From: Candidatus Obscuribacter phosphatis
GTDB taxonomy: Bacteria > Cyanobacteriota > Vampirovibrionia > Obscuribacterales > Obscuribacteraceae
Direction of reading: 5' to 3'
Assembly (NCBI GenBank): GCA_001899315.1
Contig: MOYA01000001.1
Coordinates: forward strand, 1,836,599-1,900,598
DNA: 64,000 nt
Shown here: positions 1 through 64,000 of the stretch, in pieces
Layout: every line of letters starts with the position of its first letter
Position numbering within the stretch: position 1 is the first letter of the stretch
Made by a program: the position numbers and the translations under genes
The notes under the pieces: generated by a model
Seen by the model: the letters and a program-made list of their open reading frames with translations, nothing else
Told to the model about the DNA's origin: nothing
Databases searched by the model: none

Positions 1-185
1 CCGGCCTGTCTCATCAACCAGACAGGGGTGCGCTCGACAGACTTCCCTCGCAACGCCCTTATGAAAAGGCTGTCATCAAGCCGTTTAACAGTCTTGCTAT
101 TTTTGTTCACAAGCAATTCCAGAGCCACCAATAAGATCTAAACTTTATCAAACTTAGCTCGGCTAGTCGTGAAAGGAGCTAAATC

Positions 186-1172
186 ATGAATCGTCCTGCA
201 AGCCCTGACCCGGTGGTAATAATAGGCGCCGGCTTAACTGGTGTCAGTTGCGCCCTTGGTTTACTCGAGGCTCGCATTCCCGTAATCTTGCTTGACGATA
301 GAGAATATGCCGGCGGCCAACTGAGCGAAATTCCATCCAAAATCATCAATTTTGCCGGCAGCCATTATCGGGATGGTAAGGAAGCCTCTTTCCGACTTTT
401 GGAAGCACTTAACTTGGCCGCCCAAGATGCCAAGCGCGATGAAATAACCCTCGAATACCGCAGAGGCGTAAAAGTAAAAAAGATCTCCCTAAGGCAGGAA
501 AATGAGAACCGCTTTGAGTTGCAAACAGCCAGCACTCTTGTGTCTTGCCAGACTCTGGTTGTCGCCACAGGCTACAGAGAAAACCGCCTTGAACTAGAGC
601 ATGGGGCTGAATATCTCCATTACCACGGCGGTCTTGAAAACAAAGAAAACAGTGAGCAGACCGCCGTAGTCATAGGCGGCGGAGACAGTGCCTTCCTTCA
701 TACCCTCGATATAGCCGACCTTTGCAGCAAAGTTTATATAGTAGCCCGCAGTGAGAAGTTGAAGGCCAGACCCGACCTGGTGGAAAGAATTAGCAAGCGC
801 GCCAATGTGGAAATACTGAAAGGGCTGGTGCCTGAAAGTGTAAAAATGAGCGCCGCAGGGCAACTGCTTGTCACTTTCAGCAACAAGGACGGAGCGAGCG
901 AAAAGGTGCATTTGCATGCCGACAGAATCTTTGCCAAAGTAGGATACAAGCCTAATACTGAGATTTTGCAGGGCTTGGTAGATATAAGCCCTGATGGACA
1001 TGTCATGGTGGAGCCGGATTTTTGTCTGAGGCAAAAGGGCAAGCGAATTGAAAACTTTTATGCCGGTGGTGACATCGTATCTGGTGAACTAGCCCGCATG
1101 GCTATTTCAGTTGGGCATGGCATGTCTATAGCTTCGGCAATAATCAGGAAGCGTTTTGGCTTCGAATACTGA
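186..1172 (+). CDS. Thioredoxin-reductase-like FAD/NAD(P) oxidoreductase
   Basis: Two Rossmann dinucleotide motifs are visible: an N-terminal FAD motif ([12 protein letters not shown], about residues 10-22) and a central NAD(P) motif ([10 protein letters not shown], about 159-168), plus the C-terminal FAD motif [15 protein letters not shown] near 291. This is the thioredoxin reductase layout at a typical length (328 aa), but the redox CxxC that sits just before the central motif in true TrxB is missing (the segment reads [10 protein letters not shown]). It is therefore more likely a TrxR-like ferredoxin/flavodoxin-NADP reductase or another CxxC-less member than TrxB; the substrate is not visible. 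The ATG follows an AGGAG ribosome site. The 3' end overlaps the convergent ispH by 29 bp. Confidence 0.85.
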
Positions 1173-2391
1173 AGAGCTTTTCGAGTACCGCACCGACAAC
1201 TTGATCTGGAGTCGATGCACCAGCGGTAATACCAACAGTGACCGCTCCGGGCGGCAGAAAATCTAGCGCCTCATCACAACCAGAAGCGTGCAAAGGCTTG
1301 AAACGTATGCGATTACCCGGTCCAATACAATCGGGACCGTCTATGTGATAAGAGGGCAGCCCTTTATTTTCGGCTATTTCTTGCAAATGCCCGGTATTGG
1401 AAGAATTGAAGCCGCCGATGACAAGCATCAAATCGAGACTCTCATCGACCAGTTGCAGCATGGCATCTTGTCTTTCTTGTGTAGCATCACAGATAGTATC
1501 GCCAGGGCTGAGAAAGTGCTTATCAAGCTCTTGCGGACCAAACTTTTGCAACATGGTTCGCTCAAACAACTTGCCTATCTGCTCGGTCTCGCCCTTGAGC
1601 ATCGTTGTTTGATTGGCCACGCCGATGGCATCTAGATCTTTGTCTGGGTCGAAGCCCAGAGAATGAGCCTGGCTGAACTTTTTGAGAAAAGCAGCAGCTT
1701 CACCGCCATTAATAATATAGTCTGACACATACTCAGCTTCTGCCAAGTTGCGCACAATCAAATAACAGGAAGCACGGGAGGCGGTAGCTATTGTCTCTTC
1801 ATGATCTGGTTTTCCGTGAATGATAGACGTATAGCGAAACTTCATTTTGCTTTCTTTGTTCAAAATGCCATTGCCGTAATTGACCACACGATTCCAAACT
1901 CTTGACACCCATGGGCAAGTGGTATCGACAATCTCGCAATTCCTACCTTCTATAATTTTCATCTCTTCGACTGAAGCGCCGAAAGCAGGCAAGATAACCA
2001 CATCACCTTCACCAATGGAAGAAAAGTCTTTACTGCCATCCTCTTTGGTGCCGAGAAAGCGAATTCCCATCTCTTTAAGATTGGAATTGACTACCGGATT
2101 ATGAATAATTTCATTTGTGATCCAGATGCGCCGCTCGGGGAAATGTTTACGAGTTTCATAAGCCAAGGAAACAGCTCGGTCGACCCCCCAGCAAAAACCA
2201 AAAGCCTCGGCAAGCCTGACTGTGATTCCGTTTTGAGAGATGACATTGCCTGACTTCTTGAGGTTCTCCACCAAAGGAGATTCATAGACACTTTTTAATT
2301 CGCCATCCACCTCGTCCTTAAGACCGAAGCCTTTGCGGTGATAAACAGATTTATTGGCCTTAGCTTCCACTTCAGAGTCGGGACTTTTCAT
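1144..2391 (-). CDS. ispH: 4-hydroxy-3-methylbut-2-enyl diphosphate reductase (IspH/LytB), long type
   Basis: Catalyses the last step of the MEP isoprenoid pathway, reducing HMBPP to IPP and DMAPP with a [4Fe-4S] cluster. The N-terminal family signature is clear ([19 protein letters not shown]) followed by EIIHNP, and the three cluster cysteines are visible at Cys67, Cys159 (DTTCPWV) and Cys301 ([11 protein letters not shown]). At 415 aa it is about 100 aa longer than the E. coli enzyme, with an N-terminal extension and internal insertions as in cyanobacteria and plastids. That is one of the better taxonomic hints in the window. The start ATG has only a weak upstream GGAAA. The 3' end overlaps the convergent flavoprotein gene by 29 bp. 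Confidence 0.95.
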
Positions 2392-2516
2392 TACTTAGTT
2401 TCCAGATAGACAGTCAGATAGACAACAACTGTATAGACATCAGTTATTCTTGGCAGCTCGAACAATACAATATTAGCAACTATGCCGATTGATGCGCTTA
2501 TATTGGGCTCAACCAG

Positions 2517-2525
2517 TGTTATTAT
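2517..2525 (+). promoter_or_regulatory. Candidate extended -10 promoter
   Basis: The string TGTTATTAT (TGn plus TATTAT) lies about 50 bp before the GTG at 2576. The same TGTTATTATG string occurs before rpsF (61168). No good -35 is seen at 17 bp, which an extended -10 can tolerate. Confidence 0.4.
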
Positions 2526-2575
2526 GGTCGCAATTACATTACTAGTAATCTGATTCTATGGACGGAGGATTCCTC

Positions 2576-2992
2576 GTGAACAATCGCAACAAATTGAAAG
2601 CCCTGACCTGCGCCGGATTGGCCATGCTCGCCTTGGCTTCCACAGCTAACGTACAAGCCCTCGCTGACGAGCCGAAAGATATGGCTGCCAATGTCGTGCT
2701 CTTCCCGGTAAGAGCCGCCAGCGTTGCCTCTGGACTGGTTGTCGGTATCCCTGTTGCCATCGCTCGCAGAAGCTCCAACCGCGTTATCGAGTACACCGGC
2801 AACTTCGCCGATAAACTGGGCGGCAAAGACCACATTCCGCCGAAAGTATTCGGTTCTGTTTTCGGTCTTCCCTTCGGTCTTTTGGTCGGCACCGGTGAAG
2901 GTCTCTACTACGGCGGCAGAAATGCCTTCGCCAATTCGGTAGAAAAGCCTTTCTCTCTGGCCGCATTCAGCCTCGACAAAGAACTCGAATAA
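2576..2992 (+). CDS. Small exported or membrane protein of unknown function
   Basis: I do not recognise this 138-aa protein. The GTG at 2576 is preferred over the in-frame ATG at 2558 because a GGAGGA ribosome site sits 6-8 nt before the GTG and would otherwise be inside the gene. From that start the protein opens with a clean signal peptide (basic NNRNKLK, then a hydrophobic run, Ala-x-Ala near residue 30). The mature part has two Gly/Val-rich hydrophobic stretches (VASGLVVGIPVAIA and FGSVFGLPFGLLVG) that could be membrane hairpins. It is transcribed alone, away from ispH, and is followed by a strong terminator. Confidence 0.7.
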   Translation: MNNRNKLKALTCAGLAMLALASTANVQALADEPKDMAANVVLFPVRAASVASGLVVGIPVAIARRSSNRVIEYTGNFADKLGGKDHIPPKVFGSVFGLPFGLLVGTGEGLYYGGRNAFANSVEKPFSLAAFSLDKELE

Positions 2993-3033
2993 ATTTCGCG
3001 ATTTATTGCAATAAATCAGTCGGATAAATAAGT

Positions 3034-3067
3034 AAACGGACCTATCTTAAGATGGGTCCGTTTTTTT
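3034..3067 (+). terminator. Rho-independent terminator
   Basis: AAACGGACC (3034-3042) pairs with GGTCCGTTT (3055-3063), the inner ATCTT/AAGAT also pairs, and a run of seven T follows. It closes the single gene at 2576-2992. Confidence 0.9.
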
Positions 3068-3258
3068 GGGACATTTCAGCTTCCGCCTGTGCCTTGACAT
3101 CAATACAGGTAAATTTGGCAATTGCCATGAGCGTTTGCCTTTTGAATACTGGGTATAAAAGTTTGGGAAATCCCCCCTGACAGATCCCCCTTACAGGTTC
3201 GGCAACAGTCGGTCTGAAAGAAAGACGGACAGGGCAAGCTTCTGAAAGGAAAAGCCAG

Positions 3259-6200
3259 ATGTCTATCGATAGCAACCGGGTGCTCAGATTAAACTGCCCC
3301 GGCTATGGCGAAGAATCCTTCCTTAATCTAGGCCAGGCAAAATCACTTGAACAATACAAGGTAATCATCGCCAATCCGGTTAGCCTCCTTCATCTTTTCG
3401 ACAAAGGTCCGGAGGCCACCAGACGAATCAACTCCTTCTTGCAGGAAGGCATCAATCAACTGAATGTCCCAGATGATGCCCTCATCCAAGAGCTGGTCAA
3501 CGAATGCGACGCCCGTCTCGAGGAACTCATTCCATTTCTTGCCGAAGGCGGACTGCTTATCTATTTCCTCTGTCGTCCTTTCATCCTGGCCGGTCCCTCA
3601 ATATCTATAGATAACTACGACTGGCTTTCTGTCTACGCACCCACCCAAAAATCACCCGATGGTGGTCCGCGCCAGATGAGCGCCGTCAGCCACGGCAGAA
3701 TCATCGAGCCCACCGATGAAGGTGAAGAGTCGGAAATGTCTGAATTTCTGCATTTGCCAGGGCTGGAATGGAACACAATTATCAGAACCGACTTCCTCTC
3801 CAGTAACTACTCAGTGCTTGCTACTGCCGGACCGAAAAAATGTATTGCCGCTCAGTTCTGGGCAGGCGATAAGGGAGGCAAAGTAATCTTCCTGCCTTCT
3901 CCTTATTCTCCAGACTTTGACCGGGCTTTGATGAACGGCGTGGAAAAATGGTACGCAGCCAGCGGCGGCGACAAGTTCAGTCTACCTACTGATTTCAGTA
4001 AGCCGGCAGACATGGCTCAAGCCAGCGCCGACAACAGTTTTTCACTGGACCTCTCCAGCCTAGTCGCTAGTGCGGAAGACACCTTAAAGAGCCTCAGCAA
4101 CGAAGAAGCTGAGCCACAGCAGGAAAATATCAGCACACTAGAAGCTATTGCAAACGAAGTTTCTCTAAACGAGCTAATTGCCTCGGCATCAAGCTCAAGC
4201 CCGACATCAGCCACTGAAAATTCCACGGCAAGAGGTCCCGAAGCATTGACAGAACCCGTACCCTCCGCAGTATCCGCAGTATCCGGCAATATAAGCAAGC
4301 CTGATGCCAAACAACCCCCCAGAGGAGCCTTGAAATCGCTCTTCGATGACGATGGTTTCGATGATGATGACGAACTAGAGGCGAAAGCCCCCGCTTCGGC
4401 CCCACCGGCTCCTGTAAAAGTTACCGCAGAAGACATCCTCAAATCTGTATCGATGGAAGCTGAGCGTATAGAGCAATCGATGCAAGAAGCTCAAGCACAG
4501 GCTCAAGTGCAGGCTCCTGAAACAACTGAAGAGACTGAACCAAAGGGACTAACAAATGATTTTGCAGGTTCTCTGGAAGATATTCTGAGCCAAATTAACA
4601 AGATAGAACCAGCATTAGAAAGCAAAATAGAAAGCCAAGCAGAGCCTTACACAGAGACTCAAGCAGAGTCTCAAGTAGAACCTCAACTCGAAAGCAGCCC
4701 GGTTCTTGAAGAAGTAGTGCTGCAGGAAGCGCCTCATGCCCAGTTAAGTTTAGAGACGGCTGTCAATAATGCTCAGTTATCCGAACCCGAACCATATTTA
4801 GAAGCTCAGCCACAATTTGAAGCTCAGCCACAGACTAAGATTGAGACAGCACCGGAGAGCACGGCAGAGCCGGCACCTGAATCAAAACCTGAACTTACAC
4901 CTGAACTTACAACTGAACTTACGCCTGAGCCTACTCTTGAAACCGCTCTTGAACCGGCTAAAGAGCCTGAGCTAGACCTAGAACAAATCATTCAAGCCTC
5001 GATGGAATTGTCACAAAAGATAGATTCCGAAGATCAATTCGCCACCCAAGATTTGGAAGCAGTGCAAATCGTACCAGAACTTATTGATGTGCAGCCCGAA
5101 GTAGTTGTACAGCCTGAAGTAGTTGTGCAGCCTGAAGTAGTTGAACTCAAAGTATCACCGGCTGGCGAAAGTACCGAGATTGCCGGAGTAGAGTTGAAAA
5201 AAGCAACCCTGGATATGGATCTTAATGAGTTTGCCGAAACAGCCCGCCAATTGGTTCAACAAGCCAACGAAATAGAATCGGCGACGAGAGAGCCTGGCAA
5301 AGCTGCGCCACAGACGCCGGTATCACGCATTCAAGAGATAATCAAACAACAGGAAGCGCCACCGCCACCGGTGGAAACTGTAGAAATCACCGATGTCATC
5401 GCCGAACCGGTATTGAGTTCGGCTGAACAAAATCAGCTCTTAAACGGCATGATCAAAGACATGCTCCATGATGCGCCGCCGCAGGCTGCAGTTGCTAGAG
5501 AACCGGTCGAAGTACTGCCCTCGACCCCAAGCGCTCCTAGGCATGAAGAAGAGAAACCGGCTAGACCGGACAAGCCTCTGGGTTCGATGAGCATGGACGA
5601 ATTCAGAAATACTTTTGAATTTCTCAAAGAAGATTCGGAGACAGCACCCGCAGGTCAAGATCAGATGCCCATGCCGGCAGTAAGCCAACCGGCAGCTGCA
5701 GCGCAAGACAGCCTTCCGTCAGATGACGAAAGCAAAATTATCGACGCCTTTGCCGTCACCGCTCTTGCTAAACCTAATGAAGTGAAAGGTTCCTTGCGCT
5801 CGATAGTCGGTGCCATAAATAATCCAAGCGAAGAGCCGCGATTAGATTTTGGCAGAGCTGAGGCAGCGCCTATGTCTGCGTCTATGTCAACTCCGACGCC
5901 GACGCCAGCGCCGCCCCCGGCACCGACGCCTGCACAAATTCAACCTGCCTGGATGGCCGCCCTAAATGAAGGTGTGAAACCACAGGCTAAGTTCGACGAA
6001 ACTTCCACACAGGAGTCTCTGCCGGTTCTAGATGTAGCCAAAGAAATTCTCAGACCGGCCTATCAGGCAGAGCTGATGGGACAACCAGATCTTTTGGCAG
6101 CTCCAATAGCAGAACAAAGAGCACCAGAAGCAGTAAGTGAAGTCATGCCTGCCCCTACTGTTCCAACAAACCAAGAACCGGTCTCGCCCTTTGCCCCTCC

Positions 6201-7182
6201 GGCTCCATATCTAAGAGGCGCTGAAATGACTCCGCAGATTCAACAAATTGCTACACCGCCGATGACACCGCCTGCGGCCCCGCAAGCCGAAGTTTCCATA
6301 CCCACTTATGCTCCACCGGCGCCACCAGCAGCTCCGCTGCCAAACCCAAGCATGATCTTGCCGGAAGCTCCAAGCATGGCCATGGTTAACCCTGCCCCGG
6401 CGGTCATGCAAGCAGTACCAGCTTCGATACCAGACCAGACATTGACAAATCAAACTCTCGACCAACCTCTTTCTCGCAATGAACTAGAAGCGCCCCAATA
6501 CGTCAAGGAAATAATGATCAAAATGGAAGAACTAACTCCTACTCTCGCCCCATCCTGGACCCAGGAATTCTCCTTCCCATACGCCGATTCTCTCAAGGGC
6601 GAACATGGTCAAATGATGGAGCAGTTAAGACAGATGCAGCTGAGAATCTCAGCTCTAGATGCTCGAATTAGAGCAATCGAAGGTCTCAAGCATGTTCTTC
6701 TTACCGGTGAACAAAATGCCCTGATGAGCGCCTCGCAGGAAGTGCTCTCTCGATTGGGTTGGACAGTCTCCCCATCGCGCAGCAATCCTGGCGAATTCTG
6801 GCTCTCGCGGGGCGACCAGATAGACGCAATCGCCAGAATAGTAAGAAGTCCTCAGGTTGCTAGCCGCTCCGATATAGCCCAACTTGCCGAATCAGTAATT
6901 GCATTTTGGGACGAATATGAAATCGAGCCCAAAGGCATCTTGATTGGCCAAACCTGGTTCTCGAAATCGCCAAGAGAGAGGACTGAACCAGACTTCACCC
7001 CGGCTTTGCAAGAATTTGCCGGTAAGAAAAGTCTCTGTCTAATGTCTTCCATGCAACTTTTAGCTATGTATAAAGACCTTGAACTAGGCAATATGCCGGT
7101 TGAGGAAATGCGCAAACGTATGTTGGAAACCAATGGCAGATTGCTTGGCTTCACCCTTGATGACAACATTCAGCAAGCTTAG
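3259..7182 (+). CDS. 1307-aa protein: GATase-like N-terminal domain, giant disordered linker, nuclease-fold-like C-terminal domain
   Basis: Residues 1-245 look folded, with strand patterns such as YKVIIANP, GGLLIYFLCRP and GKVIFLPSPY that recall the glutamine-amidotransferase-like N-terminal half of an uncharacterised two-domain family. Residues 250-1080 are low complexity, rich in Glu, Pro, Ala and Gln, with internal repeats (QPEVV) and no cysteine. A helical, probably coiled-coil segment (about 1105-1145) leads into a C-terminal domain (about 1150-1295) patterned like the PD-(D/E)xK-type end of the same family (KGILIGQTWF, LCLMSSMQLLAMY). The expected E-x-K is not seen: the segment reads IARIVRS, so nuclease activity is doubtful. 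AAAGGAAAA precedes the ATG. A receiver-like gene follows 48 nt later on the same strand. Function unknown. Confidence 0.8.
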   Translation: MSIDSNRVLRLNCPGYGEESFLNLGQAKSLEQYKVIIANPVSLLHLFDKGPEATRRINSFLQEGINQLNVPDDALIQELVNECDARLEELIPFLAEGGLLIYFLCRPFILAGPSISIDNYDWLSVYAPTQKSPDGGPRQMSAVSHGRIIEPTDEGEESEMSEFLHLPGLEWNTIIRTDFLSSNYSVLATAGPKKCIAAQFWAGDKGGKVIFLPSPYSPDFDRALMNGVEKWYAASGGDKFSLPTDFSKPADMAQASADNSFSLDLSSLVASAEDTLKSLSNEEAEPQQENISTLEAIANEVSLNELIASASSSSPTSATENSTARGPEALTEPVPSAVSAVSGNISKPDAKQPPRGALKSLFDDDGFDDDDELEAKAPASAPPAPVKVTAEDILKSVSMEAERIEQSMQEAQAQAQVQAPETTEETEPKGLTNDFAGSLEDILSQINKIEPALESKIESQAEPYTETQAESQVEPQLESSPVLEEVVLQEAPHAQLSLETAVNNAQLSEPEPYLEAQPQFEAQPQTKIETAPESTAEPAPESKPELTPELTTELTPEPTLETALEPAKEPELDLEQIIQASMELSQKIDSEDQFATQDLEAVQIVPELIDVQPEVVVQPEVVVQPEVVELKVSPAGESTEIAGVELKKATLDMDLNEFAETARQLVQQANEIESATREPGKAAPQTPVSRIQEIIKQQEAPPPPVETVEITDVIAEPVLSSAEQNQLLNGMIKDMLHDAPPQAAVAREPVEVLPSTPSAPRHEEEKPARPDKPLGSMSMDEFRNTFEFLKEDSETAPAGQDQMPMPAVSQPAAAAQDSLPSDDESKIIDAFAVTALAKPNEVKGSLRSIVGAINNPSEEPRLDFGRAEAAPMSASMSTPTPTPAPPPAPTPAQIQPAWMAALNEGVKPQAKFDETSTQESLPVLDVAKEILRPAYQAELMGQPDLLAAPIAEQRAPEAVSEVMPAPTVPTNQEPVSPFAPPAPYLRGAEMTPQIQQIATPPMTPPAAPQAEVSIPTYAPPAPPAAPLPNPSMILPEAPSMAMVNPAPAVMQAVPASIPDQTLTNQTLDQPLSRNELEAPQYVKEIMIKMEELTPTLAPSWTQEFSFPYADSLKGEHGQMMEQLRQMQLRISALDARIRAIEGLKHVLLTGEQNALMSASQEVLSRLGWTVSPSRSNPGEFWLSRGDQIDAIARIVRSPQVASRSDIAQLAESVIAFWDEYEIEPKGILIGQTWFSKSPRERTEPDFTPALQEFAGKKSLCLMSSMQLLAMYKDLELGNMPVEEMRKRMLETNGRLLGFTLDDNIQQA
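5089..5142 (+). repeat. In-frame 18-bp tandem repeat, three copies
   Basis: Three units of GTGCAGCCTGAAGTAGTT type lie at 5089-5106, 5107-5124 and 5125-5142 inside the disordered part of the 1307-aa protein, encoding the repeated peptide VQPEVV. Differences are single bases, so the duplication looks recent. Confidence 0.9.
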
Positions 7183-7230
7183 GTGTAAACTATCGAAATT
7201 GGTCTTAAGCAATAGAGGGGCTTGTAAACC

Positions 7231-8556
7231 GTGAGCATACCGACCTTACTGGTTTGTGATGGCGGAGAATCCAGACAGGACTTACTGGAAAAATCAATTA
7301 AGTCCCAGGCCGGTATGAAATACTTGGCCACCGTTGGACTCACCAATGGCGCAAGATCTGTCGATCAGGCCTTTAAGGTCGGCGGCAAGCTTATCTGGAT
7401 CGATCTCGAGGATGAGCCAGACAAGGGGTTGGAGCTAATCTCAGAGGTGAGGAATCTCTTCCCTCAAGCCAATATGATAGCCTCAGCCGATAGCCCCAGT
7501 CCTGAATTGATTCGAGCAGTTCTAAACCTAGGGGCACTCGATCTGATTCGCCCTGAAACTGTACAACAGCAGTTAGCAAATGTCGTAGCCAGGCTCTCCG
7601 GTCAGGCTCCGGCTCCAGGTCAAGTTCAGGCTCAGGCTCAAGCTCCAGCTCCAGCTCAAGTTCAGACTCCGGCAGCGAGCCAAGCAGCTTCATCTAAATG
7701 GGGCGATCTCGACTCCATACCAACCCCCGGCTCTGCAGCCAGACCGGCCGCCCAGCCGGCACCGGCACAGGCCCCAGCGCCGATGCCCATGGCAGCCAAA
7801 GCCCAAGAAGCCACAGGCGAAATCAATATTCAACAGATGCCTAGACCCGACTTAGAAGTCGGCGCCGCTCAGGCAAAAGAGATGATTCAAGCCCAAGCTC
7901 AGCCACAGGCCCAAAGTAGCTCCTCAAAATGGGGCGACCTCGACTCTATTCCCACCCCCGGAGCACCCGCAGCCTCAGGTTTGGGCGCCAATGCCGCTGC
8001 ACCGGCGGCAAGTCAACAGACCGACAGCAGTGGCGGCAAATGGGGTAACTTAGACGCGATACCTACGCCAGGGGCTACCGCCGCTCCCACTAATGCGCTC
8101 AGCGAAGCTCCCAAAGCGCAGGTTGAAAGTGGCAGCAAATGGGGCAATCTTGATTCTATACCAACGCCTGGAGCAGCTTCAGCACCGGCACCGGCACCAG
8201 CTCCTGCACCCGCTCCAGCACCCGCACCCGCTCCAGCTCCAGTGCAGGCTGCTGCTCCCGAGCCTGCACTCACAGGCGCAGAGAGCACCGGAGGCAGCAA
8301 GTGGGGTGACCTTGACGCAATTCCCACGCCCAAGGCTGTGACCAAAGAAATGGAGATGGTTGAACGCCCGCCTCGGCCGGATGGTCCGCCCCCTCCCTTG
8401 CCCACACCAAGACCGAAAAGCGAAAATCATCTACGCCCTTCGCCCAGCAAGGCGGAGATGTACAATATGCCCTCCACGCCAGCCTGGATGGTAGGTGTCA
8501 TCTTGATCGTAATCATGGCCTGTGTCGGCTACTATTTATACATGCGTCCGCACTGA
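7231..8556 (+). CDS. Receiver-like protein with five WG(D/N)LD(S/A)IPTP repeats and a C-terminal membrane anchor
   Basis: Residues 1-125 resemble a CheY/CpaE-type receiver: LLVCD at 6-10 supplies an acidic residue and KLIWIDLED places Asp58 at the phosphoacceptor position. Residues 126-400 are Ala/Pro/Gln-rich and carry five spaced copies of (S/G)KWG(D/N)LD(S/A)IPTP, beginning at residues 155, 232, 269, 302 and 356. Residues 418-437 are a hydrophobic anchor followed by only a short tail, so the protein is probably tail-anchored with the receiver and repeats in the cytoplasm. GTG start behind GAGGGG. Same strand as, and 48 nt after, the 1307-aa gene. The motif copies are far better conserved than their linkers, which suggests a peptide ligand for a partner protein. 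Function unknown. Confidence 0.75.
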   Translation: MSIPTLLVCDGGESRQDLLEKSIKSQAGMKYLATVGLTNGARSVDQAFKVGGKLIWIDLEDEPDKGLELISEVRNLFPQANMIASADSPSPELIRAVLNLGALDLIRPETVQQQLANVVARLSGQAPAPGQVQAQAQAPAPAQVQTPAASQAASSKWGDLDSIPTPGSAARPAAQPAPAQAPAPMPMAAKAQEATGEINIQQMPRPDLEVGAAQAKEMIQAQAQPQAQSSSSKWGDLDSIPTPGAPAASGLGANAAAPAASQQTDSSGGKWGNLDAIPTPGATAAPTNALSEAPKAQVESGSKWGNLDSIPTPGAASAPAPAPAPAPAPAPAPAPAPVQAAAPEPALTGAESTGGSKWGDLDAIPTPKAVTKEMEMVERPPRPDGPPPPLPTPRPKSENHLRPSPSKAEMYNMPSTPAWMVGVILIVIMACVGYYLYMRPH

Positions 8557-8589
8557 GCAAAGACTCAAAATTGATCAAAGACTCAAAAT
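8554..8589 (+). repeat. 18-bp tandem duplication starting at the stop codon
   Basis: TGAGCAAAGACTCAAAAT (8554-8571) is followed by TGATCAAAGACTCAAAAT (8572-8589), one mismatch. The first unit begins with the TGA of the upstream gene and the second begins with TGA as well. The repeat also reaches into the 3' end of the convergent pterin dehydratase gene (8575). Confidence 0.9.
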
Positions 8590-8922
8590 TACTGCCAACC
8601 TGGCGGCAAGTACAAAGTCGGCCAGACTCAAGGCTTTGATCGAATGAGTGAATATCACTATCTCAAGCGATCCATACTTTATTGTCAGGTCGGGATGATG
8701 ACCTAATTCCTCAGCAATAGGAACAATCTTCTGCGCCAAAGCAAAAGAAGACAGAAAGTCATCAGTCTTGATGCTGCGCTCAAGATAGCCCTGAGATGAA
8801 ATGACAAAGCCAGGCAGAAGAGTCAAATATGACTCTTTTTCTTGGTCCGACAATGCCGACAATTGACGGCAATCGCACTGACAGGCAGCCAATTGCTCTG
8901 GGCTCTGAAAAGCATTATCCAT
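8575..8922 (-). CDS. phhB: Pterin-4a-carbinolamine dehydratase
   Basis: Dehydrates 4a-hydroxytetrahydropterin during pterin cofactor recycling. The family core is present: EELGHHPDL followed by a short strand and FTHSIKALSLADFVLA, giving the catalytic His pair and the third His. The aromatic residue usual after HHP is replaced by Asp-Leu. The ATG at 8922 is favoured over the TTG at 8937 because GGAAAA lies at suitable distance before the ATG; the product is 115 aa, ordinary for the family plus a Cys-containing N-terminal extension (CQCDC). No aromatic amino acid hydroxylase is seen nearby, so the substrate-supplying enzyme must be elsewhere, or the protein has another role. Confidence 0.85.
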   Translation of the reverse strand: MDNAFQSPEQLAACQCDCRQLSALSDQEKESYLTLLPGFVISSQGYLERSIKTDDFLSSFALAQKIVPIAEELGHHPDLTIKYGSLEIVIFTHSIKALSLADFVLAARLAVILSL

Positions 8923-8998
8923 AGTGTCTTTTTCCAAATAGTATTTGACTGCAGTGTTTTTCTAAAAGACTAATCTATATAGGCTTGTCTATATAGAG

Positions 8999-10465
8999 TT
9001 AGCCGTGGGGCCGGTATTTGGCAAAATCGCCTAGCTGTAGCTTCACTGGTATCTCCTGCCCATCGCGCTTCAATACCAAATCTAAGACCACACCGGGCTT
9101 ATCGTCCCGAGTCAGGGTGCGCACTTCCTGAGAGCGGCGCACCATCACACCTTTAACCTTCAAAACAATGTCACCAGCCTTGATACCAGCCGCTTCAGCC
9201 GGACCCTTGGCTTCGACACGAGTGACACGTACCGCCACCGAAGATGATGGCAATGTCAAAGATCTTGTCATATTCGGATCAACATCTTCCATCACCATGC
9301 CCATATAGGGGCGGGCGATTCTGCCACTGGTCATCAATTCCTTTGAGACTTCGGCTGCTACATCAGCCGGCACCGAAAAACTTATTCCGGGCGTACCCCC
9401 ACGCACCGCAGCATTAATGCCAATAACTTCACCCTTGATATTTAAGAGCGGACCACCGGAACTGCCAATATAAAGAAGAGCATCATGTTGAATCAACTCC
9501 ACCCTGTTGTTGTTGACCTCTTCAAGCGATCGCCTGGCCGAACTAACCACACCGGTTGTGACAGTATGATCTAGTCCCACCGGAGAACCAATGGCGACAA
9601 CCCAATCACCAGGTTTAACCAGGCTTGCCTCTGAAAATTTGAGCACTGGCAAATTCTGGGCTTCAACCTTGATTAGAGCCAAGTCAGTAAAGTCATCTTT
9701 GCCAATAAGCTTAGCTTCCACAGTCTTGTGATTGTCAAAGGTGACATCAATACTTTCGAAGGTTTTGAAAGCATGGGCACAGGTAAGAATGTAGCCGTCG
9801 GAACGAACAATCACTCCGGTAGCCTGATTGGGCAGCATCTCCGAGCTAGGATTATTGAACTGATCGGCAGTTTCAGGTGTGGCAGCCAGTTTAGGCACAA
9901 CCCTGATATCAATAGTGACGACACTGGGACTGGCCTTTTGCACGATGTCGGCGATGATATTGGCAGGGGCAACCTTACTTGAAGTATCGAAAAGATTACC
10001 AAGCACGGGATCAATACTTGATGTCACAGGTGCATGCGGGATGATCTGATTACCAGCCCAAAGACCGACGGCAAGCGAATTCAAGGCAGTTATACCAAGC
10101 AATATCTGCATGGTCTTACGCTTAATCTGAAAGGTGTCACCCTTAGAAGAAGAAGAAGACGGAGCCTCGGCTGTTTTCTTAGCAGCAGAGGCTGAATCGC
10201 CGGCAGCTTGTGTATTCTCTGCCGATGTAATTTCTTTAGTATATGGCTGCCAATTACCCGCAGAGCGATCTTCCATCAAAGACTTGCGCTTATCCGCATC
10301 ATCTTTGCTGGCTCTCTTGCTTTGCTTCTCGCCGCCGGCAGACTTGGTTTTCTCTGAAAGAAGCTCGGTCCGAGCTTCTTTATTGGAGTCTCCGCGATCA
10401 TCATCTTGATCATCTTCGTGATCGGAGGCGATATAGATGGGCACATTATCAGGAATTTCAGGCAT
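8999..10465 (-). CDS. HtrA/DegP-type trypsin-like serine protease with PDZ domain
   Basis: A membrane-anchored envelope protease for misfolded proteins. Residues 1-117 form a very polar, Lys/Asp/Ser-rich cytoplasmic tail, a single membrane segment follows (about 119-138), then the protease domain with the full triad: His231 (TCAHAF), Asp261 (TDLALI) and Ser336 (GSSGGPL). A C-terminal PDZ domain covers about 390-480 (GDIVLKVKG). Family members usually have a signal peptide or a short tail; a tail of more than 100 residues is unusual. The ATG has no obvious ribosome site. The Cys-cluster gene lies 24 nt upstream on the same strand, so the two probably form an operon. Confidence 0.92.
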   Translation of the reverse strand: MPEIPDNVPIYIASDHEDDQDDDRGDSNKEARTELLSEKTKSAGGEKQSKRASKDDADKRKSLMEDRSAGNWQPYTKEITSAENTQAAGDSASAAKKTAEAPSSSSSKGDTFQIKRKTMQILLGITALNSLAVGLWAGNQIIPHAPVTSSIDPVLGNLFDTSSKVAPANIIADIVQKASPSVVTIDIRVVPKLAATPETADQFNNPSSEMLPNQATGVIVRSDGYILTCAHAFKTFESIDVTFDNHKTVEAKLIGKDDFTDLALIKVEAQNLPVLKFSEASLVKPGDWVVAIGSPVGLDHTVTTGVVSSARRSLEEVNNNRVELIQHDALLYIGSSGGPLLNIKGEVIGINAAVRGGTPGISFSVPADVAAEVSKELMTSGRIARPYMGMVMEDVDPNMTRSLTLPSSSVAVRVTRVEAKGPAEAAGIKAGDIVLKVKGVMVRRSQEVRTLTRDDKPGVVLDLVLKRDGQEIPVKLQLGDFAKYRPHG

Positions 10466-10489
10466 GTCTAGAATTTTACAACACTTTCT

Positions 10490-11683
10490 CTAAAGGGCCA
10501 GGTCCAAGAGCCTGAGAGGTCTTAAGCCATCAAGAAAAGCAAGCTCAAGCATATTGATTGCCTCGCGGCTGCCGTATCGCAGCGATGTCCACTTACCTTC
10601 CACCTGACGAATTCTTCTCACCGCCGTCTCGAACAAAGCCTCTTCAGACATCTCGATACCGTTCTCCAGGGCTTCCACATAGTCTAGTTTTACCCTCAGA
10701 TAGGCGACAAGTAGCATTAGAAAGAGATGCCCCAGACCAGCAGTAAGTGACAAGCCGGAAAAACCAGGACCAAAGTAGAGCCTGGCAAATAGACGCATAC
10801 AAGCAAAACGTGCAAAAAGATCTTCCAGTAAAACAGAGGCAGGCAAATCTAAAGAAGCAGACTGCAACCGAGCGGTCAAAGGCATAGGCAACTGCCTCTC
10901 TTGCGAGAATATTGTCAGTTGGTTGATTAACTGCTCCTCCAGTGAAAGTGAGCCCTCCTCTCTTTCACTAAAGAAACAAGCGAGATAAGTCTCGATAAGA
11001 GCTAGATCAAACCAAACTTCACCAGGCTGAGGGGCAATACCGCCATAATTATCTGCCATTTCCCTGAGATTACCAAAAAGCAAGGCTAAGGCCTGCAGTG
11101 CTATAGCCCGCTGCTTACGGCCCATTATCTGCCAGAGCTCTTCTTCCATGGTTTTCTGCAGAGGCAAATATAGGTCAAAAGACAAAGGTAAGTCCGCCGC
11201 CAAAGTAAGTCGGCTAAACTCAGCTTTAGTCTTATCTTTCAGCCCCGGGTTCAGTTCTTCAAAGAGACTGAGCATTTGCTCAAGTGTGGCAGTCTGACTG
11301 GTAAGTGGTTCGCCGAAATTGAGACAAACTGCAGTCGATGAAAAACTCAAGCCGGATAAAATACCATCGGGTGCATGCAGAAAAGTAAAGGGAAAAAGTC
11401 TGCACATCTGTGGTTTAGCCGTATCTTGTAAGAGACAACGACTGGAACCGGCAGAGCCCTCAAAATAATTGCAAAACCCGTCGTCGCCCTTCAAGAGCAC
11501 TGCTTTGAAAGACTGCGACAAGCCTGGTTCAGATGTCAGACGTCGCACCGGTATAGGTTGCCCCCCTTCCGCCGACTGCAAACGTTCTAAATCTAGAGCA
11601 GTGAGGGGTACAGGGTAACTATTGCAACAGTGTCCGCAGCGACTGCAAGAAAAATTGAACCCTGGAGCTACAAGCAGCTTCAT
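10490..11683 (-). CDS. YkgJ-type CxxCxxCC cluster protein
   Basis: The N-terminus holds the metal-binding pattern of the YkgJ/FliB-like Cys-cluster family: CSRCGHCCNSYP (about residues 14-25), then CNYF, CLLQ and CRLFPF at about 90-130. The remaining 260 residues are a mostly helical, Leu-rich region without recognised motifs, making the protein longer than simple YkgJ proteins (about 110-250 aa). Some members are described as flagellin lysine N-methylases, but no flagellar gene is visible here, so I leave the activity open. The gene precedes htrA by 24 nt and lies 128 nt from the divergent caspase gene. Confidence 0.75.
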   Translation of the reverse strand: MKLLVAPGFNFSCSRCGHCCNSYPVPLTALDLERLQSAEGGQPIPVRRLTSEPGLSQSFKAVLLKGDDGFCNYFEGSAGSSRCLLQDTAKPQMCRLFPFTFLHAPDGILSGLSFSSTAVCLNFGEPLTSQTATLEQMLSLFEELNPGLKDKTKAEFSRLTLAADLPLSFDLYLPLQKTMEEELWQIMGRKQRAIALQALALLFGNLREMADNYGGIAPQPGEVWFDLALIETYLACFFSEREEGSLSLEEQLINQLTIFSQERQLPMPLTARLQSASLDLPASVLLEDLFARFACMRLFARLYFGPGFSGLSLTAGLGHLFLMLLVAYLRVKLDYVEALENGIEMSEEALFETAVRRIRQVEGKWTSLRYGSREAINMLELAFLDGLRPLRLLDLAL

Positions 11684-11811
11684 CGCCTTACCGTTGTCAA
11701 GTTTAACTAAATCGCACTCATAATCGAACTAAGAATGCCTATATTAGACGCGCTCCACCTCAAATTGTCTAAAAAAAGGCAAAATTAGCCATTAATCTTT
11801 GGAGCAACAGG

Positions 11812-14406
11812 GTGAAAAGAGTGGCGACAGAAAAACTACTGCCAAAACTAGAGCTAAAAGCCAAGCTGGTCTCAAGCAAAAGCAGAACAAGCCGGGCCAG
11901 AGTTCTTGCCAGATTTCTCGCCAGCTTTATAGTCTGCTTCCTTGTAAGCCCACTTTTGCAGCTCTCATTAGTTTTCACAAGCCAGCCTTGTCTAGCCGCC
12001 CCGGCTAAGCTGCCGGCTTTAACCAGCCCTATTGAAGACAAGTGGGCTGTAGTTATCGGTATCTCAGACTTTGTCGACCCGAAAGTACCCAAGCTCAAAT
12101 TCGCCAGCAAAGATGCCCGTGACTTTTATGACTATCTGGTCGATCCCAAGGGCGGCAAGTTTAATCGCGATCACGTCAAGCTCCTGCTCAATAGCGATGC
12201 TACCAAAGTCAATATTCTCGACACTTTGGGTGATTCTTTTCTACCCCATGCTGCCGACTCCAAAGACTTGGTGGTTATCTATATTTCCACCCATGGCTCG
12301 CCTTCCGGTGCCGACATAGAGGGGGTCAATTATCTAGTCGCCTACGACACCCAGGTCAAAAAACTCTTTGCTACCGGCATCCAGCTAAACGAAATGGTGC
12401 AGAAGATCAAAGAGCGTGTGCATACCAGAAGATTAGTCTTGATTTTGGACACCTGCTATAGCGGCGCCGGTGTTGAAGGTCATAAAGGCATGTTTCGCAC
12501 CAATATCAATAGCCAGGCTGTTTCGCAAGGCATAGGCTCGGTGGTGATTACCTCGTCCACTGCCAACCAAAGAGCTTGGGAATCCGATGAACTGCGCAAT
12601 AGCTATTTCACTCGCTATCTCATCGACACAATGAAAGAAGGCAACGGCAGCTACGATCTCGACAAAGTCTTCAACAGCATGAAAGCCAAGGTGCAATCTT
12701 CGGTATTGAAAGACAAAGGCGAAGTGCAAACACCGGTCATGTCGGGGGTCTTTGCCGGGCCCAATCTCAATCTATCGGTACCGCCCCTAGTCAATCGCGA
12801 AGCCCCGATTACCACTCCGACATCGGAAGGCACAAGCCCGACAACGAGCGGCAGTCGCACCACAGGCGGTGCAGTCGACTTGACCGCCTATGGTGAACAC
12901 ATCAGACTGGGCAATAAACTGGTGGAACAAAATAAAGTCTGGGATGCCATTCATGAATTCGAAGCGGCGACAAAAGCCAATCCCGGCACAATTGAAGGCT
13001 ATATCACCCTGGCTAAACTTTATGACAATCAAACCCGCTTCAAAGAGATGTTCGACAATGCCCGACGGGCGGTGGTGAACGACACCGAGTCATCTAGAGG
13101 CAGAGAAGTTTTGGCTATGGCCAACCTCAGGTTGAACAATACAGATGAAGCCTTGAGACAGGTACAGATGGCTATCACTCTAGACCCTCTCAACTCGGAA
13201 GCGCACAATCTTTTGGGCTATATCAACGAATTCAAGTTTTCAAAAGTTGATCAAGCAGAGAAAGAGTATCGTAAAGCCTTGGAATTGAATCGCCTCAATA
13301 CTCGCGCTCTAGTAAATCTAGGGCAGTTATTGGAGCGGCACAGAGAGAACTATAAAGAAGCAGAAGCCTTATACAAAGAAGCGATTGCCTCAGACGATGA
13401 CGATGCCGAAGCCCACAGAGCCTTAGGCCACTTACTTTATGCCATAAAGGGTGACTACACAGGCGCTGAGAAAGAAATTCGCAAAGCCATCGAACTGTCA
13501 CCGGCTAATGCCCGCCTTCATAGTGAATTAGGCAATATATTGGCTTCGGACAAAGCCAGATTGGAAGAATCGGAAAAGGAACTAAAGAAAGGTATCGAGC
13601 TGAATGCCAGCCAAGATACACGCGGCGTGCCGCACTATCTTATGGCTAACTTTCTGCTTAGACAAAGAGGTCGCATCGACGAGGCCGAAAGAGAATACAG
13701 AAAAGCCTTAGAAGCCGATGATAAGTACTTCGAAGCCATGGTCGATCTGGCGGACCTTTTGGTCGAACACCGCAAAATCTACGACGAATCAAACGAATTG
13801 TATCTGAAAGCCCTCAAGCTCAATCCCAAAAATGCCGAAGCTCACTTTGGCTTAGCCACAATCAAAGAGCGCTTGTTCAAAGATCCTCATGGTGCCGAAG
13901 CCGAGCTTAGAGCAGCCCTGGCCATCAGTCCCAAATTTGCCGCCGCCCACGACGCCCTTGGACAAGTGCAAGAAAAGTTTCAAGGCAAACTCGGTGACGC
14001 AAGAGAGTCTTACAAACTGGCTCTGGCAGCTGATCCCAGCTATGCCCCAGCACTCTACCACCTGGGTTTGATCAACTGGCAAAAATTCAAGGCAGAAAAG
14101 AAACTGAATGAAGCGAAAGCAGATTTAGAGAAAGCTTGCGCTCTTGATCCTAAAACCTCAACCTATACAACTGCCTTGGCTTGCTTGCTATCAACGGAAT
14201 TTAAAGACCACAAGAAAGCCAAAGAGTTGCTGGAGCAATCGACCAGGATCAACTACGCTGATTCAGACGCCCATTATCGCTTGGGCATGCTTTTAATTGA
14301 AAAGTTCGGGCAACGCAAAGCCGGCGAGCAAGAAATCAAAACAGCCTATGAGCAGAATCCGAACGACAAAGACATAAAAGCAGCATATGAAAGATTTGTC
14401 CGCTAA
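11812..14406 (+). CDS. Caspase-like (peptidase C14) protein with TPR repeats
   Basis: A basic N-terminus and one hydrophobic segment (about 31-60, ending near a signal-peptidase-like PCLAAPA) indicate export or anchoring. A metacaspase-like domain follows (about 77-305): KWAVVIGISDF, the catalytic His161 in ISTHGS and Cys215 in LDTCYSGAG, so the dyad is intact. After a Thr/Ser-rich linker, residues 350-860 form a long array of TPR units (AEAHRALGHLLYA-type helices). The start is GTG with GGAG 8 nt upstream. The stop overlaps the next gene by 20 nt, suggesting coupled translation with the GT-C-like membrane protein. Caspase-TPR fusions are common in cyanobacteria and relatives; a role in proteolytic signalling at the envelope is inference. 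Confidence 0.88.
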   Translation: MKRVATEKLLPKLELKAKLVSSKSRTSRARVLARFLASFIVCFLVSPLLQLSLVFTSQPCLAAPAKLPALTSPIEDKWAVVIGISDFVDPKVPKLKFASKDARDFYDYLVDPKGGKFNRDHVKLLLNSDATKVNILDTLGDSFLPHAADSKDLVVIYISTHGSPSGADIEGVNYLVAYDTQVKKLFATGIQLNEMVQKIKERVHTRRLVLILDTCYSGAGVEGHKGMFRTNINSQAVSQGIGSVVITSSTANQRAWESDELRNSYFTRYLIDTMKEGNGSYDLDKVFNSMKAKVQSSVLKDKGEVQTPVMSGVFAGPNLNLSVPPLVNREAPITTPTSEGTSPTTSGSRTTGGAVDLTAYGEHIRLGNKLVEQNKVWDAIHEFEAATKANPGTIEGYITLAKLYDNQTRFKEMFDNARRAVVNDTESSRGREVLAMANLRLNNTDEALRQVQMAITLDPLNSEAHNLLGYINEFKFSKVDQAEKEYRKALELNRLNTRALVNLGQLLERHRENYKEAEALYKEAIASDDDDAEAHRALGHLLYAIKGDYTGAEKEIRKAIELSPANARLHSELGNILASDKARLEESEKELKKGIELNASQDTRGVPHYLMANFLLRQRGRIDEAEREYRKALEADDKYFEAMVDLADLLVEHRKIYDESNELYLKALKLNPKNAEAHFGLATIKERLFKDPHGAEAELRAALAISPKFAAAHDALGQVQEKFQGKLGDARESYKLALAADPSYAPALYHLGLINWQKFKAEKKLNEAKADLEKACALDPKTSTYTTALACLLSTEFKDHKKAKELLEQSTRINYADSDAHYRLGMLLIEKFGQRKAGEQEIKTAYEQNPNDKDIKAAYERFVR

Positions 14407-16618
14407 GTTGCCGACCAAGCTGGAAGTTTTTCTTTTGCTTTTCGGCTTGGTCTTTTATATTCCGGTTTTGTTGAGCTATAACCTGCTCGATGAACATTTC
14501 AAATTAGCTTATGCCGCCCATATTTTCGCCCACATAAAAGACCTACCGGCATTTCTTTTCGGCAGTTCGCAAGAGACCGGCTTTCATTTTTTCGAAAATC
14601 TAGCCTTCCTCCCCTTTGCTGCTCTTTCATTTTTCAATGCCTCAATCATGCAGTTTTTGCTGGTTGTCTTGCATTGCCTAAATGGTATCTTGTTCTATCG
14701 AGTCAGCAATGTGGTGCTGCAAGAAAAGCTGTCCATCGCTTCTGCGGCGGCAAAAGCAGGCTCAGGCTTTGCCGCCCTTCTCTTTCTTGCCTCACCCCTG
14801 GCGGTAGAAGCAGTTTCTTACCTACCCTCCTGCCATGTCGTACTCGGCACCACTCTGGCATTGCTTGCAGCAATTGTAATAGGCAAAAACAAAAGCCGGT
14901 CAAAAATCCTAACTACTCTTTTCACTTCAACTTTGTTGAGTGGGCTTAGTCTGACATCTTTGAGCCTGCTTGCCTTATTTTCGAAAGAACAAAAGAAACT
15001 AGCTCGACTGGCAGTTCTCGGCATCATCCTCATTCTTATCTTCTTGCTCTTGCAAGACCTGGCAGTCTTTCGCAATATTCGCCTGCGCAATTTTTCGTCA
15101 CTGCTTTTGGTGCTTGCCCCTGCACCAATGCCGATACTAAAAAATAGTCTTCTTGCCCTAGATGCTGTTTCAATAGTAGTTTTTCTTGCTGGCATCGTCT
15201 TTGGCTTCATAAGAAAAGATTTTGTCCAAGTCTTTCTATTCTGTGCTGCACCGCTGGCACTGCCTATCTTGTTCTATCCTATGGCGGCCAATGCCGAAAA
15301 CTCAGCCGCACTTGCCGGTTCGCGCCACTATTACAGCATTCTACCGCTGCTTGCTTTACTGCAAGTCTTGCCGACCCTAGCCCTCTTTGATAAAGCCTTA
15401 AAAGAAGACAAGTTCTCTTTGGAGATGCGCATCAGACTAAATTTATATAGAGAATTCTATGGTCTAGCTATTGCTCTGCCGAGCCTTTCAATCATCTTAT
15501 ACACAGCCTTTGACGCCGGTCTTGCCGCTAGATCATTGGGCAAAGGCTACCAGGCTTTTCAGAAACAAGTTAAGGCTCTGGCAAAACAAAATAATCTGCC
15601 CTATGTAGTGGTGGCAGATACACCCCAGGCAATTTCGCTTTTGCCGCTCATCGGCAATGAGCTTTCTATCTTCGATGGCAGAACCGGTCTATTGTCTGCT
15701 GAGATGAGCGGCACTGGTGCCTTGGTCGATGTCATCGAACAAGATTTCACCAGGCCGCCCGGCAGGCAGAACCGTTATCTTTATCGCTATGATCGCTCCT
15801 TTTCCAGCATCGTGCCTGTAGATTTTCAGCTGACACAAAGCGAAGCCTTGAACTATGACGGCAAGACGATCAAAGATGCCATGAGCCCGCCCTTCGACCA
15901 TCTAGGCAATAACGCCGCCTACTTCGACCAGACTGTCATATTGCAAGGTCCGACTCCTGCTTTCGGGCTCAGTCGCTTGTTCCTCAATCCCCTCGAAACT
16001 CAAGGTATCGCTCTCAGATGTTCAATGGAAAGAGCAGATAAGAAAGGGATTGCCTGCGATATGCACTGGCTCACCAATCGCTTCGATAAATGGGACGACA
16101 ATCGAAGCAGCAGCGTCGAAAGTGAAAAGGATGTAGAGTTCAACTTGCGACATTTTGGCTGGCTTAGCCAGGGCTATGTTACCGATCTGGTGCTTGGCTT
16201 TGCTAAGAACAGCCGAGTCAAAATAACAGGCATTAGGTCACTAAGTGCCGCCTCACTAAAAGACAATCTCAAACTGCAAGTCATACCTAAAAACAGCTAC
16301 AAACCGGTTTTTAGCGGCAAGTATTTCCGTTATCCTGAATCTATTCCTTACTTAGATTTGTTTAGAAGCGTGGGCTCGGTCACCCTGGTCGCCCGCACAA
16401 AACAGCCTGAAGAAGGTGGTTTGCCAAAGAGAATTCGCCTTGATATAAGAGCAACAAATGGAAAACTGATTGACAGTCAAATAGCCATGACAGATCAACC
16501 AATCGAGATCAAGCTAAAGAAAGATCAAGCCATTCTTGATATTGCCGCCATGCAAGTGGATGAAACAGGGGCGGTGGTATCAATGAGCAGCGATTGCCTG
16601 AGAATTTTAAATCGCTAA
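14387..16618 (+). CDS. Polytopic membrane protein, GT-C glycosyltransferase-like
   Basis: Residues 1-390 contain about nine or ten hydrophobic segments; residues 400-743 are a soluble, beta-rich C-terminal part. Two features match the O-mannosyltransferase/TMTC-like GT-C fold: an acidic pair in the first external loop (LLDEH, Asp35-Glu36) and the downstream block LHCLNGILFYRV...GFAALLFLASPLAVEAVSYL, which parallels the HxxNxxLLY and HPLxVEAV pattern of TMTC proteins. Donor and acceptor cannot be read from the sequence. The ATG lies inside the caspase gene (20-nt overlap), a strong sign of one operon. The call as a GT-C enzyme is an inference from motif pattern; the membrane topology is seen directly. 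Confidence 0.65.
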   Translation: MKDLSAKLPTKLEVFLLLFGLVFYIPVLLSYNLLDEHFKLAYAAHIFAHIKDLPAFLFGSSQETGFHFFENLAFLPFAALSFFNASIMQFLLVVLHCLNGILFYRVSNVVLQEKLSIASAAAKAGSGFAALLFLASPLAVEAVSYLPSCHVVLGTTLALLAAIVIGKNKSRSKILTTLFTSTLLSGLSLTSLSLLALFSKEQKKLARLAVLGIILILIFLLLQDLAVFRNIRLRNFSSLLLVLAPAPMPILKNSLLALDAVSIVVFLAGIVFGFIRKDFVQVFLFCAAPLALPILFYPMAANAENSAALAGSRHYYSILPLLALLQVLPTLALFDKALKEDKFSLEMRIRLNLYREFYGLAIALPSLSIILYTAFDAGLAARSLGKGYQAFQKQVKALAKQNNLPYVVVADTPQAISLLPLIGNELSIFDGRTGLLSAEMSGTGALVDVIEQDFTRPPGRQNRYLYRYDRSFSSIVPVDFQLTQSEALNYDGKTIKDAMSPPFDHLGNNAAYFDQTVILQGPTPAFGLSRLFLNPLETQGIALRCSMERADKKGIACDMHWLTNRFDKWDDNRSSSVESEKDVEFNLRHFGWLSQGYVTDLVLGFAKNSRVKITGIRSLSAASLKDNLKLQVIPKNSYKPVFSGKYFRYPESIPYLDLFRSVGSVTLVARTKQPEEGGLPKRIRLDIRATNGKLIDSQIAMTDQPIEIKLKKDQAILDIAAMQVDETGAVVSMSSDCLRILNR

Positions 16619-16651
16619 AGAACCGGTGCAAAAGTCATTTGGAGGAGCAAA

Positions 16652-17143
16652 ATGGGTTTTGATGATGATCACTTCGATGACGAAGAAGAGAGCTTTGAGG
16701 TCGAAAACAGATTGAGCACTATTTCCAATAGTTTCAACATAGAAGCCTTGATTCTTGCCTGGCAAGATCCCAGTGCAGATAACCTCTATTACTTTGATAC
16801 CGAAAGCGGTGCGCTGAAATTGGTCAATCAAAATCTTTATGACCTAAGAGAGCTTACCGATGAATTGGAAAAGAACAAGGAAAGATATCTCTACCTTCCC
16901 AAACCAGATGCGAAGCAGCTTAAGAACGATCTGAAAGACTTTCAGAAGGGTCTAGAGGACGAGAATCTGCGCAAAATTCTCGACATGGCATTTGAAAGCC
17001 CGCACATTTGGGATTCTTTCAAAGTGATTCTAAAGAGCGAAGAACGAATTAAGGCTCTGGAAGACTTTAGAAGATCAAGGACCTGTCTGCGCATAAGACA
17101 GTGGATGGAAGCCAACGCAATGGCGGGCAAGTTCCAGTTTTGA
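16652..17143 (+). CDS. UPF0158-like small acidic protein
   Basis: A 163-aa soluble protein beginning with an acidic stretch (DDDHFDDEEE). The body follows the UPF0158 pattern: NIEALILAWQDPSADNLYYFDTESG with a strand-turn-strand start, an ERYLYLP segment, LRKILDMAF and a C-terminal helix with RLRQWME-like spacing (LRIRQWMEAN). The family has no established function. A very good ribosome site (TTTGGAGGAG) precedes the ATG. It follows the GT-C-like gene by 33 nt on the same strand and may be the last gene of the caspase operon. Confidence 0.65.
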   Translation: MGFDDDHFDDEEESFEVENRLSTISNSFNIEALILAWQDPSADNLYYFDTESGALKLVNQNLYDLRELTDELEKNKERYLYLPKPDAKQLKNDLKDFQKGLEDENLRKILDMAFESPHIWDSFKVILKSEERIKALEDFRRSRTCLRIRQWMEANAMAGKFQF

Positions 17144-17148
17144 ATTTC

Positions 17149-17376
17149 TCAAGTGGTAGGCGTATATCTAGTGCCCTGGGGAAGACTGGAGCCCACGCCA
17201 CGCTCAGGCAGAGCCGGCCCTCTGACACATTTGATCGCCGACCAAGGCAGATATAAAGTCTCACCTTCTCGACGCAAACACAAATATGTACTTTGGTCGA
17301 TCATGGCAACTTCGCCGTCCACCTGCTCTCCGCTCATCAACAGAACGGTGACTGGGGTGTTCATAGGAATAGCCAA
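17149..17376 (-). CDS. Small Sm/LSm-fold-like protein
   Basis: A 75-aa protein whose first 50 residues have the five-strand Sm pattern: PVTVLLMSGEQVDGEVAM (hydrophobic strand, Gly, second strand), an acidic turn (IDQSTYLCL) and LYLPWSAIKCVRG, close to the Hfq/LSm layout of a G-x-V strand followed by a short hairpin with a terminal I-x-x-I strand. The TTG start at 17376 is supported by AGGAG with 7-nt spacing. The last 20 residues are polar. It converges tail to tail with the UPF0158 gene (5-nt gap). Whether it binds RNA, as Hfq does, is unknown; the fold call is by pattern only. Confidence 0.6.
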   Translation of the reverse strand: MAIPMNTPVTVLLMSGEQVDGEVAMIDQSTYLCLRREGETLYLPWSAIKCVRGPALPERGVGSSLPQGTRYTPTT

Positions 17377-17445
17377 TGTGAAGCTCCTAACGCAAACCGC
17401 AACACTCTATCGGTTCACATTCCCAATAGAGGCTTAATTGTAACC

Positions 17446-19977
17446 TCAAACAGTGTCCCAGTTGGGTCTTTTGCGACCAATATTGTCTTGCTGTTGCACA
17501 AGCTCGATTGAGGTATAGACACCTTGATCTCTATTATCAGCCACTTTCATTGCTTGACCGGCAGATAGACCCATTTTGCTTGCATCTTCGAAACGGTTCT
17601 GGCGATCGTTATATTCATTAAGGGCAGCCACGAGCCTAGACTTAGTAGCGATTAGACTGCCCAGACCATCAAAATTGCCACTCGAGACGCAAGCATCGAT
17701 AGCCGAATCGACCGAGCCTATGGCGTTGATAGCTAAACTTTGATAAGCGCCCGAGGTGATATTGCCGCTGGACGCCGCTGCCGAAACTTGAGTAGCAATT
17801 GAAGAGCCATAGCTAGAGGCTGTACTGGCTTTGCTTGTGCTGCTCTCGTAAGCATCGTCCGAACCGTCGTAGGCGACAGTGTATCCGCCCAGACCGTCAG
17901 AGAATGAAATGCTGTCGCTGTTCCAATCAAAGAGACCCTCATCCCAGATGGTCTTGTCGTCGGACATGCTTACTTGCTGATTACCAAACTGATCATAGCT
18001 GGCAAAGGTTATATTCTCAGGGTCAGACCAGTCAAAAACCTGTTTGCCTTCCACACCGCGAGTGGTGTCGGTGAAGCCCTTTTCGCTGATCTCAGTTTTC
18101 TGAATTTCTTCGCCGCTTGCAGCCCGATAGGTGACGACGTCTTTGCCGCTGGCATCGGCGACGCTCTCTAATTTCTTGCCTTTATCTGGCCCTTCGGTAA
18201 CCGTCTGACTGGCATCGATGGCGGTGCCAGCCTCGTTCAAACCTACTCTAGCTTTGCCATCAAGTGATTCAGCGCGAATTACTCCGTTTTCTTCGACCAA
18301 CTTGAAGTCGCCGAAGCGTCCACCGTAACGCTTCATGAAATCTTGGGCAGACATGGTCATGCCTTCAATAGGCTTGCCTTGGGCATCTAAAACCTTGATC
18401 TGCCCATCAACCAATTCCATACGGCTGCGGCCGTCTTTATTGAAGATGTCGATGCGTCCATCTTCGGCAGCTAGAGCAATTGAGTTGCGAGTATCGACAG
18501 CCTTGGCACCTTCAACCTCTCTGACGGTCTGCAAGGCTGGATTATCGCCAATTGTGCACTGGGTTGAGTCAGGCTTACATGCTTCAATTAAGCGCTTACG
18601 CTCATCATGAGCTGTTTTTGAAAGGTCGACCGATAGACTAAAGATACCGCCGTACTCTTTCTCAAGAGTCTGACTACCCTTAACTCTAGTTGTGATGTTT
18701 TCAGCCTTGTTGAAAAGCTCATAGCTGCCGTCGGGCATGCGACGGACAGTATCGCCGTTCTTTTGGGTCCAGGTTTGATCAAGACCGTCTTTGGTTTTTG
18801 TCACCTTAAGTTCGCCCAGTTCAGGACTGGTAGCGGTTGTGGTGCGGCCTTCTCTCACTACCTTCATACCGTCATCGGTAGTGTATTCATATTTATTCTT
18901 ACTGAGGCGGCCTTCTCCGCGGTCTGACTTTACAGCAGCCGAATCAGGTGTACCGTCTTTGAACGAAACTGTCTCAACCGAGACGCCTTGTTCACTCTTG
19001 AGCTTATTAGTGACATCCGAAACCGAACCTGCCCCCTTCATGGCGGTGGCAAACTTGGTGTCGTATTCGTTATATAAGGAGGTGTAAATGTTCTTGGTAC
19101 CTTCCACCAATAACTTAGCCCCGGAGTACTCATAGAGCTTGCCGGTTCCCCATTTAAATGTCTCCCAAATTGAACTATCTTGGGCGTCGGCCGGCTTGTC
19201 TACCGGTTTATCTGCGGGTTTATCAGCGGACTTATCAGCAGTCTTATCAGCAGTCTTGGGGTCGCCTTCGGCAGGCTTGGCGGCATCGGCAGGCTTATTA
19301 GAAGAGCCTAGCCCAACAAAATTCAAAGCAGAGTCATAGGCATTGCCGATACTAGAGAGAATTCCTCCGCCGTTCTCGACCTTCTTATCGGCGCTGGCCT
19401 CCGAGGCCACAGCTGCCTCTGGTTTGTCGCCGCCCTTGGTGTCTGCGGCTTTATTGACCACTGGTGCGGTGGCATCAGGTTGGAAAAGCGGTGTGGTTGG
19501 ATTGAAATTGAGAGTACCGGCGGAAGCAAGTTTGTCAGAGCCATTTTTGAACTCTATTGGTTTGCCGGCTAAAGCCAATTCAGCAGGCACGGCCACACCC
19601 AAGATACCTTTGGCACCTTCGCGTGCAGCTTTGTACTTATCTATGCAAGCTTTCTTGAGTGAGTCATATGCTTCATCGCACATTCTCTCAATACCGCTGC
19701 GCTCATCCTTATCTTCAGGCTTTTCGGCTTTCTTGTCGCCTTCGGCTTTCTCTTCAGGCTTAGTTTCACCAGAGGCTTTCTTATCAGCCTCAGGCTTACT
19801 TGCATTTTCATCAGCTTTCTTTTCGCCGCCATCGGCAGGCTTGGCCGGCGCTGCCGCCTCTTGAGCCAACTTAGCCGAAGCGTCAGCGTTCTCCTTAGCT
19901 GGCTCGGCAGCTTTATCTGCTCCAGGCTTTTTAGCTGGATCTTCTACTTTATCTTTAGCTTGAGGTGCATCGGCCAT
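17446..19977 (-). CDS. 843-aa Lys/Ala/Asp-rich protein with beta-repeat body
   Basis: Not recognised. Residues 1-105 and 160-270 are charged low complexity made of Ala-Asp-Lys-Pro units (DKPADKPVDKPAD). Residues 300-640 alternate short strands and turns in the manner of RHS/YD-like or similar beta-repeat proteins (GDTVRRMPDGSYELFN, EDGRIDIFNKDGRSRM). Residues 690-820 are Ser/Ala-rich helices. There is no signal peptide and only a few cysteines (CKPDSTQC). The ATG has GGAG 10 nt upstream. It is a single gene, convergent with the Sm-like gene's upstream side and divergent from the lipoprotein. Composition and repeats fit a secreted or surface-associated protein, but export is not shown. Confidence 0.7.
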   Translation of the reverse strand: MADAPQAKDKVEDPAKKPGADKAAEPAKENADASAKLAQEAAAPAKPADGGEKKADENASKPEADKKASGETKPEEKAEGDKKAEKPEDKDERSGIERMCDEAYDSLKKACIDKYKAAREGAKGILGVAVPAELALAGKPIEFKNGSDKLASAGTLNFNPTTPLFQPDATAPVVNKAADTKGGDKPEAAVASEASADKKVENGGGILSSIGNAYDSALNFVGLGSSNKPADAAKPAEGDPKTADKTADKSADKPADKPVDKPADAQDSSIWETFKWGTGKLYEYSGAKLLVEGTKNIYTSLYNEYDTKFATAMKGAGSVSDVTNKLKSEQGVSVETVSFKDGTPDSAAVKSDRGEGRLSKNKYEYTTDDGMKVVREGRTTTATSPELGELKVTKTKDGLDQTWTQKNGDTVRRMPDGSYELFNKAENITTRVKGSQTLEKEYGGIFSLSVDLSKTAHDERKRLIEACKPDSTQCTIGDNPALQTVREVEGAKAVDTRNSIALAAEDGRIDIFNKDGRSRMELVDGQIKVLDAQGKPIEGMTMSAQDFMKRYGGRFGDFKLVEENGVIRAESLDGKARVGLNEAGTAIDASQTVTEGPDKGKKLESVADASGKDVVTYRAASGEEIQKTEISEKGFTDTTRGVEGKQVFDWSDPENITFASYDQFGNQQVSMSDDKTIWDEGLFDWNSDSISFSDGLGGYTVAYDGSDDAYESSTSKASTASSYGSSIATQVSAAASSGNITSGAYQSLAINAIGSVDSAIDACVSSGNFDGLGSLIATKSRLVAALNEYNDRQNRFEDASKMGLSAGQAMKVADNRDQGVYTSIELVQQQDNIGRKRPNWDTV

Positions 19978-20045
19978 CTAAAGCAAACTCCAATAACCCT
20001 GTCCGCCAGGTGATTCTTCTCAAATTTTCGAAACAACCAAAGGTG

Positions 20046-20087
20046 GGGCAGGGCAGAGCCTAGTAATTGTTGTTATTCTGCCCGCCC
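20046..20087. promoter_or_regulatory. GC-rich inverted repeat in the divergent intergenic region
   Basis: GGGC-A-GGGCAGA (20046-20057) is complementary to TCTGCCCGCCC (20077-20087) with a single bulged base and a 19-nt loop. It lies about 70-110 bp upstream of the minus-strand 843-aa gene. There is no T-run on either side, so it is more likely a leader structure or operator than a terminator. Confidence 0.45.
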
Positions 20088-20258
20088 TAGCGCCACTTGT
20101 CAACACAATTTCATCTTCTTGATTTCGTATTTTTCCCATCGCCCACCCAGTTCAGGCAAAGTGGTTATAAAATCCTATAAGTAACTGGCACTATAGGGCC
20201 ACTATCTAGTCCAGTATCCAGATATCCAGTCATATGGAATCGCACTTAGGGGGATGAA

Positions 20259-21179
20259 ATGAGCCGCAATATGGGATGGTCGAGATTGATAATGCTTATC
20301 TCGCTCTCGCTATGCCTGATACCCCTCTTGAGCGCTTGCCAGACCATAAAGCTGAGCGACAAAGCCGGGGCAGGCTCCACAGGCACTACAAGCTCAGGTC
20401 AAAGCGGGGGCGCTGCTCAAACTTCCACCGATGTGAGCGGTCCCTGGCAAATTTCATATGAAGTCAATCAAGAGCCTAGATCTGCCCACCTTAACCTCGT
20501 GCAGACGGGCAATACTTTTGAAGGAACTGGCACAGACGACCACGATGGACAAAATTTCGTCGTTTCTAAAGGTGTGATCACCGGCAACCATATTAGCTTT
20601 CATAAGCGTTACCATGTCGACGAGAATCCCAATCTGCCCCCGATCGTTTATCAAGGCAGCTTTGAAATGGCCAAAACCGAGACTTATAGCGGTCCATATA
20701 TGTCCGGCACCTATAACCTCGCCAAAGCCGGTACCAATATTGGCGGTAAGTGGGATGGACAAAAAGAAGGGGCAGCCACCAGTTCGGCCCAGGCTCCAGT
20801 AGAAAACCCGCCGCCGCAGCCGGTCAATACCGGCAAAGCCCCCCACCTATCAGGCAAATGGGATGCCGGCTATGAGTTCGAATTCAAAACAGTGCATTCA
20901 AGCATCTATTTAGAACAAGACGGTCCCAAGCTTGTCGGTCATGGCATAGACAAAAACTCAAAGGAAACCTTTAGCCTGCAGGGTAACTACAAGTTTCCCG
21001 ACATTAGATTTGTCCTTAAATACAATGCCGTCAAGGGTCCTAAGGGCAAAAGCAAGCCCGAGCGCAAACTGGAATTTAGAGGCACGGTCTCGGTGGTGAA
21101 CGAGGCTGAGTACCAGGGACCGCGCTTAGAAGGCAAGACAAACGGCGGTGGGGCCTGGATGGCCGAAATAGTTAAATAG
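20259..21179 (+). CDS. Lipoprotein with two repeated beta domains
   Basis: The N-terminus is a lipoprotein signal (hydrophobic core then LLSAC, Cys27). After a Gly/Ser/Thr linker come two related beta-rich modules: residues about 62-160 (GPWQISYEVN...SAHLNLVQTGNTFEGTG) and about 198-306 (GKWDAGYEFEF...SSIYLEQDGPKLVGHG). Each starts with W-x-x-x-Y/F strands and ends in a GTxN/GxVS strand, so the gene probably arose by internal duplication. GGGGGA precedes the ATG. The 3' end, including the stop codon, lies in a 20-bp tandem repeat. Function unknown; location in the outer membrane or periplasm is inferred. Confidence 0.75.
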   Translation: MSRNMGWSRLIMLISLSLCLIPLLSACQTIKLSDKAGAGSTGTTSSGQSGGAAQTSTDVSGPWQISYEVNQEPRSAHLNLVQTGNTFEGTGTDDHDGQNFVVSKGVITGNHISFHKRYHVDENPNLPPIVYQGSFEMAKTETYSGPYMSGTYNLAKAGTNIGGKWDGQKEGAATSSAQAPVENPPPQPVNTGKAPHLSGKWDAGYEFEFKTVHSSIYLEQDGPKLVGHGIDKNSKETFSLQGNYKFPDIRFVLKYNAVKGPKGKSKPERKLEFRGTVSVVNEAEYQGPRLEGKTNGGGAWMAEIVK

Positions 21180-21320
21180 AAGCTGAAATAGTTAAATAGA
21201 AGCCGAAATAGTTAAATAGAAGCCGAAATAGTTAAATAGAAGCCGAAATAGTTAAATAGAAGCTGAAATAGTTAAATAGAAGCCAGAGTAATTAACTAAA
21301 AGCCGAATTACTCAACTAAA
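21161..21320 (+). repeat. 20-bp tandem repeat (8 units) spanning a stop codon
   Basis: Units of GCCGAAATAGTTAAATAGAA type run every 20 bp from 21161 to 21280 almost without change (only C/T at one place), and two decayed units follow at 21281-21300 and 21301-21320. The first unit encodes the last residues and the TAG stop of the lipoprotein, so the array copies the gene's own 3' end. The array stops at the end of the convergent kbl gene (21322). Confidence 0.95.
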
Positions 21321-21321
21321 T

Positions 21322-22581
21322 CTAGATGACGCCCAGTTTCTTTCCGACTTTGGCAAAAGCGGTGAGCGCTCTATCGAGGTCTTCTACACTATGGGCGGCC
21401 GAGATTTGCACGCGCAGTCTGGCTTCACCCTTGGGCACGACAGGATACCAGAGACCCCTGACATAGACGCCTTCATCTAATAGAAGGTTGGACATATCTT
21501 GGGCAATGGAAGCTTCGCCGACCATGACAGGCACTATGGGGTGAACGCCGGGCAAGATAGTGAAGCCGATACGCTGCACTTCTTTTCTAAAATAGTCGGT
21601 GTTTTGATGCAGCTTCTCCACCAAAGCACTGTCTTCTTCCAAAATATTGAGCGCCTCGATGGCGGCGCAGACAATGGTGGGAGGCAAAGAATTAGAGAAG
21701 GTGTAAGGTCTTGATTTTTGCCTCATATAGTCGATCAAGACTTTCTTACCGGCAATGAAACCACCGGCGGCACCACCCAGAGCTTTACCGAGTGTGCCGG
21801 TGATCACATCTATCTTGCCGTGCACGCCGCAGTGTTCGGGAGTACCACGACCGGTGGCGCCGAGCACACCGGTGGAATGTGATTCATCAACAAAGAGCAA
21901 GGCATCATTGGCTTTGGCTAGCTCGACAAATTCCTTGAGGGGGGCGAACTCACCTTCCATGCTGAAGACACCGTCGGTGGCAATAACAGATAGCCTGTAG
22001 TCTTTTGCCTTATCTTCTGCAATGAAGGTCTTGAGCTGTTCCATGTCATTGTGTTTGTAGGCGCGCAAATCTGTGGTCTTGACGGCAATGCGCGAGAGCC
22101 TGATACCGTCGATGATGCTGGCATGGTTGAGGGCATCGGAATAAATGACATCGCGATAGTCTTTCATGCCTAGGTCGGAACCGACTAAAGCAGCAAAGAA
22201 GGCTTCGTTGGCGGCAAAGCAAGAAGAGTGAAGAATAGCCGACTCCACTCCAAGAAAGCGGGCAATACGCTCTTCCAGTTCAAGATGTATTTTCTGGGTG
22301 CCGCAAATAAAGCGCACCGAAGCTAGACCATAACCATATTTCTCAAGCCCTTTCTTGGCCGCCTCTTGAATGCGGGGATGGTTTGCCAGACCAAGATAAT
22401 TGTTGGAAGCAAGCATCACCTGGCTGCGACCAGCTGCCTGCACAACACCGCCTTGATGGCTATCCACCGGCACTTCCAATTTATAGGTTTTGGCTTCTTT
22501 TGAACGGTTCAGCTCTTCTTCCAGACTTTTATAAAGAGCCTTAGGTGCCATTTTCTTGGCGGCGGTGCTGTTCTGACTCAT
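21322..22581 (-). CDS. kbl: Glycine C-acetyltransferase (2-amino-3-ketobutyrate CoA ligase)
   Basis: A PLP enzyme of the alpha-oxoamine synthase family that cleaves 2-amino-3-ketobutyrate with CoA into glycine and acetyl-CoA. Seen: the N-terminal [11 protein letters not shown] motif, [17 protein letters not shown], and the PLP lysine Lys266 in [13 protein letters not shown]. The length of 419 aa suits Kbl. The ATG at 22581 is chosen over an upstream TTG because AGAGGTG lies 5-6 nt before it. The threonine dehydrogenase gene ends 34 nt upstream on the same strand, which makes Kbl much more likely than the related serine palmitoyltransferase or BioF. Confidence 0.93.
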
Positions 22582-22615
22582 GAGTTCACCTCTTACAATT
22601 CTTGAATTTATCAAA

Positions 22616-23830
22616 CTAGGGCGTAAAGACCAGTTTCATCTCTTGCCCGCTCACCAAAAGATCAAAGGCTGTGCTGTAATCTTCCAAAGCCCAGGTCTTA
22701 GAACATATGATTCTATCCATCCTCTCCTGCAAGCCATTGTGATTTGTCTTGAGCAGTTGCAACATGGTCTCCCAAGTATCAAACATCTTGCGACCAAAGA
22801 TGCCTTTCACCGTCACACCTTTCCAAATCACACCATTGGCGATATCAAAATTGTTGAGCGGTTTTCTGGCAATACCCAAAAGAATAACGGTGCCGCCATT
22901 GCGCACAATCTTGAAAGCATCTGTATAAGCACTGGGAGAGCCGGACATCTCCAGAACCACATCCACTCCATTGGCGCCTGTTTCATTCTTTTCGACAGCC
23001 TTGTAGAGTTCGCCGGTACCTTTGCCTACATCAAAGCAATACTTCACACCAAATTCTTCAGCCAAACTAAAGCGTCTTTCCACATCGGCGGCTTCGGTTA
23101 GATAGATGCGAGCCGCACCAAAGTCACGGCACAAAAGCGCCGCCATCAGCCCCAGAGGACCAGCGCCTAGAATGGCCACCGATTTACCTCGCACATCGGC
23201 TTCAGAGACTGTATGCACAGCATTGCCGAAAGCGTCGAGCAGAGCGCCAATTTTGGGAGGCAGTTGGGAAGTGTCGCCGCCTTTACCCAGCATAATCACA
23301 TTTTTGTAAGGCAAGGTGACCGAATCGGCAAAGCAACCGTCTAGGTGCACGCCCTTTACTTTTACCGATGTACAAATATGTTCATTGCCGCTGCGACAAA
23401 GCAAACAATGCCCGCAAGATAAATGCATCTCGGCAGTGACATAATCGCCTTTCTGTATGCGCATATGCTCGGGGGCGGAATGACTGGCAGCCGCAGCCGC
23501 CTCACCGACTTCCTCTACTATGCCGCAAAATTCATGACCTACTACTATAGGTGCATACTTTCCATCTTCCACATAGCGACGCATCTCATTGCGAATACCT
23601 TCACTCTGGGCACTGGTGTAAATACTTTTATCTGTGCCGCATACAGCTGTGGCCAGAACCCGAATCTTAACCTCGTCCAATCTGCAGACCGGAGACTTAT
23701 GGTCTTTGACAAAAGTGAGACCATCTTTATCAAGGTCTTCTTTAACCAGACACTTCATCAAACTGTCTTTGCCCCTCTGTGTCAAACCCGCATCACTTGT
23801 GCTTTTCGCGCCGTCAGCCACAATGCCCAT
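22616..23830 (-). CDS. tdh: Zinc-dependent L-threonine 3-dehydrogenase-like enzyme
   Basis: A medium-chain dehydrogenase. Catalytic zinc ligands are visible at Cys64 (AVCGTD) and His99-Glu100 (VGHEFCG), the structural zinc site at Cys139, Cys142, Cys145 and Cys153, and the NAD motif [15 protein letters not shown] near 215. At 404 aa it is longer than E. coli Tdh (341 aa) because of an N-terminal extension and an Ala-rich loop ([11 protein letters not shown]). It oxidises L-threonine to 2-amino-3-ketobutyrate, the substrate of the adjacent Kbl. The assignment among zinc alcohol dehydrogenases rests on that neighbour. The ATG follows GGGAG. Confidence 0.85.
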
Positions 23831-24002
23831 ACACCTTGTTCTCCCTGAAGACTGACTAAATTATTGAAACTATGCAAATTTACTTCACAAAGAGCCAATT
23901 GCTCAAGCCGTGAAAAGACATGACAAATAACTCAGCTAAAACCCTTATAGACTCAAGATATAGAGCCTTAGCGTTTCTTTAGTTGCCAAGAACGGATGAC
24001 GC

Positions 24003-24040
24003 ACATAAAGTGAGGTCACACCTCAACAATATCTTTATGT
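24003..24040 (+). promoter_or_regulatory. Nested inverted repeat upstream of the 115-aa gene
   Basis: ACATAAAG (24003-24010) pairs with CTTTATGT (24033-24040), and inside it TGAGGT (24011-24016) pairs with ACCTCA (24020-24025) around CAC, leaving a 7-nt bulge on one side. The arms are perfect. It ends 42 bp before the ATG at 24083, where an operator or a leader hairpin would sit. There is no T-run. Confidence 0.55.
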
Positions 24041-24082
24041 TTAGTGGCGGTATTAAGCGGGTTTTATAAGGGGAATAACTAA

Positions 24083-24430
24083 ATGAATTTCGATCCGGCT
24101 TCACACGAGAGCAGCGATTTCTTTGAATTTGTCGAAATTACAGATACATCTGATTACTTCGATTACACTCCGCCGTCTTCACTGGTAGAAGCCACCGTGG
24201 TTGATGCCATCATCATGGGTAGTGGCGGTCCAGAAAATGGTCCAATCACAGACGCCGGGCTGCGCTTTGTCAGACACATCATCTCGCAGTCGAAGGCAAG
24301 CAATGCCGGTTTCTTGCCCAATCTCAAAGACCTAAATTGCATAAAAGAACTGGCGCGCGACTTTATACACAACTGCGGCGGCGGCACCGGAGCCTTAGAA
24401 ACGATGTACACAGTTATGCATCTGCAATGA
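24083..24430 (+). CDS. Small acidic protein of unknown function
   Basis: A 115-aa soluble protein with an aromatic/acidic N-terminus (SSDFFEFVEI, SDYFDY) and a helical C-terminal half (AGLRFVRHIISQSK, CIKELARDFIHNCGGG). No family is recognised. AAGGGGAA precedes the ATG at good distance, and the upstream gap carries a strong nested inverted repeat, both of which argue that it is real. It converges on the thioredoxin gene with 8 nt between stops. Confidence 0.6.
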   Translation: MNFDPASHESSDFFEFVEITDTSDYFDYTPPSSLVEATVVDAIIMGSGGPENGPITDAGLRFVRHIISQSKASNAGFLPNLKDLNCIKELARDFIHNCGGGTGALETMYTVMHLQ

Positions 24431-24438
24431 TGACAGTG

Positions 24439-24972
24439 CTATTTTTGCAAGAACTCGCTGAGAGTCTCTTGATAGTCAGGCGCTTCTTTGAAGCCTCTAA
24501 TCTGATTGAGCACCTGACCGTTCGGTGAAAAAACAACCCCCCTAGGATATGAATCAACGCCCAGCTTCTCAGCAAGCGCTTCGTTTGCCTGACTGGCTTC
24601 GGCGTTGATTTTCAGGGGCACAAAATTTTTGTTCAAGAAGGCGGCAAAGTCTTTGTCGACAAAAGTCTTTTTGTCTAAGACCTGGCACCAATAACACCAG
24701 TCGGTATAAAAGTCGGCAAAAATAGGCTTGCCTGTGCGAGCGCTCTCAGCCTTGGCTTTTTCAAAATCATTGAACCAATTCACAGCCTCTTTTTTGTCTT
24801 TATCTGCCGACTTAGTCTCTTCAGACTGAGATTTTTCAGTTTGAGCCTCTGATGTCTGGGCGCAAGCTGAATGCAAGTCGGGATAAGTAAAGACCGCCCC
24901 GGTCAAGCCGAGACCAAGCATAATAGCGGCAGAGAATGCCAAGACCGGCACTTTGGGAGAAATTTTTCGCAT
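24439..24972 (-). CDS. Exported thioredoxin-fold protein
   Basis: Residues 1-35 form a signal peptide or anchor (RKISPKVPVLAFSAAIMLGLG). After a Lys/Glu/Ser linker comes a thioredoxin domain of the DsbD-gamma type: FADFYTDWCYWCQVLDKKTF with the redox pair Cys93-Cys96, and the cis-Pro region DSYPRGVVFSPNG. The WCYWC active site resembles DsbD-gamma and thioredoxin_7 proteins rather than cytosolic thioredoxin. A role in reducing envelope disulfides is likely. The ATG at 24972 is preferred over an in-frame upstream start because GAGGT lies 7 nt before it. Confidence 0.85.
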   Translation of the reverse strand: MRKISPKVPVLAFSAAIMLGLGLTGAVFTYPDLHSACAQTSEAQTEKSQSEETKSADKDKKEAVNWFNDFEKAKAESARTGKPIFADFYTDWCYWCQVLDKKTFVDKDFAAFLNKNFVPLKINAEASQANEALAEKLGVDSYPRGVVFSPNGQVLNQIRGFKEAPDYQETLSEFLQK

Positions 24973-25058
24973 AGCAGTTACCTCACCAAGAGATTGACGC
25001 GACAACCACCTGGTTGTTTCGGGTATTTTGATTTAAGCAATCTAATTTTACAGATTGA

Positions 25059-26918
25059 CTATTTGGCTTGGCTGAACAACTTGGCTCTGACGATTTTTAG
25101 GGGTGGAAATCCCTGAGCCAGGAAATTGTCGTGAAACTCTTTGAGGGAGAATTTGTCACCCTTGAGTTGTATGTACTCGTCCCTCATTTTGAGAATCTCT
25201 AATTTGCCGAGAGTATAAACAAGATAAGTGGGGTCTTTGGTGCCGCGGCGAGTTTCTCTTTCGGCATTAGCCTGTTCCATATAGCCTTCTTTGACAAAGA
25301 ACTGCTTGCCCTGCTGAAAAGTCATGCCCCGGGTATGCATTTGTATGCCCACGATATAGCGACAAACACGCAGTAAAGCATCGTGCACCTGCACCATTGC
25401 CAACTTGTAATCAGGTTTATTTCCAGCCTGGGTGCGAGAGCCGTCTTGTCTGAGACCGTCATCGACCATCATTTCTTCACAGTAATGAGCCCAACCCTCG
25501 GCATTAGAGCTGCAACCCAAGAGCTTACGCACCTTGGAAGGGGCTTTTTTCACCCAAAGAAATTGCACATAGTGACCAGGGTAAGCTTCGTGCACCGAAG
25601 TATTGATGATATCGGCATAACTAAAGAAGCGCAGATGTTCTTCAATCCGTTTGGCGTCCCAATTCTTCTCAGCCGGCGTCACATAATAGAAAGCCTCTTT
25701 GGCCTTTAATTCGTAGGGTCCGGGTGTATCCATCGAGGCAAAAGTCAGTGCGCGCAAATAAGATGGACTCTCAGCCACAGTCACTCTGTCTTGGCTGGGC
25801 AAGCTCACAATATTATTTTCCAAGAGATAAGAGCAAAGTTTATCAAGACAATTCTGGGTGGAAGCCACCAGTTGCTCTGAGTTTGGATGCTCCCGGGCAA
25901 TATCTTCAAAGATGGCTTCGGGACTGCGCTCTTTATCAATCAAACGACCAAGCTCGATAAAGCGTGCCTGCAAGCGCCTCAGTTCGCTATAGCCTCGATT
26001 GAGCAGACTGTTCAGGTCTTCGTCAACCATCTCATCGCAGTGCAATTTACGCCTATAGTTTGCCTCACCGATGGCAAACTGTCCTTTAGCTTGGGGCAGA
26101 ACTTTTGCTTTCAAGAACTTTTCATACAAATCCAGCTCTTGCAATACTCGCCCCGAGGCTCTCTTGTAGCGTGCCAACAAGACCTTATCTTGCACCGATT
26201 GGAAAGCTTCGGGTATGGTGCTTTCGATCATAGAACGGCTGCCCTTGAGCTGCTCCAGAGCCACTTGGGCATAAATGGGCGGCACTGCTGCCGGTTTGAT
26301 ATTAAGCCTGGCAGCCTGAAAGATTTTCTCGGGAGCCTGCTCCAACCTTTCACAAACACTGAGTAACCGTTCTGAGGCTGGTGCAAAATTGCGTTTTGCC
26401 AGAGAAAAGACCGAATCGGCTAGCAAGGAAGGATAGCGGTCTGGGTCGCGCTCCAGCCAACGCAGTTGCTCTTGTTCGAATATTTGGCCTTCGGTAAAGG
26501 CAATGAGCATTTGCAGGTCAAGCTTTTCATCAAGGTTGAGCTTACTGTTTTTGTCTGCCTCTATTGCCTGAAAGCGCCGCAGAAAAGCCTTATTGGCGGC
26601 TAAATTGCTCTTGATCGCCTGGGGTCTGAGATCTTCCAGCAGCCTATCATATTGATGAAAGCCGACTGCAGTGGCCCAACTTGGTGAAACCCTGAAAACA
26701 TGGCTGAAGTATTCTTCGACATAAGCACTTTGACCAACTTTGCCTTCGAATGCTTTATGAACCTTTGCATTTGCTTTTGCCTTTGCTTTGTTAGATTTAG
26801 CCAAAACTGCTTGGGCAAGCGAAAGATTGGAGTAAGTTGCCAAAGTAAGCGTAGAAAGAGCGAGGGCGATAACTTTCTTTCCAGACAAAAGCGAATGTTT
26901 TTGCAAATTTTTTCTCAT
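25059..26918 (-). CDS. DUF885 family exported metallopeptidase-like protein
   Basis: A 619-aa protein with an N-terminal signal peptide (KKVIALALSTLTLATYSNLSLAQA). The DUF885 hallmark HEAYPGHY is at His443-Glu444, with the second histidine at 449, followed by SNAEGWAHYCEEMM (a conserved Glu/His block), QVHDALLRVCRYIVGIQMH and the C-terminal GxPPLKIVRAKLF. The family looks like a gluzincin-type zinc peptidase acting on short peptides or esters, but few members have a known substrate. AGGGGA precedes the ATG. It follows the thioredoxin gene's upstream side by 86 nt on the same strand, and both products are exported. Confidence 0.85.
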   Translation of the reverse strand: MRKNLQKHSLLSGKKVIALALSTLTLATYSNLSLAQAVLAKSNKAKAKANAKVHKAFEGKVGQSAYVEEYFSHVFRVSPSWATAVGFHQYDRLLEDLRPQAIKSNLAANKAFLRRFQAIEADKNSKLNLDEKLDLQMLIAFTEGQIFEQEQLRWLERDPDRYPSLLADSVFSLAKRNFAPASERLLSVCERLEQAPEKIFQAARLNIKPAAVPPIYAQVALEQLKGSRSMIESTIPEAFQSVQDKVLLARYKRASGRVLQELDLYEKFLKAKVLPQAKGQFAIGEANYRRKLHCDEMVDEDLNSLLNRGYSELRRLQARFIELGRLIDKERSPEAIFEDIAREHPNSEQLVASTQNCLDKLCSYLLENNIVSLPSQDRVTVAESPSYLRALTFASMDTPGPYELKAKEAFYYVTPAEKNWDAKRIEEHLRFFSYADIINTSVHEAYPGHYVQFLWVKKAPSKVRKLLGCSSNAEGWAHYCEEMMVDDGLRQDGSRTQAGNKPDYKLAMVQVHDALLRVCRYIVGIQMHTRGMTFQQGKQFFVKEGYMEQANAERETRRGTKDPTYLVYTLGKLEILKMRDEYIQLKGDKFSLKEFHDNFLAQGFPPLKIVRAKLFSQAK

Positions 26919-27169
26919 TTAAGTATCCCCTTGATATCGGACGGCTAACGGCGAAGCTTCAACCCGTCAAGGGGTTCGCATTTTAGAGATGTTCAGTTTA
27001 TAGCTTTCAGCAAATAAAGAAACAATTACGGAACAGCAAAAGCATGAAAATAAGAAGTCAAATTACGAATTGCATGTTCCTTGAAGCTACTTAGTAACAA
27101 TCTGGCAATCCAGCATCTTATCTATGTAGAATTTGGAAGTACGTGTCGCGAGGGTATCCAAAAGGTCAT

Positions 27170-28006
27170 ATGTCGGGCAGTCTAAACATTTTCGTACTTG
27201 TCAAGCAAGTGCCGGACCAGGGTTCAAAAGCTGGTCTTAATCCAGATGGCACCATAGATAGAGCAAAAGCCAAGCGCATGCTCAATCCTTTTGACCGCTA
27301 TGCACTGCAAGCGGCCTTGCACGCTAAGAAGTCATACGGCGGCAAGGTGACTGCCATATCAATGGGTCCGCCCCCGGCTGTAGAAGTCTTGCTCGAATGT
27401 CTAGAGCATGGCGTAGACGAAGCCTTCCTTCTTTCGGACAGACGCTTGGCGGCCTCCGACACACTGGCCACCGCTTACGCTCTTTTCAAGACTGTCAGCT
27501 ATGTCGGCAAACCAGACCTAGTCTTTTGCGGTCTGCAAACCACCGACGGCGACACCGCCCAGGTCGGTCCTCAGCTAGCCGAACGTATGGGTCTGCCTCA
27601 GATTACCTATTGCGAAGATTTCAGCGTTGTCGACGGCAAAGTACACGGTCGCCGCATCATCGAAGGTGGCTATCAGAAAGTAGTCTCTGAAATGCCCCTA
27701 CTCGTCACTGTAGCTAATTCTTATCACCCCCTCGAATATAAGTCGTTCAGAGGAGCCTGGAAAGTTCAGAGACTGGCTCGTAACGAAGAAGAGCTGAAGA
27801 AGTTCATTCACACAATCGATCTTGACTTGGTCGGAGCAGAGCCGGACCGCACCGGTCTCAAGGGCTCGCCGACCATCGTAGCCGCCACCGAGAAGGTCGG
27901 AGAACTGGGTGGAAGTTGCAAGATGCACGAAGGACAGTCGGTGGAAACACTGGTTCAAGACGTCATCAAAGAATCTCAGCTCAATCAGTTCCTCATTGCT
28001 TCTTAA
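27170..28006 (+). CDS. etfB: Electron transfer flavoprotein beta subunit
   Basis: Beta subunit of the soluble ETF, which carries electrons from acyl-CoA and related dehydrogenases to ETF-quinone oxidoreductase. Recognised from NIFVLVKQVPD at the start, LNPFDRYALQAAL, AISMGPPPA and the AMP/FAD-facing FCGLQTTDGDTAQVGPQLAERMGLPQITY. The ATG at 27170 is chosen over a GTG at 27143 because beta subunits normally start just before the KQVPD motif and AAAAGG lies just upstream. First gene of the etfB-etfA-ETFQO operon. Confidence 0.95.
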   Translation: MSGSLNIFVLVKQVPDQGSKAGLNPDGTIDRAKAKRMLNPFDRYALQAALHAKKSYGGKVTAISMGPPPAVEVLLECLEHGVDEAFLLSDRRLAASDTLATAYALFKTVSYVGKPDLVFCGLQTTDGDTAQVGPQLAERMGLPQITYCEDFSVVDGKVHGRRIIEGGYQKVVSEMPLLVTVANSYHPLEYKSFRGAWKVQRLARNEEELKKFIHTIDLDLVGAEPDRTGLKGSPTIVAATEKVGELGGSCKMHEGQSVETLVQDVIKESQLNQFLIAS

Positions 28007-28024
28007 GTTTCAAGGTTGATAATC

Positions 28025-29140
28025 ATGTCAGAAGAACAAGTAGTAGATGTCTCCAGCTTTAGCCCTAAGGGCGACGTGCTGGTCATTGCCGAACATATTC
28101 TCGGCGAGTTGCAGCCTGTCACCCTGGAACTTTTAGGGGCCGGACGACTTCTCGCCGACAAAATGGAACGCAACCTCAAGTGTTTGGTTATGGGTCACAA
28201 CCTTGGCGACATTCCCCAAAAATTGGTGGAATACGGCGCCGATGAAGTCTATGTTGCCGAACATCCCGACTTGGAAAAATACAGAACCCTGCCCTATAGA
28301 AGGGTAGTCTGCGACTTCTTAGAGTCTTTGCCCGAACCTCCCCATACCTGCCTTTTGGGCTCGACCACAACCGGTAGAGACTTGGCACCGCGCATTGCCG
28401 CCCATTTCGATACCGGACTGACAGCTGACTGTACCGAACTCGATATCGGACCTTACGAACACAAAAGCAAGGTAGACCCTACAAAAATCGGTCTCTATCC
28501 GAACTGCTTGTATGCTATTCGTCCTAGCTTCGGCGAAAGTTTGAAAGCGAGAATTCTTGGACCCTGGAAGAATCCGCAGATGGCCACCACCAGACCGGGT
28601 GTGATGACGCCCCTCAAGCCTGATGGTAATCGCCAAGGCAAAATAGCCAAAATCAAAGTTGATTTAAAACCGGAAGACCACAGACTAGTAGTGGTTGATA
28701 TTGTCAGAGAAGTCTCGAAAGGCGTTAAACTGACTGAGGCTGATGTGATCGTAGCCGGCGGTTACGGACTGGGTTGTGCCGACGGCTTCGACATGCTCAA
28801 AGATCTAGCTGCCACTTTTGAAAACTCCGCCCTGGGAGCTTCCAGAAAAGTGGTTGATTTGGGCTGGATACCCTATCAGCACCAAGTTGGTCAAACCGGC
28901 AAAACAGTGCGTCCCAAACTTTATATAGCCTGCGGTATTTCCGGTGCCATTCAGCACCGAGTCGGCATGTCTAAATCGGGCACCATTATCGCGATCAATA
29001 AAGATCCCGACTCGCCCATTTTCAAATTTGCTCATCATGGTATCGTCGGCGATATCTATCAGATCATCCCTGAGATGATCAAACAGTTTAAAGAAGTGCA
29101 GTCTGGTCGGGGGGTAAAGGAAGTTGTCGGATCGCATTGA
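28025..29140 (+). CDS. etfA: Electron transfer flavoprotein alpha subunit
   Basis: The C-terminal FAD domain is clear: VVDLGWIPYQHQVGQTGKTVRPKLYIACGISGAIQH, then SGTIIAINKDPDSPIFKFAHHGIVGD, as in other EtfA proteins. The N-terminal domain starts GDVLVIAEH. The ATG at 28025 is preferred over TTG at 28016, with AAGG 9 nt upstream. It lies 18 nt after etfB, and its last 17 nt overlap the next gene, so all three are translated together. Confidence 0.95.
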   Translation: MSEEQVVDVSSFSPKGDVLVIAEHILGELQPVTLELLGAGRLLADKMERNLKCLVMGHNLGDIPQKLVEYGADEVYVAEHPDLEKYRTLPYRRVVCDFLESLPEPPHTCLLGSTTTGRDLAPRIAAHFDTGLTADCTELDIGPYEHKSKVDPTKIGLYPNCLYAIRPSFGESLKARILGPWKNPQMATTRPGVMTPLKPDGNRQGKIAKIKVDLKPEDHRLVVVDIVREVSKGVKLTEADVIVAGGYGLGCADGFDMLKDLAATFENSALGASRKVVDLGWIPYQHQVGQTGKTVRPKLYIACGISGAIQHRVGMSKSGTIIAINKDPDSPIFKFAHHGIVGDIYQIIPEMIKQFKEVQSGRGVKEVVGSH

Positions 29141-30839
29141 ATATGATCTACTCCTGGTTGGTGGTAGTCCCTCCAACCTGGCATTGGCCAATCGTTTCTT
29201 AGAACTTGCCAAAGAAAGCGGCAAGGAATTTACCATGGCCATATTGGAAAAAGGAAAAGAGTTCGGCTCCCATGTTATGAGCGGCGCCGTATCCAATCCC
29301 CACGTGATTGCCAAACTCTTCCCCGATTACAAAGAAAGCGGCTTCCCTATCGAAGCCACCTGCACCGACTCTTATTTTTCAGTTCTCGGTGTCAACAAGA
29401 AATGGGATGTCCCTTCCAAGATGTATCCCAAGTCTTTAGACAAAACCGGCTATGTGGTGCTCAGCCTTTCCAATGTTGTTGCCTGGATGGCTTTCAAACT
29501 GCAAGAAAAGGCAAAAGACGTACCCAATGTCACCATCGACCTATTTAACGGTTTTGCTGCCCACAAAGTTGTCTTTGAAGACGGCAAAGTAGTCGGTGTA
29601 GCAGTGAGCGAAGACGCCAAATCGGAAGAAGATTTCGTCTACGGTAAAGTCACTTGCTTCGGCGACAAAGGTTTCATTTCGCGCGAAGTCATCGACCACT
29701 ACAAGCTGCGCGACAATCCGCAAATTTGGTCGGTCGGCGTCAAAGAAGTCTGGCAAGTCAATGAAGACTATGCCGGTAAAGTCTGGCACACCCTGGGCTA
29801 TCCGCTTTTGGACGGCACCTTCGGTGGCGGCTTTGTCTATGGCATGAAAGACAAGCGCCTCACCATCGGTATGGTAATCAGTCTCGACAGCAAAGACCCC
29901 AATATGAATCCGCAGCAAAAGCTGCAAGACTACAAGAAGCATCCCTTCATTCAAGAAATGATCAAGGGCGGTAAGCTTCTCAAATATGGTGCCGCTCTCT
30001 TGCCTGAAGGCGGATACTACAGCCTGCCCAAGAAATTCTATGTACCCGGCGCTATTCTCTTAGGTGATGCCCTGGGTGTATTGGATGTGAAAAACCTAGC
30101 CGGCATCGATCGCTCGATGGAATGCGGCTATGTGGCGGCAAAAGTTTTGCACGACGCCCTGGTCAAAGGCGATACATCTGAAGCAGCCTTGGCTCCCTAT
30201 CAGAAAGAACTGGAAAGCGGCTTTGTCATCAAAGAAGCTTACAAGAATCGCTATTTCCGCTGGGCTTTCATGAGCAATCCCAAATTGCTCGGTCAGTACC
30301 TGCCTGATATCGCCAAGAGTGTCGATAAGACTAATGCTTGGGTCGGTATGCTCAAAGTCGGCTTCAAAAATCCTTTCGGGGCTCCGGTCGACGGCGTTAC
30401 CTCGCTCTCGCTCATCGAAGGCACCAGAGATATCGGACCGATCAAATACGAAGCCGATTGCAAGCACATAGTGCCTAACTTTACCGCCCCTAAATATGAT
30501 GAGCCGCCCTACGATAAAGCAACTATCTACAGCAGGCCCGATGCGGTTTTCTTTGCCTCCACCAAATATCATGAAGGCAATGAGCATATCGATGAATTCA
30601 ACTCTGATACCTGCGTCAAGTGCATCTCTAAATACGAAGGTCTAGGCAAGACCACGCCTTGCGTAGCCGACTGTACAGCCGAAGTGCACCGCATCGACAT
30701 CATCGACGACTTGAGAAAGCACGGCATGTCGCTGGAAAACTGCATCCATTGCCGCACCTGTGAGATAGTCTGTCCTGAAGTCAACTTGAGAGTGAAACCC
30801 ACTTCGCAAGGCAGTGGTCCCGACTTCCTCGGACTCTAG
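29124..30839 (+). CDS. ETF-quinone oxidoreductase-like flavo-iron-sulfur protein (ETF-QO/FixC type)
   Basis: Passes electrons from ETF into the quinone pool. The N-terminus is an FAD domain (LLLVGGSPSNLALANRF), the middle carries the ETF-QO blocks GGGFVYGMKDKRLTIGMV and AILLGDALGVLDVKNLAGI, and the C-terminus has the 4Fe-4S motif NCIHCRTCEIVCPEVN. An additional cysteine group precedes it (TCVKCISKYEG...CVADC), beyond the single cluster of mitochondrial ETF-QO. The dinucleotide motif is GGSPSNL rather than GGGPAGL. The start is TTG overlapping etfA by 17 nt, with a GGGGG stretch upstream; the TTG may keep the membrane enzyme below the level of ETF. Confidence 0.9.
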   Translation: MSDRIEYDLLLVGGSPSNLALANRFLELAKESGKEFTMAILEKGKEFGSHVMSGAVSNPHVIAKLFPDYKESGFPIEATCTDSYFSVLGVNKKWDVPSKMYPKSLDKTGYVVLSLSNVVAWMAFKLQEKAKDVPNVTIDLFNGFAAHKVVFEDGKVVGVAVSEDAKSEEDFVYGKVTCFGDKGFISREVIDHYKLRDNPQIWSVGVKEVWQVNEDYAGKVWHTLGYPLLDGTFGGGFVYGMKDKRLTIGMVISLDSKDPNMNPQQKLQDYKKHPFIQEMIKGGKLLKYGAALLPEGGYYSLPKKFYVPGAILLGDALGVLDVKNLAGIDRSMECGYVAAKVLHDALVKGDTSEAALAPYQKELESGFVIKEAYKNRYFRWAFMSNPKLLGQYLPDIAKSVDKTNAWVGMLKVGFKNPFGAPVDGVTSLSLIEGTRDIGPIKYEADCKHIVPNFTAPKYDEPPYDKATIYSRPDAVFFASTKYHEGNEHIDEFNSDTCVKCISKYEGLGKTTPCVADCTAEVHRIDIIDDLRKHGMSLENCIHCRTCEIVCPEVNLRVKPTSQGSGPDFLGL

Positions 30840-30880
30840 AGCAAAGTAAGCTAGAGCAAAGTAAGTTAGATCAAGAAAGG
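30836..30880 (+). repeat. 15-bp tandem repeat starting at the stop codon
   Basis: CTAGAGCAAAGTAAG occurs at 30836-30850 and again at 30851-30865, followed by a decayed copy at 30866-30880. The first unit contains the TAG stop of the ETF-QO gene. The terminator stem begins inside the third unit. Confidence 0.9.
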
Positions 30881-30910
30881 GCTTTTCAAAAGAAATGCCC
30901 TTTCTTATTT
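30873..30910. terminator. Terminator between convergent genes
   Basis: AAGAAAGGGC (30873-30882) pairs with GCCCTTTCTT (30897-30906); the T-rich end follows on the plus strand, and TT/AAG-rich sequence on the other side may let it serve the minus-strand gene ending at 30914 as well. Confidence 0.8.
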
Positions 30911-30913
30911 GCC

Positions 30914-31309
30914 TTAATCTTCAGATTTCTCTGCCGATTTCTCAGTGCTTTCAGCAATCTCCAATTTCTCGGCTTTGGTCTTCTGATAATGCTCCAAATC
31001 GCGCTTATCTAGGTAGTTGATAATAAAGTCACCCCGCCCCATGCCGAACAAGACACCGAGAGCAAGCCAGGCTGCCTCTTTCAAACCGTGATAGATGGGC
31101 ACTCCCGGCAATGGCTCTACCGAAAAGAGATCTCCCGCTTTGAGAATGCCAAAAATTAGAATCACGGCTGAAAGCGAGACCATAGCAGCGCGCCAACTCA
31201 TATCAGGGCGAAAGACCTTGAGCACCACCAAGGAAGTAACAAAACCAATCATTGAAAGCAAGACAAAATAGAGCTTGCCAATTAATAGATCAGGCTGCAA
31301 ATCAGGCAT
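30914..31309 (-). CDS. Small multi-pass membrane protein
   Basis: A 131-aa protein with three hydrophobic segments (LIGKLYFVLLSMIGFVTSLV, AAMVSLSAVILIFGIL and AAWLALGVLFGMG) and a charged Lys/Glu C-terminal tail rich in Ser-Glu-Lys. No family recognised. The ATG at 31309 overlaps the stop of the upstream gene (stop 31304-31302), an arrangement typical of coupled translation; an upstream in-frame start at 31360 would lie deep inside that gene. Last gene of the minus-strand operon that begins at 34040. Confidence 0.65.
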   Translation of the reverse strand: MPDLQPDLLIGKLYFVLLSMIGFVTSLVVLKVFRPDMSWRAAMVSLSAVILIFGILKAGDLFSVEPLPGVPIYHGLKEAAWLALGVLFGMGRGDFIINYLDKRDLEHYQKTKAEKLEIAESTEKSAEKSED

Positions 31310-31898
31310 TACCAGATACCACGTGGTCGGCACCGAGTATCTCGGTGAACTGCGAAACAAAGGTCTCTACATTCTCAAAATTTTTGGCATAGTCAAAAAC
31401 CACTTTCTTATTGCGCGGCTTACTAACCACTTTTACCAACCACTGATTGGGCGCCTTGGGCGTAATCTCCACTTCCATATCTTCGCCGGCCGATCGCCAA
31501 CTGACCGAGGCAGTGGCTCTGGTGATCAAATTTTCGACATCGTCTGAAACACTATTGACATAAGGTACCACCAGCAGTGCCTGACGGCAGGCATGCAGAA
31601 CCTGCTTGGCCGAACCAGTCACTTCCAGTTCTCTTGTTTGCTCAAGCTCCCAGAGCTGCTTCTTATCTCCCTTGCTGAGAAAAATATGCCGGCTCAAGTC
31701 TAAGGGCAAAAGCACTGCCACCATAAATACAGCAAACATGGCACCGAGAGAAAGACCGACATTGATACCGTACCAGAAGGCATTAGGTTCGTTGCGACTG
31801 GTCAAAATGACAATTAAGACAAGCAGACCTATACCGCCGCCGAAGCCCAGCGAGCTGACCAGCATGGCACGCAGCACTCTCAATATGTATGGAAGCAT
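31302..31898 (-). CDS. Membrane protein with cytoplasmic alpha/beta domain
   Basis: A 198-aa protein with two N-terminal membrane segments (VSSLGFGGGIGLLVLIVIL and GLSLGAMFAVFMVAVLL) and a C-terminal domain of about 110 residues that alternates strands and helices (TRELEVTGSAKQVLHACRQALLVV, NLITRATASVSW, VEITPKAPNQWLVKVVSKP). The pattern, ending in a helix that follows paired strands, recalls small ferredoxin-like domains, but no family is recognised. Its ATG directly follows the TAA of the 54-aa gene, and its end overlaps the next ATG, so translation is coupled on both sides. Confidence 0.65.
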   Translation of the reverse strand: MLPYILRVLRAMLVSSLGFGGGIGLLVLIVILTSRNEPNAFWYGINVGLSLGAMFAVFMVAVLLPLDLSRHIFLSKGDKKQLWELEQTRELEVTGSAKQVLHACRQALLVVPYVNSVSDDVENLITRATASVSWRSAGEDMEVEITPKAPNQWLVKVVSKPRNKKVVFDYAKNFENVETFVSQFTEILGADHVVSGNA

Positions 31899-32063
31899 TT
31901 ATGTCTCTTCCAGAACCTCATCATATCTGGAACTATCTACATACCATTTGAGAAATCTCAAGACGATATAACCAGGCGGAATAATCACACTCAAAAGCAT
32001 AAGCTTATCCACCAGATCAAAAAATCCAAAGCGCTTTTTAGCCTTCTTCTTCCAAAAGTTCAC
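31899..32063 (-). CDS. 54-aa single-pass membrane protein nested between operon genes
   Basis: A short gene easily missed by length cut-offs. It begins with GTG at 32063, preceded by a near-perfect GAGGAGG ribosome site (32073-32079) that lies inside the end of the upstream gene; it overlaps that gene by 26 nt and its TAA (31901-31899) abuts the next ATG (31898). The protein opens with a strongly basic stretch (NFWKKKAKKRFG), then one hydrophobic segment (LMLLSVIIPPGYIVLRFL) with a central Pro-Pro, and an acidic end (YDEVLEET). The basic-in layout predicts the N-terminus in the cytoplasm. Function unknown; the operon position suggests it belongs to the same membrane assembly. Confidence 0.7.
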   Translation of the reverse strand: MNFWKKKAKKRFGFFDLVDKLMLLSVIIPPGYIVLRFLKWYVDSSRYDEVLEET

Positions 32064-32517
32064 AGCTACTTTCCTCCTCGTTGATTTTCACTCCGTCAGC
32101 TGCAATATCTTGAGCATCTACAGACTCGCTGAGAAGTTCATCGACATTGACGTCGACACCGCTATCTTGATTGTCCTGCATTTCAGCCAGTTCTTGAGAC
32201 TCTTGATTCTCTAAGGCATCAGCCAACTCCTGTGCCTCCAAAAGTTCCGCCTCCAGAGCTTTGCCTTGGGCGGCTAAAAGTCTTGCCTGGGCCCGCTCAG
32301 CATTGGTACGCTTGGGGAAGAGCCGAGTGCGGCACTTTGTGCAAAAACAATAGCTGCCTTCCGAAAGGTGGGAAAAATCGCCCAGCTTAAAACCGGTAGG
32401 CAGATAGGCTCGGGTTGAGACTAAGCGGCGCTCCAACCCCTTGAGACGGCGTTGGTAAATGCGCACATATTCATGGCGACAGTTATTCTTCAAGTTTTCA
32501 GGCGTTGGTTCTTGCAT
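32038..32517 (-). CDS. Soluble protein with Cys motif and acidic coiled tail
   Basis: A 159-aa protein. The first 70 residues are basic and carry a possible metal site, with Cys13 and His15 (NNCRHEY) and a CFCTKC cluster near residue 57, close to a degenerate zinc ribbon. Residues 72-125 are a Gln/Glu/Ala/Leu helix likely to form a coiled coil (ARLLAAQGKALEAELLEAQ), and the end is very acidic. The ATG comes 2 nt after the stop of the TPR gene. Unknown function; sits between a TPR membrane protein and the small membrane genes. Confidence 0.65.
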   Translation of the reverse strand: MQEPTPENLKNNCRHEYVRIYQRRLKGLERRLVSTRAYLPTGFKLGDFSHLSEGSYCFCTKCRTRLFPKRTNAERAQARLLAAQGKALEAELLEAQELADALENQESQELAEMQDNQDSGVDVNVDELLSESVDAQDIAADGVKINEEESSCELLEEEG

Positions 32518-32519
32518 AA

Positions 32520-34040
32520 CTAGCGTTGCTTAACTACCGGAAATTCCTTCAAAAACTTACCCTTCCATAAAATCATAACGGCTAGATGATGGTCTTCGGC
32601 GACTATATTGGGACAGGAGAAATAAAGTGTCTTTTCGGCGCCCGGGGCAAAAGCATTAGAAGTAGGGGAGGCAACCGGCAAAACCACCGAACCTTTATTC
32701 TGTCTTTTGGTATTGTCCCAGAATACTGCTGTCAAAGTGAGATCCTGAACGGCTGCACCCGAAATATTTTTGATCTTGATTTCTCCTTCGGGTGTGAGAC
32801 TACCTCGAACCAGCCAATTGCGGGAAGAGATAATGCTCACCGGCGGAGATCCAGGATTCCATACAGATTTAGCCGTTTCGGGGCGTGGTTCGTTCTTCCT
32901 CTCTTCTTTCAAAAGAGCTTCCAACTTTTCAGTGACCCTTTCAGCATGACCTTTCACCGAAAGAGCTTCTTGGGTTTTACTTTCCTGCTGCAAACGAGCG
33001 CTCCACTTGTTAAGTGTGGCAATCAGCTGACGCAAAAGTGCCGCCGTGGGCTTGAGCGAGCAAGCTTCTTCCAGAGCGCGTACGGCGCCTGCATAATTGT
33101 TTAGCTTAAGATTGAGACCGGCCAATAGTTCATAGTTTTCAAAACTGCGTTCTTTATCAACCAGCTCGCTGAGGGCAACTTGAGCCTTTTCGATATCGTC
33201 AAGATCTAGAAAGAGTTCAACCAGGCGATGGCGTACTTCTAGATTATTGGCATCTACCGCAGCCACCGCCTCATAGTTCTCAACTGCCTTCTTCTTATTG
33301 TTTTTCTGGGCGTATATCGCAGCCAAGGCTATACGGGTGGAAGGCTCATCACAAGCCGCTAGACTCTTTTCATAGAGCAAAACGGCATGGTCAACATCTT
33401 TGTCTACAGTCTCAGCCCGGGCTGCCATTTCGCGGTAACATCGGGCTAGTTTATGCGGCACTTGTCCTTTCTGGGGGTCATCCAAGTAACCGGCATAATT
33501 CTTCAAGGCAGTCAATTTCTCCACCGCCTGCTCTAGATTGCCGGCCTGCATCAAGTTTTCAGCCCAACGAAAATAGAGGTCGGCAAGAATCTTAGCCAAC
33601 TTATCGCTCTCAACATGGGGAGCAGCCGCCCGACAGAGTCTCTCAGCTTCTTCATAGTGACCACGGTTCTGGTAGTAAAGCGAAAAGCTTTCCACCACAG
33701 CCGCCATAGACTCATGAGAATCAGATTTGACGCCAAAGCGAAAAGCCGTATCAAGGGCGGTGCGTCCCTCTGCCACGCGATCTGTGGCTAGATAGCCCTG
33801 GGCCAGCCAGGGATAAACAGCTGGATCCGAAGGATTCTGTTTCTGCAACTCTTCCAACAGGGGAACGGCAGAGGCCGAACGAGAAGAACGAATCAAGGCA
33901 ACCGCCTTATCAAGTGGCGTCTGGCGCGGAGTAAAGACTATGTAAACAGCACCGCAAAGCAGAGCAAGGGCAAAGACAGCCAGAATCCACTTCTTGACGC
34001 CCTTTTTCTCACTAGAAATATCTGTGCTCGCTTCGCTCAT
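32520..34040 (-). CDS. Membrane-anchored TPR protein with C-terminal beta domain
   Basis: A 506-aa protein with one N-terminal membrane segment (KKWILAVFALALLCGAVYIVF, residues about 16-36), then roughly nine TPR-type helix pairs to about 350 (LEVRHRLVELFLDLDDIEKAQ), and a final beta-sandwich-like domain (about 405-506: WLVRGSLTPEGEIKIKNISGAAVQDLTLTAVFWD) that follows the FxLYD-domain pattern. Probably a scaffold in the envelope. It is the first gene of a five-gene minus-strand operon. Its ATG is only 22 nt from the divergent hydrolase start; GGAGG lies 13 nt upstream, rather far. Confidence 0.75.
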   Translation of the reverse strand: MSEASTDISSEKKGVKKWILAVFALALLCGAVYIVFTPRQTPLDKAVALIRSSRSASAVPLLEELQKQNPSDPAVYPWLAQGYLATDRVAEGRTALDTAFRFGVKSDSHESMAAVVESFSLYYQNRGHYEEAERLCRAAAPHVESDKLAKILADLYFRWAENLMQAGNLEQAVEKLTALKNYAGYLDDPQKGQVPHKLARCYREMAARAETVDKDVDHAVLLYEKSLAACDEPSTRIALAAIYAQKNNKKKAVENYEAVAAVDANNLEVRHRLVELFLDLDDIEKAQVALSELVDKERSFENYELLAGLNLKLNNYAGAVRALEEACSLKPTAALLRQLIATLNKWSARLQQESKTQEALSVKGHAERVTEKLEALLKEERKNEPRPETAKSVWNPGSPPVSIISSRNWLVRGSLTPEGEIKIKNISGAAVQDLTLTAVFWDNTKRQNKGSVVLPVASPTSNAFAPGAEKTLYFSCPNIVAEDHHLAVMILWKGKFLKEFPVVKQR

Positions 34041-34045
34041 GAAGC

Positions 34046-34051
34046 TATAAT
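34046..34051 (+). promoter_or_regulatory. Candidate -10 box giving a near-leaderless transcript
   Basis: TATAAT is followed 11 nt later by the ATG at 34063. The overlapping string TATAATAT also reads TATTAT on the other strand, so it could serve both divergent genes. No -35 box can be called with certainty. Confidence 0.4.
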
Positions 34052-34062
34052 ATCCTCCACTT

Positions 34063-34968
34063 ATGCAATCAGATATTAACCTGACACCAACCGGGTCGCT
34101 CGTTGAGATTGGAAAATCTCAAGATGAACGCTCCAATATAGAAATAATTCCAGGTCGTACTTGGGGGACGGCTAGCGAATGTCGCGCCGCTGCCCTGCTA
34201 GTGCACGGGCTGGGTGCCCACAGCGGCTGGTATGAAGCCCTCGGACGCCGGCTGCGCGTCAAACGTTTCTTTTCACTAGCTTACGATCAAGTGGGCTTTG
34301 GCAAAAGACGCAGTCAGACCTTGATGATGAAACAGCAATGGCTGGATGATATCAGGGCGGCCTACGAATATTTGCGAGAAACGGTTGGCGACAAGCCCAT
34401 TTTCATCATGGGCAATAGTATGGGCGCCCTTTTGAGCTTGAAAGCAGCCAGTGAACTAAATAAACTGCCCGAAATAGACCGTCCGGCGGGCTTAGTTCTT
34501 TTCTCACCAGGCTTTGACGGTCATCCCGAAACTTTCCGCTTGACTTACAAAGCCAAAGCAGTCTTCAAGGCCCTATTCGACCCTGATGAAGAACTCAATC
34601 TACCTTATACATATGACGACATCACCAGGGAAGAAACTGTGCGCAACTGGCTCAAAAACGACCCAGATAAGCGCGAAAAGCTGCCGGCTCGCATGCTTCT
34701 AGAACTGCTCAAGCTCAGTCAGGAAGTAAAGTCTTCAGTGCGTAAAGTTCCTTGCCCAGTGCTCATGTTGACCTCGGGCAAAGAAAAGATTGTCGATAAT
34801 GAAGTCAACCGCATGGTCTTTGAAAGGCTCAATGCACCGCGCAAAACCCAGCACCGCTTCGAGGAAGCCTGGCATGATTTGATGTTCGACCCGGTTCTGG
34901 ATGAACTGGTGGAAATGGTGACAGCCTGGATGATCGAAACTACCAAACAAAGACAAACCGTCGGTTGA
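34063..34968 (+). CDS. Alpha/beta hydrolase, monoacylglycerol-lipase-like
   Basis: The fold motifs are in order: ALLVHGLGAHSGWYEAL (oxyanion region), nucleophile elbow GNSMG with Ser119, acid near GKEKIVDNE and the terminal His in EAWHDLMFD. This is the layout of monoacylglycerol lipase/lysophospholipase-like hydrolases (Hydrolase_4). Substrate not visible. The ATG lies only 22 nt from the divergent TPR gene and has no ribosome site, but TATAAT lies 12-17 nt upstream, so a leaderless or nearly leaderless transcript is likely. The next gene in the same direction is an acyl-CoA ligase, compatible with lipid use. Confidence 0.82.
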   Translation: MQSDINLTPTGSLVEIGKSQDERSNIEIIPGRTWGTASECRAAALLVHGLGAHSGWYEALGRRLRVKRFFSLAYDQVGFGKRRSQTLMMKQQWLDDIRAAYEYLRETVGDKPIFIMGNSMGALLSLKAASELNKLPEIDRPAGLVLFSPGFDGHPETFRLTYKAKAVFKALFDPDEELNLPYTYDDITREETVRNWLKNDPDKREKLPARMLLELLKLSQEVKSSVRKVPCPVLMLTSGKEKIVDNEVNRMVFERLNAPRKTQHRFEEAWHDLMFDPVLDELVEMVTAWMIETTKQRQTVG

Positions 34969-35073
34969 TTTAACAGCAAATATTTACTGGTTAAGCACCA
35001 AATGAGAAGCTCTTAAGCTACTCTGCTTTGCCAAGAAATAATTTAGCCGGCAATCTTCATACTGAAAACTTAC

Positions 35074-35079
35074 TATAAT
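35074..35079 (+). promoter_or_regulatory. Candidate -10 box for the acyl-CoA ligase
   Basis: Consensus TATAAT lies 44 nt before the ATG at 35123 in an otherwise empty, AT-rich gap. No clear -35 is seen at 17 bp. Confidence 0.4.
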
Positions 35080-35122
35080 TACCCTGGCGTTTATTATCAG
35101 AAAAATTGACAGGGAAATTCAG

Positions 35123-37015
35123 ATGGTTTTGGAACAACTTCATTCCGATCGCATCACTGAGCGCAATCTTGCTGCTGTTTTCTACACCAGAGCCAAAGGT
35201 CTGGCTGAGCACCCGGCTATCAAGTACAAAGACAAGAAAGAGCCCTATCGGGACATGAGCTGGCGCGAATTCAGCCGCCTGGTCAGAGAGACGGCGCTTG
35301 GTCTCATGACCCTCGGTCTCAAGCCAGACGAAAAGGCTGCCATTTTTTCCTCTACCACCCATTGGTGGGTGGCTGCCGACCTCGCCACCATATCTAATGG
35401 CGCCGTCTCGGTGCCGATTTATCCCACTTCATCGGCTTCCGATATCAAGTACATCGTTGATAATTCACAAGCCCGCATCATCTTTGTTCAAAACGAAGCA
35501 TTGCTAAAGAAGCTCCTAGCGGTAAAGGACGAGCTCAATATCCACAAAATTGTGGTCTTCCATCTGCCGGAAGGCATTAAGAGCGGTGAGGACCTTGCTG
35601 AAAAACACAATCAGCCGAGAGGTTTGATCACCGATGTCGAATCATTGAGAAAACTGGGCGGTAGCCTTGATACAGCTCATCTAAAGATTTTAGAAGACAG
35701 AATGAAAGGCACCAGCTTTGATAGCATTGCCACCATCATATATACATCAGGCACCACCGGTGTACCAAAAGGCGTACCCCTCACCCACGGCAATATCATC
35801 TCGGTTTTGGAAGATATCAGACCGATTTTGCCCATAGACGAAAATGATGTTTATCTCTCATACCTACCCCTCTCTCATGTTTTCGAACGTATTTGCGGCG
35901 AGTTCTATTGGTTAGCCAGAGGCGGCACTTGTGCCTTTGCCGAAGGTATTGAAACCATGGCCCGCAACATGGCCGAATGTGATCCGAGCATGATACTGGT
36001 GGTGCCTAGAGTGCTGGACCGCATCTATGCCAAGGTCAAGGCAGGCATCGAAGGAGCCTCCGGCAAGAAAAAAGCTCTGATTGAATGGGCGCTCACAGTC
36101 GGAGAAGAAATGGTTGATAGACAGGCAGAGAAACGAGCCGTTGGTCCTATCCTCCTGCTCAAGCATCTCATTGCCGACAAGCTTGCCCTATCTAAACTAA
36201 GAGAAAAGATTGGTCCCAATTTGCGCCTAGTGGTTTCAGGCGGTGCACCCGCCACCAAAGAAACACTGCGCTTTTTTAACTCTATCGGCATTAGCACCTT
36301 GGAAGGCTATGGTCTGACTGAAACAGCGGCGCCTTCTAATGTCAACCTGGTGAGCTGTGTGCGGATGGGAACAGTCGGTCCCTGCCTGCCCTCCCTCAGT
36401 CAGAAAATAGCCGAGGACGGCGAAATTCTGGTCAAAGGACCTTCAATCTTCAAAGGCTATTACAAAAACGAAGAAGCGACCCGCGAAGCCTTTGACGGAG
36501 AGTGGTTCAGAACCGGTGATATCGGCGAATTTGATGAAATGGGCTATCTACGCATCACCGATCGCAAAAAAGACCTGATCGTCAACTCAGCCGGTAAAAA
36601 TATTGCTCCACAAAAAATTGAGGCGATACTAAAGACGGTGCCAACCGTAGCCCAAGCGGTTGTCTTTGGAGACAAACAAAAACATCTGGTAGCCCTGCTT
36701 ACACTTGAAGAGCAAGCGGCCATGGACCTAGGTCGCGAGTTGAATCTAGATTTCAATTCTTACTTCGACCTGAGCAAACATCCCGACTTCGTTTCGCACC
36801 TGCGCAAAGAGATAGCGGCACGCAGTCGCACTCTCGCCGATTACGAGCAAGTGAAGCGCTTCACCATCTTAGCCTCTGACCTTTCGGTGGAAGCTGGTGA
36901 ATTGACTGCTACACTCAAGATCAAGCGTAATGTCGTAGCCAAAAACTACCAAGACATTATTGAATCTATGTATAAGCACGAAGAATCAAGCGAACACAAA
37001 GTGGCAATGAGATAG
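35123..37015 (+). CDS. Long-chain fatty acid-CoA ligase (AMP-forming)
   Basis: An acyl-adenylate-forming enzyme that activates fatty acids with ATP and CoA. Motifs in order: P-loop IIYTSGTTGVPKGVPLTH (about residues 209-226), LPLSHVFER, GYGLTET (A5 region, about 394), GEWFRTGDIG and DRKKDLIVNSAGKNIAPQKIE. The length (630 aa) and the LSHVFERICGEFYWL block place it with FadD15/long-chain (eukaryote-like) ligases. AGGGAAA precedes the ATG. With the ETF operon in the window it supports beta-oxidation or lipid recycling, although no dehydrogenase gene is present here. A strong terminator follows. Confidence 0.93.
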   Translation: MVLEQLHSDRITERNLAAVFYTRAKGLAEHPAIKYKDKKEPYRDMSWREFSRLVRETALGLMTLGLKPDEKAAIFSSTTHWWVAADLATISNGAVSVPIYPTSSASDIKYIVDNSQARIIFVQNEALLKKLLAVKDELNIHKIVVFHLPEGIKSGEDLAEKHNQPRGLITDVESLRKLGGSLDTAHLKILEDRMKGTSFDSIATIIYTSGTTGVPKGVPLTHGNIISVLEDIRPILPIDENDVYLSYLPLSHVFERICGEFYWLARGGTCAFAEGIETMARNMAECDPSMILVVPRVLDRIYAKVKAGIEGASGKKKALIEWALTVGEEMVDRQAEKRAVGPILLLKHLIADKLALSKLREKIGPNLRLVVSGGAPATKETLRFFNSIGISTLEGYGLTETAAPSNVNLVSCVRMGTVGPCLPSLSQKIAEDGEILVKGPSIFKGYYKNEEATREAFDGEWFRTGDIGEFDEMGYLRITDRKKDLIVNSAGKNIAPQKIEAILKTVPTVAQAVVFGDKQKHLVALLTLEEQAAMDLGRELNLDFNSYFDLSKHPDFVSHLRKEIAARSRTLADYEQVKRFTILASDLSVEAGELTATLKIKRNVVAKNYQDIIESMYKHEESSEHKVAMR

Positions 37016-37046
37016 CCAAAAAGAAATATCCAGAACTAGAAATAGA

Positions 37047-37076
37047 AAAGGGTCTTTAGAACAAAGACCCTTTTTT
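37047..37076 (+). terminator. Rho-independent terminator after the acyl-CoA ligase gene
   Basis: AAAAGGGTCTTT (37047-37058 region) pairs with AAAGACCCTTTT (37063-37074) and a T run follows. The stem is A/T at both edges and could also work in the other direction. Confidence 0.9.
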
Positions 37077-37091
37077 GTTGAACTTATCTAT

Positions 37092-37130
37092 CTAACAGTT
37101 TTGCCTAACAGTTTTGCCTAACAGTTGTGT
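37092..37130 (-). repeat. 13-bp tandem repeat behind a gene end
   Basis: CTAACAGTTTTGC is found at 37092-37104 and 37105-37117, with a third copy differing at two places at 37118-37130. Read on the minus strand each unit carries TTAG, and the array begins 20 nt after the stop (37151) of the minus-strand beta-propeller gene. Confidence 0.85.
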
Positions 37131-37150
37131 CTAACTAACTGGTCTAGGCT

Positions 37151-38293
37151 CTAAGAGAGAGCCGTAGCCGAGGCTGTGCGGTCGGCTTTATCAAGAGCCG
37201 CAACCTTCAATACTCTGGAGCGTCCCGCTTCGAGAACGAAGAGCGCGCCATCAGAGCTGAAAGCTACACCGGTAGGATTGACCAAGCCAGAGAGGAAGGT
37301 CTCGGTGCGCCCTTCGCGGTTGATGCGGATAACCATGCCGGCGCGACCAGCAGTGACATAAAGCCGACCAAGACTGTCCATAGCCAGATTGCCGTCATAA
37401 CCGTCGGCAAAATTAAAACACTCCGACTCAGCCACTTGAATGCGGGTGACTTCTCGCCCATCTAGAGAGCGCTTCACCACCGAACCTGTGGCATGTTCTA
37501 AACACCAGAGGAAACCATCCGGGTCAAGAAGCAAGCCCTGGGTGCCATGCCCTGGTCCGCCTAATAAGACTTCAGATTCGCCGCCCTTGTCTATCTTGAA
37601 AATGCCGCCGGTATTAGAGGGGAAGTTGGAGACATAGACTTCTTCTCTCGCTCCAATTGCCAAATCGGAAAGGAAAGTACCGCCTCCGGTGAGGTTACCG
37701 TCAAGCTGTGCCAGGATACGACCGGACTTGTTGGGATCGATTTTATAGACCGTGCCTTGAATAGTGGCTACATAGAGAACACCTTTACGGTCAAACCGCA
37801 GACCCGAGATGGTGCTGTTGCCGCGAATGCGAGCATACTCGCTAAGAGTGCCGTTGCCGTCGATGAACCAAACCGAGCCGTCACAAGAGAAGTAGATGCC
37901 TCCAGGACCGGCGGTCATGCGGGAAAAGCGATTGGAGAAAGCCGAATTGAGCTGAGACAGAACCCTGACGGCATAACCGCGTGGGGCATCAGGCAAGTCG
38001 ACCACGCCGCTGCTATTGGCTTTGCCTTCTTTCTCCGCCGAGAAGCTGCCTTCTTCCTCTTCGTTGATCTCAGCCGAGGTTATATCAATGTGCAAAATGA
38101 GATGGAGCGGGATGAGAAATCGGCGAACATGAATCTGCCCGTCGCTTTCATGAATATAAGATTCGACATCAATATGGTCATGGTCAACGGTGAGAACCCG
38201 ACCAGTAACCGTATTATGACAACCCATGCCGTACCAGATTAGTATCTTCTGCCTGGAATCTACAAATCCTTGCAACCTGGTCCTGAAACTCAT
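37151..38293 (-). CDS. Beta-propeller (NHL/SMP-30-like) protein with Sm-like N-terminal segment
   Basis: Residues 1-75 contain a strand-rich segment (HNTVTGRVLTVDHDHIDVES) patterned like a small Sm/bacteriophage-type barrel. Residues 115-375 form five to six propeller blades with repeated GxxYFSxDG, GVLYVATIQGTVYKID and GRLYVTAGRAGMVIRIN strands, the pattern of NHL/SMP-30 propellers. No signal peptide is seen, so it is probably cytoplasmic. Metal-binding residues of gluconolactonases were not confirmed. The ligand is unknown. It lies 53 nt downstream of rsfS on the same strand. Confidence 0.72.
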   Translation of the reverse strand: MSFRTRLQGFVDSRQKILIWYGMGCHNTVTGRVLTVDHDHIDVESYIHESDGQIHVRRFLIPLHLILHIDITSAEINEEEEGSFSAEKEGKANSSGVVDLPDAPRGYAVRVLSQLNSAFSNRFSRMTAGPGGIYFSCDGSVWFIDGNGTLSEYARIRGNSTISGLRFDRKGVLYVATIQGTVYKIDPNKSGRILAQLDGNLTGGGTFLSDLAIGAREEVYVSNFPSNTGGIFKIDKGGESEVLLGGPGHGTQGLLLDPDGFLWCLEHATGSVVKRSLDGREVTRIQVAESECFNFADGYDGNLAMDSLGRLYVTAGRAGMVIRINREGRTETFLSGLVNPTGVAFSSDGALFVLEAGRSRVLKVAALDKADRTASATALS

Positions 38294-38346
38294 AGCAAAT
38301 TGTCCTCGAAAACCAACTACATCCAGAGAAGTACAAAGTTATGCTT

Positions 38347-38775
38347 CTAGTCTTGTACCCAATCTTGCCTGTCTACAATCAGGGCATGGTTCCAAAATTG
38401 TTCAATCTTGTAGAAACTGCGTTCTTTTTCTTGCAGAACATGCACGATAACATGACCGAAATCAAGTAGAACCCAGCGGCCCTCGCCTTTTCCTTCTATA
38501 GATTTGGGCTTTGAGCCCAAATCTCTCAACTTGTCGTCGACATTGTCAACAATTGCTCGCACTTGGGCGGCCGACTCGGCTCCGGCAATAACAAAGTAAT
38601 CGGCTAGCAAGGTAACCTTGCTGACATCCAGCACAACTACAGATTTTGCCTTTTTCTCTTCACAAGCATTGGCGGCGGCGTAGGCTGCCAGCCTAGCGTC
38701 GCTTGTATCTCTTTGCTCTCTTAGCGACTCTCCTTCTACTTTCTCTAAATCAGCCAGCTTTTCACGGTTTTCCAT
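38347..38775 (-). CDS. rsfS: Ribosomal silencing factor RsfS
   Basis: Binds ribosomal protein L14 and blocks subunit joining under poor nutrition. The core matches the Iojap/RsfS family: KKAKSVVVLDVSKVTLLADYFVIAG, then SAAQVRAIVDNVDDKL, EGKGEGRWVLLDFGHVIVHVL and FYKIEQFW. An extra polar N-terminal stretch of about 35 residues precedes it. The ATG at 38775 is used; a GTG at 38796 in the same frame is possible, and neither has a convincing ribosome site. Confidence 0.93.
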   Translation of the reverse strand: MENREKLADLEKVEGESLREQRDTSDARLAAYAAANACEEKKAKSVVVLDVSKVTLLADYFVIAGAESAAQVRAIVDNVDDKLRDLGSKPKSIEGKGEGRWVLLDFGHVIVHVLQEKERSFYKIEQFWNHALIVDRQDWVQD

Positions 38776-39031
38776 TTTTTGTTGCTCAAAAATCACACTA
38801 TTAAAAATATGCCTAGAATGCCAATTTTACCAGTCTAATCAATATCGACCAGCATAGACTTTGCATCAGTTCTAAAAAAGAACGATTATCAAGAACCACA
38901 TTTTATTCCAGAACCCTTGTTTCAGCCCCTAGGGTGCTGTATTCTCTCATCTCACGTGGTTATTGAACCGCCAAGAGTACACTAAGCATGTTGTTCTCGT
39001 GAAAAATAGGACCTGAGTAGGAGGAACCCCT

Positions 39032-39316
39032 GTGAACAAAGCAGAATTGGCTGCCGAAATCGCTGCACGTACCAATACAACCAAGAAGTCTGTCGAAGAA
39101 ATGCTTGCCGCATTCACCGATGTAGTTACTGAAACAGTCGCCAAAGGTGATCGCGTTACCCTGGTTGGCTTCGGCACCTTCTTGCCCCGTCAAAGACAAG
39201 CTCGTGAAACCAACAACCCGCAAAAACCCGGCGAAAAGATCAAAGTACCCGCCAAGCGCGTACCTGCCTTCCAGCCTGGCAAAGAGTTCAAAGATACTGT
39301 AGACCGCAGCAAATAA
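39032..39316 (+). CDS. hup: HU-type nucleoid protein
   Basis: A 94-aa DNA-binding protein with the HU/IHF pattern: NKAELAAEIAARTNTTKKSVEEMLAAF, VTLVGFGTFLPRQRQARETNNPQ and the C-terminal KVPAKRVPAFQPGKEFKD. The arm motif R-x-x-R-N-P is slightly altered (ETNNPQKPGEKI). GTG start with GGAGGA 7-8 nt upstream. Single gene with its own terminator, as expected for an abundant nucleoid protein. Confidence 0.95.
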   Translation: MNKAELAAEIAARTNTTKKSVEEMLAAFTDVVTETVAKGDRVTLVGFGTFLPRQRQARETNNPQKPGEKIKVPAKRVPAFQPGKEFKDTVDRSK

Positions 39317-39344
39317 TTACAGTAGCTTGTAACCTAAATGCAAG

Positions 39345-39376
39345 AAAGAGGCGCTTCACAGCGCCTCTTTTATTTT
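39345..39376 (+). terminator. Rho-independent terminator of the HU gene
   Basis: AAAGAGGCGC (39345-39354) pairs with GCGCCTCTTT (39361-39370) around TTCACA, followed by TATTTT. Confidence 0.92.
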
Positions 39377-39425
39377 GGGACGCTTTATAGCGCCTCTTTT
39401 GATTTAGAACGCTGTGAAGCGTCCC
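39377..39425 (-). terminator. Second inverted repeat, probable terminator for the minus-strand gene
   Basis: GGGACGCTT (39377-39385) pairs with AAGCGTCCC (39417-39425), immediately after the stop at 39426. Its interior repeats pieces of the HU terminator (GCGCCTCTTTT and the inverted GCTGTGAAGC), so the two hairpins are related by duplication and could also pair with each other. Confidence 0.6.
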
Positions 39426-40190
39426 TCAATTAAGTCCTTCTGCACCATCAAGCAGTTCAAGCATGGTATCGAGACGGGGGTCTGAAACATTCTGGAGACC
39501 CTCTTTGATAATTGAGAGAGCGAGGGGCCTATTGCCATTTTCAGCCTGCAAACAAGCGCCGCGTAGATAAGCTTCAACATAGCGGGGATTTGCTCTGAAA
39601 GCCTTGGCGTAGCTATCTCTAGCCAAGGAAAGATCATTGTCTTCCTCGGCGCAGAGGCCTAGTTCGAAGAGAACCATAGACTCGAGTGTGGACGCCTTGC
39701 CGTCTCGCTGATGAGAGCGGGCTTGGTCTAATAAGTTGGCTGCTTCGGTGAGCTTATCGATAGCCAAGCCATAATTGCCCTTGATTCTCTCACTCAAGCC
39801 TTGATCATAAAGACGATAACCGTCCTGCAAAAGTGCATAGTTTCGACGCCGGGGCTCGATGTCATAGTCCGGCGGCGATATACCGACCTCAGGTGCCCTG
39901 ACGGCACGACTAACTGCTTTTCTAGAAGAGCGAGAAGCCTTGGCAGTTCTAGAGCGGCTCACCATACCGACATGAGCTTTGCTCTTTCTAGAAGAATTTC
40001 TCTTATTGGAGACCACTTTGCGCTTACTAGAAGTTGTCGCTGTTTTGTGAGCGCTTGTCTTCTTTCTAGCCTGGGCTGGTGCTGCATTTAGCGATGGCAA
40101 AAGAAAAATAACAACAAGCAAAGAAAGGAGCCGACTAAATTGCCAGCTCCTTCTTTCATTGCCTGCAGTTGAATTAGCCGTTCTTCTCAC
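39426..40190 (-). CDS. Exported basic protein with TPR-like C-terminus
   Basis: A 254-aa protein. A signal peptide or anchor occupies about residues 17-42 (LLSLLVVIFLLPSLNAAPAQA). Residues 43-105 are extremely rich in Lys, Arg and Ser (SSKRKVVSNKRNSSRKSK), and residues 118-250 form TPR-type helices (YGLAIDKLTEAANLL, AYLRGACLQAENGNRPLALSII). The basic block could bind an acidic envelope polymer; this is inference. The GTG start overlaps the end of pnp by 17 nt, so the two are transcribed together. No family name recognised. Confidence 0.7.
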   Translation of the reverse strand: MRRTANSTAGNERRSWQFSRLLSLLVVIFLLPSLNAAPAQARKKTSAHKTATTSSKRKVVSNKRNSSRKSKAHVGMVSRSRTAKASRSSRKAVSRAVRAPEVGISPPDYDIEPRRRNYALLQDGYRLYDQGLSERIKGNYGLAIDKLTEAANLLDQARSHQRDGKASTLESMVLFELGLCAEEDNDLSLARDSYAKAFRANPRYVEAYLRGACLQAENGNRPLALSIIKEGLQNVSDPRLDTMLELLDGAEGLN

Positions 40191-42321
40191 AAGCTTCGCG
40201 TTCTTCCGGACTGACTGCCTTCATGGTCAAATTGACACGATTTTTCTCGTCAATCTCTTTCACCTTGACTATTACTTTCTGCCCGATAGAAACAACATCT
40301 TCTACCTTTTCAACCCGGCGATTTTCCAATTGCGAAATATGCACCAGACCTTCTTTTCCGGGCAAGATTTCGACAAAGGCCCCGGCTGGAATAATGCGAG
40401 TCACTTTGCCGACATAAACTCCGCCGACAGTGACTTTCTTGACCAAACGCAAAATCCAGTCGCGAGCGGCTTCACCACCGGCCGAATCGACCGAACCGAT
40501 GCGAACGGTACCATCGTCTTCGATATCAATGGTGGCACCGGTTTCTTCGATAATTCGACGAATCATCTTGCCGCCGGGTCCAATGACAGTACCGATATCT
40601 TCTTGGGGAATCGAAACTGTAAGGATACGCGGCGCCCAGGTGGAGAGTTCTTTTCTCGGACCAGGCAGGGCTGCTTCCATCTTGTCGATAATGTGGATAC
40701 GACCTCTTCTGGCTTGGTCAAGGGCGACCCTCATAATTTCGATTGAAATACCTTCAATCTTGATATCCATCTGCAAGGCGGAGATACCGTCTCTCGAGCC
40801 GGTTACTTTGAAGTCCATGTCGCCGAGGAAGTCTTCCAGACCCTGAATATCAGAGAGAATGGCAAAACGGTCGCCTTCCAAGATAAGACCCATGGCGATA
40901 CCGCCGATTGTTGTCTTCATCGGCACGCCGGCATCCATCAAGGCCAAGGAAGAACCACAGGTGGAAGCCATTGAAGTAGAACCGTTGGATTCGAGAACTT
41001 CAGAAACAACCCTGATTGTGTAAGGGAACTCCTCGTGGGTGGGCAGAGCCGGAATAATTGCTCTTTCTGCCAGGGCGCCGTGACCGATTTCGCGACGACC
41101 CGGTCCACGCATGGGCTTGACTTCACCCACAGAGAAACCAGGGAAGTTGTAGTGGTGCATATAGCGCTTTTCGGTTTGGGGATCGATTGAATCCAGCTTC
41201 TGAGCATCGGAGCCGATGCCCAGTGTGGCAACCGAAAGAACCTGGGTGGTGCCGCGAGTGAACAAGCCGGTTCCGTGTGCGCGAGGAAGAACTGAAGTTT
41301 CAACCGTTATCGGTCTAATTTCGTCGCAACGGCGTCCGTCCGCTCTGACGCCGGTATCCAGCACTTGGAAACGCATCAGTTCGGCTTCATAATATTCCAA
41401 CGCTTCTTTGATGGCACCATTGGAAAGAGATCTCAATTCGTCATCTTCGGCAAGGGCGGCGATGGCAGCATCAACAGCTGCCTTGGCTTCATCAACCAAG
41501 GTCTGTCTCACTACTTTGTCGGTAACGGAAGCCATCGAAGCTTTCAACTTATCGGTGGCTTTCTCTTCGATGATCTGGCGCAAACGCTGATTGGGCTGAG
41601 GAGCAGCTAATTCTTTCTTCTCAATGCCGAGAGCCTTAATCAATTGCCTTTGGGCTTCAATCTGCTTCTTGATCAATTGGTGACCGTAGTCGATTGCAGC
41701 CAGCACATCTCTCTCGCTAACCAGTTTGCAACCGGCTTCCACCATCATGATCGAGTTTTCGGTACCGGCAACGACAATGTCCAAATCAGACTCTTCCAAC
41801 TGTTCATAAGAAGGATTACCAACCAAGTTACCGTTGACACGAGAAACCCGGACAGCTCCAACCGGACCAGAGAAAGGCAGACCGGCCAGTTCGATGGCAA
41901 AAGAAGCACCGAGCATAGCCAGGGTATCGGGCGGTGTTTCCTGATCGGCACTCATACATGTGGCGACAATCTGGACATCATTGCGATAGCCTTCCTTAAA
42001 TAGAGGGCGAATTGGTCTGTCGATCAAGCGGCTGGTCAGAATGGCTTTATCTGGGGCTTTACCTTCGCGACGGCCAAAACTGCCTGGTACGCGTCCTACG
42101 GCATAGAGCTTTTCTTCGTAGTCGACAAGAAGAGGGAAATAATCGATACCTTCCCTGGGATTCTTGCTCTCTGTGCAAGTAACCAAAACCATTGTGTCGC
42201 CACAATAGACTTCTACAGCGCCGTGGGCTTGTTTAGCCATCCGCCCGGTCTTGACAACAATCGTTTTTCCGTCCAACTCAATTTCGGTCTGACGAACCAC
42301 TGAACAATTCTCTACTTGCAC
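40174..42321 (-). CDS. pnp: Polyribonucleotide nucleotidyltransferase
   Basis: Degrades RNA 3' to 5' with phosphate. The two RNase-PH cores are visible (SKNPREGIDYFPLLVDYEEK; FTRGTTQVLSVATLG and MDAGVPMKTTIGGIAMGL), followed by the KH domain (IGTVIGPGGKMIRRIIEETGATIDIEDDG) and the S1 domain (VGGVYVGKVTRIIPAGAFVEILPGKEGLVHISQL). Length 715 aa is normal. GTG start at 42321 with GAGG 8 nt upstream. It follows rpsO on the same strand, the widespread rpsO-pnp order, but a strong terminator separates the two here. Confidence 0.97.
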   Translation of the reverse strand: MQVENCSVVRQTEIELDGKTIVVKTGRMAKQAHGAVEVYCGDTMVLVTCTESKNPREGIDYFPLLVDYEEKLYAVGRVPGSFGRREGKAPDKAILTSRLIDRPIRPLFKEGYRNDVQIVATCMSADQETPPDTLAMLGASFAIELAGLPFSGPVGAVRVSRVNGNLVGNPSYEQLEESDLDIVVAGTENSIMMVEAGCKLVSERDVLAAIDYGHQLIKKQIEAQRQLIKALGIEKKELAAPQPNQRLRQIIEEKATDKLKASMASVTDKVVRQTLVDEAKAAVDAAIAALAEDDELRSLSNGAIKEALEYYEAELMRFQVLDTGVRADGRRCDEIRPITVETSVLPRAHGTGLFTRGTTQVLSVATLGIGSDAQKLDSIDPQTEKRYMHHYNFPGFSVGEVKPMRGPGRREIGHGALAERAIIPALPTHEEFPYTIRVVSEVLESNGSTSMASTCGSSLALMDAGVPMKTTIGGIAMGLILEGDRFAILSDIQGLEDFLGDMDFKVTGSRDGISALQMDIKIEGISIEIMRVALDQARRGRIHIIDKMEAALPGPRKELSTWAPRILTVSIPQEDIGTVIGPGGKMIRRIIEETGATIDIEDDGTVRIGSVDSAGGEAARDWILRLVKKVTVGGVYVGKVTRIIPAGAFVEILPGKEGLVHISQLENRRVEKVEDVVSIGQKVIVKVKEIDEKNRVNLTMKAVSPEEREACEKNG

Positions 42322-42418
42322 GTTCTCTACCTCGATATACTCAGGACGGTTCTACCTTGAACCATCCATTTTTTTGCTTTTCTAACTTCTAAACTTTGGT
42401 TTTGCTCTGCTTTCTAAC

Positions 42419-42435
42419 ATCGAACAAGGTTCGAT
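42419..42435 (-). promoter_or_regulatory. Compact hairpin in the pnp leader
   Basis: ATCGAAC and GTTCGAT are perfectly complementary around AAG, about 100 nt upstream of the pnp start. In enterobacteria pnp is autoregulated through a processed leader stem; here the hairpin is shorter and a similar role is only a suggestion. Confidence 0.4.
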
Positions 42436-42530
42436 TAAGCTGCTGGCTTCGTCTCGTCAGAGTTCGCCGACTCTTGCCAGGTCTTGCCATCCCTTGAAAA
42501 TAATTCGATTTGCCAAGCAGGCCCAACAAA

Positions 42531-42557
42531 CAAAAAGGCGAGCCCGGGGGCTCGCCC
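42531..42557 (-). terminator. Rho-independent terminator after rpsO
   Basis: GGCGAGCC (42537-42544) pairs with GGCTCGCC (42549-42556) with a very short loop, and five T follow on the minus strand. It lies 14 nt beyond the rpsO stop and would uncouple rpsO from pnp, at least partly. Confidence 0.9.
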
Positions 42558-42570
42558 TTAAAAACGAAAT

Positions 42571-42840
42571 TTAGCGTCTCAGTCCCAGTTTCTCAATAAG
42601 CTTGCGATAACGCTCATTATCTTCTTTCATGAGGTATTGGAGCAATCTGCGTCTCTTACCTACCATCATGAGCAAACCGCGACGGCTATGAAAATCTTTG
42701 GAATGGGTCTTCAAATGTTCGGTCAACTGATTGATGCGTTCGGTCAGCATCGCCACCTGAACTTCAGGAGAACCAGTGTCCTTGGTGTGGTTTTGGTTGT
42801 TTGAAATTATCTCTTGCTTACGTTCTGCTAAAAGTGCCAT
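42571..42840 (-). CDS. rpsO: 30S ribosomal protein S15
   Basis: An 89-aa protein with the complete S15 pattern: [50 protein letters not shown]. Binds 16S rRNA early in small-subunit assembly. ATG with GAAAG upstream. An AT-rich ATATTAT box on the minus strand about 60 bp upstream could be the -10. Confidence 0.98.
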
Positions 42841-43076
42841 TACTTCTTTCCATCAACTATTGATATTCTTACGATATTCGGCGTTGGTAGATAATATCAT
42901 AAGCGGCACATGGCGATGCAGTAACCCTTTGCACCTGCTTGATTTCTTTACAGTCGATAAAATTTGTCTGTAACTGGCAAAAGCCGCATGAGTCTTAAAA
43001 TAGAAGGCAAGGAAGGCGACTAGCCTGTCTGGCTGAGCCGCTATTGTTCGCGAAAATTATAAATGTTTAGGTTATT

Positions 43077-43110
43077 AAAAGAGAGAGCCTTTCTAATGAA
43101 AGGCTCTCTC
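43077..43110 (-). terminator. Rho-independent terminator after the ferredoxin gene
   Basis: GAGAGAGCCTTTC (43081-43093) and GAAAGGCTCTCTC (43098-43110) form a perfect 13-bp stem with a TAAT loop; TTTT follows on the minus strand. Confidence 0.92.
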
Positions 43111-43134
43111 AAATATCTACAGATTCCCTGTTGA

Positions 43135-43359
43135 TTAGGGTTTCTGAAGTTCCGGCTTCCACTCGTCGAGAATGGCGCCTTCGATCGGGCAAACAGACAA
43201 GCAAGCGCCGCAATCAATGCAGGTGCTGTCGTCTATATAGGTATACTTGGTGCCTTTGGTATTGGTTTTACCCTCGGCCCAGCTAATGCACTCAACGGGA
43301 CAAACCGGAATGCAATCGGCAATGCCTTCGCATATGTCAGCAACAATTGTGTAAGCCAT
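43135..43359 (-). CDS. Small [4Fe-4S] ferredoxin, cyanobacterial type
   Basis: A 74-aa electron carrier. The first cluster motif is C-EGIAD-C-IPV-C-PVEC, that is C-x5-C-x3-C instead of the bacterial C-x2-C-x2-C, and the second is regular (STCIDCGACLSVCP). The start MAYTIVADICEG and the spacer GTKYTYIDDSTC closely follow small ferredoxins common in cyanobacteria. The ATG at 43359 has AAGGAG 7 nt upstream; an in-frame start two codons earlier is less likely. A single gene with its own terminator. Confidence 0.93.
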   Translation of the reverse strand: MAYTIVADICEGIADCIPVCPVECISWAEGKTNTKGTKYTYIDDSTCIDCGACLSVCPIEGAILDEWKPELQKP

Positions 43360-43663
43360 CAGCAAACTCCTTACAGATATATTTTTAGTAAGCCAGGGGA
43401 CAAGACTTTTATATCTCTTGCCTTTTCAGCGCTTATCGGAAAGGGACAGCTAACCGATATTTACTGAGAAAGCTTGTCCGGTCACACCGAACCAACTCCC
43501 TAATTCTTAACACATTTTGCCCGCTAATGAGCGTAGTAATTCTGAATAATCTTTGAAAACAAAAAGCTAGAAAAACAATTACTTACTTATGCATGACGCA
43601 GGCGGCGCCTTTGGTGAATAATTACTAGTGTTGGAAGCTTTCAAAAGATAAAAGAGGTTTGAG

Positions 43664-43930
43664 TTGAAAGTAAACATATATACACCTGCAGGCAAGCACG
43701 TCGGCTACTTTCAAGATCCCAAGATTGAGACATTCAGAGACGGTGATTATGAAATCTCCGGTGCATTCCATGCTCCTTCTGGTGAACTGACCACAAAGGT
43801 CGAGTTCAATCCTCAGGCATTGCCCTACAGCGCCGACTTAGGCGAAGCCGGCAAAGATCACAAGAAGCTCAAGAATGTCTATGTGCAAAGAGGTCGTCAA
43901 CCGGTACTAATGAGCGGTCAGGCCTCCTAA
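43664..43930 (+). CDS. 88-aa protein of unknown function
   Basis: A beta-rich small protein (MKVNIYTPAGKHVGYF, DGDYEISGAFHAPSG, TTKVEFNPQAL) with a basic C-terminus. No signal peptide and no cysteine. The TTG start has GAGG 6 nt upstream. The gene stands alone between a 300-bp gap and a strong terminator, both of which support it being real. I do not recognise the family. Confidence 0.6.
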   Translation: MKVNIYTPAGKHVGYFQDPKIETFRDGDYEISGAFHAPSGELTTKVEFNPQALPYSADLGEAGKDHKKLKNVYVQRGRQPVLMSGQAS

Positions 43931-43965
43931 GAGCAACTACGATAAAAAGTAAAACAGCATAAATA

Positions 43966-43998
43966 AAAACAGCGGCTGGAGGGGAAGCCGCTGTTTTT
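43966..43998 (+). terminator. Rho-independent terminator after the 88-aa gene
   Basis: AACAGCGGCT pairs with AGCCGCTGTT around GGAGGGGA, and TTTTT follows. Confidence 0.92.
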
Positions 43999-44175
43999 GT
44001 TTCTTTCTAAAAGATGGTTCCTTTTCATAGCTGGGGGCTTGGTGAGGGTCGGAACCATTCATATCTAAGTTATAGCAGTCGCAAAGAGGGCATTTAGTAT
44101 AGGAAGGACAATAATTCTCTATTGGATTTCTTATGTTAGGGTGGTAATAAGAAGACCAAGGCTCAGGACATTAAC

Positions 44176-45543
44176 TTGAACAGCGACCCGTTAGCCCACC
44201 TGGATTCAACCGATGACGGCGAGTCTTTCTCTAGAGAAAGACCTCAGCCTGGTAGCGCCGCAGAGAATGGCACCGAAACTAGTAAGACAGAAAGCACAAA
44301 TGCGCCGGTCAGAGAGCGCAAAGTACTTTTAGTCGAGCCTGATGAGAAAGATAGACAGCTGATGCGGTCGGCTATCTTGATGCAGTCGCCGATTTTCGAC
44401 GTTTTTGCCGTGACCAGCGCCGAAGAAGCGCTCAACCTAGCCAGGTCGACTGCATTCGATGTGGTGGTTGCCGCCAACGAACTGAATGGCTACCCCTTCG
44501 AAGATCTTCTCAAGGGTTTGAATGTCTGCCTGCCCTTCTCGCCGGTCATAGTTGTAACCAGACAAGATTCACCAGATCTGGCTTTGAAGTTGCTCCTTTC
44601 CGGGGCCAGTGACTACCTGCCGAAGTTTGGCGAGTTTCAACGTTTTCTTCCCCGCACAATCACCACCAATCTGCAGCGCGCCATCATCATCGAAAATCTC
44701 AAAGAAATGTACGAGAAGGTGGAACAGTCCTCAAGAGATGAGGCTCTTCTCAACCGCTTCGTAGTCAATATCCATGGTTCCCTCGATATTCAGGACATCT
44801 TAGACCGAGCCACCGAAAGCCTTCTGGAAGAATTCAACGCCGCTCGAGCGATCATCTGTTTGATCAAAGAGCCCGACAATGAAATGCGCATTGCCAGACA
44901 GCGCACCCGCAACGAAATGTTGCCTGTTTCAGACCGCTCGCCAATTTTTAGCCGGTATCACGACATGCTTTTGGATGTGGGTGAAAGACGCCCGCTGGTG
45001 GTCATGCAAGACGATACATTTCCATTTGCCACCGATGTCAGGGGAGAGATGCTCAACTATCGCATCAAGTCGATGGTGATGCTGCCGCTTGTCTACAGGG
45101 GGAGACTGACAGGGCTTTTGCACCTCGACGAAGACCGCGATTCCCGCCTCTGGAATGCAAGAGACATCAATATACTCAATCGAATGGCTAATCAGTTGAG
45201 TATAGGTCTTTACCAAGCCAAGCTCTATCAGTTGGTTAATGCCCAAAGCTCATCAATAGACAAACTAACCGAGCTTTGCGCCCAACTCAACAAAGTCGTT
45301 GACAGTACGAAAGAGCTGACCGAGCGCACTGAAAGCCGAGAGAAAGTAAGAATCAAGCTCTCATCAAGAGAGATTGAAGTTCTCAAAAAAGTTGCTCAAG
45401 GTCTCTCGAACAAAGAAATTGCCGAAGAACTGCACATTACCGAAGGCACCACCGAAGTGCACGTTTCTAGGCTGCGCAAAAAGCTCAATTTGAGCACCAG
45501 AGCTGCTCTGGTGCGCTATGCCTATGAAAATCATCTCTCATAA
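44176..45543 (+). CDS. Degenerate receiver - GAF - LuxR-type transcription regulator
   Basis: Residues 48-165 form a receiver domain (RKVLLVEPDEKDRQLM...VIVVTRQ...SGASDYLPK), but the phosphoacceptor position is Ala100 (FDVVVAANELNG), so Asp phosphorylation is unlikely; the acidic pocket is reduced to Glu54/Asp56. Residues 195-345 are a GAF domain (DIQDILDRATESLLEEFNAARAIICL, VMLPLVYRGRLTGLLHLD). Residues 385-450 are a LuxR helix-turn-helix (LSSREIEVLKKVAQGLSNKEIAEELHI). The input is therefore probably a GAF ligand or protein contact. TTG start with AGGA upstream. No kinase adjoins it. Confidence 0.88.
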   Translation: MNSDPLAHLDSTDDGESFSRERPQPGSAAENGTETSKTESTNAPVRERKVLLVEPDEKDRQLMRSAILMQSPIFDVFAVTSAEEALNLARSTAFDVVVAANELNGYPFEDLLKGLNVCLPFSPVIVVTRQDSPDLALKLLLSGASDYLPKFGEFQRFLPRTITTNLQRAIIIENLKEMYEKVEQSSRDEALLNRFVVNIHGSLDIQDILDRATESLLEEFNAARAIICLIKEPDNEMRIARQRTRNEMLPVSDRSPIFSRYHDMLLDVGERRPLVVMQDDTFPFATDVRGEMLNYRIKSMVMLPLVYRGRLTGLLHLDEDRDSRLWNARDINILNRMANQLSIGLYQAKLYQLVNAQSSSIDKLTELCAQLNKVVDSTKELTERTESREKVRIKLSSREIEVLKKVAQGLSNKEIAEELHITEGTTEVHVSRLRKKLNLSTRAALVRYAYENHLS

Positions 45544-45576
45544 ACTCATAGCTAGGTCCGAGCTTTAGCGGCAAAC

Positions 45577-46215
45577 TCAGTCGCGTATTTTGCCGCTGGT
45601 TGTGCGGGTGACCCGTCTAAGACCATTTGCACTGGGCTTTGCCAACAATAACCAGGTCTCTTGCTTGAGTGCGTTACCGGCAAAGTCAGGCTGCAGCAAT
45701 GACTTTCCATTACTTTGGGCGCGGGAGCCGCCTTCGCCTTGGCGACTGCCCTCTTCACTCCATTTCTGAAAGCGATACCAACCTTCGCCATCTTGCCTTC
45801 TCAGGGCCATGGAATAAAAAAGAGCATAGTCGCTGTTTTCAGGATAACTTTCTTTGAGCTTTCGCAAATACTCGAGAGAGAGAGACAAATTGTCTTCCTT
45901 CAAATATTTGAAAGCAGCTTGCAGTAATTCTTCTTCTCTCTTTTCTAACGTACCGGAGCCGCTTGCCTCTGACTCTTTAGAACTATCAAGCTGGGCAGAG
46001 CCTATATCTGCCGGTACTGCCAGACTAGGCTTGAGGGACTTTAGCAGAGCAGGAGGTTTGGATTTAGCACCCCCATGACAATTATTTGCGGACTTGCCTT
46101 TGTTGCTTGCTAAAACAGGCTCACTTGCCGGAAAATACATACTTTCAAGGAGCAGTAAGATGAAAAGGGAGGCTTTCATCGCTAAACGGTTAAACTTGCC
46201 GGAAAATGCGGACAT
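45577..46215 (-). CDS. Exported protein of unknown function
   Basis: A 212-aa protein with an N-terminal hydrophobic segment (MKASLFILLLLESMYF, which would be a standard signal peptide if translation began at the internal ATG, 46179), a Ser/Lys/Ala linker, one TPR-like helix pair (ELLQAAFKYLKEDNLSLSLEYLRKLKESYPENSDYALFYSMALRRQ) and a Gly/Ser/Arg-rich end. Neither start has a clear ribosome site. Its stop is 33 nt from the convergent LuxR-type gene. No family recognised. Confidence 0.55.
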   Translation of the reverse strand: MSAFSGKFNRLAMKASLFILLLLESMYFPASEPVLASNKGKSANNCHGGAKSKPPALLKSLKPSLAVPADIGSAQLDSSKESEASGSGTLEKREEELLQAAFKYLKEDNLSLSLEYLRKLKESYPENSDYALFYSMALRRQDGEGWYRFQKWSEEGSRQGEGGSRAQSNGKSLLQPDFAGNALKQETWLLLAKPSANGLRRVTRTTSGKIRD

Positions 46216-46304
46216 CTATCTGTAAGTTTCCTGTTTTGTTTTTTTGGACATCGTCTCAAGTGTGCCTGCTGACTCAGTATTACTTTAGATGATTTTGTGG
46301 TTTT

Positions 46305-49300
46305 GTGAGCCAATTGGAAACAGAAACCAAAGTTGAAATCAAAACCCAGTCAAGCACGGTGAACACGTCTTGGCTGATTTTGCGCTTCTTGGTGGGCTGG
46401 ATCTTTTCAATCATCATATTAGTTGGCGTCGCGCTCATGATCAATATTGATTGGGCTCGTCCGAAAATGCAAGAAGTAATGGCGGAAGCGCTGCACAGAC
46501 CAGTCAAGCTCGGGCATTTGCGCTGGTACCTTGGTCTGAACGGAATTACCATCACCACCCGCAATATCATTGTCGAAGAGAAAAATGGCGACCCATTTCT
46601 AAAGGCACGCAGCATTAACCTGGGTCTCTCGACGAGAGCTTTGCTCACCGGCAAAGTAGTCTTGAAACATCTCAAATTTGATCATCCTGAATTTCACGCA
46701 GTCAAGCTCAAGCCGGGCGGCTGGAATTTTGAAGACCTACTTGTCGACTCGACGGAAGTGCACTTTATCCAGGTGGACGGCGGCAAAGTCTTGGTCAAGG
46801 ACGAAAGCAAAGATGCGGTGGTCAAAGAAGCAGTGAACTTGGAAGACGTTACTTTCAAATTCAACTGGCCGCGCCCCGATCAGAAACTGCCTATTTATTT
46901 GAGCCTGGCCCTGCCGAGTTCCGACAATGCCAAAGCAAGAAATTATTTGCGCGTCGAAGGCTTTACCACGGGTAGCAAGAAAGGCTTGATTGACACAGCC
47001 CTGAGCCTCAACCTTAGCGCCAGCGATATGCACAGCGACGACCTGCGCAAACTCTTGGCTATCGCCTTAGACGATAAAGAACAGAAAGCGACTCTAGCAG
47101 GCAGTGGAGATAAACAAAAACGCCCTGTCTCTGATTTGGATGCTCTAGTTAGTTTCAAAATGGATCTGAACGGCGACGTCAACAAGGGCTTCAATTCAAC
47201 CATATCGACAGAATTCAAAGACCTCTCGCTTAAGGGTCGAAACATCGGTGAAATCAAAACCAATGATGTGAAATCACAGGGCGCCATCAGCCTAGATAAA
47301 AATGAGCTGAAATGGAAAGACCTTTCACTCAATATTGGCGGTATCGCCATTAGTTCGAAGGGCAACCTCAACGATTGGCAGGGCAAAGAACCAAGCTATA
47401 AAGTCGATGTCGAAAGCAATATTGCCGACCTGACCAAAGTCGGCAAAGCTCTTGATTTAACCAAGCTGAAAAAAGATAAAGATAACGATGCCATAAAAGA
47501 CCTAACTCGCAAACTCAGTGGCAAAGCCTTCTTTCAAATCAACGTAGAAGGACTTGCCAAACAGGCAAAACTCATCACTAAGATGGAATTGGAAGGTCTG
47601 CCGATAGGAGAATTGGTGGAGAGTATTTCTCCGGAATCGGCACCCTATCTAGCCCTGGCTGGTGTTACCCGCGAAACCAAAGTAAAGGGACATATCGAGA
47701 GCCATCCCGGGCGAAAACTGAAAATCAATAGCGGACAGATATCGGTGCCGGACTCGCTGATTAAGCTAGAAGGCGAGCTCGACCTCTTGCGAGACGAAAT
47801 GGATCTGAAGTTCAACCTTGATCAGCTCTCCCTCAAAAAAGTTTGGACCAAGGCGCTTGACTCAAAAGAGACTGTTAAGTTTTTGACCTCGCATCTAGAA
47901 GGCAAAGCCCCCAAAGATCTTCTGGTGGAAGGATTGATTAAAGCGAACGGCACTGTCCGCAAGCTGCGCAGTCGTTCCTATCCAGAGATGACAATGACCA
48001 CCGAGCTTAAGGGAGGTTCTTTTGGGGCAAAAGATCGCAGCCTGACCACTAGCGATATACTCGGCAAACTTGACCTCAAAGACGGCAATCTTGCGCTCAA
48101 GTCTATCGAAGGCAAATTCGGCAAAACCGGCAGATTCACTCTCACCGGTAATATCAAGAATGTGCTCGGCGCCCTGCCCCAGTCAGACATTTCCTTTTAT
48201 GGAAACAATATCGAATTCGATAATTTAGGCAAGGTCATGTCTCTCTTTGGATTTGCCTTTCCGGCAATTACCGAAGGCCATTTGACTGGTCGAGTCAAAG
48301 AGCTTTCGATCAAGATCTCAGGCAATCCCAAAAAGCCCCAAGTCTTTCTCAGCGCCGCTCCCGAGGACATTTCCTACCAACCGCCAGGTCTAAGCCGCTC
48401 ACTAAATGCCGTGTCCGGTTCAATTGTCTTTGCTAACGACAAAATCACTCTTTCCGATGTAGATATTGTGACGCATGGTATGAAGCTGACCACTTCGCTC
48501 ACTATTTCAGACTTAAGCGGCAAGGCGGGCTTATCTAACTTGCATCTCAAGTCGGATGGTATCGATATAGCCGATATAGACTATTACCTGACCTCTCCAG
48601 TTTTGCCTGCGCCGCTAAGAAAGCAATACCGCGATTTTCTCAATGTTTACAAGATCAAGAATCTGCATGGACGAATCTACGGCGACTTGGTTGTGGAACC
48701 AAGAGACCGCGGCGATGCCGATATTGAAGGTGTAATCGGCTGCTATTCCGTAGGCGCCTTGGTCGGTCAAAAGAACGAACTAGAGCTGCCTCTAGAGAAA
48801 ATTGCCGGTATCATTGCCGCATCGGGCAACGAACTACTAATTCAAGATCTTTCCGGCAGCATCCGTTCATCAGAGTTCCAGTTAAACGGTACGGTCAAAG
48901 ATTATAAATCGAAAACACCCAGCTGGAAGACCGACCTGAGACTGACATTTGCGCCAAATGAGTTTCTAGACTTGGTTCCGCACATCACCAAAAGCCTTAC
49001 CTCAGGCAAGATGGAAGTGCTTTCAAAAGGTCCGCTGCTGATCAAAGCCCAGGTACAGGGTAATCCTGAAAACAACAGCATGATTTTCAACTGCCATGCA
49101 GATGCTAATAATGATCTGAGAATTTCCACGCCGCTTTTCACCATAAACCAACCCAAAGGAGACGAACTGAACCTCGACGGTTCAGTCAGTCTAGACAAGA
49201 ACGGCATGACTTTGCATAGCACAAACTTGTTGGTCGGTGAAGCCGGACTCAAGGCACAAGGCGGCTATAAGTGGATTGACGACTCAATCAATCTCACTGT

Positions 49301-50486
49301 TTTGTCACCAAACCCGGTACCAGCAAAGACAATTATCGGACTAGTCGACCCAAATCTCAATACAGCCAATATGCTTGGCACCATAGATGGTTCCATTGCC
49401 GTAGAGGGAACAATCAGACAACCTAAGCTGAGCGGCAAACTATCTCTAGATAGAGTCGGCAATAAAGACTATGAAATTTATGACGTCAACGGCACCATAG
49501 CCACCGAGAACATCTCGGCAGTGAAGAACTCACCAGATGCAATCTCTGTTGCCCGCGTGGACATAGACCGTCTTAGATATCGCAAGCTGCGCGTCAATGA
49601 CATCGGTGGCGTAGTCGAGGTGCTAAGCGCCGGCACAACCGGCAAAGACGGCACAACCAATCCGCCCAAGATTCATTTAAAAGATGTGACTGCCCGAGCT
49701 GCAGGTGGGCACATCAAGATGGACGGCTCATTCGATCTAGCTAGAAATGCCACCGCATTCAATGCTTACCTTTCTAAGATTCATATGGAAGAGATAGTGG
49801 ACCGCGTCTTTGATGCACCAGACGAAATGACCGGTGCACTAGACGGTGAATGGCACCTAACCACGAGAGGAACGAGCGACAAAGAAATGCTGACGAATCT
49901 GGAAGGCACCGGCAGCATAAACATAGAAAAGGGAATCGTTGCTCGCTTTGGTCAGCTGCAGACGAAGTTGACACAAGCAAACTTGCTATCGCAAGGGATA
50001 TTGGGTTTCAATCTCAACAACCTTTTGCAGTCGGTGGCGCCGGTGCGGAGCGGAGAGTTTAATGAACTCACTAGCCGCTTCCATATTTATAAAGGCGCCT
50101 TAGCCCTCAAGGAATTGCGCTTCTCTGGTGACGATCTGCGTCTATGGGGAGCAGGGGCGGCTGACTTGACAGAAAACACAGTAGACATCGAGATTGCAGG
50201 CACCCTGCCGCGCGTCACCGAGAGTTTTCTGGGCGGCACTCTTGGTAGACTCAGTCGAAATATCACCGTATCCGGTATCTTGAGTAAAGTCACCTTTGGT
50301 GCCCTGGAAAACCTTCCATCGCTACCTATCATCGGAGACATTGCGTCAGATAAACCAAGAGCTTTCAGCTTCAAGGTTCAGGCACCGGCTCAAGACGCCA
50401 AACAGATTGCCAAATCTATCGAGAAGTCTTTCCGCTTTCTACCGAACAAACAGGCAGCCAGCGCCCACCCTGTTCCTGGTCTCTAG
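46305..50486 (+). CDS. AsmA/TamB-like large envelope protein
   Basis: A 1393-aa protein with an N-terminal membrane segment (LRFLVGWIFSIIILVGVALMI, about 24-46), then WARPKMQEVMAEALHRPVKLGHLRWYLGLNGITITTRNI, the usual AsmA opening. The rest is repetitive beta structure of the repeating-beta-groove type, and the C-terminal 250 residues match AsmA_2/DUF3971 patterns (NLEGTGSINIEKGIVARF, LNNLLQSVAP, FHIYKGALALKELRFSGDDLRLWGAGAADL). Such proteins move phospholipids to, or help build, the outer membrane, so a diderm envelope is implied. GTG start with only a weak ribosome site; any later start would remove the membrane segment. A hairpin and xer follow. Confidence 0.85.
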   Translation: MSQLETETKVEIKTQSSTVNTSWLILRFLVGWIFSIIILVGVALMINIDWARPKMQEVMAEALHRPVKLGHLRWYLGLNGITITTRNIIVEEKNGDPFLKARSINLGLSTRALLTGKVVLKHLKFDHPEFHAVKLKPGGWNFEDLLVDSTEVHFIQVDGGKVLVKDESKDAVVKEAVNLEDVTFKFNWPRPDQKLPIYLSLALPSSDNAKARNYLRVEGFTTGSKKGLIDTALSLNLSASDMHSDDLRKLLAIALDDKEQKATLAGSGDKQKRPVSDLDALVSFKMDLNGDVNKGFNSTISTEFKDLSLKGRNIGEIKTNDVKSQGAISLDKNELKWKDLSLNIGGIAISSKGNLNDWQGKEPSYKVDVESNIADLTKVGKALDLTKLKKDKDNDAIKDLTRKLSGKAFFQINVEGLAKQAKLITKMELEGLPIGELVESISPESAPYLALAGVTRETKVKGHIESHPGRKLKINSGQISVPDSLIKLEGELDLLRDEMDLKFNLDQLSLKKVWTKALDSKETVKFLTSHLEGKAPKDLLVEGLIKANGTVRKLRSRSYPEMTMTTELKGGSFGAKDRSLTTSDILGKLDLKDGNLALKSIEGKFGKTGRFTLTGNIKNVLGALPQSDISFYGNNIEFDNLGKVMSLFGFAFPAITEGHLTGRVKELSIKISGNPKKPQVFLSAAPEDISYQPPGLSRSLNAVSGSIVFANDKITLSDVDIVTHGMKLTTSLTISDLSGKAGLSNLHLKSDGIDIADIDYYLTSPVLPAPLRKQYRDFLNVYKIKNLHGRIYGDLVVEPRDRGDADIEGVIGCYSVGALVGQKNELELPLEKIAGIIAASGNELLIQDLSGSIRSSEFQLNGTVKDYKSKTPSWKTDLRLTFAPNEFLDLVPHITKSLTSGKMEVLSKGPLLIKAQVQGNPENNSMIFNCHADANNDLRISTPLFTINQPKGDELNLDGSVSLDKNGMTLHSTNLLVGEAGLKAQGGYKWIDDSINLTVLSPNPVPAKTIIGLVDPNLNTANMLGTIDGSIAVEGTIRQPKLSGKLSLDRVGNKDYEIYDVNGTIATENISAVKNSPDAISVARVDIDRLRYRKLRVNDIGGVVEVLSAGTTGKDGTTNPPKIHLKDVTARAAGGHIKMDGSFDLARNATAFNAYLSKIHMEEIVDRVFDAPDEMTGALDGEWHLTTRGTSDKEMLTNLEGTGSINIEKGIVARFGQLQTKLTQANLLSQGILGFNLNNLLQSVAPVRSGEFNELTSRFHIYKGALALKELRFSGDDLRLWGAGAADLTENTVDIEIAGTLPRVTESFLGGTLGRLSRNITVSGILSKVTFGALENLPSLPIIGDIASDKPRAFSFKVQAPAQDAKQIAKSIEKSFRFLPNKQAASAHPVPGL

Positions 50487-50501
50487 CAGGCACCACCGGC
50501 A

Positions 50502-50531
50502 ATATCTCCCCCTTGCTATTGAGGGAGATAT
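50502..50531 (+). promoter_or_regulatory. Hairpin covering the xer ribosome binding site
   Basis: ATATCTCCC (50502-50510) is perfectly complementary to GGGAGATAT (50523-50531) with a 12-nt loop; the right arm is the GGGAG ribosome site and touches the GTG start at 50532. There is no T-run, so it is not a normal terminator. It could keep xer translation low or be a binding site. Confidence 0.65.
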
Positions 50532-51710
50532 GTGTACTATATATTCATGATTCAGAAACCGAATAGTTTCCAAGGGCTGCCGCAAGGCAGCTCAAACAAG
50601 CTTCCGCAGACTAGCCTGCCGCAGCATCTCCAAGTTGCGGCGCAACCTAGTATCACAAACGACAAGCAATCTTTATCAGCAACAGCGAAGCAAGCGAAGA
50701 GTCGAGTTCAAGAGAGTGCCACCTCAAATAAGGTATCTTTGAGGAGATGGTTGAAGCCTTATCTGCTCTATGTCAAATCAGAAAGATCTTTGTCCGAAAA
50801 TACACTCTGGGCTTATAGCAGAGATCTCGAAGCCTTCTGCCTTTGGTTTGAAAGCGACAATGTCAACGTCGGCAAAGAATTACCGTCACGTGGAGACGTC
50901 ACTCGCTTTCTTGCAATCCTCAAGAGAGAAGGCCAAGCGACCGCTAGCCTGGCAAGAAAGCTAGCTAGCTTGAGAGGCTGGTTTGCTTGGTTGGTTACCA
51001 CCGGCAGAACAAGCGCAGATCCTCTTGAATCCTTTGAGTCACCGCATAAACAGAAGAAGCTTCCGCAAGTACTGACCACGCAAGAAATGAAATGCTTGAT
51101 CGAAGCGGCAGTCGAATCAAGAGACAAAGCCATATTGGAACTTCTCTATGGAGCAGGGCTGCGGGTTTCTGAACTTGTTGGACTTCGGGTAAAAGATCTC
51201 AATTTGAAGCAAAATTATGTGCACTGCTTGGGTAAAGGCAATAAAGAACGGATTGTTCCTATAGGTATGGAAGCTATAAGGGCTCTCAACGAGCACTTAC
51301 AAGCTCGAAAGGAAAAGCAAGAGGTTAAAGCCCCTACAAAAAACAAAGTGGGAAGGCCCAAAAGAAAATCAACCAAACCAAGCAAAGGATACACAGAAGA
51401 ATTCTTATTCCTCGATGGTGAGGGAAAGCAGCTTTCCAGACTAATAGTATGGCAACTTATAAAGAGGCTGGCACTGAGGGCAGGCATCAAAAAGGATATT
51501 TCGCCTCACACGCTAAGACACAGCTTTGCTACGCATTTGCTTGAAAATGGAGCGGACTTGAGAGCGGTACAGGAACTTCTTGGACACTCAAATCTAGTGA
51601 CCACCCAGTTATATACCCACGTTTCAAGAGCCCATCTTAAGACTGCATATCAACAAGCACAAATGGGATTTGCGACAAATCTGCCAGAGAAGTCAGAGGC
51701 AATAAATTAA
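50532..51710 (+). CDS. Xer-type tyrosine recombinase with AT-hook insertion
   Basis: The catalytic set of tyrosine recombinases is complete: Arg211 (GAGLRVSEL), Lys235 (GKGNKERIVP), His326-x-x-Arg329 (HTLRHSFATH), His352 (LGHSNL) and nucleophile Tyr361 (TQLYTHVS). The core-binding domain spans about 68-160 (RRWLKPYLLYVKSERSLSENTLWAY). Two features are unusual for XerC/XerD: a polar N-terminal extension of about 65 residues and a Lys-rich insertion (about 258-290) between the lysine and HxxR motifs that contains GRPKRK (274-279), a match to the AT-hook core. It may be the chromosome-dimer Xer or an element's recombinase. GTG start; the ribosome site is inside a hairpin. Confidence 0.88.
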   Translation: MYYIFMIQKPNSFQGLPQGSSNKLPQTSLPQHLQVAAQPSITNDKQSLSATAKQAKSRVQESATSNKVSLRRWLKPYLLYVKSERSLSENTLWAYSRDLEAFCLWFESDNVNVGKELPSRGDVTRFLAILKREGQATASLARKLASLRGWFAWLVTTGRTSADPLESFESPHKQKKLPQVLTTQEMKCLIEAAVESRDKAILELLYGAGLRVSELVGLRVKDLNLKQNYVHCLGKGNKERIVPIGMEAIRALNEHLQARKEKQEVKAPTKNKVGRPKRKSTKPSKGYTEEFLFLDGEGKQLSRLIVWQLIKRLALRAGIKKDISPHTLRHSFATHLLENGADLRAVQELLGHSNLVTTQLYTHVSRAHLKTAYQQAQMGFATNLPEKSEAIN

Positions 51711-51766
51711 TCAATGGACCAGAGGCTTCTAAGCGCTCAAAAATTCAAGGCTTACGGGTGATTGAA

Positions 51767-51790
51767 AAGATTAAACCGATATCGGTCAAA
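51767..51790 (+). repeat. Palindromic 24-bp element, copy 1
   Basis: The 24-bp string from 51767 matches 54811-54834 in 22 positions in direct orientation. It contains the perfect palindrome ACCGATATCGGT (51775-51786), and the flanks GATTAAACC and GGTTTTTAATC (to 51801) add an outer inverted repeat. It lies in the gap between xer and the transposase-derived gene, 77 bp before the latter's ATG. An operator or a recombinase binding site is possible. Confidence 0.5.
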
Positions 51791-51866
51791 GGTTTTTAAT
51801 CGCAAACTTTTGAACTTTTTCTCGCCAAATTACGTCTTCTTATTAGAGGGACGTGAGGCTTGAAAA

Positions 51867-53195
51867 ATGAAGGAAAAGAAAATCAACGAGCAAGCTGCAA
51901 TAAATAACAGGTTTGCAGACAAGGAAGACAGAGCTAGATTTCGAAGAATCTGGTTGGAATTTAAAGCGAAATTCCCAAATGATAAAGCTTGCTGGAATGA
52001 CCTGGTCAATCAGCTACAAAAGGACGATCTGCTTTACTGTAGAAACTGCTATGGGACAGACCTAAAGTTTGCTATATCCAAAAGAAAATACAGCTGCCCT
52101 CTATGTAAGATAGACGGAAGCATAACGTCCAATACTTTCTTTTCGAGAGTGCGCAAACTATGGGCTTGGTATGCAGCAATTTGGCTCGCAGATCACAGCA
52201 TTATTATAAATTCCTGCTTGCTTGCAGACATCACCGGTATTGCCAGTTCCTCCGCTCAACATATAAATAAGAGCATTATGTGCGTGCTTGCCGAAACACG
52301 AACGAGTAAAACTTGTGAGGTTTCGTCAATTCACTTCTTCGATATAATTAGAAAAAGAAGCATACTAACTTCAAAGCTCTGCAAGCCAATCGCGGAAGAA
52401 ATCGAAATCTACGACAAGAGGAAAGCTAAAGAAGAGAAAACCTCTAATTCAAATAAAGCAGAAATGCAAGACAGCAATACACAGAGCAACGACATCAAAA
52501 ACTCTGGCGCCAACTGCCAGGAACCCGTCTCAAAGAAAAACGCAGCGAAAAGTCGTGGTACTAGTAAGAGAGAGGCTGCTTCGGAAAAAGATAAGAAGAC
52601 TATCCACGGCGAACAGCTATCTCCGGATGAGCGCCTTATTCTCAACCTGCTCAAGAGAAAAGATATGTCTATCGAAGATCTTCTCAAGAAAACGAGATGG
52701 GATATTTCTCGTCTCAACGTCGCGCTCTCCCTTCTGGAGCTTCTTGGAAGAATCAAGATATTGGCTGGCGGCAACGTGTCGATGATGAGCAGTCAGACTC
52801 TGTTTAATGAGACTTGCGCGAATAAAAATCAAGATGAACGAAGAGACTGTAAGCTTTCTAGTTTCTTCCATGCAAACAAGTTTCACAGCTGCCTGATTGA
52901 AAAATGCGCTGGAAGAACTTCAGAGGCGCGAGCTAAAAGTTTGATCGCGCATGTAGCAAGCTTCAAAGTCGGCATCAAACGCATTTTTGGAGGAGTAAGT
53001 CGCAAGTATCTTCAACTTTATCTCTCTTTGATAAAGTGCGAGACCATTCTACAAAGTGAAAGGGGGCGGAGCGAAGACAACACCTTACTTAAGTTGTGCC
53101 TGGAGAGGAGCTATGTTGGCTCAAAACACATAAAGACTGTCAATAGCCCTGAGTTGTTATCTGCGGCTTTCTCAAAGCCACAAAAAGCAGCCTAG
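51867..53195 (+). CDS. Transposase-derived protein: IS1595-like zinc ribbon and ends, core replaced by DprA-like winged helix
   Basis: Residues 25-145 parallel the N-terminus of IS1595/ISXO2-family transposases: a zinc ribbon with Cys58-Cys61 and Cys77-Cys80 (YCRNC, CPLC), then SITSNTFFSRVRKLWAWYAAIWLAD-type helix and a helix-turn-helix. Where those transposases have V-E-V-D-E, this one reads CEVSS (150-154), so the first catalytic Asp is gone and no DDE core follows. Instead there is a charged Ser/Lys/Asn linker (about 190-250), a winged helix (about 251-308: SPDERLILNLLKRK...ALSLLELLGRIK) like the DprA C-terminal domain, and a C-terminal segment (about 355-390: FGGVSRKYLQLYL) like the transposase end. 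ATG with GAGG upstream. It is probably a domesticated DNA-binding protein; the domain parallels are by eye. Confidence 0.65.
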   Translation: MKEKKINEQAAINNRFADKEDRARFRRIWLEFKAKFPNDKACWNDLVNQLQKDDLLYCRNCYGTDLKFAISKRKYSCPLCKIDGSITSNTFFSRVRKLWAWYAAIWLADHSIIINSCLLADITGIASSSAQHINKSIMCVLAETRTSKTCEVSSIHFFDIIRKRSILTSKLCKPIAEEIEIYDKRKAKEEKTSNSNKAEMQDSNTQSNDIKNSGANCQEPVSKKNAAKSRGTSKREAASEKDKKTIHGEQLSPDERLILNLLKRKDMSIEDLLKKTRWDISRLNVALSLLELLGRIKILAGGNVSMMSSQTLFNETCANKNQDERRDCKLSSFFHANKFHSCLIEKCAGRTSEARAKSLIAHVASFKVGIKRIFGGVSRKYLQLYLSLIKCETILQSERGRSEDNTLLKLCLERSYVGSKHIKTVNSPELLSAAFSKPQKAA

Positions 53196-53336
53196 GAATT
53201 AATGCTTCCAATCAAAAGATATTGAGTGCACAAATAAACGAACTGAACAGATAAACAAGACTATACGCTCTCATTTAGCTAAGTGTTTGCCGTGCCAAGA
53301 ATTTTTGCCATGCCTCTGTTCTGAATACCAATTCGC

Positions 53337-55010
53337 TCATGCTTCTTGAATGATAAGCAAAGCAAAGTTGGAATCAGCAGCACGTTTATCTAGTTCCAGT
53401 TCAGTTAGAGCGCGAATCAATTGATCAAGCGAAACATCCTTTGCCTCAGTCAAATCATGGGATGGAAGCTTCGACTGACAAAGAGCAAGAGGTTCCTTGC
53501 CAGTCTTGAGAAAATACAAAGTAGCCCCCAATGAATAGAGATCGCTTTGAGGATTGGCTCGCCCCTTAAACTGCTCTGGCGCCATGTAATTGTGTTTACC
53601 CACAACGGTTCTAGTCGCACCAGACTCCATTTCACGAGCAACATTGAAGTCTATCAATTTGATTTCATCTTCGCCGTAATACATCAAATTATCGGGACTG
53701 ATATCCCGATGCACCAACGGTGGTGACAAACCATGCAAATAGGAAAGTAGCTTCAATACTTTACTGGCAATCGAAATGACTGAAGCAGAACTTAGCGGTC
53801 CATTTCTCTCAACAAGACGCTTTAGAGACTCACCCTTAACCATCTCTAGAACCAGATAAGCTCTATGGTCCTCGACAAAGTTGCTCAAGAGTTTGACAAT
53901 CATTGGGTGATCAAGTGATGACAACAACTCAGCCTCTCTCTTGACCGCCGAGAAAGATCTCTGCCTTACTTCCATTCCAGCATTTACTGGAAGCACGAAC
54001 TCTTTGAGAATCACGGGTCCGGTCGGACATAGAGCCTCATAGATTTTTGCTTGACCACCCGTTGCGACTCTTCCAACTATCTCATACTCACCCTGATTCA
54101 AAAGCGTTCCAGCCGGGAGTTCCTCCTCGCGGCTGCGCTTCAAGGAATTCATGTTATCAAGCCAGAATTTCGTATAAGAAGCCACTCCATTGCGAGCGAT
54201 TATTGTTTGAAAGCTAGTATCTTTGCACTGTTCAGGTAAAAGAACGTCTAAGGTCGCGATGAATCTCTCTCTATCAGACTCCAAAGTGAAGGAATCAAGT
54301 GGAATATCAAACTCTACGAAGGAAGACCGGAGAAGACTAAAGAGGTGAAAATTTCTGCCCATAGACAATCCCTTCAAATCCATGGCAAGATTGATGCGCT
54401 GCACAAAGTTTGATTCTTTTAGGTCATAGCGGAGTCTGAGGTTTCCACCGCGCATTAGTTCAGTGGAGGAATCTCCATAGCTGACCACAGTTGGACCATT
54501 AGCTGTGGTCGGACTCAGTCTGCCTCTCTTGATGGGAACCACTACATTCTCTGAAAGCAAATCGCCCTTCGATAGAAATTGAACCAATTGAAACCCTGAC
54601 CAAAGGAACAACTTCGAATCACGCGAAGTTTCAAATCGCCATGAGAACTTTAGTCCATTTTCAAGAGCTACTATATTGGTAGGAAAATCGTAAGCTGTGC
54701 CCTGCTGCCGAAGTTCCCAAAGAAACCAGGACAGTGCAACTAGAACGCAGAGCGAAGCAAAAGAGGCGAAGGCGGTTTGAGAAAAATATGCCATCGCGAA
54801 ACTCGAAATCAAGATTAAACCGATAACGGTTAAACCTAGAGAAAGAGCTGCAAACGCAAGCCTGATTGGGACCCTAGGCTTAATCCCCAATGCTCTCTGC
54901 TTCTCGCCCAGCACCCACTTACTCACCACAAAGTCTTGTTTACTTGGAATCTGTAAATTTTCGGATTTATCTTCAAATCCTTCAAAATGTGTTGTCAAAT
55001 CAGGTCTCAA
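53337..55010 (-). CDS. Membrane Ser/Thr protein kinase with DFN motif
   Basis: Two membrane segments near the N-terminus (about 48-70 and 78-95), a sensor-like region of about 200 residues, then a C-terminal Hanks-type kinase domain (about 307-550). Seen: VAIK-type Lys336 (VILKEF), catalytic loop HRDISPDN (His434-Asp436), and DFN at 454-456 in place of DFG, followed by VGKHNYMAPEQF. The Gly-to-Asn change after the magnesium-binding Asp is unusual but need not abolish activity. TTG start behind GGGG. The sister kinase with regular DFG lies 89 nt upstream on the same strand. Confidence 0.88.
   Translation of the reverse strand: MRPDLTTHFEGFEDKSENLQIPSKQDFVVSKWVLGEKQRALGIKPRVPIRLAFAALSLGLTVIGLILISSFAMAYFSQTAFASFASLCVLVALSWFLWELRQQGTAYDFPTNIVALENGLKFSWRFETSRDSKLFLWSGFQLVQFLSKGDLLSENVVVPIKRGRLSPTTANGPTVVSYGDSSTELMRGGNLRLRYDLKESNFVQRINLAMDLKGLSMGRNFHLFSLLRSSFVEFDIPLDSFTLESDRERFIATLDVLLPEQCKDTSFQTIIARNGVASYTKFWLDNMNSLKRSREEELPAGTLLNQGEYEIVGRVATGGQAKIYEALCPTGPVILKEFVLPVNAGMEVRQRSFSAVKREAELLSSLDHPMIVKLLSNFVEDHRAYLVLEMVKGESLKRLVERNGPLSSASVISIASKVLKLLSYLHGLSPPLVHRDISPDNLMYYGEDEIKLIDFNVAREMESGATRTVVGKHNYMAPEQFKGRANPQSDLYSLGATLYFLKTGKEPLALCQSKLPSHDLTEAKDVSLDQLIRALTELELDKRAADSNFALLIIQEA
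54811..54834 (+). repeat. Palindromic 24-bp element, copy 2
   Basis: Matches 51767-51790 in 22 of 24 positions, same orientation, but here it lies inside the membrane-segment coding region of the DFN kinase. The shared part is AAGATTAAACCGATA, then CGGT and AAA. It may be chance helped by hydrophobic codons, or one of a pair of sites flanking a 3-kb segment. Confidence 0.4.
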
Positions 55011-55099
55011 CTAGAGTCCCCCCAAAAAACCTAATCTCACCGGCGAAAGTACGCTGCCCACTATTCTTAGCGATATTGAAGCGAGCAAAACAGTTCACA

Positions 55100-56611
55100 T
55101 TAGAGTCCTCCGTTTGGCAACGCACTCAATGCTAAAGCCAGTTCTTCAGCTGATGGTCGAGACTCAGGTTCAATACTTGTCATCGCCGCAATCAAATTGT
55201 CAAACTCGTCCGAAATTAGTTGTTTATCTACCTCAGATACCCGACTAGTTGAAATTGGCTCTGGATCTTTTCCGGTAAGCAAGTAAAAGAGAGTTCCGCC
55301 AGAAGCAAAGATATCGCTCTTCAGACAAGCTCGCCCCTGGAACTGCTCGGGCGGAATATAGCACTGTTTGCCAATGAGTGTACCAGTCAGATTGCCGACA
55401 AACTCATTGGCGGCCCCAAAGTCGACAAGCGTTATCTTACGGTCATTCTCTCTGATTATTATGTTATCCGGAGTAATATCGCGGTGCACTACTGGTGGTG
55501 TAAATCCGTGCAGGTAAATCAAGACGGAAGCGAGCTGTTCTGCTATCTCCAAAACTTCGCTTTGGTTGAACGGCCCCTTAAGTTTGACATGCTGCCTGAG
55601 AGACAATCCGGCGACGAACTCCAAAAGCAGGTAGTGCCTACCCCTCTCCACAAAATGATCTTGAACCTGAACAATGCCAGGGTGGCTTAGTTTGGCAAGT
55701 AAGCTAGCCTCTCTAGAGAACAGTTCTTGAAGTTTCTGCGCATCTTCGTCGGCATCCGTATCTAACTGCACCGCGAGTTCCTTCAAGACTAAGCGCTTCC
55801 CATCACCATCACGCACCAAATAAACCGATGACATTCCACCACAATTGAGAAGCATCAAGACTGTAAGTTCGCCGCCTCTGATTGACTGACCAGACAATAA
55901 AGGCACAAAATTTGTCACTTCGAAGCGCTCAGCCAGGCTGTCTTCCCACATCTGGGTGTAACTCAAATTGCTTTTCACTTCCCCCCCAGTCAAAATATCT
56001 CGCTGCAGGGCAATCACATCAGCATTAAGACTGATCGGATCGGCATAACGAGAAAGAATGAGAAAGAGTTTCTCTATGTTTGCAGAATCAAAGCCAGCAA
56101 GTGGGAAGGCGACCATACCGCCTGATTTGAAGTCGAAAACAATAAAACCCTGCCTGAACCATCCTTGACCCAGAAAGGTCAATAGACGTTCTTGCCAAGT
56201 TACAGGGGACAAGCGCTTTTGTCCCGAAAATAGACGCTCCATGAGCCGATTGTTAGCGACCCCGCGTAAACGAACCGAATGAAGATCTGACCAGGGGCGA
56301 ACGGAGCGCATATAGAGCATGTCGTTATGCAATTGATTGGCAGACTTTATACCTTTAGAGCTAAAGTCCAATTCTAGACGCAGCGAAGCCGCCACAACTA
56401 AAGGAATGAAAACAAGAGTACTGAAAAAGCTCAGCAACGAGAATTGTCCACAGAACATAAGATTCGAGAGCACAGACAATGTCACAAGAATGAATAAGAT
56501 GATAAAGAACTGCGAAAGCGGCAGTAAGCGACAAGAAACACGTCCATTCGCCCCATCAAGCGCCTTGGATAGGGAAGGCTTTGAGTTCGAAAGACCGACC
56601 AGTTCTGTCAT
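55100..56611 (-). CDS. Membrane Ser/Thr protein kinase
   Basis: Same architecture as the downstream kinase: two N-terminal membrane segments (about 32-75, LSQFFIILFILVTLSVLSNLM then LSFFSTLVFIPLVVAAS), a spacer domain, and a C-terminal kinase domain (about 248-500). Seen: Gly loop LLNCGGMSSVYLV, Lys277 (LVLKEL), catalytic loop HRDITPDN (His376-Asp378), regular DFG at 397-399 and IGKQCYIPPEQF. The two kinases clearly arose by duplication and have diverged. The ATG follows GGAAGGAAAG. A divergent hydrolase gene starts 113 nt away. Confidence 0.9.
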   Translation of the reverse strand: MTELVGLSNSKPSLSKALDGANGRVSCRLLPLSQFFIILFILVTLSVLSNLMFCGQFSLLSFFSTLVFIPLVVAASLRLELDFSSKGIKSANQLHNDMLYMRSVRPWSDLHSVRLRGVANNRLMERLFSGQKRLSPVTWQERLLTFLGQGWFRQGFIVFDFKSGGMVAFPLAGFDSANIEKLFLILSRYADPISLNADVIALQRDILTGGEVKSNLSYTQMWEDSLAERFEVTNFVPLLSGQSIRGGELTVLMLLNCGGMSSVYLVRDGDGKRLVLKELAVQLDTDADEDAQKLQELFSREASLLAKLSHPGIVQVQDHFVERGRHYLLLEFVAGLSLRQHVKLKGPFNQSEVLEIAEQLASVLIYLHGFTPPVVHRDITPDNIIIRENDRKITLVDFGAANEFVGNLTGTLIGKQCYIPPEQFQGRACLKSDIFASGGTLFYLLTGKDPEPISTSRVSEVDKQLISDEFDNLIAAMTSIEPESRPSAEELALALSALPNGGL

Positions 56612-56724
56612 TAGCTTTCCTTCCCAGGAAACTCTACCTATTCAATTTAATACCCTTATGTTTGACTGCGCCACGGTCGAGGCAAAAAGTTAAGAGCCTC
56701 TTCGAGACGAGCAAGGAGAACTTA

Positions 56725-58149
56725 ATGCCCTCAAATTTTGAAAGTTTTGCCGACCGACAAGCCGGTAGAACGAAAAGACAGAGACTAGTGGCGTTGATAT
56801 TGCTCTGTCTTTTTTGGTCCCTCAGTTTCAGTGAATTGAGCGGGACGGCGGGTGCGGCTTGGGCTCAGAATGGAGAGAACAATCTCAGTCGCAATCTCAC
56901 TGTGCTTTATGCCACCACAAGGTTCAACGACAGTCCGAGCGGCAGACCACTCTACGGCGGCTCTAGACATCTGAATATCGGAGCCGGTTCGACTGAATAC
57001 GGCACTATATCTTTCTTGCGTCCAGATGACGGCGCGTCCACCACTGCTTCCAAGAGTTTTGCCGACTTGCGCGCGGTGATGGGGCAGCGCGATACATATT
57101 GGAAAGCGGCTAGCCTTGGACAGATTTCGCGACTTTCAGACAGCGAGTTCTTTTCTAAAGTGAAAGACTTTCATGGTTTGATTTGCCTTTATGTCCATGG
57201 CTATGACATGACCTTCGACGAAGCTTCAAGAGAAATTGCCGAACTTGCAGATGAGTACCGGCGGCGTAATCCGTCTGTGCCAATTTTGCCGGTTTTCTTT
57301 TCTTGGCCCTCACCGGGCAATACAGCCGACTACACCGGCGACGAAGCCAATCTTGACTGGAGCGAGAAGCCATTCCGAGAATTTATCGATCGACTGGCAT
57401 TGGAGAAGTCCAGCGATAGCTACATTGATTTCGTCGCCCATTCCATGGGCAGCCGCTACGCTTTTGCCTACGGCTCCGCCAAAGAAATGTATCCCAGACC
57501 AGTTTTTAGAAATGTCATTCTCTCCTGTTCAGACATGGACTATCACGCTGCAGAACAAAAGAAAGACGACCTGCAAAAGGTAGTAGAACGCAATCTCTAT
57601 GTCTTGACTAATGATAACGATGGCCCACTAATCACTAGTCAGGCCTTGCACGGTCAACCAAGACTGGGGCGCCCGGTCGATAATGGAACCCAGGTGCGCC
57701 AAAGCGCTGGCGACTTAATCGGACTGAGCAACAACAAGTTGAGCACCTCTGACCTTCTGTCTAAGGTGACCCGAGGCAGTAAAAGCAAACTTCTCAATCA
57801 AATCGCCGGAGTGGCTGAAGGCTACCTTTCTAGAGGCAGCAATAACGGCAATAGCCCGAGAGAAACATCGGAAGTAGCAGGCTGGCTGAGCGCCAATCCG
57901 ATGCTTAGCCGCGAATGGGGTCCGAGGGCCCGTCTAATCGATACAACCGGTCTAGTCACATTGAACATGGGGCATAGGCTTGCCTGGCCGCTAATTTCCG
58001 GGCTCATTCTGCCGGAACCAACCTATAGTCCCTTCGTCGTCACCTCCATTCACAAAAGACCAGATGCCCTTTTGCTAAAACAGATGGGTGGAAGTCCGCG
58101 TTACCTGTATCGCTGGGAAAAAATAGACCTGAGCAGACTAGACCGCTGA
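56725..58149 (+). CDS. DUF900 family alpha/beta hydrolase, exported
   Basis: A 474-aa protein with a signal peptide (LVALILLCLFWSLSFSELSGTAGAAWAQ, about residues 20-48). The DUF900 order is plain: NLTVLYATTRFNDS, YGTISFLRPD, LICLYVHGYDMTFDEASREIAELA, PVFFSWPSPGNTADYTGDEANLDWS and the nucleophile elbow VAHSMGSR with Ser240. The family is an esterase/lipase-like group without a settled substrate. The ATG at 56725 is fixed by AAGGAG 6 nt upstream; an earlier in-frame start would run into the divergent kinase. Neighbouring kinases may regulate it, but this is only by position. Confidence 0.87.
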   Translation: MPSNFESFADRQAGRTKRQRLVALILLCLFWSLSFSELSGTAGAAWAQNGENNLSRNLTVLYATTRFNDSPSGRPLYGGSRHLNIGAGSTEYGTISFLRPDDGASTTASKSFADLRAVMGQRDTYWKAASLGQISRLSDSEFFSKVKDFHGLICLYVHGYDMTFDEASREIAELADEYRRRNPSVPILPVFFSWPSPGNTADYTGDEANLDWSEKPFREFIDRLALEKSSDSYIDFVAHSMGSRYAFAYGSAKEMYPRPVFRNVILSCSDMDYHAAEQKKDDLQKVVERNLYVLTNDNDGPLITSQALHGQPRLGRPVDNGTQVRQSAGDLIGLSNNKLSTSDLLSKVTRGSKSKLLNQIAGVAEGYLSRGSNNGNSPRETSEVAGWLSANPMLSREWGPRARLIDTTGLVTLNMGHRLAWPLISGLILPEPTYSPFVVTSIHKRPDALLLKQMGGSPRYLYRWEKIDLSRLDR

Positions 58150-58383
58150 GACTACTTAAAAACTTTTAACAACCGACAGTAAAAAGGTAAGGCATAGATG
58201 GGTTACCTTATTACTGATTACCTGCATTTCTATCAGGTTACCTTCAAGGAGGCTGACTTTCACCTTCCAGAAGGCTGAGTCAACTGTCGAGCGCTGAAGT
58301 TTATAAGCCAGACCGAATTGCATTGACACAACGCAGGCTGAATTGCGGTTATTTACAGCAGTTATTACAAGGAACACAATCGA

Positions 58384-59580
58384 ATGAGTCGCAGCAAGGT
58401 AGAGGGCACAAAAATCGCCCAGGCCGCCAAAGACCTCAATGTCACATCCGTCACCATCAGAAGATATATCCAAGAGTTCAATATTGAAACCGCCACCGAT
58501 GAGAATGGCATCAAGGTTCTTCCCAAAAGAGCACTGAAAGAACTGCAAGAGATTCGCAAACTCAAGGAAGATGGGCTGACCAATCCCAAAGTCATGGAAG
58601 TGCTCGAAGAAATGAGAGCCAAGTCTGATGACGATGAAAAAGAAAAGCCGGAAAGCAAGAAAAGAGTAATCAAAGCCACTGCTAAAGCCACGCCCAAGAG
58701 CAAGACCAAAAAAGCAGAAGTAGAAGACGAAGATGAAGAAGAAGAATTAGAGGAAGAAAAGCCTCGCACCATTTCTTCTAGAGCAAAAGGCAAGCCGGCT
58801 AGAACGGTGAAGAGCAAGGCTCAAAAAGATGAAGCTGAGGAAGATAGCGAAACAGAAGTAGAAGATGTCGAGAAAACTTCGCTGGGCGAAGACTCAGAAT
58901 CTGAGGATGAAGGCGAAGAGAAAGCTAAAGAAGAAGGCGGCGACGGATCTGGCGACGGATCTGGCGACAGCTCTGGCGAAAGCTCGGGCAAAGTAATGCA
59001 TACGCTTACTTGCCAAACTTGCTCGAAAAACTTCGAACATATCAACCCCAGACTGAGAGACTGCTTGGAGTGTTACCGCACCAAGAGAAAAGAAAGACGT
59101 CGGGGCGGCGACAAACACAAGAATGTCATTCAGAACCCTGTTGCTCAGCAAGTTGTGAGCAAGCAACCGTCTCGCGAACCGAGAGAAAACGGTGCTAGAG
59201 AAAACGGACAGAGAGATAATGGACTGAGAGACAACGGCGGCAGAGAAGGCGGCAATCAAAATGAGCGCCATTTCGATAGAATGCCCGACAGAACTCAAAC
59301 AGTAGAAAGAGTTTCAGCTGTCGCAGCACCTCGCATTGATCAGCCCTCCGCCTGGGCTCAACTTCAAAAGCCGGTGCGCTCATATCGCAAGGCGATTGAA
59401 GAAACCAGATTGATTACCGGTTCTCTGAAACGTCGCCTTGAGCGCCCAGACCTGCCGGAAGGCGAGCGCCGTTGGCTGGAACAGATTTATGCTTATCAGC
59501 TGATATTGCACCAGGGATGGCGTCACCTTGCTGAATACAAGTCTGGTTCCACCGGACAGGGTAAACCTCAAGAAGACTAG
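58384..59580 (+). CDS. MerR-like HTH / acidic linker / zinc-knuckle protein
   Basis: Residues 5-78 form a MerR-type winged helix (GTKIAQAAKDLNVTSVTIRRYIQEF, then RALKELQEIRKLKEDGLTNPKVMEVLEEM). Residues 80-200 are alternately Lys- and Glu/Asp-rich, ending in a GDGSGDGSGDSSGES run. A CxxC...CxxC finger follows (LTCQTCSKNF...RDCLECYRTKRKERRRGGD, about 205-240), then a stretch of REN-G/RDN-G repeats (about 265-300) and a helical C-terminal segment (about 320-385: RKAIEETRLITGSLKRRLERPDLPEGERRWLEQIYAYQLI). The mix suggests a nucleic-acid-binding protein with long disordered parts. ATG without a strong ribosome site. Unrecognised family. Confidence 0.7.
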   Translation: MSRSKVEGTKIAQAAKDLNVTSVTIRRYIQEFNIETATDENGIKVLPKRALKELQEIRKLKEDGLTNPKVMEVLEEMRAKSDDDEKEKPESKKRVIKATAKATPKSKTKKAEVEDEDEEEELEEEKPRTISSRAKGKPARTVKSKAQKDEAEEDSETEVEDVEKTSLGEDSESEDEGEEKAKEEGGDGSGDGSGDSSGESSGKVMHTLTCQTCSKNFEHINPRLRDCLECYRTKRKERRRGGDKHKNVIQNPVAQQVVSKQPSREPRENGARENGQRDNGLRDNGGREGGNQNERHFDRMPDRTQTVERVSAVAAPRIDQPSAWAQLQKPVRSYRKAIEETRLITGSLKRRLERPDLPEGERRWLEQIYAYQLILHQGWRHLAEYKSGSTGQGKPQED

Positions 59581-59748
59581 ATTCTAGATAGAATAGAGTG
59601 CAAAAGAACTAAGCCCTACAAAAACTTAGCTCTAAATTTAGTTAGCGCTAGAATAACCAAACTCTAGGGCTAACTTAGCTCTAGATCACTTAGCTCTGCA
59701 AGAACGAAATAACAGAATATAGAGATAAGCCCCAAAGCTTACTCAAAA

Positions 59749-59772
59749 TCAAAATCAGAATCAAAATCAGAA
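59749..59772 (-). repeat. 12-bp tandem repeat abutting a stop codon
   Basis: TCAAAATCAGAA occurs twice in perfect tandem, with partial copies on both sides. On the minus strand it begins directly behind the TAA (59775-59773) of the TrbI-like gene and reads TTCTGATTTTGA, so each unit carries TGA. Confidence 0.85.
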
Positions 59773-61110
59773 TTAAAATGGATCCGGTAACTCAAGCGGC
59801 ACCACAGCCGGCAGTAAACCATTATTCGGGACATTATTCAGATTATTGTTAGAACCAACCTGTCCCGGTGGAATCGGTGCCTGTATGATCGGCATACCGT
59901 TATACCCAGGACCGCCGCCGATTGCAGCATCCTTGGCGATACCATAATTAGAGTTTCGGGGTTCAGAGTTTCCGGCGGTGGCACCGGCAGTGCCGCTTGG
60001 AGACCCACTACTGCCACTACTGCTACTGGCGGCGGCGCTGTTCACAATAGTCGGTGCGGTCATGCGACTGACGTCCACAGTCGAATTTAACCGCACTGGC
60101 ACCATGGTCCCGGCCTTCAAGTTGAACTCAGGTCCACGATATCTAAAAGTTGGTCTAATGCCGATACCGGCAGTGACCGAATTCATGAAAGAACTCAAGT
60201 CTCTTTTGTAGTCTGAAAAGTTCATCGAACTGCTGCGCAATTGAGGTGGTTGAGCTAAATCGTGGGCAGGATTTCTGTCAATGTAGCCGGCGAATTTACA
60301 AGAGCGCCCATCGGGAAAAACCAAGGTAGTTAGACCTACTTGCAAATTGCCTGGGGTACTGACACCGCGCAGAGTGCGAGCCGGTGCCACCGAAACCACG
60401 GTACCGACAATGCGCGAATTGGGAGGAATAACTTCCACCCCGTTGGCAAAGTAGCCATCAGGCAAGACTATAGAAAAGAGGTCCTGCGGCAGGCTCTTGC
60501 TGCTGGAAAGGTCATCGGCGAGAATGCCGGTAAGAACTGTACCGGCGGCAATTCGAGTTGAAAGAATCTGTTTCAGCACATCTGGAACAGCCATATTGGC
60601 GCGGGCGGACGCCGCACCGCCACTCGGGAAACCTAAAGCACCGCCTTGCCCAGGCAAGGCTAGACCAGGCACAGAAGCAGATTGCGAAGTTTGATTCTGC
60701 CCCATACCAGGCACATTGATGGGAGCCACCAAACCGGGCGCGAAAGAAGAAGCACCGCTCTTGCTGTTACTGGGCGGAGTAGGATCATAAATCGAATTCA
60801 CCATGCTGCCGGGATCGATTATGCCCGAAGGAGCAGGACCAGACGGATGCTGCATCTCCCACTGTTCTTTAGCAAAGAGGGCGGCACCTGAAGAAACGAC
60901 AAACTCCAGTGTGACTAGGCTGGTGACAAGCAAGAAAGACAAGAAAGACGAGAAAGATAAGAAAGGTATGTAGACAGACGAGCGGCGGATCTTTGCCGAT
61001 GCACAAGCTGCAGCTTGCGAAACTTTACTAGCCGCTGAAACTTGGCAGGCGAGCTCATTCTTTCTTAAGCACTTCTTCTCTGAACGCGGCGGTCTCGTTT
61101 TTAGGGTCAC
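59773..61110 (-). CDS. Exported TrbI/VirB10-like protein
   Basis: A 445-aa protein. A polar N-terminus is followed by a hydrophobic segment (YIPFLSFSSFLSFLLVTSLVTLEFVV, about 48-73) and a Pro/Gly/Ser/Asn-rich linker. Residues 185-345 follow the TrbI/VirB10 beta-barrel pattern: STRIAAGTVLTGILAD, VIPPNSRIVGTVVSVAP, LQVGLTTLVFPDGRSCKFAG. The end is again Gly/Ser/Asn/Pro low complexity. No other type IV secretion gene is present, so a conjugation role is not supported; cyanobacterial relatives often have such proteins alone. GTG start with AGG 7 nt upstream. Confidence 0.65.
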   Translation of the reverse strand: MTLKTRPPRSEKKCLRKNELACQVSAASKVSQAAACASAKIRRSSVYIPFLSFSSFLSFLLVTSLVTLEFVVSSGAALFAKEQWEMQHPSGPAPSGIIDPGSMVNSIYDPTPPSNSKSGASSFAPGLVAPINVPGMGQNQTSQSASVPGLALPGQGGALGFPSGGAASARANMAVPDVLKQILSTRIAAGTVLTGILADDLSSSKSLPQDLFSIVLPDGYFANGVEVIPPNSRIVGTVVSVAPARTLRGVSTPGNLQVGLTTLVFPDGRSCKFAGYIDRNPAHDLAQPPQLRSSSMNFSDYKRDLSSFMNSVTAGIGIRPTFRYRGPEFNLKAGTMVPVRLNSTVDVSRMTAPTIVNSAAASSSSGSSGSPSGTAGATAGNSEPRNSNYGIAKDAAIGGGPGYNGMPIIQAPIPPGQVGSNNNLNNVPNNGLLPAVVPLELPDPF

Positions 61111-61167
61111 TGGTATACCTAGTCCGTTTATAAAGCGTCGTATTTCTATTTATGTTACCAACTCGTG

Positions 61168-61176
61168 TGTTATTAT
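61168..61176 (+). promoter_or_regulatory. Candidate extended -10 promoter for rpsF
   Basis: TGTTATTAT, the same string as at 2517, lies 70 bp before the rpsF GTG, followed by GCTC where transcription could start. Confidence 0.5.
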
Positions 61177-61245
61177 GCTCGCTTCGTATACATCGCCGTC
61201 CCTTGCCTGCCAAGCAGGACATAGAGACCATAGGGGATAACCAAA

Positions 61246-61563
61246 GTGACCGAGAAAAAAGCAAGATCATATGAGACCATGTTCATCGTCCGACCAAATT
61301 TGGACGAAGAAGCAGTGGATCGCACAGTTGCCGCCGTTGAAGATTACATCAAAGCACAAGGCGGCACCGTCGAGTCGACCGACAAGAAAGGTCGCAAAAG
61401 ACTCGCCTACGAAGTAGACAAAATGAGAGACGGCTACTATGTGGTCATCACATTCAAAGCCAAACCCGAGCTGATTAGTCTGCTCAAGAGAATGATGACC
61501 CTTTCCGAAGACATTATTCGTTCCCTCATCGTAGTCCAAGAACATGCAGGCGTAAGCGCCTAA
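61246..61563 (+). CDS. rpsF: 30S ribosomal protein S6
   Basis: A 105-aa protein with the S6 pattern RSYETMFIVRPNLDEEAVDRTVAAVEDYI, GRKRLAYEVDKMRDGYYVVITF and a final LSEDIIRSLIV. It pairs with S18 in the small subunit, whose gene follows in the same cluster. GTG start with GGGGATAA upstream. First gene of rpsF-ssb-rpsR. Confidence 0.97.
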   Translation: MTEKKARSYETMFIVRPNLDEEAVDRTVAAVEDYIKAQGGTVESTDKKGRKRLAYEVDKMRDGYYVVITFKAKPELISLLKRMMTLSEDIIRSLIVVQEHAGVSA

Positions 61564-61599
61564 CCGTTTCTTACCTAACCGTACTTCCAGCGGGTGTCT

Positions 61600-62061
61600 A
61601 TGAGTTTAAGTAAAATCGTTCTATCAGGTCGTGTTGTAAGAGCCCCCGAAAAGCGCTTCACACCCAACACAAATGTAGCCGTTACCGAATTCACCATCGG
61701 CGTCGATTCGCAGAATCGTCAAGACCAGAGCGTCGAAACCAATTTCGTCAAGGTCATCACCTGGCGCGATTTGGCAGAGCGCTGTGCCGCCGACATAAAG
61801 AAAGGCGACGTAGTTTGTGTGGACGGTAGATTGCAAATCAACAACTACCAGACCCAGGATGGTCAGAAAAAGAGAGAAGTGGAAATAGACGCAAGTGCTG
61901 TTGAAAACCTATCTCAGACCGTAGCACAAGGCGGAAGAGGACAAGAGAGAGAAGAGAAGCCCATGGCCAAAGCTTCTGCACCTGCCGGCGGCAAGAAAGC
62001 TGCTGCAGAGAGCGAAGACCTCGACGCCATCTTCTCTTCCGAAGATGAGATTCCGTTTTAA
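61600..62061 (+). CDS. ssb: Single-stranded DNA-binding protein
   Basis: A 153-aa protein. The OB fold is clear (LSKIVLSGRVVRAPEKRFTPNTNVAVTEFTIGV, NFVKVITWRDLAERCAADIKKGDVVCVDGRLQI), followed by a Gly/Lys/Ala linker and the acidic C-terminal tip DEIPF used to recruit repair proteins. The ATG at 61600 is preferred over a GTG two codons earlier. It sits between rpsF and rpsR, the standard bacterial order. Confidence 0.97.
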   Translation: MSLSKIVLSGRVVRAPEKRFTPNTNVAVTEFTIGVDSQNRQDQSVETNFVKVITWRDLAERCAADIKKGDVVCVDGRLQINNYQTQDGQKKREVEIDASAVENLSQTVAQGGRGQEREEKPMAKASAPAGGKKAAAESEDLDAIFSSEDEIPF

Positions 62062-62092
62062 GTTTTAAATCTATTTTTCTGGAGAGTTAATA

Positions 62093-62335
62093 ATGAGCAG
62101 AATGAATTCTGATGCTGCACCGCCGCGCCGTCGTAAGACCTGTGGTTTCTGCGCCGACAAAGTTGAATTTATTGATTACAAAGACCCTAACCGTCTCAAA
62201 AAGTTCGTCACCGAAAGAGGCAAAATTCTGCCCCGCAGAATCAGTGGTAACTGTGCCAAGCACCAACGCTCACTAACAGTGGCCATCAAAAGAGCCCGCG
62301 ACATAGCCCTTATGCCTTACATGGCTGAAGGCTAA
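62093..62335 (+). CDS. rpsR: 30S ribosomal protein S18
   Basis: An 80-aa protein with the S18 core: [60 protein letters not shown]. It keeps a Cys-containing first motif and a later Cys, as in zinc-type S18. GGAGAG precedes the ATG. Ends the rpsF-ssb-rpsR operon. Confidence 0.98.
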
Positions 62336-62359
62336 CAAAGTTTGCATCTCTAAAAATTA

Positions 62360-62397
62360 GCAAGTAATCTTAGATCCCCTGGTGTAAAATTACTTGC
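62360..62397 (+). promoter_or_regulatory. Inverted repeat between rpsR and tRNA-Leu
   Basis: GCAAGTAAT (62360-62368) and ATTACTTGC (62389-62397) are perfectly complementary with a 20-nt loop. No T-run follows, so it could end the rpsR message by stem and processing, or be a binding site; the loop also holds a TGTAAAAT box that might start the tRNA. Confidence 0.45.
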
Positions 62398-62403
62398 TTA
62401 GCC

Positions 62404-62486
62404 GCCGAAGTGGTGAAATGGCAGACACGCTACGTTCAGGGCGTAGTGAGCGCAAGCTCATGTGGGTTCAAGTCCCACCTTCGGCA
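62404..62486 (+). tRNA. tRNA-Leu (anticodon CAG)
   Basis: The acceptor GCCGAAG (62404-62410) pairs fully with CTTCGGC (62479-62485) and the discriminator is A62486. The anticodon stem CTACG/CGTAG holds the loop TTCAGGG with anticodon CAG. A long variable arm (TGAGC-GCAA-GCTCA) marks a class II tRNA, and the T arm GTGGG-TTCAAGT-CCCAC is standard. CCA is not encoded. It is placed between the rpsR and infC operons in the same direction. Confidence 0.95.
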
Positions 62487-62545
62487 AGTTTTTTCTAAAA
62501 AATGATATAGAATAAAAATGTCCCCTGTTTTAAACGAGGTATCGC

Positions 62546-63100
62546 TTGAGCATTAACGACCCGCGCCGGCCAGAACCCAGAAGAGACTTACCGCCATTGA
62601 ATGAGCGAATACGAGACCGAGAAGTCAGACTCATCGACGAAGAAGGTAACCAGTTGGGTATTGTTCCGACCAGGGAGGCTCTTGCCAACGCCCGGGAAAA
62701 GGGACTCGACCTTTTGTTGGTACAACCGGACGCGAACCCACCCGTAGCCAAGATTCTTGACTATGGCAGACATAAGTTTGAACAAGAGAAGAAAGCACGT
62801 GAAAGCAAGAAGAAGCAACATGTGCAAGATGTCAAAGAAATCAAGATGCGCTACAAGATCGAGGAACATGATTTCCAGGTCAAGCTCAAGCATGCCCAGA
62901 AGTTTCTCACCGATGGCGACAAGATCAAGGTTCTCATAGTTCTGCGCGGCCGAGAAATGCAACACGCCGACATGGCCATCGATTTGATGAATCGTTTCGC
63001 TGAAGATCTAAAAGACCTGGGCGCTATGGATAGAGAGCCCAAGCTGGAAGGCAAGAGCGTCATCATGATTTTGAATCCACTGCCCCAGCGCGGTAAATAA
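62546..63100 (+). CDS. infC: Translation initiation factor IF-3
   Basis: A 184-aa protein with the full IF-3 pattern: INDPRRPEPRRDLPPLNERIRDREVRLIDEEGNQLGIVPTREAL, then KILDYGRHKFEQEKK, KEIKMRYKIEEHDFQVKLKHAQKFL and VLRGREMQHADMAIDLMNRF. The start is TTG, with GAGGT 6 nt upstream; an ATT two codons later also exists. IF-3 rejects non-standard starts, so a rare start on infC makes it self-limiting, as known from the AUU start in E. coli. Confidence 0.97.
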   Translation: MSINDPRRPEPRRDLPPLNERIRDREVRLIDEEGNQLGIVPTREALANAREKGLDLLLVQPDANPPVAKILDYGRHKFEQEKKARESKKKQHVQDVKEIKMRYKIEEHDFQVKLKHAQKFLTDGDKIKVLIVLRGREMQHADMAIDLMNRFAEDLKDLGAMDREPKLEGKSVIMILNPLPQRGK

Positions 63101-63195
63101 ACCAGTACTAAGCTGAATTAGCCAATTTTTGTTTCCAAAATATTGCGCAATCATTGCGGTCTTTCTGGTCTAGCCCCGATGAATGGTAGAATTAC

Positions 63196-63248
63196 TTCCC
63201 TGTGCTCTCTTCGAGGGCCGGCTGCCTTTTCGATGAAGAGGCAGGGAA
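63196..63248 (+). promoter_or_regulatory. Leader hairpin upstream of rpmI (possible L20 autoregulation site)
   Basis: TTCCCTG (63196-63202) pairs with CAGGGAA (63242-63248), and inside it CTCTTC (63207-63212) pairs with GAAGAG (63235-63240), giving a two-part stem ending 24 nt before the rpmI ATG. In several bacteria L20 represses the infC-rpmI-rplT messages by binding an mRNA structure; the site here fits by position only. Confidence 0.5.
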
Positions 63249-63272
63249 TAGTTCGCTTTAGTGGAATTGAAT

Positions 63273-63482
63273 ATGCCAAAAATGAAAACCAATAAAGCTG
63301 CTGCTCGCCGTTTCAAGATCACCGGAACCGGAAAGATTTTGCGCAGGCAAGCCGGCAAGCGCCACTTGAACGAATGGATGAAAGCAAACAAGAAGCGCTC
63401 ACTACGCGGCTACGCTGCTGTCCATCCCGATGTGGAACAGCACGTTCTTGAAATGTTCCCTTATCGCAAATACGTGCGCTAA
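63273..63482 (+). CDS. rpmI: 50S ribosomal protein L35
   Basis: A 69-aa very basic protein with the L35 pattern [31 protein letters not shown] and a final MFPYRKYVR. The ATG at 63273 gives the standard N-terminus; an earlier GTG would add four residues. The ribosome site is weak (GGAATTG), fitting translational control through the leader hairpin. Confidence 0.97.
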
Positions 63483-63604
63483 GACATCCATTTTTACAGT
63501 ACAAACACCTGACCTAAGGAAACAACGTAGTTGACTCCTCTCCGCCGGTCGGTACAAGCAGACAAATAGTCTTATAGAGACAAAAGTCAAAGAAGGAGAA
63601 TTAG

Positions 63605-63961
63605 ATGGCTCGAGTTAAGAGAGGCAATGTCCTCCAAAAACGCCACAAGAAAATCCTCAAATTTGCCAAGGGTTTTCGTGGTTCTAAATCAAGGCTTTTC
63701 ATAGCTGCCAATCAGGCTTTGATGCAAGCCTGGAAAAATGCTTACAGAGATCGTAAGAAGCGTAAGCGCGACTTCCGCAGCCTCTGGATCACCAGAATTA
63801 ATGCTGCATGCCGTATGAACGGTCTAAGCTACAGCCGCATGATCAACGGTCTGAACAAAGCCAATATCAAAGTCAATCGCAAGATGTTGGCCGACCTCGC
63901 CGTGCGCGATCAAGCAGCCTTTGCAGCCCTTGCCAAACAGGCCTTGGCTCAAATCAAGTGA
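63605..63961 (+). CDS. rplT: 50S ribosomal protein L20
   Basis: A 118-aa basic protein: [70 protein letters not shown], the complete L20 family pattern and length. AAGGAG precedes the ATG. Binds 23S rRNA early in assembly and probably represses its own operon. Last gene of the window. Confidence 0.98.
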
Positions 63962-64000
63962 AGTATTCTCCCAAAAAGATTACTTCCGGGAATAATCCAC

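Follow-up and report, generated by a model that had tools for sequence, protein, structure and literature searches.

In Candidatus Obscuribacter phosphatis, the gap between a lipoprotein-like gene and a convergent kbl-like gene is filled by an array of 20-bp units that is very likely a nearly neutral minisatellite; it would have been born by tandem duplication over the lipoprotein stop, with replication slippage or unequal exchange as the inferred route of growth. The array lies within a 64,000-nucleotide stretch of contig MOYA01000001.1 (assembly GCA_001899315.1), hereafter the window, in which all positions are numbered unless another contig is given. In a duplication spanning this stop, the first copy (codons plus stop) would stay in place and leave the protein unchanged, and the convergent gap would contain no promoter or ribosome-binding site to be harmed. 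Because a stop-spanning duplication spares the protein and a convergent gap holds no such signals, the array could persist while its copy number shifts almost neutrally, with occasional homogenization with, or re-expansion from, the constrained coding unit.

The source of unit 1 is a 306-aa lipoprotein-like ORF without a Pfam match (20259–21179, plus strand); it adjoins a gene for an 843-aa protein, also without a Pfam match (17446–19977, minus strand). Unit 1 (21162–21181) comprises the terminal codons of the lipoprotein gene (AEIVK), its TAG stop (21177–21179) and AA. Units 2–6 (21182–21281) are identical to unit 1 at 19 or 20 of 20 positions and differ only by GCC/GCT variation, and two decayed units follow (unit 7, 21282–21301; unit 8, 21302–21321), each with 14/20 identity to unit 1. 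The last base of unit 8 (21321) directly abuts the stop codon (21322–21324) of the convergent gene (21322–22614, minus strand), for which Pfam gives the family only (aminotransferase class I/II), the name kbl being that of an earlier note made from the sequence alone. TRF reports the array at 21162–21307 with a period of 20, 7.3 copies, 90% matches and a score of 236, compared with a maximum score of 37 among 200 dinucleotide shuffles of 21000–21460; cutting the sequence into 20-bp units gives eight head-to-tail units (21162–21321) in the assembly. The existence of the array is thereby confirmed, with the earlier note correct in its coordinates to within one base, and its remark that the stop recurs in every unit holds literally (units 1–6 have TAG, units 7 and 8 have TAA at the stop position). 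With a period of 20, successive copies place their stops in all three frames, and only every third one lies in the frame of the lipoprotein gene. The unit sequence occurs at a single site in the 5.49-Mb genome, with the array alone matching and no homologous copies elsewhere that would mark a dispersed family; a search of a plasmid collection gave no match. By score, the array ranks fifth among the 103 gap arrays in a 1.064-Mb sample of the host genome.

Of 50 genomes in the family, 44 have a homolog of the lipoprotein, 43 of them readable through to the stop and one (L056) with no readable ORF. Restricting the count to genomes in which kbl directly faces the lipoprotein gene in convergent orientation, at a distance of up to 300 bp, gave 13; two of them (G003 and G046) have an 8-bp overlap between the genes, which leaves 11 open gaps. 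The gene's own terminus, including the stop, is duplicated in five of the 11: in the host, in its congener G002 (approximately four 20-bp units, in the same register as the host's eight), in G007 (period 13 bp), in G045 (three copies of 18–19 bp), and in G009 (two 20-bp copies, 18/20 identical, found by eye only, TRF being silent). G044, a member of the genus that also includes G045, lacks an array in this gap. Since each duplication repeats the terminus of its own species, the duplications are lineage-specific or homogenized. The earlier note proposed slippage or unequal exchange, starting at the end of the gene itself, as the way in which the array grew. This is supported by the orthologs that duplicate their own, differing termini (G007, G009, and G045), as well as by synonymous codons: units 2–6 share the GAA and AAA of unit 1, at positions for which the congener uses GAG and AAG. 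Host unit 8 and G002 unit 4 are identical at 14 of 20 positions and both contain ACTCAA; given this resemblance, a short array was probably already present before the host and G002 diverged, and units 2–6 would represent a later expansion from unit 1.

Other features are found in the same gap in further relatives. In G033 (L031), which belongs to another genus, a 15-bp unit unrelated to that of the host is repeated approximately ten times, starting 3 bp past the lipoprotein stop. G006 (L014/L022) and G007 (L012/L020) carry a strong bidirectional hairpin with flanking A/T tracts, predicted from its sequence as a likely two-way terminator. We also considered the lipoprotein stop as a hotspot of recurrence. 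Arrays detected by TRF span this stop in 4/11 open gaps vs. a base rate of 14/256 convergent stops (p = 0.002), but the significance is lost once the genus in which the array was found is omitted (2/9, p = 0.08), and the hotspot was rejected.

Arrays of this kind are abundant elsewhere in the genome. Our survey covered 1.064 of the 5.49 Mb of the host (G000) and 135–300 kb of each of six other genomes, using one TRF threshold (score 45, period 7–120) and one gene caller (a custom script based on codon log-odds, with ORFs of at least 60 aa; the gaps therefore include some missed genes). Among host gaps of at least 15 bp, arrays are present in 24/86 convergent, 44/356 tandem, and 16/126 divergent gaps, an excess in convergent gaps over all others (24/86 vs. 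60/482, Fisher p = 0.0008). This preference may reflect relaxed constraint, or convergent transcription could itself be mutagenic, the two being inseparable here; if it is mutational, head-on transcription would be linked to the birth of repeats. Stop-spanning arrays are frequent in certain members of the phylum, and the samples from other genomes contain none: arrays include 19/528 stops and 7/608 starts in the host sample (p = 0.005), 12/121 stops and 0/127 starts in G060, another member of the phylum, and, for stops, 2/97 in G002, 2/104 in G019, 0/64 in G033, 0/120 in G061, and 0/162 in Escherichia coli K-12. The search of gene ends that the earlier note had suggested thus overturns the rarity that it implied, given 19 such ends among 528 in 1.064 Mb. 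In G060 (L124–L133, C1 1.0–1.2 Mb), arrays occupy 61/124 surveyed gaps, including 23/32 divergent gaps, and none lies over a start codon. Within the window itself, short arrays with periods of 18, 15, and 12 are located at stops in convergent gaps at 8554–8590, 30836–30874, and 59743–59779, respectively. One long array in the host (G000 C1 122242–122594; L064 2242–2594) has a 30-bp unit repeated approximately 12 times, the consensus of which, translated in one frame, gives a His/Glu/Gly repeat, and is perhaps a histidine-rich coding region overlooked by the gene caller.

The comparison of stops with starts gives the appearance that arrays are anchored at stops, an interpretation that does not survive a null model in which each array was re-placed randomly inside its own gap 2000 times. 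Stop-spanning arrays number 12 observed vs. 15.6 expected at convergent stops and 7 vs. 8.5 at tandem stops in the host, and 9 vs. 8.6 at convergent stops in G060; at the starts of G060 (tandem and divergent gaps together), 0 were observed vs. 7.8 expected. Stops are therefore not special anchors, because random re-placement predicts as many stop-spanning arrays as are found: arrays disregard the stop boundary, and in G060 the start boundary is avoided. In a simpler test, the last 18-mer of a gene recurred within 80 bp downstream with at least 13 matches at 5/320 gene ends vs. 1.7 expected. The overall pattern is that expected from blind duplication followed by selection, in that a duplication over a start would disturb expression signals and one over a stop would leave the protein intact.

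The arrays turn over quickly and are not kept. Among 85 syntenic orthologous gaps of G000 and G002, an array is present in G000 only in 10, in G002 only in three, in both in two, and in neither in 70; array-bearing gaps are thus one-sided in 13/15 cases, and in one of the two shared cases the units are unrelated. Several of the one-sided gaps are flanked by proteins that are 97–99% identical, and gap lengths differ between the congeners (e.g., 142 vs. 70 bp and 192 vs. 42 bp). For the short arrays of the window, the G002 gaps orthologous to those with periods of 15 and 12 bp lack these arrays, and the gap corresponding to the period of 18 has an unrelated 14-bp array. We also compared 59 copies of units, drawn from 35 entries for stop-spanning arrays in four genomes (copies with less than 60% ungapped identity were dropped, and 3/35 entries retained no copy): letters at the stop position are 84.7% identical to unit 1, compared with 87.6% for the other letters, and some stop is still present in 45/59 copies. 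Differences from one stop to another are to be expected, because unit 1 may change only to another stop. At the present locus, a stop triplet is kept at the copied position in five decayed units, two from G000 and three from G002, for which the simulated chance is approximately 0.008; this calculation was post hoc, and two of the five are probably orthologous, hence not all are independent.

The earlier note held that the array is tolerated or useful, for example in keeping convergent transcription apart. Tolerance is borne out by the prevalence of arrays in convergent gaps, by their quick turnover, and by the near-random frequency with which they span stops. Usefulness finds no such support, and a role of the array in insulating convergent transcription, whether as terminator, roadblock or spacer, is very unlikely. 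The array does fill a convergent gap, convergent gaps are rich in arrays, relatives G006 and G007 carry the hairpins described above in the corresponding gap, and the RNA of the minus strand folds slightly better than shuffled sequences (z = −1.81). However, the plus-strand RNA folds more poorly than most shuffles (z = 1.16), no intrinsic terminator (a G+C-containing hairpin with a T run) is present on either strand of the gap, and array-bearing convergent gaps are not poorer in terminators than others (5/18 vs. 16/53, gaps of up to 600 bp), as they would be if arrays took the place of terminators. In G007, hairpin and small array occur together; orthologous gaps without an array exist, gap lengths vary between congeners, and the genes of G003 and G046 overlap by 8 bp. 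Rfam models gave 0 matches in 20200–22700 at E up to 1, and the best match to Rho in the host, whose assembly is 95% complete, is sub-threshold (32 bits vs. a cut-off of 509). Terminator, structured RNA, and Rho-dependent termination were each tested and rejected or left weak, and the same holds for back-up stops and a dispersed element.

Retention of the repeats as a set of back-up stops covering the three frames seems to us even less probable; each unit has a stop at a fixed position and the array covers all frames, but the stop letters of unit copies are no better preserved than their other letters. The reading to which we attach the least credence is an assembly artefact, in the existence of the array or in its copy number: tandem repeats are a known cause of wrong copy number, but the same-register array of approximately four units in the independently assembled congener G002 (L008), the own-terminus repeats in further assemblies, and a host assembly of only eight contigs all argue against the concern. 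A broader proposal, doubtful in our view, is that convergent transcription itself causes gene ends to duplicate in Obscuribacterales and in one or more further members of the phylum, with 3′ ends seeding minisatellites and staying in step with their arrays through concerted exchange. A nearly neutral minisatellite thus remains the preferred explanation; the locus illustrates how a minisatellite may originate from a gene end at no cost to the protein, and the base rate of 19/528 stops in the host sample cautions against reading single cases as devices.

Several known repeats resemble the array in part. Units that overlap the end of a gene also occur in mycobacterial interspersed repetitive units (MIRUs) and in the rtT repeats after E. 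coli tyrT. The units of rtT repeats are far longer than 20 bp, and MIRUs form a dispersed homologous family, whereas the host unit is confined to a single genomic place. Among the titles listed by literature searches, none deals with stop-spanning minisatellites in convergent gaps. The TAACTGA heptamer repeats of Beggiatoaceae and Cyanobacteria, like the present arrays, are intergenic direct repeats, but they consist of one fixed 7-bp motif, dispersed through the genome and mostly near start codons (PMC4679880), whereas the unit of each array here comes from local sequence. The closest likeness is to bacterial minisatellites or VNTRs, which are counted among the small variable segments of bacterial genomes (PMC2884548). 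As in these, head-to-tail units of approximately 10–100 bp (here a period of 20 and 7.3 copies by TRF) occupy an intergenic position and vary in copy number between close relatives (eight in the host, approximately four in G002). The only difference is that unit 1 is a coding gene end, which random placement explains; the locus is a well-developed but ordinary minisatellite, new as a locus only.

Follow-up and report, generated by a model that had tools for sequence, protein, structure and literature searches.

The 442-residue protein encoded at positions 51867 to 53195 (+) of the window, the 64,000-nucleotide stretch of Candidatus Obscuribacter phosphatis DNA analysed here, probably descends from an IS1595-type transposase and is catalytically dead: to judge from its sequence, the DDE domain has been lost and a DprA-type winged helix acquired. 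The same degree of confidence extends jointly to the whole of the explanation favored below, in which the protein is one of a set of competence-induced transposase derivatives, each of which would bind a cognate palindrome for purposes of autoregulation and of local DNA bridging or marking. What the first-pass annotation of this DNA described is borne out but proves to be more extensive: the open reading frame, confirmed here, had been presented there as a single domesticated gene.

The protein displays a modular organization. Residues 28-144 (51948..52298, +) contain an IS1595-type zinc ribbon (C58-x2-C61...C77-x2-C80) and a helix-turn-helix; cysteines 58, 61, 77 and 80 are conserved in the family alignment and the AF2 pLDDT of the region is mostly >90. 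A profile of 33 family members was compared to five IS1595 transposases using hhalign. Residues 28-144 were matched with a probability of 99.5% (E 3.2e-22), the C-terminal part alone gave a weak match (E 1.6e-4, probability 50%) and the middle part of the profile gave no match to these five proteins. The C-terminal match corresponds to the GVSRKYLQLYL tail (residues 360-400; 52944..53066, +), a remnant of the IS1595 C-terminal helices, and a relative, L029, matches NF033547 (E 1.9e-4). The descent of both ends from IS1595, as originally proposed, is thereby upheld, weakly in the case of the tail. At the position of the IS1595 VEVDE the protein reads CEVSS (residues 150-154), which together with the family motif F-x6-R-S-x2-T-x5-P-x2-E takes the place, over residues 150-177 (52314..52397, +), of the start of the DDE domain; F157, R164, S165, P174 and E177 are near-invariant across the family. 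No DDE domain was found in the protein by Pfam and PF12762, the IS1595 DDE domain, is absent genome-wide, in agreement with the earlier statement that the catalytic core is gone.

The gap is filled, as had also been noticed, by a DprA-type winged helix at residues 249-302 (52611..52772, +), identified by Pfam as DprA_WH PF17782 (E 4.5e-9) and modelled with a pLDDT mostly >80. It is preceded by a charged linker (residues 206-248; 52482..52610, +) predicted to be disordered (pLDDT <50), so that the AF2 model consists of confident N-terminal and winged-helix modules with a disordered linker between them. The PF17782 winged helix is present in 44 of the 45 family members. In the 442-residue protein it is the only DprA-domain match obtained with Pfam, the Rossmann domain PF02481 not being found, and a genuine DprA is encoded separately in the same genome. 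In 33 of 45 members the winged helix is nearer to the DprA of its own bacterial family than to DprA from elsewhere (mean identity 35% vs 29%), and this comparison of a 50-residue domain makes it likely that the domain was derived from the lineage's own dprA. The protein belongs neither to IS1595, as it is devoid of the catalytic domain and of mobility, nor to DprA, as it is devoid of the Rossmann domain. A mobile-element reading was rejected: the IS1595 DDE domain is missing from the genome, convincing terminal inverted repeats were not found (the best candidate is a 14-nt, 86% pair at 51738/53294, and none had been visible at first reading either), no phage or plasmid copies of the family were found, and synteny is retained. 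None of the PADLOC anti-phage defence models matches this chimera family. Two neighbouring Ser/Thr-kinase-like genes are located downstream (window 53337-55010 and 55100-56611, -), with conserved synteny in the sister species.

The assembly comprises 8 contigs, at 95% completeness and an estimated contamination of 4.5%. The genome contains 19 divergent chimera loci, mostly displaying 25-40% mutual identity, and the expectation of a single-copy gene is therefore abandoned. The result that would have spoken against a domesticated gene, a multi-copy transposase with catalytic residues, was not observed: the family is multi-copy, yet without the catalytic domain. Each of the 19 loci has a 1:1 orthologue in the genome of a sister species (G002), the genes being full-length and 65-80% identical. 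Neighbours are conserved between both genomes where compared and the window gene is syntenic there, in support of the vertical inheritance that had been anticipated. The family proteins evolve fast, with a median identity between species of 73.6% vs 90.6% for 45 neighbouring proteins, and no presence/absence polymorphism of the loci was seen. No recurrent partner gene was found, as the neighbours of 20 family loci are unrelated to each other apart from TPR and signalling proteins. Adjacency to a Xer recombinase, to which the first-pass annotation had attached importance, is retained by the direct orthologue only and the link is not considered meaningful.

The family is known from metagenome-assembled genomes, and relatives are present in 15 of the 24 genomes of the bacterial family, own genome counted. 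A match in G012 was rejected as a family member, being a true IS1595 transposase, and the sole match outside the bacterial family was likewise discarded, since it comes from a true DprA and is limited to the winged helix. In a scan of 84,980 species, 34 loci were confirmed, in records titled Obscuribacterales, Obscuribacter, Melainabacteria, Cyanobacteria or unnamed bacteria; on the sequences searched, the chimera family is confined to Obscuribacterales. Because the members of this genus form one clade in the tree (100/99), the phylogeny indicates expansion within genera followed by retention. As a separate observation, an IS1595 transposase of G012 (L060) scored 186.7 bits against the family profile, far above other IS1595 proteins, its sequence having been part of the alignment from which the profile was made.

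The window gene is preceded by a conserved motif, TTGAACTTTTT-N12-CGTCTT (51810..51838, +), of the general form GAAC-N17-CGT, which we take to be the shape of an ECF-sigma promoter. An exact search of the genome for TTGAACTTTTT-N12-CGT gave 46 sites and its reversed control gave none, and the motif precedes every family gene tested in the own and sister genomes. The gene of an ECF sigma factor (L117, C1:3074717-3075358; orthologues L246-L264) is itself preceded by the motif, and GAAC-N17-CGT is located 42-65 nt upstream in 20/20 orthologues across the bacterial family. Because all 20 sigma orthologues carry it, the ECF sigma factor and the promoter are, on the strength of sequence conservation, paired through conserved autoregulation, and L117 is put forward as a candidate competence regulator. 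The exact motif is also located before comEC, the comM/YifB ATPase gene, radC and dnaE, to which dprA, comFC and yraN are added by a relaxed motif. The motif of comEC recurs in the sister species and also in as many as four further genera (start positions approximate). Outside this genus dprA is mostly without the promoter, so that its membership of the regulon is not general. The genes sharing the promoter constitute a putative competence regulon, a label taken from their gene content, and the chimera family appears from its promoters to be co-induced with DNA-uptake (competence) genes.

The same promoter is carried by Spy/LTXXQ-like, DUF1800 and hydrolase genes (L106, L114, L110, L118). It is also carried by a second multicopy family of about 14 members (L105, L107, L111, L112, L116, L120, L121, L123, L126-L129, L132, L133), which displays an AbiEi-like N-terminal winged helix (PADLOC AbiEi, 1.4e-8) and no recognisable toxin domain. 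Several members of this AbiEi-like family are accompanied by palindromes of another core, AAGAAATT..CG..AATTTCTT, some upstream and some downstream of the promoter.

In most members of the chimera family a palindrome is located upstream of the promoter. Its core reads ACCGAT followed by ATCGGT (or ACCGTT by AACGGT, or ACCGAA by TTCGGT), its arms are gene-specific, and the longest perfect example reaches 62 bp. The palindrome of the window gene, ACCGATATCGGT at 51775..51786, is centred 31 bp upstream of the promoter GAAC and found at the same place in the orthologue; it is short, being perfect over 12 bp and 78% palindromic over a wider extent. Of 67 regions upstream of family genes, 70% contain a palindrome scoring at least 7; the corresponding figures are 3.1% for shuffled sequences and 2.6% for 78 neighbouring genes. 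A clear palindrome is missing at three or four of the 19 loci (L038, L045 and L047, with a weak one in L043), and many are located between divergent genes (L039, L040, L041, L042, L049, L050, L054). Between orthologues the arms are 91.9% identical, vs 80% for the spacer and 64% further upstream. Arm similarity tracks protein similarity (Mantel r 0.33, 0/2000 permutations), and the flanks just outside the palindrome do not (Mantel r -0.01). Palindrome centres are spaced from their promoters with a period of about 11 bp (family-wise p 0.008, jitter null; a post hoc observation, made once the data had been seen), which is what would be expected of a protein that works from a single face of the helix.

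The exact 12-mer ACCGATATCGGT is present in 78 copies in the own genome (control 0) and 77 in the sister genome, in 0-2 copies in eight same-family genomes without relatives, and in none of 16 genomes outside the family. Across 40 genomes, the number of cores goes with the presence of the family, apart from a few genomes that have members but few copies (G001 with 3 copies, G013 with 1 and G019 with 0). At four places, four or five ACCGATATCGGT palindromes are lined up in tandem at a spacing of 40-57 bp (L066, C1:478761-478993; L082, C1:2873774-2874000; C3:741654-741774; C2:680591-680771), three of them intergenic and one in a predicted ORF.

Copies outside the promoters, hereafter satellites, cluster by the family genes: 17/35 are located within 25 kb, vs 7.1 expected. 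In a second genus, g6 (G007), 11/27 copies lie within that distance of family genes vs 1.3 expected (p 1.4e-8), promoter sites being included in that count. The list of satellites was compiled using a score-or-core rule, core-less palindromes being subsequently dropped by eye, and the satellite at C4:135185 was counted with L040, L041 being the closer of the two. With the core excluded, satellite arms match those of the nearby family gene (0/20,000 permutations, p<5e-5), with a better match to another gene in 10/33 satellites. The palindrome TTTGTAAGCTTATCGAT of L052 is repeated at +19 kb, the unusual core ACCGAATTCGGT of L039 at -22.5 kb and the palindrome of L048 at -16.5 kb. The window gene has satellites at +22 and +25 kb, beyond the window edge; within the window, a candidate satellite at a single site (ACCGATAACGGT, 54819..54830), 3 kb downstream within the kinase gene on the opposite strand, has the 14-nt half-site AAGATTAAACCGAT in common with the palindrome of the window gene. 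No satellites were found within 30 kb of L053 and L043. An apparent concentration of satellites at 16-25 kb was not accepted, as the numbers do not distinguish it from an even distribution over about 28 kb.

The sister species has the satellites of L042, L048, L050, L039 and the window gene at corresponding distances; in several of them the two arms differ between species in a concerted, compensatory manner. The arm of the L048 satellite reads TTAGACC here and GTAGACC in the sister species; that of the window-gene satellite at +24.7 kb reads AAAAAGAC and AAAGGAC, respectively. Of the 34 satellites placed, ORFs contain 18; the others lie between genes, which are convergent in 10 cases, tandem in 4 and divergent in 2. 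None of the 34 has an ECF promoter beside it. Some of those in convergent gaps resemble intrinsic terminators and may also terminate transcription, a double role also played by the uptake sequences of Neisseria.

The explanation favored here can be summarized as follows. The family set would be transcribed, on the basis of the conserved promoter motifs, by the autoregulated ECF sigma factor together with the natural-transformation genes. Each paralogue, as a dimer, would bind its own cognate palindrome, the common protein parts reading the shared core ACCGAT and the variable parts reading the gene-specific arms. Autoregulation would be exerted from the site in front of the paralogue's own promoter, placed on a preferred helix face, and the satellites within about 25 kb, mostly non-promoter, would permit looping, bridging or marking of the surrounding DNA during competence. 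The chimera would perhaps also deliver DprA-like contacts to recombination proteins. Dimerisation and the mode of DNA binding are guesses, because a Foldseek search of the PDB with the AF2 model gave no good match to the fold as a whole (none below E 0.03). The domestication into a sequence-specific DNA-binding or bridging protein, suggested at first reading, fits the cognate palindromes that such proteins would bind; as the history of a single gene it gives way to that of a family of about 19 loci. An extended version of the explanation is decidedly unlikely. It would make of the family a local address system for transformation, in which a paralogue made only in competent cells would recognise its private palindrome, be it on DNA entering the cell or on DNA already resident there, and the DprA-type winged helix would steer protection, pairing or recombination of about 50 kb, kin DNA being sorted to its own neighbourhood.

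Ordinary autoregulated transcription factors, each binding no more than the palindrome at its own promoter and a small number of local targets, would account for the palindromes upstream of promoters in an approximately 11-bp register, for a winged helix resembling that of MarR/PadR-type regulators and for the proximity of sites, as regulators often act close to their own gene. The satellites would then be local regulatory or decoy sites, structurally unremarkable. However, 28/34 satellites are located in ORFs or convergent gaps, none near an ECF promoter, and no recurrent neighbour or target gene is observed, which makes this reading somewhat unlikely. The regulon itself could alternatively be a general DNA-damage or envelope response in which the com genes are minor, the family serving repair or chromosome organisation and not transformation. 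The presence of the promoter on dnaE, radC and the Spy/LTXXQ-like, DUF1800 and hydrolase genes is in line with such a response, but comEC, comM, dprA, comFC and yraN are jointly hard to explain otherwise than by competence and comEC carries the promoter in other genera too; we regard this alternative as rather doubtful.

Two further readings concern the palindromes and the loci as such. That the palindromes are bidirectional intrinsic terminators, sharing loop and core by chance and unrelated to the family proteins, is suggested by several satellites in convergent gaps with A/T-run flanks (C1:1913127) or in a tandem gap (C1:1040572), and compensatory changes would equally preserve an RNA hairpin. 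Nevertheless, many family palindromes are between divergent genes where no terminator is needed, 18/34 satellites are inside ORFs, several palindromes are without T-runs (C1:1345943 and 1386845, for example), the arms match those of the closest family gene and vary with the sequence of its protein, and the number of cores goes with family presence; the terminator reading is accordingly given very little credence. Selfish units spread by transformation, in which gene and palindromes bias uptake or integration of the carrier DNA as a competence-borne drive, would be compatible with a competence-type promoter, a DprA winged helix, private gene-linked sites, fast evolution and repeated expansion within genera. 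This scenario is improbable, given that 19/19 loci are kept 1:1 between sister species with conserved neighbours where compared, that phage or plasmid copies were not found and that presence/absence polymorphism was not seen.

Comparison to known systems is informative for each component. The family shares with IS1595/ISXO2 transposases (PF12760, PF12762, NF033547) a zinc ribbon, an HTH and C-terminal helices in the same order, and differs from them by the lack of a DDE domain and of element ends, by stable orthologous loci and by a winged helix in mid-protein. With DprA (PF02481 + PF17782) it shares the winged helix, C-terminal in DprA and most like that of same-bacterial-family DprA, and apparently, in this genus, the regulon; unlike DprA, it has no Rossmann DNA-processing domain. 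The DNA uptake sequences of Neisseria and Pasteurellaceae are transformation-linked words over-represented in genes and in terminator-like convergent gaps, in thousands of copies. The words described here are also over-represented in genes and convergent gaps, but in tens of copies and as gene-specific variants clustered by neighbourhood. The 13-bp matS site of MatP is present in 23 copies in 800 kb (PMC3330122). MatP/matS and other macrodomain proteins resemble the present system in that a dedicated DNA-binding protein (presumed such in the case of the chimeras) is associated with palindromes scattered through one chromosomal region; here many paralogues exist, each with private arms, a neighbourhood of about 50 kb, a promoter site and a competence-type promoter. 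No sequence relation to MatP/matS was found and the likeness is one of layout only. In the case of the ComX and sigma-H competence sigma factors, an alternative sigma factor drives the com genes (PMC3364868, and as generally known). The candidate described here, assigned to com genes by promoter motif, differs in belonging to the ECF family, in being autoregulated and in having two large DNA-binding families in its regulon. A literature search returned no described system with these features, and to our knowledge none combines them.

Here a transposase, reworked to include a piece of DprA, has given rise to a multigene set of proteins that apparently bind DNA at private sites and that are linked by their promoter to DNA-uptake genes. 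The gene-specific palindromes, retained between species (in several cases with compensatory changes) and clustered around their own gene, suggest individual sequence addresses for chromosome neighbourhoods. The paired protein and arm sequences constitute a natural dataset for a DNA-recognition code, and a candidate regulator, the autoregulated ECF sigma factor, is proposed together with its regulon for transformation in Obscuribacterales.
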